A stretch of 36,453 bases of DNA from Synechococcales cyanobacterium PMM_0083 (GTDB taxonomy: Bacteria > Cyanobacteriota > Cyanobacteriia > Leptolyngbyales > Leptolyngbyaceae). This document shows, piece by piece, positions 1 to 36,453 of the stretch. Location: positions 1-36,453 of the forward strand of contig CASBQE010000161.1 in NCBI GenBank assembly GCA_949127665.1, in the 5' to 3' direction. Both the position numbers and the translations under genes were made by a program. The notes below the pieces were generated by a model that was not told where the DNA came from, made no database searches, and saw only the letters and a program-made list of their open reading frames with translations. Within the stretch, counting starts at the first letter, position 1; each line of letters opens with the position of its first letter.

Positions 1-383
1 AACACCACTTCTTCAATGGTGACTTGATTTTTAATCTGGTCAAATTGCGCTTGACTAATCACTTTCTTGCTAACCAAATCTTCGATGCTGCCATAGGGGC
101 GACTTGCTTGAATTTTGTTGGAGAGTGCAGGAACGCCCAACGCCGCTTCTAATTTGTCGAGTTCAGACAAAATGGCAGTATTAATGTTGATCTTGGGTTT
201 TCCCATCGCCATTGACTCACTCGGCGACATGGCAACAGGCGAAGAGGGAGCCGTTGTTTGATTCGAGGCGGGAGGACTGCACGCTTTAATTCCAATCACG
301 ATCGCGCCAATCGATAGCGCCAAAAAAGCATATCGAATCAAGCGATGAAAAATTCCCATTGCCACGGCTCCCAATAAATTCAT
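1..383 (-). CDS. Helix-hairpin-helix lipoprotein, 3' end cut by window edge
   Basis: This reading frame is missing from the ORF track because it runs off the left edge. The first 127 codons are visible, read from an ATG at 383; a second ATG at 359 is an alternative start. The protein opens with a hydrophobic segment ending in a lipobox-like 'GIKACS', so it is probably an exported lipoprotein. A Ser/Pro/Met-rich linker (with 'ESMAMGKP') follows. Then comes 'KININTAILSELDKLEAALG', which resembles the ComEA-type helix-hairpin-helix fold ('INxAxxxEL..LPGIG') that binds DNA in competence proteins. In cyanobacteria such short proteins are usually only annotated as helix-hairpin-helix domain proteins. 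It lies 128 bp downstream of the multicopper oxidase on the same strand and may share its transcript. DNA binding or a role in uptake is inference. Confidence 0.6.
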   Translation of the reverse strand, partial: MNLLGAVAMGIFHRLIRYAFLALSIGAIVIGIKACSPPASNQTTAPSSPVAMSPSESMAMGKPKININTAILSELDKLEAALGVPALSNKIQASRPYGSIEDLVSKKVISQAQFDQIKNQVTIEEVV

Positions 384-511
384 AAATGCTCTCGATCAAG
401 CTGGCTTGGTAAAGTCACGCAGGAGGCGGCACTCTAAGACAGCTTGTCAAAGTCAGTAAGCTCGATCGTCACACTTTTGACTACTTATGTCAATAAGTTT
501 GCAAATAATTT

Positions 512-1546
512 TCAACTATTTTCTGGAATAACGTCAAACATTCCCATGCAGCCTGCTTCGGCGATCGCGTCTTGGTGGGGGTGAAACATATATTTGCCAG
601 GGTATGGATAGGCAAACTCTAAAATATGCCGCTCCGCCGTGCCCATGGTAATCACATCGGCTTCATGAGTTGGTTTTAGCACCATCCCGGTTGGATAAAC
701 CCGAAAGAAGTTGGCATGAATATGAAACGTCAGCGCTGGATCAAATTCAACCATATTCAGCAAATACAACCGCACCAGTTGGTTTTGATAGATCGGGATA
801 GGATGACGCATGTAGTAGTGAGGTAAGCCATTAAAGGCATACAGATCATTACGCTGCTTGTCGTTGATATCGTAAGCATTCATCACCAGCACAATCTCGT
901 CGGCGGGTGGGCGACCTTCCTTTGGGTCAATGATCAACATGCCGTGCAGTCCCTTGCCAATATGACGGCTGACCGGAGCAATATGGCAGTGATAAAGATG
1001 CAAACCATAGGGCACCGCATCAAACTCGTAGATAAAGGCTTTGCCATTGCTGACGGGGCGCACCCCATCCATATCGCTGGAATGGATGCCGTGGAAGTGC
1101 ATGGTATGGGCATGACCAGCCTGGTTGAGAAACAGAACGCGAATGCGATCGCCCTCCCGTGCGCGCAAAGTGGGACCCGGCACCCGTCCGTTATAGTTCC
1201 AAGTGATATAGGAAACCGCGCTGTTTAACTGCAACGGCATGGTGCCTGCAACAATCCGAAACTCGCGAATCGTGCGCCCATTTTCTTGCTTAACGGTGCC
1301 ATAGTCGAAGTCGCGTAGTGCCTGCATCGGGTTCACCCCGTTGCCGTAGGTGGGCGTGTCAGTCGGCAATGGCGGCACTCGCACCTGTTGACGCGATCGC
1401 TGATTGAGCCAGTGATAGCTGCCAGCGACTCCAGCCAAAGCGGCACCTCCTATCCCTGCTTGTAAGAGCCGCCGCCGCCCCCAAAGCTTACCGCTGTCAA
1501 AATTTTTGAATGAAGGCATTACAAATACTAACCGTCGCTTTTGCAT
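512..1546 (-). CDS. Tat-exported two-domain multicopper oxidase
   Basis: A 344-residue protein with a twin-arginine leader ('GRRRLLQAG' at about residues 23-31) and two cupredoxin domains. Copper ligands are visible: 'HTMHFHG' (147-153), 'YHCH' (185-188) followed by H195 and M203, then 'FHIH' (274-277) and 'FHPH' (321-324). Cys187-His195-Met203 has the spacing of the type 1 copper site of copper nitrite reductase. The extra His-X-His pairs would build a trinuclear centre at subunit interfaces, as in small two-domain laccases. Domain 2 has no obvious type 1 cysteine ligand. It probably oxidises Cu(I), phenols or another periplasmic reductant; the substrate is unknown. The start may be the ATG at 1546 or the one at 1519, since neither has a clear ribosome binding site. 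NirK is an alternative, but the HCH pair argues for an oxidase. Confidence 0.85.
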   Translation of the reverse strand: MQKRRLVFVMPSFKNFDSGKLWGRRRLLQAGIGGAALAGVAGSYHWLNQRSRQQVRVPPLPTDTPTYGNGVNPMQALRDFDYGTVKQENGRTIREFRIVAGTMPLQLNSAVSYITWNYNGRVPGPTLRAREGDRIRVLFLNQAGHAHTMHFHGIHSSDMDGVRPVSNGKAFIYEFDAVPYGLHLYHCHIAPVSRHIGKGLHGMLIIDPKEGRPPADEIVLVMNAYDINDKQRNDLYAFNGLPHYYMRHPIPIYQNQLVRLYLLNMVEFDPALTFHIHANFFRVYPTGMVLKPTHEADVITMGTAERHILEFAYPYPGKYMFHPHQDAIAEAGCMGMFDVIPENS

Positions 1547-1601
1547 TTAGAGTTATACCAGTCTCTAAAATTTTATTGCAAATTGTTCTCATATGCTTAA
1601 G

Positions 1602-2348
1602 CTATCCCGCGACTGGCGAGGGCAATTTCATTGGATTTTGTCGAATGGCTTGAATCCCTCTAAAAGCAAGCTGAGGATTTACCTCAACTGAACTGGCTAC
1701 ATCGGGATAGAGACTTTGCAGGTGGGCATGGAGGCGATCGCCATCACCGCCCGTCAACACCACCGCGCTGGTTGGATAGGTTTGTCGCCAATCGATAATA
1801 AAGGAGTGCAGTCCGGCAATCAGAGTGTACAAAATGCCGCTGGCGATCGCGGTTTCGGTGGTCAATGCCCAACGGGAGGGAAATGTCGAATGTCGAATGT
1901 CGAATGTCGAGTGAAGATCGGGGAGGGCGGTGGTGCCTTGGTGAAGAGATTGGAATTGCAGCTTTAATCCGGGGAGGATGGCTCCGCCGATGAGTTGATC
2001 GCCATTGGCTCCGGTGAAAGTGAGGGCGGTTCCGGCATCAATCACAAGAACGGGACTGCCCACGGTTTGAATGGCACCCCACAGCGCCAAAGCGCGATCG
2101 ATGCCAAATGTCGAGTACATTTCTTGAATCGGCACCTGTTCTAAGCTTACGAAGTGAGCGTGAGGATGGGCTTGCCAAAACTGATTTTGAGAGGGCACAA
2201 CGGAGGCAATCCAAAGTTCGTGTTGCAACTGGGTTTGATCCTGATTGACATGGGGCGTATGCCATATTTTTTGCAGGCGATCGCCGCGAAACTCCGCCCA
2301 ATGCAAGCGAGAATTACCGATTATCAGTGCTGTCCATAAATCAGCCAT
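1602..2348 (-). CDS. coaX: Type III pantothenate kinase CoaX
   Basis: CoaX phosphorylates pantothenate, the first step of coenzyme A synthesis. The 248-residue protein has the N-terminal nucleotide-binding strand ('LIIGNSRLHWAEF'), the 'GIDRALALWGA' segment, and the core ASKHA motif 'VIDAGTALTFTG' followed by 'GGAILPGL' and 'TTALPD'. Length fits the family. The ATG at 2348 is the obvious start. Oddly, the stretch after 'TTALPD' is encoded by four tandem copies of a heptamer (AATGTCG on the plus strand), giving 'HSTFDIRHSTF', which replaces or lengthens a surface loop without breaking the frame. It sits alone on the minus strand, divergent from flv3 with 140 bp between them. Confidence 0.9.
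   Translation of the reverse strand: MADLWTALIIGNSRLHWAEFRGDRLQKIWHTPHVNQDQTQLQHELWIASVVPSQNQFWQAHPHAHFVSLEQVPIQEMYSTFGIDRALALWGAIQTVGSPVLVIDAGTALTFTGANGDQLIGGAILPGLKLQFQSLHQGTTALPDLHSTFDIRHSTFPSRWALTTETAIASGILYTLIAGLHSFIIDWRQTYPTSAVVLTGGDGDRLHAHLQSLYPDVASSVEVNPQLAFRGIQAIRQNPMKLPSPVAG
1882..1909. repeat. Heptanucleotide tandem repeat (AATGTCG)x4 inside coaX
   Basis: Four perfect head-to-tail copies of AATGTCG lie inside the coaX coding frame. Heptameric short tandemly repeated repetitive (STRR) sequences are known from filamentous cyanobacteria, mostly between genes. Here the array is translated. Confidence 0.9.
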
Positions 2349-2473
2349 GCTAGAAAGCAGCCCCCAAAAGCGATAAGCTAGACTGATAGATCACTTCATC
2401 TAACAAAATTTTACAAAACTCAAATCCCCATTCAAGATGTAGAGATAGACAACTTTTTATTTTAAGTACTTAC

Positions 2474-2480
2474 TAAGAGA
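2474..2480 (+). promoter_or_regulatory. Ribosome binding site of flv3
   Basis: AGAGAGG lies 8 nt before the ATG at 2489, which supports that start over the internal ATG at codon 14. The preceding 140 bp are AT-rich and must carry divergent promoters for flv3 and coaX. Confidence 0.6.
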
Positions 2481-2488
2481 GGTTAATC

Positions 2489-4216
2489 ATGGTAGCACTT
2501 CGAGAAAAAGCATCCACCCGGTTGACCATGCAAACCGTTGAGATTGCTGCCAACACGACGGCACTGCGATCGCTCGATTGGGATCGCGATCGGTTTGATA
2601 TTGAATTTGCCCTAGAAAACGGCACGACCTATAACTCTTTTCTAATCCGTGGCGATAAGGTGGCACTGGTGGACACCTCTCACGGAAAATTCCGCGAAAT
2701 TTATTTAGATACTTTGACGGGCTTGATCGATCCTGCCGACATCGATTATCTCGTCATTAGCCATACTGAACCTGACCACAGCGGCTTAGTCAAAGATGTG
2801 TTGCAGCTCAACCCCAACATCATCGTCGTGGGTGCCAAAGTTGCCATGCAGTTTTTGGACAACTTAATCCATTTTCCCTTTCAGCGAAAACTGGTCAAAA
2901 GCGGTGAACGGCTGGATTTGGGCAATGGGCATGAACTGGAATTTGTGGCTGCGCCCAATCTGCACTGGCCCGACACCATCCTTACCTACGATCACAAAAC
3001 CCAGACTCTCTTCACCTGCGATGTGTTTGGGATGCACTACTGCGATGACCAAACCTACGACGAAGATTTGGAGCTACTCAACGCCGACTACAAAACCTAT
3101 TACGACTGCCTCATGGGTCCCAATGCGCGATCGGTTTTGGCGGCGTTAAAGCGCATGGCGGATTTGCCAGCGATCGCCCAAATTGCGACAGGGCATGGTC
3201 CATTGCTGCAACACCATGTTGAAGAATTGGTGGGGCGCTATCGCACTTGGAGCCAAGAACAGGCAAAGGCGGCAACGACAGTCGCATTTTTCTACGTGTC
3301 TGAGTACGGCTGTAGCGATCGCTTGGTTCATGCGATCGCCCAAGGAGTTGCCAAAACAGGCGTGGTGGTTGAACTGATTGATCTGCTAGAAGCCGATCCG
3401 CAGGAAGTGAGAGAGCTAGTAGATATTGCCGCCGGAATTGTGGTTGGAATGCCGCCGCAATCGGGAACTCATGCTACTCAAACTCAAGCATTACTTAGCA
3501 CAATTTTAGCTGCAACTCATGCAAAACAGGCTTTTGGTCTATTTGAATCGGGCGGTGGTGATGATGAATCGGTTTATCCACTGCGGAACAAGCTTCAAGG
3601 GATTGGTGTTATCGAGGCATTTCCGCCTATTTTGATCAAGGAAACGCCAACGGAAGCGACCTACCAACTGTGCGACGAAGCCGGAACGGATTTAGGGCAA
3701 TGGTTGACCCGCGATCGCAGCATCAAACAAATGAAATCTTTGGATAACGATCTGGATAAAGCCTTGGGACGGCTCAGTGGCGGACTGTATATCATCACCG
3801 CGAAAAAGGGGGAAGCTTCCAGCGCCATGCTAGCTTCCTGGGTTGCTCAAGCCAGTTTGGAACCGATTGGCATTACCATTGCCGTCGCCAAAGATCGGGC
3901 GATCGAATCCTTCATGCATGTGGGAGATCGCTTTGTGCTGAACATTCTCGAAGAAGGCAACTATCAGCTCTTGATGAAGCACTTTTTGAAGCGCTTTCCC
4001 CCCGGTGGCGATCGCTTTGCTGGCATCAAAATCTATCCTGCATCCAATGGTTGCCCGATCCTAGCGGATTCTCTGGCATACCTGGAATGCGAGGTGATTA
4101 GCCGGATGGAAGGCAGCGACCATTGGATTGTTTACAGCAGCGTGGACATGGGGCGGGTTTCTAAAGCTGATGGGCTAACTGCCGTTCATCACCGCAAAGT
4201 GGGCAATCATTACTAA
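2489..4216 (+). CDS. flv3: Flavodiiron protein, Flv3-type (diflavin flavoprotein A)
   Basis: A 575-residue soluble class C flavodiiron protein. These reduce O2 to water with electrons from the photosynthetic chain, protecting photosystem I under fluctuating light. Domains: metallo-beta-lactamase-like diiron domain (about 20-245), flavodoxin-like FMN domain (about 265-405) and NAD(P)H:flavin reductase-like domain (about 425-575). All diiron ligands are present: H92, E94 and D96 in 'SHTEPDHSG', H159, D178 and H236. Flv3 and Flv4 keep these ligands whereas Flv1 and Flv2 do not. The N-terminal 'ALRSLDWDRDRFDIEF' stretch is typical of Flv3. Its usual partner Flv1 is not in this window, so Flv1/Flv3 heterodimerisation would need a gene elsewhere. 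The Flv3 versus Flv4 assignment is by recall of family sequences, not alignment. Confidence 0.88.
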   Translation: MVALREKASTRLTMQTVEIAANTTALRSLDWDRDRFDIEFALENGTTYNSFLIRGDKVALVDTSHGKFREIYLDTLTGLIDPADIDYLVISHTEPDHSGLVKDVLQLNPNIIVVGAKVAMQFLDNLIHFPFQRKLVKSGERLDLGNGHELEFVAAPNLHWPDTILTYDHKTQTLFTCDVFGMHYCDDQTYDEDLELLNADYKTYYDCLMGPNARSVLAALKRMADLPAIAQIATGHGPLLQHHVEELVGRYRTWSQEQAKAATTVAFFYVSEYGCSDRLVHAIAQGVAKTGVVVELIDLLEADPQEVRELVDIAAGIVVGMPPQSGTHATQTQALLSTILAATHAKQAFGLFESGGGDDESVYPLRNKLQGIGVIEAFPPILIKETPTEATYQLCDEAGTDLGQWLTRDRSIKQMKSLDNDLDKALGRLSGGLYIITAKKGEASSAMLASWVAQASLEPIGITIAVAKDRAIESFMHVGDRFVLNILEEGNYQLLMKHFLKRFPPGGDRFAGIKIYPASNGCPILADSLAYLECEVISRMEGSDHWIVYSSVDMGRVSKADGLTAVHHRKVGNHY

Positions 4217-4289
4217 GTTTGGCTGCTTTGGGCGATCGCTGTAAGGATCGTTTCACAAATCGCGCTTCCCATAAAAATCGCGCGGTACT

Positions 4290-4582
4290 GTTCTAGAAGT
4301 GTGGAAATGAGGAAGAATCGACAGGTGTTATCGCTACAATTTACAACATGGCTTTAGAACCTGTCCTTTGTCCTACTTGTGGTACTAATGATGTAGTGAA
4401 GCATGATCAATCTGAGACAGGCAAACAACGTTACAAGTGTCGATCATCTTGTAGACCTGTGGTTAGTGTTGGCAGAGCTAAACTGTATCAGACAATTTGG
4501 ATCAATTAGCCACAGGTCTAGCGCACTACCAAATTAGCAATAACACCTGTTTGATTGTCTGTTATTTCCACACTTCTAGAAC
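4290..4582. mobile_element. Miniature, internally deleted IS1-type element with 19-bp perfect inverted ends
   Basis: The 19-mer GTTCTAGAAGTGTGGAAAT at 4290-4308 is repeated exactly in inverted orientation at 4564-4582. Similarity continues inward for about 25 bp, both arms reaching 'ACAGGTGTTAT.GCTA' with one indel, so the terminal repeats are about 47 bp. The 293-bp body keeps only the zinc-finger start of an IS1/InsA-like transposase. No matching target-site duplication is seen in the bases just outside. It is a non-autonomous or decaying element inserted between flv3 and psb28, about 180 bp ahead of psb28. Confidence 0.85.
4348..4509 (+). pseudogene. Truncated IS1-family InsA-like transposase
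   Basis: A 53-codon frame within the miniature element. It begins 'MALEPVLCPTCGTNDVVK', then 'SETGKQRYKCRSSC', which matches the zinc-ribbon head of cyanobacterial IS1-family transposases. After 'YKCRSSC' the match stops: the helix-turn-helix and DDE catalytic parts are gone and the tail does not resemble a transposase. It is too short for the ORF track and almost certainly has no transposase activity. Confidence 0.75.
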
Positions 4583-4759
4583 ATCATCCTCAATTTGAGA
4601 CACTCGTTTTCGTATTGTTTGAAGTGCCCAAGCGTTCCTTATAAACAGCAAAATTGGCAAAATGATCTCGTTAAAGTGTAGGTTTTCTGTGACGGTCAAG
4701 TCCATGTGAGATGATGGAAAAATATGCTTTTTGCTCAGTAATAAATTACTCAGAAGATT

Positions 4760-5116
4760 ATGGCTCGAATTCAATTCGCTAAGGGTATGGACGAGGACGT
4801 GATTCCCGATGTTCGTTTGACTCGTTCTCGCGATGGCAGCAATGGGACTGCAACGTTTTATTTTGAGAATCCTAAAGCTCTCAGTCCCCAAAATACTGAA
4901 GCCGTTACAGGCATGTATCTGATTGATGAAGAAGGCGAACTCACTACTAGAGAAGTGAAAGCTAAGTTTATCAATGGTCAGCCTGCTGCAATTGAGGCAC
5001 TTTACGTAATTAAATCGGAGGCAGAATGGGAGCGCTTTCTGCGATTTATGGATCGATTTGCGGATAAGAACGGGCTGGACTTAACTAAATCTGACTCCGA
5101 ATCTGAATCTGAATAA
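4760..5116 (+). CDS. psb28: Photosystem II assembly factor Psb28
   Basis: A 118-residue soluble protein that binds the cytoplasmic face of photosystem II assembly intermediates, especially RC47, and is absent from the mature complex. The sequence follows the family closely: '[23 protein letters not shown]' start, '[10 protein letters not shown]', '[24 protein letters not shown]' and the '[13 protein letters not shown]' helix. The C-terminus adds an acidic Ser/Glu tail ('SDSESESE'). The ATG at 4760 agrees with homologues. A moaB-like gene starts 34-76 bp downstream on the same strand. Its own promoter probably lies in the roughly 180 bp between the IS relic and the ATG. Confidence 0.95.
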
Positions 5117-5192
5117 TGAGCAAGGGCGATCGCACAGGTCATAAAAGCTTTTGCCATCGCCTCACCGCTACTATTGCCGTGTGGTCAATTTT

Positions 5193-5705
5193 ATGGGCTT
5201 AACTCCTCATCCTGATACTGTTCTGATGCCGCTCCATTGTGCGGTCATTACTGTGAGCGATACGCGGACACCCGAAAGCGATCGCAGTGGTCAATTGATT
5301 CAGCAGCTATTGGTCGAAGCCGCTCATCAGGTCACGGCTTACATGATCATTCAAGATGAGCCTGCCCAAATCGAGCAGCAATTAGACCTGCTAGGAAAAC
5401 GATCCGATGTGGATGTGCTCATTCTGAACGGAGGCACTGGGATTGCTCCACGAGATGCTACCTATGATGTGGTTGAAGGGTTGCTGGAGAAGGGACTCCC
5501 TGGGTTTGGAGAGGTGTTTCGCTGGCTCAGCTATGCAGAAATTGGTTCACGGGCGATCGCATCACGAGCGATCGCGGGAGTCTTTCAAGAAACCCTAATA
5601 TTTTCCTTGCCCGGCTCAAGTAATGGTGTTTTATTGGCAATGGAAAAGCTAATTTTGCCAGAAATTCGACACTTGGTGAGCCAACTGAAAACAGGAACTA
5701 GCTGA
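5193..5705 (+). CDS. moaB: MoaB/Mog-family molybdopterin biosynthesis protein
   Basis: Family members adenylylate molybdopterin (Mog/MogA) or are closely related MoaB proteins acting late in molybdenum cofactor synthesis. The motifs are clear: 'CAVITVSDTRTPESDRSGQ' and 'DVLILNGGTGIAPRDATYDVVEGL', then 'FSLPGSSNGVLLAMEKLILPE'. The ORF track starts at 5151, but the ATG at 5193 ('MGLTPHPDT') matches the usual beginning of cyanobacterial homologues, giving 170 residues. Neither start has a strong ribosome binding site. It follows psb28 on the same strand. A cofactor-dependent enzyme of the sulfite-oxidase fold is encoded at 9.5 kb, so molybdenum cofactor is evidently used by this organism. Confidence 0.88.
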   Translation: MGLTPHPDTVLMPLHCAVITVSDTRTPESDRSGQLIQQLLVEAAHQVTAYMIIQDEPAQIEQQLDLLGKRSDVDVLILNGGTGIAPRDATYDVVEGLLEKGLPGFGEVFRWLSYAEIGSRAIASRAIAGVFQETLIFSLPGSSNGVLLAMEKLILPEIRHLVSQLKTGTS

Positions 5706-5727
5706 AGCTTAATTAGCCAGAAAAAAC

Positions 5728-5765
5728 TTAAAGAACCAAATCTCATATGAGACTTGGTTCTTTAA
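5728..5765. terminator. Bidirectional hairpin terminator between moaB and ctp
   Basis: A near-perfect 38-nt palindrome: TTAAAGAACCAA pairs with TTGGTTCTTTAA around a self-complementary TCTCATATGAGA core, with a single A/C mismatch. It lies between convergent genes and its A/T-rich ends give a U-run in both directions, so it can end transcripts from both sides. Confidence 0.8.
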
Positions 5766-5796
5766 AGGTTGGTATAGAGCCGCTTAAAAAGTGAAA

Positions 5797-7122
5797 CTAC
5801 CGCGATCGTTGAACACTGGCTTGCTTGCCCGTAGTCGGTTGATTAGGACGTGCCAAGATAATTCTCTCTAGAGCAGAAATCGCACCTGAATACTGAGGAT
5901 CTTGCAAGGTTGCTAGCAACTTAGGATTCGATGACAACGTTTGTTTGTCCGCTTCGGTCAGGTCAATCTTGACATCAGGAGTGATCCCTTTATGGCTAAT
6001 GTCAGTGCCTTTTGGCGTGTAGTAATGAGCGATGGTCACTGCTAACCCTGACCCATCTGCAAGGTTATGAACTGATTGCACCAAAGCCTTACCAAAGGTT
6101 TGGCTACCAACGACCGTTGCACGACCATTATCTTTCAAAGCACCCGTCAAAATTTCGCTAGAGCTTGCAGAATTACCATCCACGAGCACAACCAGTGGCA
6201 ACTTGGTTAAAGCAGTTTGATTAGCGGAGACCTCTTCGTTTTTGCCGCGACGATCAACGGTACGAACGATCGCACCTTCTCCCATCCACATCCGGCTGAT
6301 TTCGATGCTGGACTGCAATAAACCACCTGGATTACCGCGCAGATCTAGCACAAATCCATCTGCCTTTTGAGTCTGCAAGTCTTTAATGGCGCGCCGCATT
6401 TGGTCTGCTGCATGGGAACTAAATTCGTTTAAACGAATATAACCAATATTGCTTTTGCCTTCTTGCTTTAGAGAATATCTTACCGTTGCCAACTCAATCC
6501 GAGCGCGAGTAATGGAGACCACAAAAGGCTGTCCTTGATCCCGACGAATTTCCAGACTAACTTTTGTGCCAACATCGCCACGAATCAAATTGGAGGCGTT
6601 CTCTACCGTCATGCCCTTCGTTAGTTTGCCGTTGATCGACATAATGCGATCGCCCGACTTGAGACCCGCTTTAAGGGCGGGTGAATTTTCAATCGGCTCT
6701 ACTACCGTCAATGCTTTTGTTTGTTCAGGAACTTCTAGGCGAATCCCAATCCCAGAAAGCTCTCCAGATGTTTGATTAGTTAATGCCTCATACTGCTTTG
6801 GATTCATGAAGCGAGTGTAGGGATCATTCAGCTTTTCTAGCTCTTTACGAAGCGCTGCATAAGCCTGATCACGAGAACTATATTTTTTGTCTAAAAGGCG
6901 CTGTCGAACCTGTTGCCAATCAACTCGATTAAATGTTTCGTCAACGTATTCGCGATTCACAATTTGCCAGGCTTCATCCAGAACGGCTTTAGGACTATCC
7001 TGCAAAGCTGCCCGCACACGACCCAGACCAGGACCAAACAAGGAAACTGCGGCAGTAGCTGCGACTGCTCCTCCACAAAGCGCCAATTTTGAGAGTGAAA
7101 CGTGCTTCAGGGTTCGGTTCAT
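5797..7122 (-). CDS. Carboxyl-terminal processing protease (S41, PDZ)
   Basis: A C-terminal processing serine protease of the lumen or periplasm. In cyanobacteria CtpA cuts the D1 precursor of photosystem II, while CtpB and CtpC have other targets. The protein has an export signal ('LALCGGAVAATAAVSLF'), a PDZ domain ('GIGIRLEV', 'SGDRIMSINGK') and the S41 core with nucleophile serine in 'NSASSSEI' and general-base lysine in 'GKALVQSV'. I prefer the ATG at 7122 ('MNRTLKHVSL') over the track start at 7206, because the extra 28 residues precede the signal peptide and lack homologue-like features. 'EAWQIVNREYVDETFN' resembles CtpB/CtpC more than D1-processing CtpA. A paralogue lies at 33.1-34.4 kb. 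Confidence 0.9.
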   Translation of the reverse strand: MNRTLKHVSLSKLALCGGAVAATAAVSLFGPGLGRVRAALQDSPKAVLDEAWQIVNREYVDETFNRVDWQQVRQRLLDKKYSSRDQAYAALRKELEKLNDPYTRFMNPKQYEALTNQTSGELSGIGIRLEVPEQTKALTVVEPIENSPALKAGLKSGDRIMSINGKLTKGMTVENASNLIRGDVGTKVSLEIRRDQGQPFVVSITRARIELATVRYSLKQEGKSNIGYIRLNEFSSHAADQMRRAIKDLQTQKADGFVLDLRGNPGGLLQSSIEISRMWMGEGAIVRTVDRRGKNEEVSANQTALTKLPLVVLVDGNSASSSEILTGALKDNGRATVVGSQTFGKALVQSVHNLADGSGLAVTIAHYYTPKGTDISHKGITPDVKIDLTEADKQTLSSNPKLLATLQDPQYSGAISALERIILARPNQPTTGKQASVQRSR

Positions 7123-7586
7123 TAGAAATAACTCAAAGATCTGATGGATTAATTTTCTACCGTACAGATGTCTTACGTGTGTCTTACATGCGTCTACAAG
7201 AAGCAAATAGTTTCAAAACGCATGAAGTTTATTACAGGTGCAAACTGACTTCAACCGGAAAACCTTGCGAAACTAGCACACAATCCGGCTAATGAGCTTA
7301 GAATAGCGAAACCAACGGTTTCAAATTGCTCCAGAGGATGCCAGTTCTCAAACTGTCCTACCTGATTAAGTTAGCCAGTAGAGCAGGCGAAGTCCTAAGA
7401 TCTATCTTATAGTTCTTGCGCTAATTTAACCGAATATCATTGAATTTGCATAGGTCTAAACCGTAAACTTTGCTGAAGTTTTTGAATAGCTTTGAATTTC
7501 CTCTTGCTATCCCACCAAATACAACCAGGCAAAATTAAATTACATTGAATTTAGGAAGTCATAAGGATTTTGCGAAAGGTTAAAAG
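7123..7586. other. Intergenic region between divergent genes
   Basis: About 460 bp without a convincing gene. It must hold the divergent promoters of the ctp gene and the membrane-anchored protein that follows. I see no RNA gene, repeat array or clear operator; the ORF-track frames here lack family resemblance. Confidence 0.5.
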
Positions 7587-8402
7587 ATGGAGCTTTTTAA
7601 GCAAAAAAATAGCCTAAAGTGGGCGCAATCAGTGGGGTTAGTAGCGATCGCCCTAGCTGCATTGGTTGGAGTAATTTTAATTCAGCGATCGCAGCTTGAC
7701 CAGCCATCTCAGTGGGCAGAAAACCCAAAGCAGGCTGAAGAGCAAGAAACCCTAAAATTAAAGTTACTGAGCCGCACTCCGACCTTTGGGTTTGATAATG
7801 TGGTGTCAGACTGGGTATTTCTTAACTTTTTGCAATACTATGGCGATGATGATGCCCGCAAAAAAACAGGATATTCCCTCAGTCCCCAATATTTTGACAT
7901 TGTGACCCGCCTTGACCCACGGTTTACTGATGTCTACATGTTTATTTCCAGCGCGGTGTCTTATCAACTGGGTAAGCCCGATCTTGCCATTGATCTAATG
8001 AAACGTGGCACAGCGGCTCTCTCCCCAAAAGCAAATCCAAAAGCGTTTCAAGTCTGGCGCTTTATGGGGCTGGATCAATTGCTGCTACAAGGAGATGTTC
8101 CTGGCTCGATTCACTCCCACGAGATGGCAGCCCAATGGGTCAAAGGAACGCCGGATGAGGATCTTGCGCCGCTTTTTCAAGGGACTGCAAAATTTTTGCG
8201 GAATGATCCCAATAGTCTGACTGTGCGAGTTTTTTCGTGGGGATCGATTTATGAACAGGCGCGAATGGTTGGAGATCAGCCAACCCAAGACCGGGCAAAA
8301 CAGGCGATCGAAGGTTTAGGCGGCAAGATTTTTGAAAAGGATGGACAAATGGTGATTCAGCCTCCCGTGAGTAAGCCGCCGAAAAAAGCGCCAACGCAGT
8401 AA
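7587..8402 (+). CDS. Conserved cyanobacterial membrane-anchored protein of unknown function
   Basis: A 271-residue protein with one N-terminal membrane segment ('VGLVAIALAALVGVILI', about 16-32) followed by an extracytoplasmic or soluble domain. The body is helical and reads like degenerate TPR/solenoid helices ('LDPRFTDVYMFISSAVSYQLGKPDLAIDLMKRG'), and it ends in a Pro/Lys-rich tail. Similar proteins are present in cyanobacteria as hypotheticals; no enzyme motif is visible. GAAAGG about 8 nt before the ATG at 7587 supports the start. It converges with the zinc dehydrogenase, with only 11 bp between stop codons. Confidence 0.75.
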   Translation: MELFKQKNSLKWAQSVGLVAIALAALVGVILIQRSQLDQPSQWAENPKQAEEQETLKLKLLSRTPTFGFDNVVSDWVFLNFLQYYGDDDARKKTGYSLSPQYFDIVTRLDPRFTDVYMFISSAVSYQLGKPDLAIDLMKRGTAALSPKANPKAFQVWRFMGLDQLLLQGDVPGSIHSHEMAAQWVKGTPDEDLAPLFQGTAKFLRNDPNSLTVRVFSWGSIYEQARMVGDQPTQDRAKQAIEGLGGKIFEKDGQMVIQPPVSKPPKKAPTQ

Positions 8403-8413
8403 GGAGAAGCGTT

Positions 8414-9511
8414 TTATTCCGGCACGATCGCGACTTTAATCACCTTGCGATCGCGCATGTCTTCAAACACTTGCTCTAGATTGCTGAGGGACTGTTCGCC
8501 ACTGAGCAGCAGTTCAAACGGCACAGCACGACTAGCTAAAAGATTCAGGGCTGCCCGAACGTATTGAGGCGTGTTATGAAAAACGCCTTTGAGGGTGAGT
8601 TCGCTGTAGTGAAGTTGGTCTGTGTTAACTGTGATCGTCGTATCGCGGGGGCAGCCACCAAACAGGTTCACCGTGGCACCTGGACGGGCACAGGCGATCG
8701 CCATTTCCCACACAGAAGGAACCCCGGTCGCCTCAATTACCACATCGGCTCCCCAGCCATCGGTCAGGTCCTTGACCAATGCCGGGACATCTTCAACCTG
8801 CTTGTAGTTAAAGGTTTTCACTGCACCCAACTTTTCGCCGACTTGCAAGCGGGAGGCGTTGCCGCCAAACAGAAAAACTTCGGAGAAGGGCGCGGGGTGA
8901 GGGGTGAGGGGCGAAGGGGCAATCCAGTCGCCTCTCCCGGACGATAGCGCGGCAACGAACATGAGACCGATAGCGCCATCCCCCAAAATTACGACGCGAT
9001 CGCCGGGTTTTACGTGCGATCGGGCGGCTCCGTGCAGCACACAGGCGAGTGGCTCGGTCATGGATGCCAAGTCATAAGGCAAATCGTCTGGAATGGGTAG
9101 CAGGTTGTGCTGCACGATCGCTGCGGGAATTTTGAGATACTCCGCAAAGGTGCCGTTGTTAAACAGCAAATTTTGGCAGAGGGAATATTCGCGCTTCCGG
9201 CAGAAAAAGCAGGTCATGCAAGGAGCAGAGTTATTGGCAACCACGCGATCGCCTAGATGCCAGCCTTCTACGCCTGCGCCCAACGCCACAATTTCTCCCG
9301 CTGCTTCATGCCCAAATGGGGTCGGTGGCTTTAGCATCTTGGCATGTCCGCCCCTGCGCCACACTTTCAAATCGGTGCCGCAGGTGGTCGCCGCTTTCAC
9401 GCGAATCACGACTTCTCCAGCAGCAGGAGTGGGGTCTGCAACCTGCTCCAGCCGTAAGTCTTCTTTGCCATACAGTAATGCAGCCAACACAGGGCGATCG
9501 CTCCAACTCAA
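8414..9511 (-). CDS. Zinc-dependent MDR alcohol/polyol dehydrogenase
   Basis: A medium-chain NAD(P)-dependent dehydrogenase of the sorbitol/threonine dehydrogenase type. Catalytic zinc residues C44 ('TTCGTD') and H68-E69 ('GHEAAGE') are present, as are the four structural-zinc cysteines C98, C101, C104 and C112. The Rossmann motif 'ILGDGAIGLMF' spans 175-185. Directly after it, an insertion of about 20 residues ('GRGDWIAPSPLTPHPAPF') comes from a G-rich heptamer array and would lengthen the loop after the first Rossmann helix. Only a TTG start is available in frame before the conserved strand, so initiation at 9511 is assumed. It is the last gene of the minus-strand cluster, 21 bp after the molybdoenzyme. 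Its substrate and its role in that cluster are unknown. Confidence 0.85.
   Translation of the reverse strand: MSWSDRPVLAALLYGKEDLRLEQVADPTPAAGEVVIRVKAATTCGTDLKVWRRGGHAKMLKPPTPFGHEAAGEIVALGAGVEGWHLGDRVVANNSAPCMTCFFCRKREYSLCQNLLFNNGTFAEYLKIPAAIVQHNLLPIPDDLPYDLASMTEPLACVLHGAARSHVKPGDRVVILGDGAIGLMFVAALSSGRGDWIAPSPLTPHPAPFSEVFLFGGNASRLQVGEKLGAVKTFNYKQVEDVPALVKDLTDGWGADVVIEATGVPSVWEMAIACARPGATVNLFGGCPRDTTITVNTDQLHYSELTLKGVFHNTPQYVRAALNLLASRAVPFELLLSGEQSLSNLEQVFEDMRDRKVIKVAIVPE
8894..8921. repeat. Heptanucleotide tandem repeat (GGGGTGA)n inside the dehydrogenase
   Basis: GGGGTGA, GGGGTGA, GGGGCGA and AGGGGCA follow one another in the coding frame of the zinc dehydrogenase. This is an STRR-type array with the third and fourth units degenerate, and it encodes the Pro/Ser insertion near residues 190-210. 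Confidence 0.85.
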
Positions 9512-9532
9512 CCACCCGATAATCTTACAGGT

Positions 9533-10255
9533 CTACAGCCCTGCAAACCACTCGTAGCCAAAATCTTCCCAATAGCCCAGTTTCGATGGCAGTTGACTCA
9601 GCAGCGTCACCCGTGTCACCCACTTAGATTGTTTATAGCCCAGCTTGATCGGGGCTGCTAGTCTCAGCGGTGCGCCGTTTTCAATGGGCAATGGCTGACC
9701 ATTTTTTTGATACGCCAACATCGTTTGGGGATGCAGTGTGGAGGCAAGATCCCAGCTTTCGTAGTAGCCATCGGCAGACTCAAAGTAGGCATAGCGAACT
9801 GTGGATTTAGGCTGAGCGCGCCGAATGAGTTCACCCAAACTCACCCCGCCCCACTGGACGATCGCCGCCCAGCCTTCTACACACACATGCCGAATCACCA
9901 TTGAGGTCAGGGGCATTGACTGGATTTCTGCCAGACTTAGGCTCAAGGGTTGGGCGACATCGCCATCCACTATTAAGCGAAAAGTGGTGCGATCGAGGTT
10001 CGGTGTCGTATCAAACGAATTAATCAGCAGAGCTTCCGGCTCAATTGCGCTGACTGGAAACTCTGGCACCAACGCTTGCGGGTTGAGCAGCAACTCTTCC
10101 ACCCGTTGGTTGAGCGGATCAATCGTGGCTCCCACCTGCTCAGCAATGGAGGTGGAAGCACAACTGCCCAGCAGCAACCCCATGCCTGATAATCCAGAAA
10201 GCTGTAACAATCTCCGACGGGTTAGCACTGGGCGAGGGGTTTGAATAATTGGCAT
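9533..10255 (-). CDS. Exported molybdopterin oxidoreductase, sulfite-oxidase/MsrP fold
   Basis: A 240-residue protein with a twin-arginine leader ('LTRRRLLQLSG') ending in a possible lipobox ('LLLGSC', Cys32). It carries the Oxidored_molyb domain. Cys125 in 'RHVCVEGWAAIVQWGGV' is the expected molybdenum ligand of the sulfite-oxidase family, which includes MsrP (YedY), the periplasmic methionine-sulfoxide reductase. The ATG at 10255 is preferred. The track start at 10291 is a TTG overlapping the upstream stop, and the extra residues precede the Tat motif. The gene directly upstream encodes a b-type cytochrome that could deliver quinol electrons. Reductase activity on protein methionine sulfoxide is inferred from family and context; a sulfite or other oxyanion substrate remains possible. 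Confidence 0.85.
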   Translation of the reverse strand: MPIIQTPRPVLTRRRLLQLSGLSGMGLLLGSCASTSIAEQVGATIDPLNQRVEELLLNPQALVPEFPVSAIEPEALLINSFDTTPNLDRTTFRLIVDGDVAQPLSLSLAEIQSMPLTSMVIRHVCVEGWAAIVQWGGVSLGELIRRAQPKSTVRYAYFESADGYYESWDLASTLHPQTMLAYQKNGQPLPIENGAPLRLAAPIKLGYKQSKWVTRVTLLSQLPSKLGYWEDFGYEWFAGL

Positions 10256-10280
10256 AGCAGTAGCCCTAGAGAATGAAAGA

Positions 10281-10892
10281 TTAACGGACAAAGATCGAGC
10301 GGATCAGCCGCATACTGCCAACCCGAAACGCCAGTAGAGAATGGATCAGCGTAAACCCAAGCACAATCGGCACTGTGATAAAATGAACGGTGCGGAGCGT
10401 TTGCCAACTGCCAAACAGACTTGCCAACCAGGGAAGTTGAGCGGGTTTATACATGGCTAGCCCACTGGCGATCGCCAGCAGCAGGATTGGAATAATCGCC
10501 GTATATACGACCCGATGCCATGCATAGGTTTTACGCTTGGCATTTTGCGACACTTGCAGCGCCTTCAAATCACTGCTAGACACGTAGCGCTGCTGCCAGC
10601 GACGAGAGATGAGAATGAATAGCCCATACGCCAGCAGGTTAAGCGAATACACCCACATAAAGGTGAAGTGCCAATCTCGCCCCCCTGCCAACCAGCCGCC
10701 TAAGAGCAACCCTTTGGGAAAATGCCATCCCTCCCGTCCGCCAAATACTGGATTGGCATTGTAAATTTGCAAGCCACTGCTCATCATCAGCAACAGACTA
10801 ATAATATTGACCCAGTGAAAGGCTTTCGCAAAGATTGCCTGTTTGGGGACGACCGCTTTTTTCGGTAATTTGGCAGGCTGGGAAATTGTCAT
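10281..10892 (-). CDS. Four-helix b-type cytochrome, b561/thiosulfate-reductase-like
   Basis: A 203-residue integral membrane protein. Four hydrophobic helices carry regularly placed histidines: H26 ('KAFHWVN'), H75 ('DWHFTFMWVY'), H126 ('AWHRVVY'), H170 ('RTVHFITV') and H184 ('LIHSLLAF'). This fits bis-histidine haem b binding in the dihaem cytochrome b561 / hydrogenase-type b family. It is probably the quinol-linked membrane subunit that feeds the molybdoenzyme encoded 25 bp downstream. It is not recognisably the ferric-reductase-fold MsrQ (YedZ) that normally serves MsrP. Nine bases separate it from the DM13 gene, so it is surely cotranscribed. Confidence 0.82.
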   Translation of the reverse strand: MTISQPAKLPKKAVVPKQAIFAKAFHWVNIISLLLMMSSGLQIYNANPVFGGREGWHFPKGLLLGGWLAGGRDWHFTFMWVYSLNLLAYGLFILISRRWQQRYVSSSDLKALQVSQNAKRKTYAWHRVVYTAIIPILLLAIASGLAMYKPAQLPWLASLFGSWQTLRTVHFITVPIVLGFTLIHSLLAFRVGSMRLIRSIFVR

Positions 10893-10901
10893 GAATAATC
10901 T

Positions 10902-11417
10902 CTACTTGCCTAAGCTGGCGTAGCCGAATGTTGCATTAAATTTGCGGCACCAAATCGCCACGCTAGAGAAATTCTCTGGCTTCACCGATTGAGGCAGCGC
11001 ATACCGTTGAGCGCCGGAAACCTTTTGCAGTTTTGCCACCGCCACATAATCTTTTTCTTTAATGCCAGTGATGGGTGGCTGACCAGTACGATACAAAATC
11101 ACGTATAGATCGGGACCTGCATCAGTCTTAAAGGTTTGGTCGAATGCCAGATAAGATTTGCCGCCTTCGTTGACCAGCATGACAGATCCCTGAGTGGGAT
11201 GTTCAGCTTTAACAAATTTGCCCGATCGCATTGCCATCGTTCCTGGCTTCATCATGCTGCCGCTAGGGTTTTTCATACTGCCTTCCGGCTTCATCATGCT
11301 GCCCTCTGGCTTCATAGCGGGAGCATTTTGAGAGCTAACAGATTGATACTCTGCAACTGTGACAACCGTAGTGATTGCAATCAGAGAAATCAGGCTAAAA
11401 AAGCGTTGCAATTTCAT
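10902..11417 (-). CDS. Exported Met-rich DM13-domain protein
   Basis: A 171-residue protein in three parts. A signal peptide ('FFSLISLIAITTVVTVA') is followed by a low-complexity methionine segment with repeats of the form M-K-P-E-G-S-M (8 Met in about 32 residues). The C-terminal DM13 domain ('SYLAFDQTFKTDAGPDLYVIL' to 'VAIWCRKFNATFGYASL') keeps the conserved Cys. DM13 domains are proposed to act in redox or electron transfer outside the cell; the bacterial role is unproven. The start is fixed by a strong AAGGAG 7 nt before the ATG at 11417; the track start at 11423 is a TTG. The Met segment recalls the Met/Lys repeat lipoprotein at the head of the same cluster. Confidence 0.85.
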   Translation of the reverse strand: MKLQRFFSLISLIAITTVVTVAEYQSVSSQNAPAMKPEGSMMKPEGSMKNPSGSMMKPGTMAMRSGKFVKAEHPTQGSVMLVNEGGKSYLAFDQTFKTDAGPDLYVILYRTGQPPITGIKEKDYVAVAKLQKVSGAQRYALPQSVKPENFSSVAIWCRKFNATFGYASLGK

Positions 11418-11462
11418 AATCAAACTCCTTAAATAATTGATTTACTTGAATATCTGAACAAT

Positions 11463-12152
11463 TTACAAACGTGCGGCGGGAAATAGCGGTGCCAGCCAAA
11501 GCTGCACTTGCACATCCCAGCCCAACAAAATTGCGATCGCAGTTGCGGCGATCAATCCGCCACCAATCCGCTGGAGTGCCGCGCTGTAGGGACGTAATTT
11601 TAGGACTGAGCGCCCAACATATCGCCCAGAGTAAGCGATCGCCAGCAGTGGCAAACTCGCCCCCACGCCAAATGCCAGCAGCAGCCCAAAAACCTGTGTA
11701 ACCTCTTGCTGCACCGCTGCCAACACAACAATGCTGCCCAAAACGGGACCCGCACAGGGAGTCCACAGCAGCCCCAATTGAGTGCCCAGCAGAAACTCGC
11801 CCCATAGTCCAACCCGTTTAGGTTCTTTCAAACCGTCGAGCCGCAGATAGCTAAATAAGCGATAGCTCCAAGCTGGAAATAGCGCTAATAGACCTAGAAA
11901 CAGCAGCAGCACGATCGCAAAGGTTCTTAAGCCACTCGCGAATCCGGCAATCCATTGACTGGTAAATGCCAACAAGCTGCCTGCTGCGGCAAACCCACCG
12001 ACCAACCCCGCAACTAACGCCACCGCCCCATAGCGATGAGACTGAAGCGATCGCCCGACCAAAATCGGCAAAATTGGCAAGACACAAGGAGACAATACGG
12101 TTAGTATTCCAGCCAAAAACGCTAGCCCAACGGAAAGTGAGGAAGTAGACAT
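11463..12152 (-). CDS. ccdA: CcdA/DsbD-type transmembrane electron carrier
   Basis: A 229-residue polytopic membrane protein of the DsbD/CcdA family. These pass electrons from cytoplasmic thioredoxin to thiol proteins outside the membrane through two cysteines. Both are present: C23 in 'LSPCVLPILPILVG' and C133 in 'TPCAGPVLGS', on the first and fourth predicted helices. About six membrane segments can be drawn. The ATG at 12152 ('MSTSSLSVGLAF') is chosen over the TTG at 12167. The thioredoxin-like gene lies just upstream, and CcdA plus a DipZ-type thioredoxin is a known functional pair, fused in mycobacterial DipZ. It may supply reducing power to this cluster or to cytochrome c maturation; the context favours the former. 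Confidence 0.9.
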   Translation of the reverse strand: MSTSSLSVGLAFLAGILTVLSPCVLPILPILVGRSLQSHRYGAVALVAGLVGGFAAAGSLLAFTSQWIAGFASGLRTFAIVLLLFLGLLALFPAWSYRLFSYLRLDGLKEPKRVGLWGEFLLGTQLGLLWTPCAGPVLGSIVVLAAVQQEVTQVFGLLLAFGVGASLPLLAIAYSGRYVGRSVLKLRPYSAALQRIGGGLIAATAIAILLGWDVQVQLWLAPLFPAARL

Positions 12153-12209
12153 AAGCAGAAAGCTCAAGAGTTTTCAGGTGGCGGGTTTCAAGGATCAGAA
12201 ACCTGATTT

Positions 12210-12809
12210 CTATGTCAACAACTTCCGAATCATTTTGTCTGTTTCGTCGTAGGCACCTTCGCCAATATGGTCATAGCGAATAATTCCTTGGCGATCGGCT
12301 AAAAATAAGTGGGGCCAATACTCATTTTTATAGGCACTCCAGGTTTTGAACTGGTTGTCCATCGGCACGGCGTAGGTAATGCCATGCTTCTGTAATGCTT
12401 GCTTGACGTTGTTTACATCACGCTCAAAGGCAAATTCAGGCGTGTGAATGCCAACCACTTTTAGCCCTTTGGCAGCATATTGCTGATGCCAGCGAACTAC
12501 AGACGGGAGGGTGCGCTGACAGTTAATGCAAGCAAAAGTCCAAAACTGGATCAGCGCTACATTTCCTTTGAGGGAATCAACGGTTAGCGGCGGGGAATTC
12601 AGCCATTGAGAAATGCCCTGAAATTCTGGTAGGCGATTGGTAGAAGTGGCGGCAAGATTGGTCGTGCGATCGCTGACTGTTGCAGACGCTTGAGCGTCAG
12701 GCACAGACGATTCCTCATGAAGGCGACTAGCTAGGGTTACGCCACCAGCCCCGATGAGTCCTAAGCCAAGATAGGTCAACATTCGACGACGCTGTAAAAG
12801 AGAACTCAT
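12210..12809 (-). CDS. Exported thioredoxin-like protein (TlpA/DipZ type)
   Basis: A 199-residue membrane-anchored or exported thioredoxin. An arginine-rich leader ('LQRRRMLTYLGLGLIGAGG') precedes a linker to about residue 60, then an AhpC/TSA-thioredoxin fold. The active site is C94-I-N-C97 in 'FWTFACINCQRTLP', the motif typical of the DipZ C-terminal domain. 'VVGIHTPEFAFERD' and 'WPHLFLADRQGIIRYDHIGEG' are also family-typical. It should take electrons from CcdA, encoded 57 bp downstream, and reduce disulfides or oxidised thiols in the periplasm. The leader could be Tat or a simple anchor; it lacks a perfect RRxFLK motif. Confidence 0.88.
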   Translation of the reverse strand: MSSLLQRRRMLTYLGLGLIGAGGVTLASRLHEESSVPDAQASATVSDRTTNLAATSTNRLPEFQGISQWLNSPPLTVDSLKGNVALIQFWTFACINCQRTLPSVVRWHQQYAAKGLKVVGIHTPEFAFERDVNNVKQALQKHGITYAVPMDNQFKTWSAYKNEYWPHLFLADRQGIIRYDHIGEGAYDETDKMIRKLLT

Positions 12810-12843
12810 AGAAATACCTGCAAGAAGGTTTGCATTAACTGGA

Positions 12844-13149
12844 CTACTGCTTCATGGCATCGCCTTCCTTTTTCATTGCGTCACCCTTCATCGCGCCGCC
12901 TTCTTTTTTCATGGCATCGCCTTTCATCGCACTACCTTCCTTCTTCATCGCATCGCCTTTCATCGCGTCACCTTTCATTGCGCTACCTTCTTTTTTCATT
13001 GCGTCGCCCTTCATCGCATCACCCGTGGTGCTTGCCGCAGGTGAAGCAGAAGTGCCGGGAGTTGCTTGATTGGCACCGCCAGAGCAAGAAGCCAAACCAG
13101 CGGTAATCACTAAACTTGCTGCCAAACCCAAAACTTTTAAGTTCATCAT
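12844..13149 (-). CDS. Met/Lys repeat lipoprotein (MXKDX-like), MrpX-type candidate
   Basis: The first gene of the minus-strand cluster encodes 101 residues. A lipoprotein signal ends in 'LASCSGG', and the last 55 or so residues are almost pure repeat: blocks of M-K-G-D-A alternate with M-K-K-E-G-[SGD]-A. All ten methionines of the repeat sit in an identical A-M-K context. It resembles the 'pentapeptide MXKDX repeat' family and, in logic, MrpX of Azospira, a methionine-rich periplasmic peptide that scavenges hypochlorite. I chose the ATG at 13149 because TTGAGAAAA precedes it and the signal peptide begins there; the track start at 13218 adds 23 unlikely residues. No catalytic domain is visible, so it is likely a sacrificial or metal-binding lipoprotein. 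Confidence 0.85.
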   Translation of the reverse strand: MMNLKVLGLAASLVITAGLASCSGGANQATPGTSASPAASTTGDAMKGDAMKKEGSAMKGDAMKGDAMKKEGSAMKGDAMKKEGGAMKGDAMKKEGDAMKQ

Positions 13150-13619
13150 TTTTCTCAAGCCTTTAGATGTATGTGTATTTGTGGGGCAAGAATCGTTTTT
13201 GTTCTTTCCTAGTGACATACGAATGGGTTAAGCGATCGGATTAAAGTTTTTTGCCAGGTTGCAAACGACCCGACTGATGTTCTTAATGGGTTCACATCCA
13301 GTCGCATCCAATTCTTGCTATCACACGTAATTTAGATAGGAAGTGATGTGTAGATTTGAAATTGTGGGTGTTTTCATGAACTAAAGTGAAATTCTTGAGC
13401 AAATAGCGTTTAGCCTAAATTGGGCATTGATTGGTTTCTTCTTTTTAGGCAGGACTTAGGCAAATCAACCGAATTTGCCCTCCAACCTCCAATTCTGGGG
13501 GATCTAGAGATCAAAGTCCCCCAGAATTGTGGGATCTAGGGGGCGAGTGCATAAGTCCTGTATCTAAAACTGCTGCTCAATCAGGGTTGATGTAGAACTT
13601 GTCTCAAAAACGTGAATCT
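13150..13619. promoter_or_regulatory. Divergent control region of the sigma/anti-sigma genes and the redox cluster
   Basis: This 470-bp region separates the minus-strand cluster from the ECF sigma gene, so both promoters must lie here. The half nearest the sigma gene is occupied by a palindromic mini-element (13450-13560). I could not identify a convincing pair of matching ECF-type -35/-10 boxes in both directions by eye. Confidence 0.45.
13450..13560. mobile_element. 111-bp palindromic MITE-like element
   Basis: The ends are CAGGACTTAGGCA (13450-13462) and TGCATAAGTCCTG (13548-13560), inverted copies with one mismatch. Inside, AATTCTGGGGGA (13491-13502) pairs perfectly with TCCCCCAGAATT (13517-13528). 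Small elements with GGACTTA-type ends are widespread in filamentous cyanobacteria. It has no coding capacity. It ends 59 bp before the sigma-factor ATG and so may alter that gene's promoter or leader RNA. Confidence 0.75.
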
Positions 13620-14198
13620 ATGAATTTCGAGCCTTCTGATTCGCCCCCAATTCCCACTGATGCGGAGTTGTTTCAGGCGATGCAAGCTAAACAGCACTCT
13701 GCTCTGGCGGCGCTTTACGATCGCTACGCTAGCCTAGTGTATAGATTGGCGTTGAGAGTTTTGCTGAATCCGCAGGAAGCCGAAGATTTGACTCAAGAAA
13801 TTTTTTTGAAACTTTGGCGCAGCAGCACCTATGACGTAAACCGAGGTTCTTTAAGCAGTTTTTTGACCACCTTGACGCGATCGCGGGCAATTGATCGACT
13901 CCGTTCACGCAGCAGCAATCTCAAGTCTCTTCAGCGCTGGGGCAACACCATGACCACTCAACCGCCGCCGACCACACCGTTTGAAGCCGCATCCATCCAT
14001 CAACGTTCGGAGCATGTACGCGATGCCTTGGCTGACCTGCCCGAAAAGTATCGACAAATCCTGGAGCTGGCGTATTACGAAGGGCTGAGCCAGTCAGAAA
14101 TTGCTGCCCGGTTAGAGATTCCCTTGGGAACGGTGAAATCCTGGTCGCGCCAAGGATTGCTCACCCTCAGAAAAACCTTACAGACCTGGATTGAATAA
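13620..14198 (+). CDS. ECF sigma factor (SigK-like)
   Basis: A 192-residue extracytoplasmic-function sigma factor with only regions 2 and 4. Region 2 holds 'ALYDRYASLVYRLALRVL', 'EAEDLTQEIFLKLWR' and 'SFLTTLTRSRAIDRLRSR'. Region 4 holds 'LPEKYRQILELAYYEGLSQSEIAARLEIPLGTVKSWSRQGL', including the helix-turn-helix. The ATG at 13620 is favoured over the TTG at 13599 in the track. The anti-sigma gene begins 7 bp downstream, which fits co-transcription. Its likely regulon is its own operon plus the divergent redox cluster, judged from arrangement alone. Confidence 0.92.
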   Translation: MNFEPSDSPPIPTDAELFQAMQAKQHSALAALYDRYASLVYRLALRVLLNPQEAEDLTQEIFLKLWRSSTYDVNRGSLSSFLTTLTRSRAIDRLRSRSSNLKSLQRWGNTMTTQPPPTTPFEAASIHQRSEHVRDALADLPEKYRQILELAYYEGLSQSEIAARLEIPLGTVKSWSRQGLLTLRKTLQTWIE

Positions 14199-14205
14199 TC
14201 GCGTT

Positions 14206-14961
14206 ATGGCTGAACCCATTTATCCTGAATCGTCCTATTCTGAACATTCGCACGAGCTAATGGCTGGTTACGTATTGGGCAATCTTACGTCTGAGGAAGC
14301 TGAAGAGTTGCAGCAACTCTTGGCTGCCCATCCCGAACTAGGCGAGGAAATGCACAGCCTGCAAGATGTGCTGGCAGCGATGCCCTACGCCCTACCGGAA
14401 GTGCAGCCTGCCGCAGCGGTGCGATCGCGCATTCTCACCGCTGCTCAAAATCAAGCAGTGCCAATTCGTCGGCGCGATCGCCGCCAGTCAATGATTCTAT
14501 GGGGCGGTAGCATTGCCGCCGTTCTCGCACTGGCGATGGGATTAGACAATTTGAATTTGCGGCAACAGCTTGCCACGACTCAAGCCAAGATTTCCTCCCA
14601 AAAAGACCTGATTGCCATGCTGCAAGCACCCCAAACTAAGTTGGTGAATTTAAAAGGCATGGATCAACTGGCGAAAGCGACGGGAAATGTAGTGATTACG
14701 CCGGGAGAAGCAGGGGCGATCGTCGTGCTGCAAGATCTGCCAACCCTACCACCCGGACAAACCTATAACCTCTGGGCGGTTGCCAACGGTCAAAAGGTTT
14801 CAGCGGGAAATTTCACCGCAAATCCCCAAGGCAGAGTATTTGTGAAGGTGCCTCTAACCTCAGCAACCAGCGATCGCGTCACCAATCTCGTTGTCACGAT
14901 CGAAGCTTCGCCTACACCAGTTTCGCCTCAAGGTCCGATGGTGATGACTAGCAGCCTGTAA
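14206..14961 (+). CDS. RskA-type membrane anti-sigma factor
   Basis: A 251-residue single-pass membrane protein. The cytoplasmic anti-sigma domain occupies about residues 10-90 ('HELMAGYVLGNLTSEEAEEL'). A membrane helix lies near 97-115 ('MILWGGSIAAVLALAMG'), then a short coiled segment ('LRQQLATTQAKISSQ'). The C-terminal extracytoplasmic RskA domain runs from 'GAIVVLQDLPTLPPGQTYNLWAV' to 'VTIEASPTPVSPQGP'. In this family the outer domain senses a signal and the sigma factor is freed by proteolysis or weakened binding. I see no zinc-binding HxxxCxxC motif, so direct redox sensing of the ZAS type is unlikely. The ATG at 14206 is used instead of the TTG at 14191. Confidence 0.9.
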   Translation: MAEPIYPESSYSEHSHELMAGYVLGNLTSEEAEELQQLLAAHPELGEEMHSLQDVLAAMPYALPEVQPAAAVRSRILTAAQNQAVPIRRRDRRQSMILWGGSIAAVLALAMGLDNLNLRQQLATTQAKISSQKDLIAMLQAPQTKLVNLKGMDQLAKATGNVVITPGEAGAIVVLQDLPTLPPGQTYNLWAVANGQKVSAGNFTANPQGRVFVKVPLTSATSDRVTNLVVTIEASPTPVSPQGPMVMTSSL

Positions 14962-14977
14962 AATGCGGTTTCTGCAA

Positions 14978-15400
14978 CTAAGGAATGAAACTTAAACAAG
15001 TTCGAGATATGGTAGTCAAATTTGCTGGAGAAAGCGCTTCCCAAAGATCTTTGTGAATCCAGGCGACATCGGGCGATCGATTCGCACCATTCGGCAGCTT
15101 AAAGATCGTCGAAGAATTGAAGATATAGCCTTGTCGAGTTTGCCGATTCCAAATTTCTACATCGGTGATTCAAGCCGCTTCTTGGTTGCCACTATCGTCG
15201 CCTACGGGTGCTATCACAATTAAGTCGCCAGTTAGCGATCGCTCAAACTGCCAGTCCTGATTGCGCTGGCACAGTTCATAGAACTGATCATCCGAAAAGT
15301 GAACCTCATCCAGATTGAGCGTCAGAACATTCGTTGTTTCTACAACTTTTCCAGAATGATGCTGGGATGGCGTTACTACAGCAAACCGAACGGGCGATTT
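14978..15400 (-). pseudogene. Uma2-family (DUF820) endonuclease-like pseudogene
   Basis: Read on the minus strand, the frame gives 'NVLTLNLDEVHFSDDQFYELC', 'DLIVIAPVGDDSGNQEAA', a TGA stop (15170-15172), then 'ITDVEIWNRQTRQGYIFNSS' and 'FKLPNGANRSPDVAWI'. These match successive motifs of the Uma2 fold (restriction-endonuclease-like, very common in cyanobacteria). An in-frame nonsense codon interrupts it, the C-terminal third with the catalytic Asp/Glu-x-Lys residues is missing, and no good start codon is visible. It explains most of the 455-bp gap after the anti-sigma gene. Confidence 0.8.
15361..15392 (-). repeat. 32-bp direct repeat, copy 1 (5' end of dead Uma2 gene)
   Basis: GCTGGGATGGCGTTACTACA and the following 12 bases match 16061-16092 at 27 of 32 positions, and weaker similarity continues to a HIP1 site in both copies. 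The two copies lie at the 5' ends of two adjacent minus-strand genes. Confidence 0.7.
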
Positions 15401-15416
15401 GGATCAAGGGCGATCG

Positions 15417-16043
15417 CTATTCCGTGACTAATTCTCCTAAACGCCTGAGAATACTCAGCACGGTGTAGAGTTCATTGCCTTGACGATTAAGCGAAAATTC
15501 ATCTGACAGTATGTATTGAGGAACGTTCCTTTTGAGTAATTTAATGAACGCAAAGTGACTCCCATTGGTGACAAATCCAAAAATTGGCTTGTCGATGGTT
15601 GGGCTACTCATCATATAAAACAAAGCTTGAGGCATTGCTTTGAGCAGGCTAAAGTCTTTGTTTTTTGACTCAATCAGTGTGACCCAAAGTTGCTGCCGAA
15701 CGATCAATACATCAACTCTGCCGTTAATCACTTCACCCTCATCCTCAGCAAAAATCTTGACCTCTACTTCTGCTCGTGGATAAAAAGGATAGTGGAAAAA
15801 TCTAGCGAAAAATAACAGCGGTGAAAGAACCGCCATTTTAATAACTTCTTCATGAAGTGGATACTTCTCTAGCGACAGGAAGTCGGCTTTGACCTGATCC
15901 AACCATTGCTTTTCAGCCTCGGTCACAGAGGGTAAATTTTCTTGCCACTCCAAGAAAAGTGCTGGATCGAAAACTCGCTGGAGTTTAAATTTCTCTTCCA
16001 CCTCAAACAAACTGAGGCTGCTAGCCTGGATAGCTTGTACCAT
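15417..16043 (-). CDS. PD-(D/E)XK nuclease-like protein (type I restriction R-subunit N-domain type)
   Basis: A 208-residue protein of a cyanobacterial family often annotated as 'restriction endonuclease subunit R'-like, though it has no helicase. The nuclease core shows 'GRVDVLIVRQQLWVTLIESKN', the D...ExK signature, after an acidic strand ('KIFAEDEGEVING'). 'FGFVTNGSHFAFIKL' is also family-typical. The ATG at 16043 ('MVQAIQASSLSLFEV') matches homologous starts; the 30 further residues in the track ORF fall in a repeat shared with the neighbouring pseudogene. It stands alone with no methyltransferase or specificity subunit nearby. A defence role is therefore not supported by context. Confidence 0.7.
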   Translation of the reverse strand: MVQAIQASSLSLFEVEEKFKLQRVFDPALFLEWQENLPSVTEAEKQWLDQVKADFLSLEKYPLHEEVIKMAVLSPLLFFARFFHYPFYPRAEVEVKIFAEDEGEVINGRVDVLIVRQQLWVTLIESKNKDFSLLKAMPQALFYMMSSPTIDKPIFGFVTNGSHFAFIKLLKRNVPQYILSDEFSLNRQGNELYTVLSILRRLGELVTE

Positions 16044-16060
16044 GAGTTTTGCATAACGCT

Positions 16061-16092
16061 GCCGGGATGGTGTTACTCTAGCAAACTGAACG
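16061..16092 (-). repeat. 32-bp direct repeat, copy 2 (upstream of nuclease-like gene)
   Basis: Partner of 15361-15392 (5 mismatches in 32). It lies just upstream of the preferred ATG of the nuclease-like gene. Confidence 0.7.
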
Positions 16093-16339
16093 ATCGATCT
16101 TACGAAAGGTGCGATCGCTCTTTTACAACGCATCTGCCCTTTAGTCTAAACTTCAGTCATTCTGCTGGAGCCTATTTTCGCCGGCCTATTAGGCTATCTC
16201 TTGTTTACGCAAATACCCGGAGTCTCATGTTACTTAGAACACTTGTATTATTGGCAGGAGTCGCAATCGGGTGAGTGATTAACGGCAATCTTTCGTATTT
16301 GTCAGCCCGAAGTTTAGTTTAGGTTGTGATAATGATCAC

Positions 16340-16474
16340 AGAGGTAAATGATCGCGATCGCTTGCCCCGTCTATTTCCAAAGACATACTTATGAAGACTC
16401 AACTTTTAAAGCCGAGTCATCAACAGGGAACACACGACTAGCCGGCAGATTTCTTACGAAACTGTCGGTTTTTT
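16340..16474 (+). ncRNA. Candidate small RNA with intrinsic terminator
   Basis: A classic terminator with no gene in front of it ends here: CCGGCAGATTTC/GAAACTGTCGG (16442-16468) followed by a U-run. Upstream, TGAAGACTC (16392-16400) pairs with GAGTCATCA (16414-16422) with one mismatch. A -10-like GATAAT sits at 16328-16333, about 7 nt before the proposed start, though no good -35 is seen. The overlapping ORF-track frame (16348-16743) reads straight through the terminator and looks non-coding. I do not recognise a known family. The 5' end is approximate. Confidence 0.4.
16442..16474 (+). terminator. Intrinsic terminator, plus strand
   Basis: An approximately 11-bp stem with a TTAC loop (one G-T pair and one mismatch), followed by six T residues. 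It ends the candidate small RNA. Confidence 0.7.
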
Positions 16475-16608
16475 GTTGGAATTTTGTAGATCTCTTGCAT
16501 AAATATAAACGTAGCCCACCTTACAGAAGCAAGCTATATCCCCCAACCCTTCGTCTGCAATATTTGGGTAAGGGCAAAGATTCGCGCAAGAGGTCTAGTG
16601 ACGCAACG

Positions 16609-16667
16609 CCCTCTCCTGTGGACAAGGGCAACAAAACCGCTAAAAGCTCCTCTCGAACAGGAGAGGG
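16609..16667. repeat. Interspersed inverted repeat (CCCTCTCCTGT...ACAGGAGAGGG)
   Basis: An 11-bp perfect inverted repeat with a 37-nt loop, followed by 'ATTTGGAGTGAAG'. It resembles the common CCCTCTCC/GGAGAGGG interspersed repeats of cyanobacterial intergenic DNA. The rest of 16475-16778 shows nothing further. Confidence 0.6.
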
Positions 16668-16778
16668 ATTTGGAGTGAAGTTGATTATTCTGAATCCAAT
16701 TCTTCAGAAACGATTTGGTTTAGAGGAGAATGGTGAACCGTGATCGAATCGAACTGAACCTTTGCTAGATTAAGCGTT

Positions 16779-19700
16779 TTACCAGCCAAATTGCGTTGGG
16801 GCGATCGGTTCAATATCGGGATCATTACCGCCAATTTGGTTGGTTCGCAAAACCCAGAGGGTGGCACCTTGATCGAGGAACTGTTTCGCGATCGCCTCAC
16901 TGGCAACGCGGGGTAATAGAGTTCGCCAGCTTCGCAAACCAACCGATACTCCTTGAAAAAAGTCTTCCTCCGGGCTAATCCCTAAACTAGATTGATTGTT
17001 TTGCCAGTCGGCACGAGCAGAACCAAAGGGCAATAGTTTTTGCCGAATTCCTTCGGTCAGTTTGATCAGTTGCTCAAACCGTTCTGCCTCACCGGGATCG
17101 TCTTGCAGTTCTTCCACAAATTTAGGGTCAGATTGAATCGCATTACGAACTCGCTTAAGTGCCGCATACAAAGCTTGATTAGAATCCTGACAGCAATTGT
17201 GAGCTGGTCCCACATAGGTGCCGCCTGTGCCATCGCCAATTCGGTATCGCGCAATCATCACTTCAAGCTCGTAAAGCAGCACATTTAGCACGGAATATTT
17301 CTTGCCATAGACATCGAATGCGCCTGTAAACGACTCCAATTTGATCAGCACATCGCACACGGGACGAGTGCCCAGCCAGCCTATCTGGCGATCGCCCATA
17401 AATCGATTCCAGGCAAATCGTCCGGCTACAATGCCATCAATATTGTGGGAATAAACCTGATGGTATTGAATATCAAACTTTAATTCATCCGCCAGCGGCT
17501 CTCGAATCACTGTCGCCACACCATAGGCAAAGTGCCCAAAGAAAATGGGAGTTCTGGCGGCGGGTTCTCGTTTTTTGCCACCAATGCCGCCGTACACATG
17601 CAGGACAAGGGCGCGATCGCCTTCATTCCAAAATTGTGAAGCAGGAGATAGCGGTTCCAGGCTTCGGGTTAACTCCTGCGGAGAGGCTACGCGAACAGGT
17701 TTCAGGGTGTGGTCAGGGATTGCATCCTCTGTTTCCTGTTCCCTATTCCCTGTTTCCTCCGCCCCTACCAACATTACGGATTTAATTTGTCCCTTTTTGC
17801 CTTTGACTTGCCATGCTTGTTTTTTGAGGTAACGCCAAGATTTTTGTTTGCCGATGATGACTTTATCTGGCAAGAGACGGAAAAGGGCGCGGGGCGCGAT
17901 CGCCTGCACAACAAACATTCCATTGGCATCTTTCGCGCCATAGATGTACCATCCCGTCTCATTCAGCGGCATTTTTTCAATATCGCGAGTTGTGGAAGGA
18001 TAGCTGCCATATTTGGACAAAACCACTTGGGGAAAGGAAACGATTTCTTCAGCGCCGTTAAATTGATGAGTGGCGCGATCGTAGTGAGCTACCCGAAAGA
18101 GTCGAGAGGTTTGAATTGCCGGAGCAGCAAGGATCGACGTTGAAGCTGCGTTGGTGATTGTTAAGGTTTCTACGGCTGTCTGAGATTGAAGTTCGGCAAC
18201 CTGAAGAATTTTGACTAAACCATAGTAGCGCCCAGTGATTTGTAATGGTTCTCGGTTAATCCGCAGCCCATAAGCAGGGTGATCCTCTTGACTATTGTCT
18301 GCGGATTGCACCTCTACAAAGTCGGTCAGCGCCACGATTACATCATCGTTGGGGCGTGCGCCTGCCAGCGATTCTAATGGATCAACCTGCTGCCAATGGT
18401 TGAGGCGATCGGGATGAATCACGCCTTGCCGCTGGCTATCTTCGGCTTCTTGGCTAAAATGCACCGCTTTGGTTGTTGTTTTCACAAATCGCTGAGTTGC
18501 GGCATCGCTGCTCCAGCAGAGGGGAATCACTTTTCCGATCAAATGCTGATACTCCGTTGGAGCGTGATGCACTTCAAACCAAACGCCGCGAAGGGTATAG
18601 CGCTCTTGAGGAGTGGGAAGAATTAATCGTCCCAGCCAGGGCGCGATCGCCTGGTATAAACCAGGGTCAACTGTTTGATCCAGCGGGTAAAACTCTGGTC
18701 GATTAAAAGCAGCTTGCTGATATAAATCGTAGTGGCTCGGCGTGGTTGCCCTAGCCGCCGACACCACCGCTGAAGTTCCTTGAAGAATGCCAGAAATCAC
18801 TTCAACGGTTTGCTGGAGATGCGTTCGTCCATCTGGCAGTCGTGCTTCTGCCCCATAAGGACCGTTGGCGGCATTGTGCCCCACGGGTCCGAGTGAAATG
18901 AAGCTAATTTTGCCCCGTGCCTTTGCCCGATTCCAGTAAGACAAAAAGAGCAGTTGCCAACGGCGTGGAAAGATAACCGGACCCTGTTTCTCGACTAAAT
19001 CGTTGTCGCCGACGATGTGATAGAGATGCTCTACCGCCAGCAGATTATGATTGCCGCTAATTACACCTGCCAAAGACACCAACTCGATTGGGGCTGCTAA
19101 TGCCCGTTTCACATAAGGAGCCGCTCCCGCCGCCATTTGTCCACCACCGCTGTAGCCCAAAATTGTGATGGGGATGCCACATCCTCGCCAATAGCCATGA
19201 TGAATCAGGCTATCGTAAATCATTTGGGCAGTTGCCTGGTTGTAGATCGGTCCATAGCGCTGATCGGCTGCCACGCCTACAATCAACGTGTTGCGAATAT
19301 TGATTGTGACTCCAATTAAGAGACCAAAAATGCCCCCGGAAGCGGTCATTTGATAGTGATCGGCTTTGCGCCAGAGAAAGGATAGCCAGCGGTCTTCAGT
19401 CAGGGGCTTATTCAGGACGCTGTAAGGCATCAGCCCGCGAATTAGAGCAATGTCATCGGGTAAAGCGATCGCTAGCTCATTCAAAAAAATTTCCACTTCT
19501 GGAAGATATTGGGAATGAGATTGACAGATCCCATCCAGATAAATCACATATTTGCGGATGTCAGTGTTTTCAGGAATTGGCTCTTCTAACGTGCCGGGAT
19601 AGCTTGCGGTATCTAAGTCATCGTCATACCAGCCTGCCCACCAACCCAATGCTTCCAAGGGAATCAGCAATCCGGCAAACATTAGGGTGATGATCAGGAT

Positions 19701-19865
19701 AGAAATAATTTGTAGGGAAAAGTTCCAGGTTGCGGCTAAGCCCGCTAGGGTTAGGGTGATTGCTAGCAAAACGCCCTGAATCACAGTGCTAAATCCGATA
19801 ACCAAAGAGAGGACGAGGGTAAATAAACCTAGCCCAATCCAGCGAGAGATTTTACGGTTGCTCAC
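16779..19865 (-). CDS. Large membrane-anchored protein with alpha/beta-hydrolase-like motif, function unknown
   Basis: A 1028-residue protein. Two or three N-terminal membrane helices (about 10-70) precede a domain with a serine-nucleophile elbow, 'LGYSGGGQ' (S239), and 'GPVGHNAANGPYG', which could supply a histidine, as in lipase-like alpha/beta hydrolases. The middle is beta-rich and the C-terminal part has 'GTGGTYVGPAHNCCQDSNQA' (H889, C891, C892), followed by helices. Around residue 700, 'ETGNREQETED' comes from a translated heptamer array. The start is a GTG overlapping the stop of the upstream Yip1-like gene, which indicates translational coupling. I do not know its substrate. A surface-associated lipase or protease role is possible, but the catalytic triad is not established. 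Confidence 0.7.
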   Translation of the reverse strand: MSNRKISRWIGLGLFTLVLSLVIGFSTVIQGVLLAITLTLAGLAATWNFSLQIISILIITLMFAGLLIPLEALGWWAGWYDDDLDTASYPGTLEEPIPENTDIRKYVIYLDGICQSHSQYLPEVEIFLNELAIALPDDIALIRGLMPYSVLNKPLTEDRWLSFLWRKADHYQMTASGGIFGLLIGVTINIRNTLIVGVAADQRYGPIYNQATAQMIYDSLIHHGYWRGCGIPITILGYSGGGQMAAGAAPYVKRALAAPIELVSLAGVISGNHNLLAVEHLYHIVGDNDLVEKQGPVIFPRRWQLLFLSYWNRAKARGKISFISLGPVGHNAANGPYGAEARLPDGRTHLQQTVEVISGILQGTSAVVSAARATTPSHYDLYQQAAFNRPEFYPLDQTVDPGLYQAIAPWLGRLILPTPQERYTLRGVWFEVHHAPTEYQHLIGKVIPLCWSSDAATQRFVKTTTKAVHFSQEAEDSQRQGVIHPDRLNHWQQVDPLESLAGARPNDDVIVALTDFVEVQSADNSQEDHPAYGLRINREPLQITGRYYGLVKILQVAELQSQTAVETLTITNAASTSILAAPAIQTSRLFRVAHYDRATHQFNGAEEIVSFPQVVLSKYGSYPSTTRDIEKMPLNETGWYIYGAKDANGMFVVQAIAPRALFRLLPDKVIIGKQKSWRYLKKQAWQVKGKKGQIKSVMLVGAEETGNREQETEDAIPDHTLKPVRVASPQELTRSLEPLSPASQFWNEGDRALVLHVYGGIGGKKREPAARTPIFFGHFAYGVATVIREPLADELKFDIQYHQVYSHNIDGIVAGRFAWNRFMGDRQIGWLGTRPVCDVLIKLESFTGAFDVYGKKYSVLNVLLYELEVMIARYRIGDGTGGTYVGPAHNCCQDSNQALYAALKRVRNAIQSDPKFVEELQDDPGEAERFEQLIKLTEGIRQKLLPFGSARADWQNNQSSLGISPEEDFFQGVSVGLRSWRTLLPRVASEAIAKQFLDQGATLWVLRTNQIGGNDPDIEPIAPTQFGW
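17730..17757. repeat. Heptanucleotide tandem repeat (TGTTCCC-type)x4 inside the 1028-aa gene
   Basis: TGTTTCC, TGTTCCC, TATTCCC and TGTTTCC run head to tail within the coding frame. It is the third translated STRR-like array of this window, each with a different heptamer. Confidence 0.85.
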
Positions 19866-20485
19866 GATCGCCGACCCTGTGCAATGATCCGCTCTAGATC
19901 TTTCAAATCAGTCACCAGCGGCACTCCTGCTACTGAGTTGCGAATCCATTTTCCGATATTGGCAACGGGTCTCCCTACCGTTCGTTGCAATAGTTGCAGC
20001 ACTGCCCAGCCCAATACGCCGCACCAAAATCCTTGCCACAAATCTAAGCCGAGTGTGGCTCGAATGCCGACCAAGAATGCGAGAAAGCTCCAAATGGAAA
20101 GGATGATAGAAATGGGAACCCCCAGATAGGGCAACGCAATAAAGATGCTAAAAACTTTGGGCGCAAAGGAAACGGCAAGCGTGATCAGGAGTTGGATCAG
20201 GGGAGCGCGGGTTCCAAAAAATATTTTGAGCACCATCCAAGTGCTGCCTGCCCAAAATAAAAAACCGAAGACGAACAGAATCGACGCGATCGCCAAACTC
20301 AGCACAAACCGCAGCGGTTTCACCCGGTTGACAAATAGCACAATTCCTTGGGCGATCGCCTCAGAGAAACCAGATAACAGCAGCACTCCTAGGGCAATCA
20401 ATCCGCCGGACGACGATTCCACGACGCGCCGATAGGTTTCTGGATTTAAGGAAATCGCGCCCACCTCAACATCCCAGAAGTTCAT
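19862..20485 (-). CDS. Yip1-like polytopic membrane protein
   Basis: A 207-residue protein with about five hydrophobic helices in the arrangement of bacterial Yip1-domain proteins: 'GGLIALGVLLLSGFSEAIAQ', 'LSLAIASILFVFGFLFW', 'LIQLLITLAVSFAPKVFSIF', 'SIWSFLAFLVGIRATLGL' and 'WQGFWCGVLGWAVLQLL'. The biochemical role of bacterial members is unknown. Its TGA overlaps the GTG start of the 1028-residue protein by 4 bp, so the two products probably form a membrane complex or at least are made in fixed ratio. Confidence 0.75.
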   Translation of the reverse strand: MNFWDVEVGAISLNPETYRRVVESSSGGLIALGVLLLSGFSEAIAQGIVLFVNRVKPLRFVLSLAIASILFVFGFLFWAGSTWMVLKIFFGTRAPLIQLLITLAVSFAPKVFSIFIALPYLGVPISIILSIWSFLAFLVGIRATLGLDLWQGFWCGVLGWAVLQLLQRTVGRPVANIGKWIRNSVAGVPLVTDLKDLERIIAQGRRS

Positions 20486-20536
20486 CCCCTATCCTCGCTA
20501 CGTCAATTAGTTATCCTGAATCGAAGGTTACCCGAA

Positions 20537-21274
20537 ATGACCGGGAAAACCAGCCCACTTAGCTTTTATCATGCTTGCATACTCTGGCATCGTCATCAAT
20601 TCAATGCTTCAAATGCTAGCATTCCAAAAGCGGGCGCAATCAATGCCCAATTTTTCAAAACTGTGAGCTACTACCGTCAACAGTCGAATGCGTTTTCTGC
20701 CGCTGATCTTCACGATTTGACGGGCAGAATTTTGGCGTGTCCTTACTTTGCAGTGAATAATCTCAACCGCGATTTTGTGGGCACCAAGGGATTTTCGATC
20801 GCGTTTCGGCGATCGCAGATTGCTGAAGTAGAACGACAGTTTCCATTTTTCAGTTCTTACCTAAATCTAGCGCTTGAGCCAAGCTGCAATGCGTTTTACC
20901 TCAATCCGCTGTTGCTAAAAGAAGGCTCCCGCGTTGATCCACATATCGATCGCTCCTTGCGCTCCTATTGCAAAACCATTGATCCGCCTGCGATCGTCAG
21001 TGTGCTGTATGTGCAGGTGCCGGACGCGCTTCAGGGCGGCGAACTGGTGCTGCGAAACCATCGGCAGCAAGTGGGGCAGATTAAGCCGCAACTCGGTAAA
21101 TTACTATGGTTTCAAGGTGATCTGACTCATTCAGTCAATGCGGTGAAAACGCCTGGAAGTCGGCTTAGTCTGGTGTGTGAGCAGTACAACCTGGTGGATG
21201 CAGAACTGGAGGATATTCCACCATTTGCGATCGAGTCGAGAGTACTGAAACCTAAAAGCAGGAGTTGTAAATAG
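20537..21274 (+). CDS. 2-oxoglutarate/Fe(II)-dependent oxygenase
   Basis: A 245-residue protein of the prolyl-4-hydroxylase-like 2OG-Fe(II) superfamily. The iron triad is visible as H136-x-D138 ('VDPHIDRS') and H198 ('GDLTHSV'). R209 in 'GSRLSLVCEQY' is the likely 2-oxoglutarate anchor, and 'LYVQVPDALQGGELVL' is the conserved jelly-roll strand region. The target (protein, peptide or small molecule) cannot be read from the sequence. The ATG at 20537 is preceded by GAAGG. It diverges from the Yip1-like gene by 51 bp, so the promoters are close together. Confidence 0.85.
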   Translation: MTGKTSPLSFYHACILWHRHQFNASNASIPKAGAINAQFFKTVSYYRQQSNAFSAADLHDLTGRILACPYFAVNNLNRDFVGTKGFSIAFRRSQIAEVERQFPFFSSYLNLALEPSCNAFYLNPLLLKEGSRVDPHIDRSLRSYCKTIDPPAIVSVLYVQVPDALQGGELVLRNHRQQVGQIKPQLGKLLWFQGDLTHSVNAVKTPGSRLSLVCEQYNLVDAELEDIPPFAIESRVLKPKSRSCK

Positions 21275-21375
21275 CAGATAAGTGCTGAGTGCTGGGTATG
21301 GTGAAGATAGGAATCAGAGGTTTGAGCGCTGCGATGTGATAGGTTTCATCATAGAAAGGATTACTGTTGCTAAAG

Positions 21376-22080
21376 ATGCTGAAAGCCGTTCTGTTTGACT
21401 TCAATGGTGTGATCATCAACGATGAGGCAATTCACAACAAGCTGATCGATCAGTTGTTGATTGAAGAAAACCTGCGACCCAAACGCGGAGAACTGCGCCA
21501 AATTTGCTTGGGACGCAGCGATCGCGCTTGCCTCACAGACCTATTTGCCAGCCGCAGCAGAATTTTGTCTGATGCAAACTTAGATAGACTCATCAGTCGC
21601 AAATCCGCTGCCTATCAACAAGAACTCATCAATTTAGAAAAACTGCCGATCTATGCAGGCTTATCTGACATTTTGTTTAATATCCATGCCGCACAACTCA
21701 AAGTTGCCATAGTTACCGGAGCGCTGCGATCGGAAGTGACAACAGTGTTGGCACGGGCTGAATTGACTGACACGTTTCCAATTATTGTGTCCGGTGATGA
21801 GCGAGTTCCTAGTAAGCCAGAACCCGACAGTTACCTGTTGGCGGTGAAGCGACTCAATGAACTCTATCCAGCGCTCAATCTACTGCCTGCGAATTGCTTG
21901 GCGATCGAAGATACGTTTGCTGGAATTACGGCAGCTAAAAAAGCAGGCATTCCGGTCGTCGGGGTTGCCAACACTTACCCGTTTCACATGCTGCAACGCT
22001 GCGCGAATTGGACGGTGGATTACCTCTCCGATCTAGAGCTAGACCGCGTTCGCCAAACCTACGATCTCGTTGCGGCTTAA
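21376..22080 (+). CDS. HAD-superfamily hydrolase (beta-phosphoglucomutase-like)
   Basis: A 234-residue HAD subfamily IA protein. Motif I is 'AVLFDFNGVIINDE' with nucleophile D8. The second Asp of the usual DxD is Asn10, a variant that can change phosphatase efficiency or substrate. Motif II is 'VAIVTGA', the lysine motif 'SKPEPDSYLLAV', and motif IV 'CLAIEDTFAGITAAKKAG'. The cap lies at about 18-80. The ATG at 21376 is chosen over the TTG at 21367. The substrate is probably a sugar phosphate or similar, unresolved. Confidence 0.85.
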   Translation: MLKAVLFDFNGVIINDEAIHNKLIDQLLIEENLRPKRGELRQICLGRSDRACLTDLFASRSRILSDANLDRLISRKSAAYQQELINLEKLPIYAGLSDILFNIHAAQLKVAIVTGALRSEVTTVLARAELTDTFPIIVSGDERVPSKPEPDSYLLAVKRLNELYPALNLLPANCLAIEDTFAGITAAKKAGIPVVGVANTYPFHMLQRCANWTVDYLSDLELDRVRQTYDLVAA

Positions 22081-22132
22081 ACCTCTTCTCTGCTAGTCGA
22101 TGATAAAATGGCTAAGCTTAGAGCTTAGGCTT

Positions 22133-22205
22133 GGGGAGTTAGCTCAGTTGGTAGAGCGCTGCGATCGCACCGCAGAGGTCATCGGTTCGACTCCGTTACT
22201 CTCCA
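22133..22205 (+). tRNA. tRNA-Ala (anticodon CGC)
   Basis: The 73-nt cloverleaf reads GGGGAGT/ACTCTCC acceptor, GCTC/GAGC D-stem, and CTGCG/CGCAG anticodon stem with loop ATCGCAC. The anticodon is CGC, which reads GCG. The acceptor pairs G3 with U70, the alanine identity element. CCA is not encoded. The T-stem ATCGG/CCGTT has one U-U mismatch (50-64), which is unusual. A GATAAAAT box at 22101-22108 may be the promoter -10. Confidence 0.92.
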
Positions 22206-22269
22206 TTCTTTGTGTAGATTCGCACATCAAAAGAGCTTGTTTTTAAGAACGTGAGGCTCAGCGATCGCC

Positions 22270-22518
22270 ATGCAGCAGTCAGATACTCCAAATTCCTCAA
22301 TGCAGTCGCTTCGGCGGGTGTTGAAAAGTTTGAGGGCTTACCGTTGGTTGTCGCTGGGCGCATTCTTTAGCCTGCTGCTGTTGACGGCGGCGATCGCTCC
22401 CTCTCTCCGCAACCGACGCTTATGCGGAATAGCCGATTCAAACTTGGGATATGCAAACGCGCACAACAGTAAAAAACCTACAGAGAGATCGCCCTTACAA
22501 AGGCATGAATATCACTAG
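22270..22518 (+). pseudogene. Truncated N-terminus, probably of an ABC exporter
   Basis: The first 40 or so codons ('LRRVLKSLRAYRWLSLGAFFSLLLLTAA') resemble the first membrane span of multidrug/lipid ABC exporters. Immediately after 'LLLTAA' the sequence turns into 'IAPSLRNRRLCG', unlike the expected continuation. The frame then runs out through unrelated DNA overlapping another gene relic in a different frame. It is most likely a broken gene fragment. A genuine 82-residue membrane peptide cannot be excluded. Confidence 0.5.
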
Positions 22519-22581
22519 GGTGACGGGAATTTCTGAAGGACAAAAAGCGAACCTAAAGCCCTAGGGGCGATCGAAGTATGA
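22436..22581 (+). pseudogene. C-terminal relic of a WD40/NB-ARC-type protein
   Basis: In the frame starting at 22436 the DNA gives 'IQTWDMQTRTTVKNLQRDRPYKGMNITRVTGISEGQKANLK'. This is close to the characteristic end of large cyanobacterial WD40-repeat proteins ('..RPYEGMNITGVTGLTEAQKATLKALGA'). One base is missing after 'NLK' (AAGCCC for AAGGCCC), which shifts the expected 'ALGAIEV' and stop into the next frame, ending at 22581. Only this tail is left. Confidence 0.65.
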
Positions 22582-22617
22582 AAGCATATTACTCTAAGCT
22601 ATTCCACTCTTTAAGGC

Positions 22618-22968
22618 ATGACCATTATGTTTACATCGCTGCCAGAAATTACGGTTGATCAATTGGCGACTCTGTTACAGGAAGGGGGCGATCGCCAGTT
22701 TGTGGATGTGCGGGAACCTCAGGAATTAGAGTTAGCTCAGCTAGAGGGCTTTGTCAACTTGCCCCTGAGTCAGCATGGTAACTGGTCAACTGATATTCAT
22801 AGTCGCCTAGACGCGAACAAAGAAACTCTGGTGCTGTGCCATCACGGGATGCGCTCTGCTCAAATGTGCCAATGGCTGATGAGTCAAGGTTTTGCGAATG
22901 TTAAAAATGTGACAGGCGGCATTGATGCTTACTCCTGTGCCGTAGATGCTGCCGTGCCCCGATATTAG
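22618..22968 (+). CDS. Rhodanese-domain sulfurtransferase
   Basis: A 116-residue single rhodanese domain. 'QFVDVREPQELELAQLEGFVNLPL' is the CH2A-like region and 'LVLCHHGMRSAQMCQWLMSQGF' holds the active-site loop with Cys74. Such proteins carry persulfide sulfur for cofactor or thiol metabolism, or act in redox control. The six-residue loop C-H-H-G-M-R fits sulfur rather than arsenate/phosphate chemistry. No operon partner is evident; the next gene, hrcA, is 214 bp away. Confidence 0.9.
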   Translation: MTIMFTSLPEITVDQLATLLQEGGDRQFVDVREPQELELAQLEGFVNLPLSQHGNWSTDIHSRLDANKETLVLCHHGMRSAQMCQWLMSQGFANVKNVTGGIDAYSCAVDAAVPRY

Positions 22969-23133
22969 GGTCGGCTATTCGCAATCGTGGTCATACAGTG
23001 GTGGCAATACAGTGGCAGGGCGATAACTCTCTACCTTATATTGGATACATAAGCCATCTACGCAATAGTTCGCTAAGAACACCTTTAGTTCAGCATTTCA
23101 CTGATGATTAGTTTTTATACATAAGCGATAAGC

Positions 23134-23147
23134 AGTGCGATCGCACT
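23134..23147. promoter_or_regulatory. 14-bp palindrome ahead of hrcA
   Basis: AGTGCGATCGCACT is a perfect palindrome built around a HIP1 core, 35 bp before the hrcA ATG. It could be an operator, but HIP1-centred palindromes also arise by chance in these genomes. No CIRCE element (TTAGCACTC-N9-GAGTGCTAA) is visible here. Confidence 0.3.
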
Positions 23148-23182
23148 TCATGCAATCCCTTTAAAATTCGCGCCTTACCCTA

Positions 23183-24253
23183 ATGTCCTCACCTATTAAA
23201 CTCACGAATCGTCAGCAGCAGGTGCTTTGGGCAACCGTTCGTCATTACATTGCCACCGCAGAACCCGTCGGCTCCGAAGCATTGCTGAAGGAATATAACC
23301 TGAGCGTTAGCGCTGCGACCATCCGCAACTCTATGGGCGTATTGGAAAAAGTTGGGCTGCTTTACCAGCCTCATATTTCCGCTGGACGGGTGCCCTCTGA
23401 TTCGGGCTATCGAATTTATGTCGATAAGCTGCTGACTCCATCGAGTGACTTTGCGCTCCAGATCGAGCAGTTGCTGAGCGATCGCCGCACCCGCGAAGAC
23501 GGTAGCCTGGAAGCCATGCTGCGGGGAGCCGCTCACATTTTGGCAACTGTCAGCGGCTACATTGCCCTGATCACCATGCCCCAAACCTATACGGCGCGTT
23601 TACATCACATTCAACTGGTGCTGGTTGACCCCAATCGAGTGATGCTGATTTTTGTCACTGATTCCTATGAAACCCAGTCGGCTTTACTCGATCTGGCAAC
23701 GGGTGAAGATAATACACCAGCCGAAGTGGAGCTGTTGGAACGAGAATTGCAGATTTTGTCCAACTTTTTGAATAGCCATCTGCGCGGCAAGGCGATCGCT
23801 GAACTCACCCAAATGGATTGGACTGAACTCGATCGCGAATTTCAACGGTATGGCGATTTTCTCAAAAATATTTTGACTGAACTCACACGCCGATCTCAGT
23901 CTCCCGCGCCCACCCAATTGATGATGAGTGGGTTATCGGAGGTGATGCGGCAACCCGAATTTTCCGAAGTGCATCAGGTTCAAACCATCGTGCATTTGCT
24001 CGAAGATGAGCAAGATCAAATCATTCCCCTGATCTTTGAACCGTCCCCCTTTGGCAAGCGTGTCTCCATTCGGATTGGCTCCGAAAATTCTCTAGAGCCG
24101 ATTCGCGCTTGCACCCTAATTTCATCTACTTACTGCAAGGGCACCACGCCAGTGGGCAGCGTTGGCATGTTAGGACCCACGCGGATGGCATATGAAAACG
24201 CGATCGCTTTAGTAGAAGCCACTGCGGACTACATTTCAGAAGCGATTAGTTAA
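23183..24253 (+). CDS. hrcA: Heat-inducible transcription repressor HrcA
   Basis: HrcA represses groESL and related chaperone genes by binding CIRCE operators, and GroEL promotes its activity. The 356-residue protein begins with the winged-helix DNA-binding domain ('[28 protein letters not shown]', '[19 protein letters not shown]', '[18 protein letters not shown]'). It ends with the typical '[30 protein letters not shown]' segment. Length and start are normal. No groEL or dnaK gene lies beside it. Confidence 0.95.
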
Positions 24254-24297
24254 GAGAATGGGAAATCGAAACTTGGTTCGTTGACGCTTACGGTTCT

Positions 24298-24954
24298 TTA
24301 GCTGCCATGATAAGGATTGAATTGATGTTGTTTCTTATCCCAAGTGAGGATTTGGTGGGGAAAGGAAAGGGCGATCGCGCTGCAACGTTCGCTGACCAAC
24401 CGAGCATCATCCAATGTGTGGGTGTGAATGCTTAGGACGCTGTTTTCAAATAGCACTCGTGGCATGGGTTGAATTTGGCTTAGCGCTGTCAGCAGAGTCA
24501 TAAAACCAGGATTCCAGCTATCAAACGAGAGAAAATTATTGGTGAGTCGTTCGGGTTCGTTTGCTGCACCCGAACGCTGATTCAGTGCGGTTTGAATGGT
24601 CGCTCCCAGTTCTTCAGAGGTGAACGGCTTGAGTAAGTAGCCAGCAGGTTGTGTAATCTGCGATCGCGTCAGAATTTCATCATCTCTATGGGTCGTCATG
24701 TAGATCACCGGGCAATAGCATTCATGACTAATTTTCCAGGCAGTCGTAATGCCATCCATGTAACCCGACAGGTCAATATCCACCAGCACCACATCAGGCA
24801 GGGTAGCGGTTGCAAACTCTAATGCCCGTTCGCCAGAGTTGACAATGCCCGCGATCGCATAGCCATGACTTCTTAAGGTTGAAGCAATTAGCGCTGCCAT
24901 AGTTGGGGCGCGCTCCACAATCAACACTTTTACTTGAGCAATCGGACGAGTCAT
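24298..24954 (-). CDS. Response regulator with degenerate acidic pocket
   Basis: A 218-residue protein with an N-terminal receiver domain (about 5-125) and a C-terminal part of about 90 residues without a recognisable DNA-binding fold. Phospho-acceptor D59 ('VVLVDIDLSG'), T87/T88 ('IYMTTHRD') and K109 ('YLLKPFT') are in place. The acidic metal pair normally reading 'ED/DD' is E14-R15 ('LIVERAP'), so Mg2+ binding and phosphorylation may be altered. The ATG at 24954 ('MTRPIAQVKVLIVE') fits the domain; the track start adds 51 unlikely Cys-rich residues. No partner kinase lies nearby. The output is unknown. Confidence 0.85.
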   Translation of the reverse strand: MTRPIAQVKVLIVERAPTMAALIASTLRSHGYAIAGIVNSGERALEFATATLPDVVLVDIDLSGYMDGITTAWKISHECYCPVIYMTTHRDDEILTRSQITQPAGYLLKPFTSEELGATIQTALNQRSGAANEPERLTNNFLSFDSWNPGFMTLLTALSQIQPMPRVLFENSVLSIHTHTLDDARLVSERCSAIALSFPHQILTWDKKQHQFNPYHGS

Positions 24955-25317
24955 AGTTCGGCAGCAATGGCAGGGTGGATAACGAGAGCAAAGCGTTTGC
25001 AATAGTGATTCTGCTCTGCAAGCTATTGTTCCCAAACAGCAGACAGTAGCCCCAACCTTTTTTGCAGTTGAGTTATTGGCTATCAGCACTTTCTCCAGTT
25101 CCACCATAGAAGATGCTCAGGTTTGATACTTCATCCATTTTCCTCATCTAGATAGGTGACATTGAAAGCACCCCTATCGCAAGCTAACCAACCGTTTCGC
25201 ACTAGATGAGTGGATGAGCTGCGCGATCGCTGAGGGTGAGATTGAACGCTAGCGAAGCGCTGACTTGTCAGTTCAACGGTAGGATGCAAGAGCAGCCCCA
25301 TTGCTTAAACCGTTCCT

Positions 25318-26424
25318 ATGTCTTCTCAGTCTGAAATTGGCGTTGCCATCGTTGGCACAGGTTTTGGTCAAAAAGTTCACATTCCTGGGTTTCAGGCGCA
25401 TCACCGGACTCGGATTGTGGCGGTCTATCATCGAGAGTTAGCAAAGGCTGAAGCGATCGCTCATGCCCACAATATTCCCCATGCTTGCCAAAGTGTTGAG
25501 GCGATCGCGGCATTGCCAGAGGTGCAGGCAGTCAGCATTTCGACCCCGCCGTTTCTGCATTACGAGATGGCAAAAACGGTGTTGAATGCAGGAAAACATT
25601 TGCTGCTGGAAAAACCGACTACTTTGAATGTGACTGAGGCAAAGGAACTGCATCAGATTGCGATCGCCAAAGAACTCGTCACCACCATGAACTTTGAGTT
25701 TCGCTGCATTCCGGCATGGCAGCGCCTACAAGAATTGCTGACCGAAGGCTATGTGGGCAAACCACGCCTGATCAAAGTGGATTGGCTGGTTTCTAGTCGA
25801 GCCGATGCCGCTCGTGCGTGGAACTGGTACGCCCAGAAGGATTTAGGCGGCGGTGCTTTGGGGGCGATCGGTTCCCACGCCTTTGATTACATTGCTTGGC
25901 TATTTGGCTCTGTTCGCAGGCTGAATGCCCGGTTAAGCGTGGCTGTATCCCAGCGCCCTGATCCACTCAGCGGCGGTAAACTTAAACCAGTCGATGCCGA
26001 TGATGTTTGCCTGATCATGCTGGAATTGGCAGACGGTACGCCTTGCCAAATGACGCTGAGCGCGGCAACTTATCAAGGGCGGGGGCATTGGCTGGAGGTG
26101 TATGGCGATCGCGGCACATTGATCTTAGGCAGTGACAACCAAAAAGATTACGTCCACGGTTTCAACCTCAGGGGCAGCCAAACCGGAGAACCGCTTGTAA
26201 CCCTCGAAATCCCCGATCGTCTCGCCTTTCCGCGCACTTGGGATGATGGACGGATTGCGCCCTTTGTTCGCATCATCGATCGCTGGGTGCAGGGTATCGA
26301 TCAGAGCAAATCCCTAGCGCCATCTTTGCAAGAAGGCGTATATTCCCAAGTGCTGATGGATTTGACGCATCAATCCAACCAAACAGGTACTTGGGTTACC
26401 GTGCCAAACAATGATAAAAGGTGA
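25318..26424 (+). CDS. Gfo/Idh/MocA-family oxidoreductase
   Basis: A 368-residue NAD(P)-dependent dehydrogenase. The N-terminal Rossmann fold starts 'VAIVGTGFGQKVHIPGF'. The conserved 'GKHLLLEKPTTLN' contains the EKP signature, whose Lys helps catalysis. The C-terminal substrate domain has 'DLGGGALGAIGSHAFDYIAWLFG', with His of the G-x-x-x-D/H-x-x-D type motif. Members act on sugars, inositols or biliverdin; the substrate here cannot be told. It is not obviously BvdR, which is shorter. The next gene is 50 bp downstream and may be cotranscribed. Confidence 0.9.
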   Translation: MSSQSEIGVAIVGTGFGQKVHIPGFQAHHRTRIVAVYHRELAKAEAIAHAHNIPHACQSVEAIAALPEVQAVSISTPPFLHYEMAKTVLNAGKHLLLEKPTTLNVTEAKELHQIAIAKELVTTMNFEFRCIPAWQRLQELLTEGYVGKPRLIKVDWLVSSRADAARAWNWYAQKDLGGGALGAIGSHAFDYIAWLFGSVRRLNARLSVAVSQRPDPLSGGKLKPVDADDVCLIMLELADGTPCQMTLSAATYQGRGHWLEVYGDRGTLILGSDNQKDYVHGFNLRGSQTGEPLVTLEIPDRLAFPRTWDDGRIAPFVRIIDRWVQGIDQSKSLAPSLQEGVYSQVLMDLTHQSNQTGTWVTVPNNDKR

Positions 26425-26474
26425 TGGCTTTGCCTTCTCTTCAGCCTGAGTAGTTCCCTTTTCTTAATCCACCG

Positions 26475-27143
26475 ATGTATCGATTCAAAAAGCCTCACGT
26501 CCGACTACGGTTTCTGCTGACCATTACCTTAGCGGCTTTAATCGCAGCAATCTTGCCGGAATGGATATCTTTAGCAGGACGAATCCTTTGCGTTTGGGAT
26601 GGAGCAATGGTGTTTTTTCTAGCCACAACCTGGCTGGTGATGTTGCAGGCAACCCCTAATTTAATGCGGCGCTATGCTCAAAAAGAAGATGCCGGACGAA
26701 CAGCCATTTACATTCTGGTTACGTTTTCTGCCTGCGCTAGTTTATTAGCAATTGGCTTCATTCTCCGGCAATCTCAAACTGTCGCGCCTGCGGTTTTAGC
26801 TTTGCATGTCTTGCTAACGGCAACTACGGTAATCGTGTCTTGGCTGCTAGTGCATACCATTTTTGCGATTCATTATGCTCACGAGTACTATCAATCAGAG
26901 CCAGACCCAAATGACAGCGATACCAATGCACCTAGCCTCGATTTTCCTGATGATATTGAGCCTGACTACTGGGATTTTCTCTATTTCTCGTTTGTGATTG
27001 GCATGACGAGTCAAGTGTCGGATGTTCAGATTACAACTCGCTCAATGCGGCGACTGGCGTTAGTTCACGGTGTCATATCTTTTTTCTTTAACACCACAAT
27101 TCTGGCAATGAGCATCAATCTAATTGCAGGATTGGTGTCCTAG
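26475..27143 (+). CDS. DUF1345 integral membrane protein
   Basis: A 222-residue polytopic protein with about five membrane helices. It shows the DUF1345 hallmarks: 'HYAHEYYQ', then 'DYWDFLYFSFVIGMTSQVSDVQITTRSMRRLALVHGVISFFFNT'. The function of the family is unknown; a potassium-channel-like topology has been noted in some annotations. GC content and codon use look like its neighbours. Confidence 0.88.
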   Translation: MYRFKKPHVRLRFLLTITLAALIAAILPEWISLAGRILCVWDGAMVFFLATTWLVMLQATPNLMRRYAQKEDAGRTAIYILVTFSACASLLAIGFILRQSQTVAPAVLALHVLLTATTVIVSWLLVHTIFAIHYAHEYYQSEPDPNDSDTNAPSLDFPDDIEPDYWDFLYFSFVIGMTSQVSDVQITTRSMRRLALVHGVISFFFNTTILAMSINLIAGLVS

Positions 27144-27183
27144 AATTACTGGTAGTTTTGTCTACGGGCGATCGCTGATAAGG

Positions 27184-27966
27184 TTAGGTGCTATCTTGCC
27201 CAATCAACAGCTTTTCTAGCAGAGTGGATACTTCGGCAGCATGATTCATCACCATTAAATGTCCACCTTTTTCAAGAATGTAATCGGCTTTGATGAAGCG
27301 CATGAGGAAAATGCGATCGCTCGTTCCGTGGATGTGCTGGAGATTTTCAGGAATCTCATCATTTTTCCAAGTCACCACTTTATGAAATGACCATTTAAGA
27401 AACTGCGGATCAATATCTAGCAAAATTGCTTTAAGCATTTGGCGTTCATCCACTGTGTTTATGCTGAAAAACCAGTAGGCAAGCCAGTATCCCGCCCAGA
27501 GCATACTTTTGAAGGGAAACACGCGATGAATAGGGAACCAGCGAAACAGCTTGAAGTAGAACGGAACTTCAGCGCAAGTTTTAGTGCTAGAAATCAAGAT
27601 TACTTTTTCGGTTTCAATCTGCTTGGCAATTTCAACCGCCATGATGCCGCCAAAAGACAATCCTACAAGAATGGGGCGATCGCACTGAATTTGATCGGTC
27701 AAGCGTTTGGCGTAGTCTTGAATTGTCTCACCTCGCTCTGGTTGCTGCCATTGAATATGCACAGGTCGGTAGCCTTCACATTTCAACAGTCGAAACACCC
27801 GCTCATCGGTGCCTAACCCGCTGACAAAGTACACATCTTTGAGCGACTTTTCAAGCTGGTCGGTTGCCTCAGTCTGCCGAACAATTTCCTCCACAACTTG
27901 TTCCGGTGCTTGAGCTAGCTCAGCTTTTACAGATTCTAAAACAGCATCAGACTGAATTTCTGTCAT
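27184..27966 (-). CDS. Alpha/beta-fold hydrolase
   Basis: A 260-residue protein. An acidic helical N-terminal extension (1-43) precedes an alpha/beta hydrolase domain with oxyanion strand 'VYFVSGLGTDERVF', nucleophile S104 in 'VGLSFGGIMAVE', acid 'HGTSDRIF' and catalytic His in 'KGGHLMVMNHA'. The likely activity is carboxylesterase or thioesterase-like; the substrate is unknown. The gene converges on DUF1345 with 40 bp between. The ATG at 27966 is followed directly by the helical extension, which is unusual for this fold and may be a docking segment. Confidence 0.85.
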   Translation of the reverse strand: MTEIQSDAVLESVKAELAQAPEQVVEEIVRQTEATDQLEKSLKDVYFVSGLGTDERVFRLLKCEGYRPVHIQWQQPERGETIQDYAKRLTDQIQCDRPILVGLSFGGIMAVEIAKQIETEKVILISSTKTCAEVPFYFKLFRWFPIHRVFPFKSMLWAGYWLAYWFFSINTVDERQMLKAILLDIDPQFLKWSFHKVVTWKNDEIPENLQHIHGTSDRIFLMRFIKADYILEKGGHLMVMNHAAEVSTLLEKLLIGQDST

Positions 27967-28080
27967 TGCGATCGCTCTCTTAAAAGCCCATCCCTCTATT
28001 GTCAGGTTTTGCCCAAAAAATGCAATAAACCACGCTACATCCCAACTCTCATTAAGTAAGCAGATTCCTCTTATGATCTG

Positions 28081-28183
28081 AGGCTAAAGCACTGATGCCT
28101 TGTGGAACCTGAAGCATGGCCGAATGAATCGGGTGATATAAGGTATCTCGCTGTTGATGAGGTCTGTGAATGGAAGCGATCGC
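28081..28183 (-). repeat. Direct copy of the cofH 3' end (left arm)
   Basis: These 103 bp match 28983-29085 without gaps (12 mismatches, about 88% identity), with the last 38 bp identical. On the minus strand they encode '[29 protein letters not shown]', the tail of CofH. The frame even runs on to a stop. It is a stranded cofH terminus, separated from the intact gene by the vapBC-type pair. Confidence 0.9.
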
Positions 28184-28248
28184 TCAGCAGTTAATTAGCG
28201 ATCGTCAGGCTAAAATCAAAGCACTCTCTATCTTGTGACCTGCTCACT

Positions 28249-28515
28249 ATGAACCTCTCTCCCAACCTGCAACAAGCGATCGCTCAAATTGCAGCCAGCC
28301 AAGGTATTTCACCAGAGCAGTTTATTATCCAAACCCTGACAGAAAAAATAGATCGCCTCAAGCAACCCGTTCCAACTGCCTCAATGTCTCAGACTGGACT
28401 GAGACAAAAAGAAGGTCTTCTGGTCTTCGACACCGAGTCCCTCGATCACGTTGACTTTGATTCACTGATCACTCGAAGTCGTGAAGAATGTAACTGGGAG
28501 CAGATAGGACTGTGA
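28249..28515 (+). CDS. VapB-type antitoxin
   Basis: An 88-residue protein. Its N-terminal half ('LSPNLQQAIAQIAASQGISPEQFIIQTLTEKI') looks like a ribbon-helix-helix or similar DNA-binding segment. The C-terminal half, with acidic and Trp residues ('REECNWEQIGL'), would wrap the toxin. The call rests mainly on its size and position: it ends with a 4-bp overlap with the PIN-domain gene, the classic antitoxin-toxin order. It would repress its own operon and neutralise the toxin. Confidence 0.75.
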   Translation: MNLSPNLQQAIAQIAASQGISPEQFIIQTLTEKIDRLKQPVPTASMSQTGLRQKEGLLVFDTESLDHVDFDSLITRSREECNWEQIGL

Positions 28516-28952
28516 AAGTTCTATTTGACACGTCTGTGATCATTGCTGCTTCGCTTCCAAAGCATCCAAACCACGCCCCATGCTTTGTCCAACTACAGGC
28601 GGCAAAACTGAGTCAAATTCAAGGTTGTCTTTCTACCCATAGTCTGGCAGAACTCTATTCAGTAATGACTCGTATGCCTAGCCAACCTCGAATGTCTCCT
28701 CAAGAAGCCAGAACGTTAATTGAGAGCTACCTCCCATATCTGAAAGCGATTCCATTAGGAACAGCAGATTATCAAGCCGCGCTCGCTCAAATGGCTACCC
28801 TTAATCTACCGGGGGGTGGGATTTTTGATGCCTTAATCGCTCAAGCTGCTCTCAAAATATCAGCAGCCAAAATTCTGACGCTCAATTCCAATCACTTTAC
28901 TCGATTAAATGCTGCGATCGCCCAGATCACACCGGTTCCTGGAGAGGATTAG
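28512..28952 (+). CDS. PIN-domain ribonuclease toxin (VapC-type)
   Basis: A 146-residue PIN-domain protein, probably an RNase that blocks translation when free of its antitoxin. Acidic active-site residues are D6 ('VLFDTSVIIA'), E47 ('SLAELYSVM') and D106 ('GGGIFDALIAQAA'). The fourth position has N125/N127 ('LTLNSNHF') instead of Asp, as in many cyanobacterial members. Its GTG start overlaps the antitoxin stop. The pair is bracketed by direct repeats of the cofH 3' end, which points to acquisition by recombination. Confidence 0.88.
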   Translation: MKVLFDTSVIIAASLPKHPNHAPCFVQLQAAKLSQIQGCLSTHSLAELYSVMTRMPSQPRMSPQEARTLIESYLPYLKAIPLGTADYQAALAQMATLNLPGGGIFDALIAQAALKISAAKILTLNSNHFTRLNAAIAQITPVPGED

Positions 28953-28980
28953 ATTAGCGATAAGGCGATTTTTTCATGCG

Positions 28981-30156
28981 TCAGGCTACGGCACCGATAC
29001 CTTGTGAAACCTGAAGCATGGCTGGATGAATCGGCTGATAAAGCGTGTCTCGCTGTTGATGAGGTCTGTGAATGGAAGCGATCGCGCCCTGCAACTCTGC
29101 GACCTCCAAACAAGTGCCACCTTGAGCGCCTGCCATCGTCGTAATGTGTTCTTCCATCAAGGTGCCGCCCAAGTCATTGCAACCCCACTGCAAAGCTTCG
29201 ACGGCTCCGGCTAAGCCCAGTTTGACCCAGCTCGGCTGATGGTTGACGATCCACCGCCCAAAAAACAGTCTAGCCACAGCAGTTAAATGAAGCGTGTCAG
29301 ATAAAACTGGCTGATCGCGCCCAACCCGGCGACGGAGCGGTTTGGGCGCGGATTGACCCACGAAAGGCAGCAGAATAAATTCTGTGATGTGAGCGGGATA
29401 GTGATTTTGGATGGCAGTTTGTTGCAGCGATCGCACTTGCTCGAAATGGCGAATCTGCTGGGCTGGGGTTTCAATGTGACCCGATAGCATCGTGCTAGTG
29501 GTGGGCATTCCCAAACGGTGCGCGGTGCCCACAATCTCTAACCAAGTCGCGCTATTCGTCTTTTCGGGACAGAGAACTCGCCGCACGTCATCATCCAGCA
29601 CTTCTGCCGCCGTTCCCGGCATAGAGCCAACTCCCGCATTTTGTAATGCGCCGATCACTTGGGAATAACTCAATCCATCTTCTCGTGCAATAAATTGAAC
29701 TTCTTGGGGTGAAAACGCATGAAGATGCAGAGTTGGAAATTGCGTTTTGATGCCAGAAATTATCTGGGTGTAATAAGCCAAGGACGTTCCGTTGACTTTC
29801 GCTTTCAGGTTCAAGCCGCCCTGCATACAGATTTCAGTGGCTCCGCGTTGCACCCCATCCGCCGCTTTTGCCAAAATTTGCTCTAGATCTAGCCAAAAAG
29901 CGCCCTCTTCTCCTTCATCTCGCCGAAACGCACAAAAGCTGCAATGTTGTTCGCAGATGTTGGTGAAGTTAAGGTTGCGGTTGACGACATAGGTGACTGT
30001 TTCCCCTACTAGATCTCGGCGGAGTTGATTTGCAGCCTCTCGGATTTGCAACAGTTCGGCAGGCGATCGCGCATCTAGCAACATAACCCCATCGCCCACC
30101 GATAAATCTTGCCCTAAAAGTGCGCGTTCCAGAATAGACTCAACCGTTTCAATCAT
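28981..30156 (-). CDS. cofH: FO synthase subunit 2 CofH (radical SAM)
   Basis: CofH joins 4-hydroxybenzyl from tyrosine to 5-amino-6-ribitylaminouracil, on the way to the deazaflavin FO, which cyanobacteria use as an antenna in DNA photolyases. The 391-residue protein has the radical-SAM cluster C68-x3-C72-x2-C75 ('[12 protein letters not shown]'), '[12 protein letters not shown]', '[12 protein letters not shown]' and '[14 protein letters not shown]', all typical. The ATG at 30156 ('[13 protein letters not shown]') replaces the TTG start of the track. The partner CofG is not in the window. Confidence 0.93.
28983..29085 (-). repeat. Direct repeat, right arm (within cofH)
   Basis: The native 3' end of cofH, matching 28081-28183. 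It marks the right boundary of the toxin-antitoxin segment. Confidence 0.9.
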
Positions 30157-30199
30157 CACAAGGGTTTCAGCTAGCAATATCAACCTAGCCTAACGCAGC

Positions 30200-30961
30200 T
30201 TACTCGTCTGGGAGGTAAAGCATCCCTAAAAGCTGATCGGCATGATCTAAATTGCCCACAATGCGGCGAGTGGGTTGAGGCCACGCTCTGACAAGGGTTG
30301 GAGTGGCGGTCACATGGTCGATTTCAGCCTGTTCTGGATGCTGAGTTACATCGATAACTTTCAACGTGTAGGGCTGATTGAGCGATCGCTCTAGCAAAGC
30401 ATGAATTTTGTGCAACGTCCGCTCTGTTGCCATGCTGTGCCCTGATACAAATAATCTCAGCACATAGCCTTGGGGATTGGTCGATTCCTGGCGAGTGGTA
30501 GCTCCTAGCTTAAACAAAGGAACCGTTGGAGTATGGGAGGCTGCTCGCTTGTATTGCACCACGAGATCGTGAGATTCCCAGAGTTGAGGGAAGCGATCGC
30601 GGTAAGTGGTCAGCACCATCGGCTCACACATTTCTAGTTGCAGTGGCGCAACCTGCCAGATCAGGTCATGAAAGCCAAACACTGCATTGAGCAACGGTTG
30701 ATAGTGGAAAACCAAGGGTGAAACTTCTGCGATCTGCTGCAACTTCTGCGTGTGCGGATCAAAAAACTGATCTACCGTTGCCCCATAGCAAGGCACTAAA
30801 AAGTGAGGAGGTTCAGACAATCCCAGTAGATTTTGCAGCATTCCACAAAGATCCAGATGCCAACGCACCTGCTTTTGGGGATCAATGCAGTAGATTAGAT
30901 CGCCGCCGGGAGTAAACAACGCAATGCCTTTGAATACCTCCGGCGATCGATCTAAAATCAT
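30200..30961 (-). CDS. KaiB-fold protein with unknown N-terminal domain
   Basis: A 253-residue protein. Residues 166-249 resemble the KaiB/SasA-N thioredoxin-like fold: 'YVLRLFVSGHSMATERTLHKI' opens it, followed by 'YTLKVIDVTQHPEQAEIDHVTATPTLVRAWPQPTRRIVGNL', as in KaiB. The first 160 residues form a separate domain I do not recognise ('VFKGIALFTPGGDLIYCID'). KaiB proper is about 100 residues and works with KaiA/KaiC, which are absent here. The ATG at 30961 is preferred to the TTG at 30979. It follows pilT by 26 bp on the same strand, so a role in pilus or motility control is suggested, not shown. Confidence 0.8.
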   Translation of the reverse strand: MILDRSPEVFKGIALFTPGGDLIYCIDPQKQVRWHLDLCGMLQNLLGLSEPPHFLVPCYGATVDQFFDPHTQKLQQIAEVSPLVFHYQPLLNAVFGFHDLIWQVAPLQLEMCEPMVLTTYRDRFPQLWESHDLVVQYKRAASHTPTVPLFKLGATTRQESTNPQGYVLRLFVSGHSMATERTLHKIHALLERSLNQPYTLKVIDVTQHPEQAEIDHVTATPTLVRAWPQPTRRIVGNLDHADQLLGMLYLPDE

Positions 30962-30987
30962 AGCCAAGGGCTTGTTCAAATCGTAAG

Positions 30988-32358
30988 TTACACCCGCCCC
31001 CGCAGAATTTGAGCCATTTCATTTGGTTTTGGCGACATTTCCAGCGCTGTCTCCTCGGTAATCATGCCCGCTTCATAAAGCTTGTAGAGGGATTGGTTCA
31101 TATTACACATCCCATCAAAGGTACATCGCGGCATTAATTGCTCAACTTCGTCGAGATCGCCCCGGCGGATGTAGTCTTTAATCGCATCGGTGTTAATCAA
31201 AATGTCGTGGAAGGCAGCGCGTTTACCATCCGTTGTGCGGCATAGCCCTTGAGAAATGACCGCAACCATAGATTCTGCGATCGAAACTCGAATTGGCTCC
31301 TGCTGATCGGGTTCAAAAAGCTGAAGAATCCGCTCGATGGTTTTGACGGCGCTGTTGGTGTGCAGTGTGCCCATAACCAAGTGCCCCGTTTGAGCGGCTT
31401 TGAGGGCAGTGTTGACGGTTTCGCGATCGCGCATTTCCCCAATCAAGATCACATCTGGATCTTCCCGCAAAGCAGCTTTGAGGGCATTGTCAAACTTGCG
31501 CGTGTGAATGCCCACTTCGCGATGTTTGATCAAAGCTTTTTTACTGCGATGCACAAACTCAATTGGATCTTCAATCGTAATAATATTTTTAGGCATCTCC
31601 TTATTCATATAATCCACCATTGCCGCCATCGTGGTGGATTTGCCTGAACCTGTCGGTCCAGTAATTAAGATTAAGCCTTTGTGATAGTGGCAAATATCCT
31701 TGAAAATAGGCGGCAGATTCAATTGCTCAATCGTGAGAATTTTCATGGGAATCAGCCGCATCACCATGGCAGGACCATAGAGTGAATCGAAGATGTTAAG
31801 CCGAACCCGCGCAAAATCGTATTGGGTCGCACCATCAAACTCTAGCGTTTCTTCAAACCGATGAATTTCTGCATCGGTGAGGATTTCTTGAAGCCAGCTA
31901 TAGAAGGTCTCGCGATCGGTATCGGGCCACGCCGTGTGATCCATTTCTCCCCGATTTCGATAGCGGGGCACTTCGCCAACCCCAACGTGAACGTCGGAAT
32001 ATCCTTTATCAAAAGCGGTACGCACCAGTTCAGAAAGAGTTGGCGAACCGTTTGTAGGAACCCGACGAGAAGTGACAGGTGCAGGTGCAGTGGGTGCTGC
32101 CGTAGAACGGTGCCCAGCGGCAGGGGGCGCTTGCGGCGGAGAAGACGAAATGACTGTAGCTGTTCCACCGAGATGAGCAGGAGGAGCGTGGGGCGACACC
32201 ATTGTTGCACTATCCGCAGCGGAAGAGACCATCGTTGGAGGGTTCATTTGCTGAGTAGCAATAGCTGTTGCTCCATTATTTACGGCTCTTGGTGGTGGCG
32301 GAGCAGGAGGAATCCGGGACGGTGGGGGAGCACTAGGTTGACGCTGGGATTCAGTCAT
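30988..32358 (-). CDS. pilT: Type IV pilus retraction ATPase PilT, with proline-rich head
   Basis: A 456-residue hexameric secretion ATPase that drives pilus retraction in twitching and phototaxis. Walker A 'LITGPTGSGKSTTM', the Asp box 'DPDVILIGEMRDRETV', and the His box 'GHLVMGTLHTNSAVKTIERILQLF' are intact. Unusually, the first 100 or so residues are Pro/Ala/Thr-rich low complexity ('PPPSRIPPAPPPPRAV'), longer than typical PilT and probably a flexible docking tail. Cyanobacteria often have two PilT paralogues, and I cannot say which this is. The 466 bp upstream hold no gene. Confidence 0.92.
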   Translation of the reverse strand: MTESQRQPSAPPPSRIPPAPPPPRAVNNGATAIATQQMNPPTMVSSAADSATMVSPHAPPAHLGGTATVISSSPPQAPPAAGHRSTAAPTAPAPVTSRRVPTNGSPTLSELVRTAFDKGYSDVHVGVGEVPRYRNRGEMDHTAWPDTDRETFYSWLQEILTDAEIHRFEETLEFDGATQYDFARVRLNIFDSLYGPAMVMRLIPMKILTIEQLNLPPIFKDICHYHKGLILITGPTGSGKSTTMAAMVDYMNKEMPKNIITIEDPIEFVHRSKKALIKHREVGIHTRKFDNALKAALREDPDVILIGEMRDRETVNTALKAAQTGHLVMGTLHTNSAVKTIERILQLFEPDQQEPIRVSIAESMVAVISQGLCRTTDGKRAAFHDILINTDAIKDYIRRGDLDEVEQLMPRCTFDGMCNMNQSLYKLYEAGMITEETALEMSPKPNEMAQILRGRV

Positions 32359-32830
32359 AGAGTTAATCTCAACAGCTTTGGTGGTAAAAGGCTAAAGCGG
32401 CTTGTTGCAAAATTGGCGCAATGTTTTTCTTGAATTGATGCTTGTAAACATTGGTGTCTGCAATGTAGCAGCCTTCATTATTTTATTCAGGACTTTCTAA
32501 AAACTTTACGCAAAAACATTAGAAGATTCAGATTTATTAACCCAGGAATACTTAATCTGACATTGCAAACCGTTGCTGGGTTTTACTGAGAATGCTTGCA
32601 TCAAAGCTTAAGACTGGCTGAAAGGCTGGCATTTCATCTATAACAATGACCCCTGTGAGTATAGGTTGCCCGTTTGATCGCGATCGCTACCAATAATCTT
32701 GCCCAATGATCAACAAATAAGCTTTTCAGGAATTAAGCACGGAATAGCAAAATCTATGACCAAAGTTTACAACAGTAGCCAACAATAGTGAATACGAGTA
32801 TGTATTTATAAGTTGAGTTGAGGCGTGAAG
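32359..32830. other. Intergenic region between pilT and a small gene
   Basis: About 470 bp without a convincing gene. It is AT-rich, contains one HIP1 site, and must carry divergent promoters for pilT and the small plus-strand gene. No repeat array or RNA fold stood out. Confidence 0.5.
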
Positions 32831-33040
32831 ATGATGAGTGAATCTAACCAGTGGTTTATTGTGAAGCAGAATAATGGGCAATGTGCGATCTTAGGTGATG
32901 GTGTGATCAAACCCGAAGACAGCCCAGCCGAATCTGAATTAGGGGCACCAGGAGAACAATGGGGACCATTTGACTCCCAAGCAGAAGCGATCGCACGGCG
33001 GGTCGGGTTAATTCGAGCAGGTAAATGCCAACCAGTTTAG
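32831..33040 (+). CDS. Small conserved cyanobacterial protein of unknown function
   Basis: A 69-residue protein with no signal peptide or membrane segment. Its C-terminal half ('EQWGPFDSQAEAIARRVGLIRAGKCQPV') looks like short hypotheticals conserved in cyanobacteria. GAGG lies 7 nt before the ATG at 32831, so this start is better than the GTG at 32825 in the track. It converges with the second ctp gene, with 14 bp between stops. No function can be assigned. Confidence 0.75.
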   Translation: MMSESNQWFIVKQNNGQCAILGDGVIKPEDSPAESELGAPGEQWGPFDSQAEAIARRVGLIRAGKCQPV

Positions 33041-33054
33041 GTGCGGGTATTTAT

Positions 33055-34440
33055 CTAAGGTTTCGTTTCTGCCCGTGGAGCCTGGAGCCGAGCAGCCTGA
33101 ATCTTCTCCCCTAAAACTCCCACAGCTTTAGCAACTTGAGGGTCTTCTAACGTGCCAACCTTATCTCGATTGGCACTTAGCTGCTTTTTCTGCGCTTCAG
33201 TAAGTGGAACTTCCACATCTGGGTCGATACCGTGCTTGTTGATATCACGACCATTGGGAGTGTAATACTTGGCGATCGTCACTGCCAATCCACTGTCTTT
33301 ACCCACTTGCCGGACAGATTGCACTAACCCTTTACCAAAAGTTTTCGTGCCAATCAACACTGCACGACGATTATCTTGCAGCGCTCCAGACAGAATTTCG
33401 CTGGCACTAGCCGAGCCACCATCGACCAAAACCACTAAAGGCTTGTTCGTCAGCGATCGCCCGTTTGTTTGCTCCTTATCTTGCTCGCCAGTGCGACTTT
33501 TTGTAGAGACGATCGCGCCCTTTGACATCCACATCCGAGCAATATCCACGCTGGTGTACAAAAGCCCGCCCGGATTGCCGCGCAGATCTAAAACATAGCC
33601 TGCAACCTGCTGTTTCTCTAGCTGCTTAATCGCCTTTTCCATATCCATTGGGGCATTCGCGCTAAATTGCACTAACCGGATATAGCCCACCTTGCCTTGA
33701 GGCGATGACAATTCACTTGATTTAACCGCATGAATTTCAATCCGCGCCCGTTTAATTGCATAATCCTTTTGCTCAGTGCCGCGCAAAATTGTTAGGTTTA
33801 CGGGTGTTCCCACGGCTCCGCGAATCAGCGTCACCGCTTTGTTCACATCCATGCCTTCAGTACTTTTGCCATCAATTTTGAGGATGATGTCTTTAGATAG
33901 AATGCCAGCCGTGAAGGCAGGAGAATCTTCAATCGGAGCAATCACCGTTAATTTTTTCGTTTTTTCATCTGCCGCGAGTTGAATGCCTACCCCGGTCAAT
34001 TCGCCAGAGGTATCAATCTTCATATTTCTAAACTCTTGGGGATCCATGAAGCGGGTGTAAGGATCTCCAATTTTTTTCACCATTTCGCGAATGGCTTTAT
34101 AAGCATCTTCGTTGCTAGAGTACGATCGCTTTAGGTAGTCATTTCGCACCTTTTTCCAATCCACCTGGTTAAAAGTGCCGTCTACATAAGTGCGATCAAT
34201 AATTTGCCAAACCTCGTCAACCAGTTCCTTGGGGCTTTGGTTAAAGAAAGATTGCAGCGAGAGCATAGACATCGGCTGAAGCGCAGTATCCTTATCTGAG
34301 TCGGCAACTTGCTGCCCAGAGTCATTACTCTGCAACAACGCTTGTCCTTTGAAAAAGTGCAATCCAGTGCCTGCGATCGCGGCAGTAGAAACGGTTACTG
34401 CGGCGGCACCAAGGACAAGCCCACGTTTTATAATTGCCAT
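33055..34440 (-). CDS. Carboxyl-terminal processing protease, second copy
   Basis: A 461-residue paralogue of the protease at 5.8-7.1 kb with the same layout. The export signal is 'GLVLGAAAVTVSTAAIAG'. The PDZ domain contains 'GVGIQLAADEKTKKL', and the S41 core has nucleophile Ser in 'GGSASASEILSGAL' and Lys in 'GKGLVQSVRQV'. The opening 'ELVDEVWQIIDRTYVDGTFN' is typical of CtpB/CtpC. Which of the two corresponds to which needs a tree. It precedes ispG's neighbour position by 64 bp on the same strand; cotranscription is possible. Confidence 0.92.
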   Translation of the reverse strand: MAIIKRGLVLGAAAVTVSTAAIAGTGLHFFKGQALLQSNDSGQQVADSDKDTALQPMSMLSLQSFFNQSPKELVDEVWQIIDRTYVDGTFNQVDWKKVRNDYLKRSYSSNEDAYKAIREMVKKIGDPYTRFMDPQEFRNMKIDTSGELTGVGIQLAADEKTKKLTVIAPIEDSPAFTAGILSKDIILKIDGKSTEGMDVNKAVTLIRGAVGTPVNLTILRGTEQKDYAIKRARIEIHAVKSSELSSPQGKVGYIRLVQFSANAPMDMEKAIKQLEKQQVAGYVLDLRGNPGGLLYTSVDIARMWMSKGAIVSTKSRTGEQDKEQTNGRSLTNKPLVVLVDGGSASASEILSGALQDNRRAVLIGTKTFGKGLVQSVRQVGKDSGLAVTIAKYYTPNGRDINKHGIDPDVEVPLTEAQKKQLSANRDKVGTLEDPQVAKAVGVLGEKIQAARLQAPRAETKP

Positions 34441-34504
34441 ATTGATAAGCCTAGGAATTGACTACGAAAAGTATGCCCAATCTAGCACAGGCAAACAGCC
34501 TTGG

Positions 34505-35743
34505 TCAGCGCTCAACTGACTCTGGCTCAACCCAACGCCCATCCGATTTAATCAGATCAATTAACTCCTCAACTCCGTCTGCTTCTGGCACCCGCTTAAT
34601 CTCTTCTCGCCCCCGATAAAGCGAGATATAGCCTGCTTGCTTACCCACATAGCCATAATCCGCGTCTGCCATTTCGCCGGGACCGTTGACAATGCAGCCC
34701 ATGACAGCAATATCCAACCCTGTCAAATGGTTTGTGGCATCCCGCACTTTATGCAGAACTTCTTCAAGGTTAAACAGCGTGCGTCCGCAGGAGGGACAAG
34801 CAACGTATTCCACCATGGTTTTTCGCAGCCCCAAAGCCTGCAAAATGCTGTAGCACACTGGGATCTCTTTTTCGGGGGCTTCGGTCAAAGATACTCGAAT
34901 GGTGTCGCCCAGCCCTTCGGCTAACAGGGTGGCGATTCCCGCAGTCGATTTGATCCGTCCATATTCTCCATCTCCTGCTTCAGTCACGCCCAAATGCAGG
35001 GGATATTCCATGCCCTGCTCGTCCATCCGCTGAGCCATGAGGCGGTAAGCTGCCAGCATAACGGGCACACGAGACGCTTTCAGAGAGATGACAATGTTAT
35101 GAAAATTTAATGACTCACAAATCCGAATAAATTCAAGAGCAGACTCCACCATGCCTTCGGGAGTGTCGCCGTAGGTGAACAGCATCCGCTCTGCTAGGGA
35201 GCCGTGGTTTACGCCAATTCGCATGGCTTTGCCTTGATCTCGCAGGGAAATAACTAGCGGTTCTAAGGTTTCCCGAATCTTGTCGCCAATGTCGCCAAAC
35301 TCGGAGTCTGTATATTCGGTGCGATCGCTCTTTGGCTTTTCAAAGACATATAACCCAGGATTAATCCGAACTTTATCAACGTGTTTTGCCACTTCTAGGG
35401 CAATTTTCATACCGTTGTGATGAACATCGGCAACTAAGGGCACGGGTTGGTAGGTGGCAAGCAGCTTTTGCTTGATTTCGGCGAGGGCGATCGCGTGAGC
35501 CATGCTGGGAACCGTTACCCGCACAATTTCACAGCCAATTTCATGTAAACGGCGAATGCCAGCCACCGACCCGGCAATATCCAAAGTGTCTTCGTTAATC
35601 ATGGATTGAACTACGACCGGATTGCTACCGCCAATGGTGATGCCACCCACCTGTACAGGGCGAGTTTTACGGCGGTGAATGGTGCCATCGGTGGAGTAGC
35701 GGGAAGAAACAGTAGATGTGAGAGGATTAGATAGGGTTTGCAT
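34505..35743 (-). CDS. ispG: 4-hydroxy-3-methylbut-2-enyl diphosphate synthase IspG
   Basis: IspG (GcpE) converts MEcPP to HMBPP in the plastid-type MEP isoprenoid pathway; in cyanobacteria its electrons come from ferredoxin. The 412-residue length fits the bacterial two-domain form. The [4Fe-4S] ligands appear in '[17 protein letters not shown]' and '[21 protein letters not shown]'. The N-terminal TIM barrel begins '[22 protein letters not shown]'. The product feeds carotenoid, phytol and quinone synthesis. The ATG at 35743 is convincing. Confidence 0.96.
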
Positions 35744-36211
35744 AAGGCTATTGCTTACTCTCTATGGCAGGAAAAGGAACTAGGGTTCAGTATGAGTATG
35801 TCTCTGCTTCCTAGATTGCCATAGATAGGTCGTTTTGCGGCAGGATATTGGGTTGAATTTCAGCACTCGGCAGTTGGGCGATTTGTGAACCGTTCCCCAA
35901 GATATTCTTACGGGAATTGTCGCAGTTTCTCGTCCGCCGCCTCAAGTTCCACGTAAAACTAGAGTCAGTACACCTTGGGCTAGATTTTAAGGGGACGAAA
36001 GCGATGCTATTCACAATATTTTCTTTCAAATCGAATATTTTCATATCATCCAGATTGTCGCTACTTCAGGCGTATTTTTTAAATATGAATATTGCAGGAA
36101 TTCTTTAACTAAGAGCCTCTATTCAAACCATAGATAAAATGCATCAACGCATCGTTTGTCAGTGTGCCTAGCGCGGTAGGGTATCTTTTCTGAGTAGTGG
36201 TGATTTAGTTT
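35744..36211. other. Intergenic region upstream of ispG
   Basis: About 470 bp between divergent genes. No coding frame is convincing: the two track frames overlap antisense and lack family resemblance. No RNA, repeat array or mobile element was recognised. It should hold the ispG promoter. Confidence 0.5.
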
Positions 36212-36453
36212 ATGAAACTTGTTAAGCCGGGTCGCAATCTGATGAATCATTTGAACTACCCTCAGAAATTTGCGCTGATCAGTAGCTTCTTTGCTTTGCC
36301 GATTGTTTTACTAACCTATTTACTATTTTCTGAGTTTCAAAGCAGAGTTAATTTTACTGAGAAAGAACTGCATGGAACTCAATATCTTCGTCCGTTACGT
36401 CGCTTGCTAGAAAATACGTTGAAAGCCAATATTGACAACGATCGCACTAAAGA
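36212..36453 (+). CDS. Start of a membrane receptor-like gene (MCP or sensor kinase), cut by window edge
   Basis: This open frame is not in the track because it leaves the window. The first 80 codons are visible: 'LMNHLNYPQKFALISSFFALPIVLLTYLLFSEF' gives a cytoplasmic lead and one membrane helix, then a periplasmic helix region ('GTQYLRPLRRLLENTL'). This beginning is typical of cyanobacterial methyl-accepting chemotaxis proteins or histidine kinases with a four-helix sensor. The signalling domain lies outside, so the two cannot be told apart. Confidence 0.65.
   Translation, partial: MKLVKPGRNLMNHLNYPQKFALISSFFALPIVLLTYLLFSEFQSRVNFTEKELHGTQYLRPLRRLLENTLKANIDNDRTK

Follow-up and report, generated by a model that had tools for sequence, protein, structure and literature searches.

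Conserved pairing of an elongated KaiB protein with the pilus ATPase gene pilT2 in cyanobacteria suggests that the daily clock and surface pili are connected

The window, by which we mean the whole stretch of 36,453 nucleotides analyzed here (contig CASBQE010000161.1), comes from Synechococcales cyanobacterium PMM_0083, whose genome assembly (GCA_949127665.1; G000 below) comprises 4.6 Mb on 484 contigs and is 86% complete. On the minus strand it carries an open reading frame with a KaiB domain (30200-30979), for which we use the working name KBP; this follows directly on a gene for a PilT-family ATPase and is followed by cofH (Table 1). The coordinates that an earlier note on this DNA had given for both reading frames were confirmed. 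The same note had placed KBP 26 bp behind pilT, a spacing that holds if translation begins at the ATG at 30961. An in-frame TTG at 30979 reduces the gap to 8 bp and is the more likely start, because the closest relative (G001, 86% identical) lacks an in-frame ATG at the corresponding place yet keeps the stretch 'LNKPLA'.

Table 1. Features of the pilT2-KBP locus; positions are those of the window.
Feature	Position	Strand	Details and basis
KBP, elongated KaiB (KaiB-4)	30200..30979	-	259 aa from TTG 30979, 253 aa from ATG 30961; open reading frame, Pfam KaiB, 8UBH match, relatives
N-domain of KBP, cyanobacteria-specific, residues 13-145	30545..30943	-	predicted b-b-a-b-b-a-...-b, pLDDT 88
KaiB domain of KBP, residues 171-256	30212..30469	-	Pfam; predicted b-a-b-a-b-b-a, low pLDDT; no cysteine
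pilT2, PilT-family ATPase, 456 aa	30988..32358	-	TIGR01420 455 bits; outside pilBTC
Proline-rich N-terminal tail of PilT2, about residues 1-105	32044..32358	-	sequence
cofH (FO synthase subunit 2), next downstream of KBP	28981..30183	-	NCBIfam PRK07360 519 bits
ctpA-like S41 peptidase, upstream of pilT2	33055..34440	-	Pfam; gene order
ispG-like gene, next upstream of ctpA-like	34505..35743	-	open reading frame; family name given from sequence alone

The ATPase clears the TIGR01420 cut-off of 319 bits, so that its naming as a PilT stands; it is, however, not the primary retraction motor. A profile search of the genome recovered four PilT-family matches, among which PilT1 sits between pilB and pilC on contig C386 and is thus ruled out as the neighbor of KBP. 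PilT2 is defined by a proline-rich N-terminus and a location outside pilBTC (2025 review, PMC12288463), and because the window protein has both, it is identified by sequence and position as PilT2. Its long proline-rich tail had been noticed before, but lies at the N-terminus. Nothing that we tested distinguishes this copy from PilT2 of the Synechocystis sll1533 type, with which it shares the proline-rich N-terminus, the PilT family and the location outside pilBTC. The function of PilT2 is listed as open in the same review, which records inverted phototaxis in a Synechocystis PilT2 mutant and suspects a possible secondary mutation (PMC12288463); in a two-hybrid assay PilT2 bound Rre6, a response regulator in phosphomimic form (PMC7656254). 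Two further PilT-like ATPases of this genome (G000:C283:6-806 and G000:C267:2963-4009) share 51% and 45% identity, respectively, with PilT2, the one on C267 having two tandem PilT N-domain-like stretches; neither showed linkage to KBP in the stretches examined.

The KaiB-like C-terminal domain proposed for KBP was borne out by Pfam: residues 175-253 match PF07689 (E=3.3e-26), scoring 91.3 bits where the cut-off is 27. With TIGR02654, the equivalog model of the canonical clock KaiB, the protein scores 64.1 bits, under the cut-off of 145.3. Its best sequence match in the PDB is 8UBH, or KaiB-TV-4 (E=5.5e-23), and the exact 8UBH sequence is found at a Thermosynechococcus-like locus (L203) in an open reading frame that carries the same N-domain and lies directly after pilT2. 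KaiBs of about 250 aa with an N-terminal extension of ~150 aa, conserved in cyanobacteria only, were described in Schmelling 2017 (PMC5520375). The name KaiB-4 comes from Wayment-Steele 2023 (PMC10808063), which reports the domain as a stably fold-switched monomer solved by NMR (8UBH) and leaves the biological role of the protein open. The exact match in the orthologue places KBP, by sequence, in this described family of elongated KaiB, or KaiB-4, proteins. It has the length of about 250 aa, the ~150-aa cyanobacterial extension fused to KaiB (as judged from a scan of 244 genomes of the phylum) and a C-terminal KaiB domain near KaiB1.

With KaiB1, the canonical clock KaiB, KBP shares the fold, the core ATPTL...P.P..RRI.G and three fold-switch prolines; it differs in falling below the TIGR02654 cut-off and in being fused, and whereas KaiB1 switches folds, the orthologue of KBP is held in the switched state. 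The KaiC-binding histidine kinase SasA likewise fuses an effector module to a thioredoxin-like KaiB-fold domain, which in SasA docks on KaiC. Unlike SasA, the 259-aa KBP has no kinase domain found by Pfam and carries its KaiB domain at the C-terminus. It also stands nearer to KaiB1, with 42% identity to Te KaiB (the Te entry taken without its first seven letters) against 29% to the SasA domain encoded in its own genome. A redox thioredoxin was ruled out, as residues 170-259 contain no CxxC and no cysteine. The third match to the KaiB profile in this genome, on contig C479, is itself a thioredoxin (WCGPC). At one further locus (L033, G030:C14:62853-63571) the coding sequence of KBP runs through three different frames, reflecting frameshifts or assembly errors.

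The fusion of the KaiB domain to an unfamiliar partner also held up: the first ~165 residues match no Pfam family, and the N-domain finds nothing among PDB sequences below E=0.05. Modelled alone (pLDDT 88), it is predicted to form two strands, a helix, two strands and a helix, followed by a C-terminal part of helices and a strand. A Foldseek comparison of this model with the PDB returned nothing significant, the nearest structures being ADF/cofilin folds (E=0.05-0.2, TM about 0.38). The domain is strongly conserved, with a mean column identity of 79% over 41 relatives, and is always fused to KaiB, all its intact matches in the 244 genomes falling in open reading frames of 240-320 aa. In the full-length model the KaiB domain takes the order b-a-b-a-b-b-a, that is, the fold-switched, thioredoxin-like topology, with a pLDDT of about 43-67 there, and the best fold matches of the model are 8UBH and structures of fold-switched KaiB bound to KaiC. 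The fold-switched state is the KaiC-binding state of KaiB (PMC10808063 and PMC11551320), and its demonstration by NMR (8UBH, PMC10808063) concerns the Thermosynechococcus orthologue alone.

To place the locus in a wider context we used 244 genomes spread evenly over the phylum, of which 69 encode the KBP N-domain and 99 pilT2. In 63 of the 69, representing 19 of 19 families, pilT2 lies directly upstream of KBP on the same strand. The same arrangement holds at 69 of the 74 evaluable loci in a set of 80 named ones; at the other six the contig breaks off immediately before KBP on its upstream side. The gaps between the two genes are generally short, reaching 100-300 bp in Nostocales. The surrounding genes vary: the order ispG-ctpA-pilT2-KBP-cofH is shared, in a gene-order comparison, with some Leptolyngbya-like genomes only, many Nostocales and some Oscillatoriales have a UDP-GlcNAc-epimerase-like gene upstream of the pair, and other genes occur elsewhere. 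Among 29 KBP loci from across the phylum with 1.5-kb flanks, 26 include pilT2 and one includes cofH; the latter was rejected as a functional partner, its linkage being restricted to some members of the family to which the window belongs. Thus, the conserved unit is the pilT2-KBP pair itself, and its linkage is far beyond chance; the neighborhood conservation that the earlier note had proposed as a check of its idea is clearly present. Co-occurrence of the two genes is also significant over the phylum (p=7e-29), mostly reflecting its non-photosynthetic members, and within the photosynthetic class (p=6e-4 without correction for phylogeny, over about 118 genomes as counted from the KaiC table). 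Because these statistics carry such biases of membership and phylogeny, we build our argument on adjacency and on gene losses.

The adjacency in all 19 families points to a connection of surface pili with the daily clock, and the pairing joins two open questions, the role of KaiB-4 and the function of PilT2. The KaiB-4 family is already described; for its association with pilT2 a search of an open-access library found no report, an absence that is no proof. In their available text, PMC5520375 contains no words for pili or motility and PMC10808063 none beginning with 'pil', and the passages on these KaiBs are silent on pilT2 as a neighbor. In Nostoc carneum NIES-2107 the pair is found on a 554-kb plasmid record (L108, AP018181.1).

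KBP outlives its neighbor in several lineages. In two genomes of one genus (G083 and G258) the site where pilT2 would be expected, flanked by a conserved upstream gene and by KBP, is without it, with PilB and PilT1 remaining; the dN/dS of about 0.15 between their KBP genes, though from few substitutions, shows purifying selection on KBP in this pair after the deletion. A reduced genome of 3.0 Mb (G209) has a degraded pilT2 fragment before an intact KBP and no T2SSE-family ATPase at all, and such ATPases are likewise absent from the complete chromosome of Anabaenopsis elenkinii (L113), which has KBP intact. Sphaerospermopsis kisseleviana (L069) retains only a pilT2 fragment beside an intact KBP, its relative L074 having an intact pilT2, and a metagenome-assembled genome (L090) is also devoid of PilT2. 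In sum, at least four lineages have lost pilT2 and kept KBP intact, and two of these lack type IV pilus ATPases altogether. These losses indicate, at the level of gene content, that KBP has a role requiring neither PilT2 nor pili, and they do not support the earlier note's proposal that the KaiB domain is there to dock on the PilT ring. All five KBP genomes without pilT2 that were tested for KaiC encode it (L069 lay outside this test). The natural losses offer ready-made strains in which to seek a pilus-independent role. In a 2.8-Mb genome of the same genus as G209 (G175), both KBP and the adjacent pilT2 are broken remnants (L196, G175:C1:1969550-1970499) and KaiC is intact.

We tentatively read KBP, with a probability of about 0.4, as a SasA-like adaptor whose fold-switched KaiB domain docks on KaiC and whose cyanobacteria-specific N-domain is the effector, PilT2 being a frequent but not obligatory client. 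The analogy is drawn because KaiB, once fold-switched, occupies the same site on the CI ring of KaiC as the SasA domain does (PMC6378743). The KaiB domain would dock on this ring when it is in its KaiB-binding state, so that KBP would be held or released by time of day, and the N-domain would then act on an output, passing on the time-of-day information. Since pilT2 and KBP are so consistently neighbors, the commonest output may be PilT2-dependent pilus behavior, such as the direction or load of retraction, and the two proteins are probably made from one transcript. Consistent with such an adaptor are the Pfam KaiB domain and 8UBH match, the fold-switched orthologue encoded after pilT2, the adjacency in general, the persistence of KBP after pilT2 loss and the co-presence of KaiC, which under a strict cut-off is encoded by 68 of the 69 genomes with KBP. 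KBP also keeps the KaiB1-type K207 and R238/R239, missing from the SasA domain of its own genome, and K207, which corresponds to Te K43 (numbering after PMC6378743) and lies on the strand pairing with KaiA and CikA, is invariant in 41 sequences; Te K58, highlighted in the structural literature, is replaced by Q/H/I, which counts against the adaptor. Also against the adaptor, the co-presence of KaiC discriminates little because KaiC is near-universal in the class, 34 of the 99 PilT2 genomes lack KBP, with many cyanobacteria having KaiC and PilT2 without it, and KBP has decayed in G175 despite an intact KaiC.

A more specific form, in which KaiB-4 would directly link the circadian oscillator to the type IV pilus motor, its fold-switched KaiB domain reading KaiC and its N-domain controlling PilT2, so that the clock would act post-translationally on motility or phototaxis, appears rather unlikely to us. 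The physical version of this, with the N-domain contacting PilT2 (for instance its proline-rich tail) and the KaiB domain contacting KaiC so as to join clock ring and motor, would give the clock an output targeting a motor protein rather than working through transcription. The constant fusion of the N-domain to KaiB, its many invariant aromatic positions, the tail on PilT2 and the resemblance to ADF/cofilin-type folds would suit it; that resemblance is, however, non-significant (best E=0.05), KBP is kept without PilT2, and genomes without KBP (L199, L200) have a tail just as rich in proline, so that we hold this bridge to be unlikely. A profilin-like N-domain binding the tail was rejected for want of a significant fold match and because the tail also occurs without KBP.

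It is similarly improbable that the two genes share their regulation only, being co-transcribed and both needed in one phase or state (e.g., the motile phase, or dawn and dusk), with no physical or functional contact. The common strand, the short gaps and the survival of KBP after pilT2 loss fit this well, and a weak scan of the minus strand over the junction found nothing resembling a promoter; yet one would expect an uncoupled operon to have fallen apart more frequently across 19 families, and the Nostocales gaps could hold separate promoters. We know of no KaiB-fold domain that binds a PilT-family ring. Most doubtful is direct docking of the KaiB domain on the PilT2 hexamer to tune retraction independently of KaiC, which the very strong adjacency, the side-by-side decay in G175, the ring-binding nature of the fold-switched state (PMC10808063) and the acceptance of a regulator, Rre6, by PilT2 (PMC7656254) would favor, but which sits poorly with KBP persisting in at least four lineages without PilT2, two of them without any T2SSE-family ATPase, and with PilT2 occurring without KBP in 34 of 99 genomes.

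A possible parallel between Kai proteins and pili comes from archaea, where KaiC-like ATPases, accompanied in other archaeal genomes by a KaiB-like thioredoxin-family component, are encoded near an archaeal type IV pilus locus (PMC4858521). Elsewhere in the 36-kb window, CtpA-like S41/PDZ carboxy-terminal-processing proteases are encoded twice (5797-7206 and 33055-34440, both on the minus strand). A likely toxin-antitoxin pair (28249-28952, plus strand) consists of an 88-aa protein with weak similarity to HicB/FitA-type antitoxins that overlaps a PIN-domain protein (PF01850, E=6e-12). A 1028-aa open reading frame (16779-19865, minus strand) has no Pfam match at E<=0.01, and an ECF-type sigma factor is followed by an RskA-type anti-sigma factor (13599-14961, plus strand).
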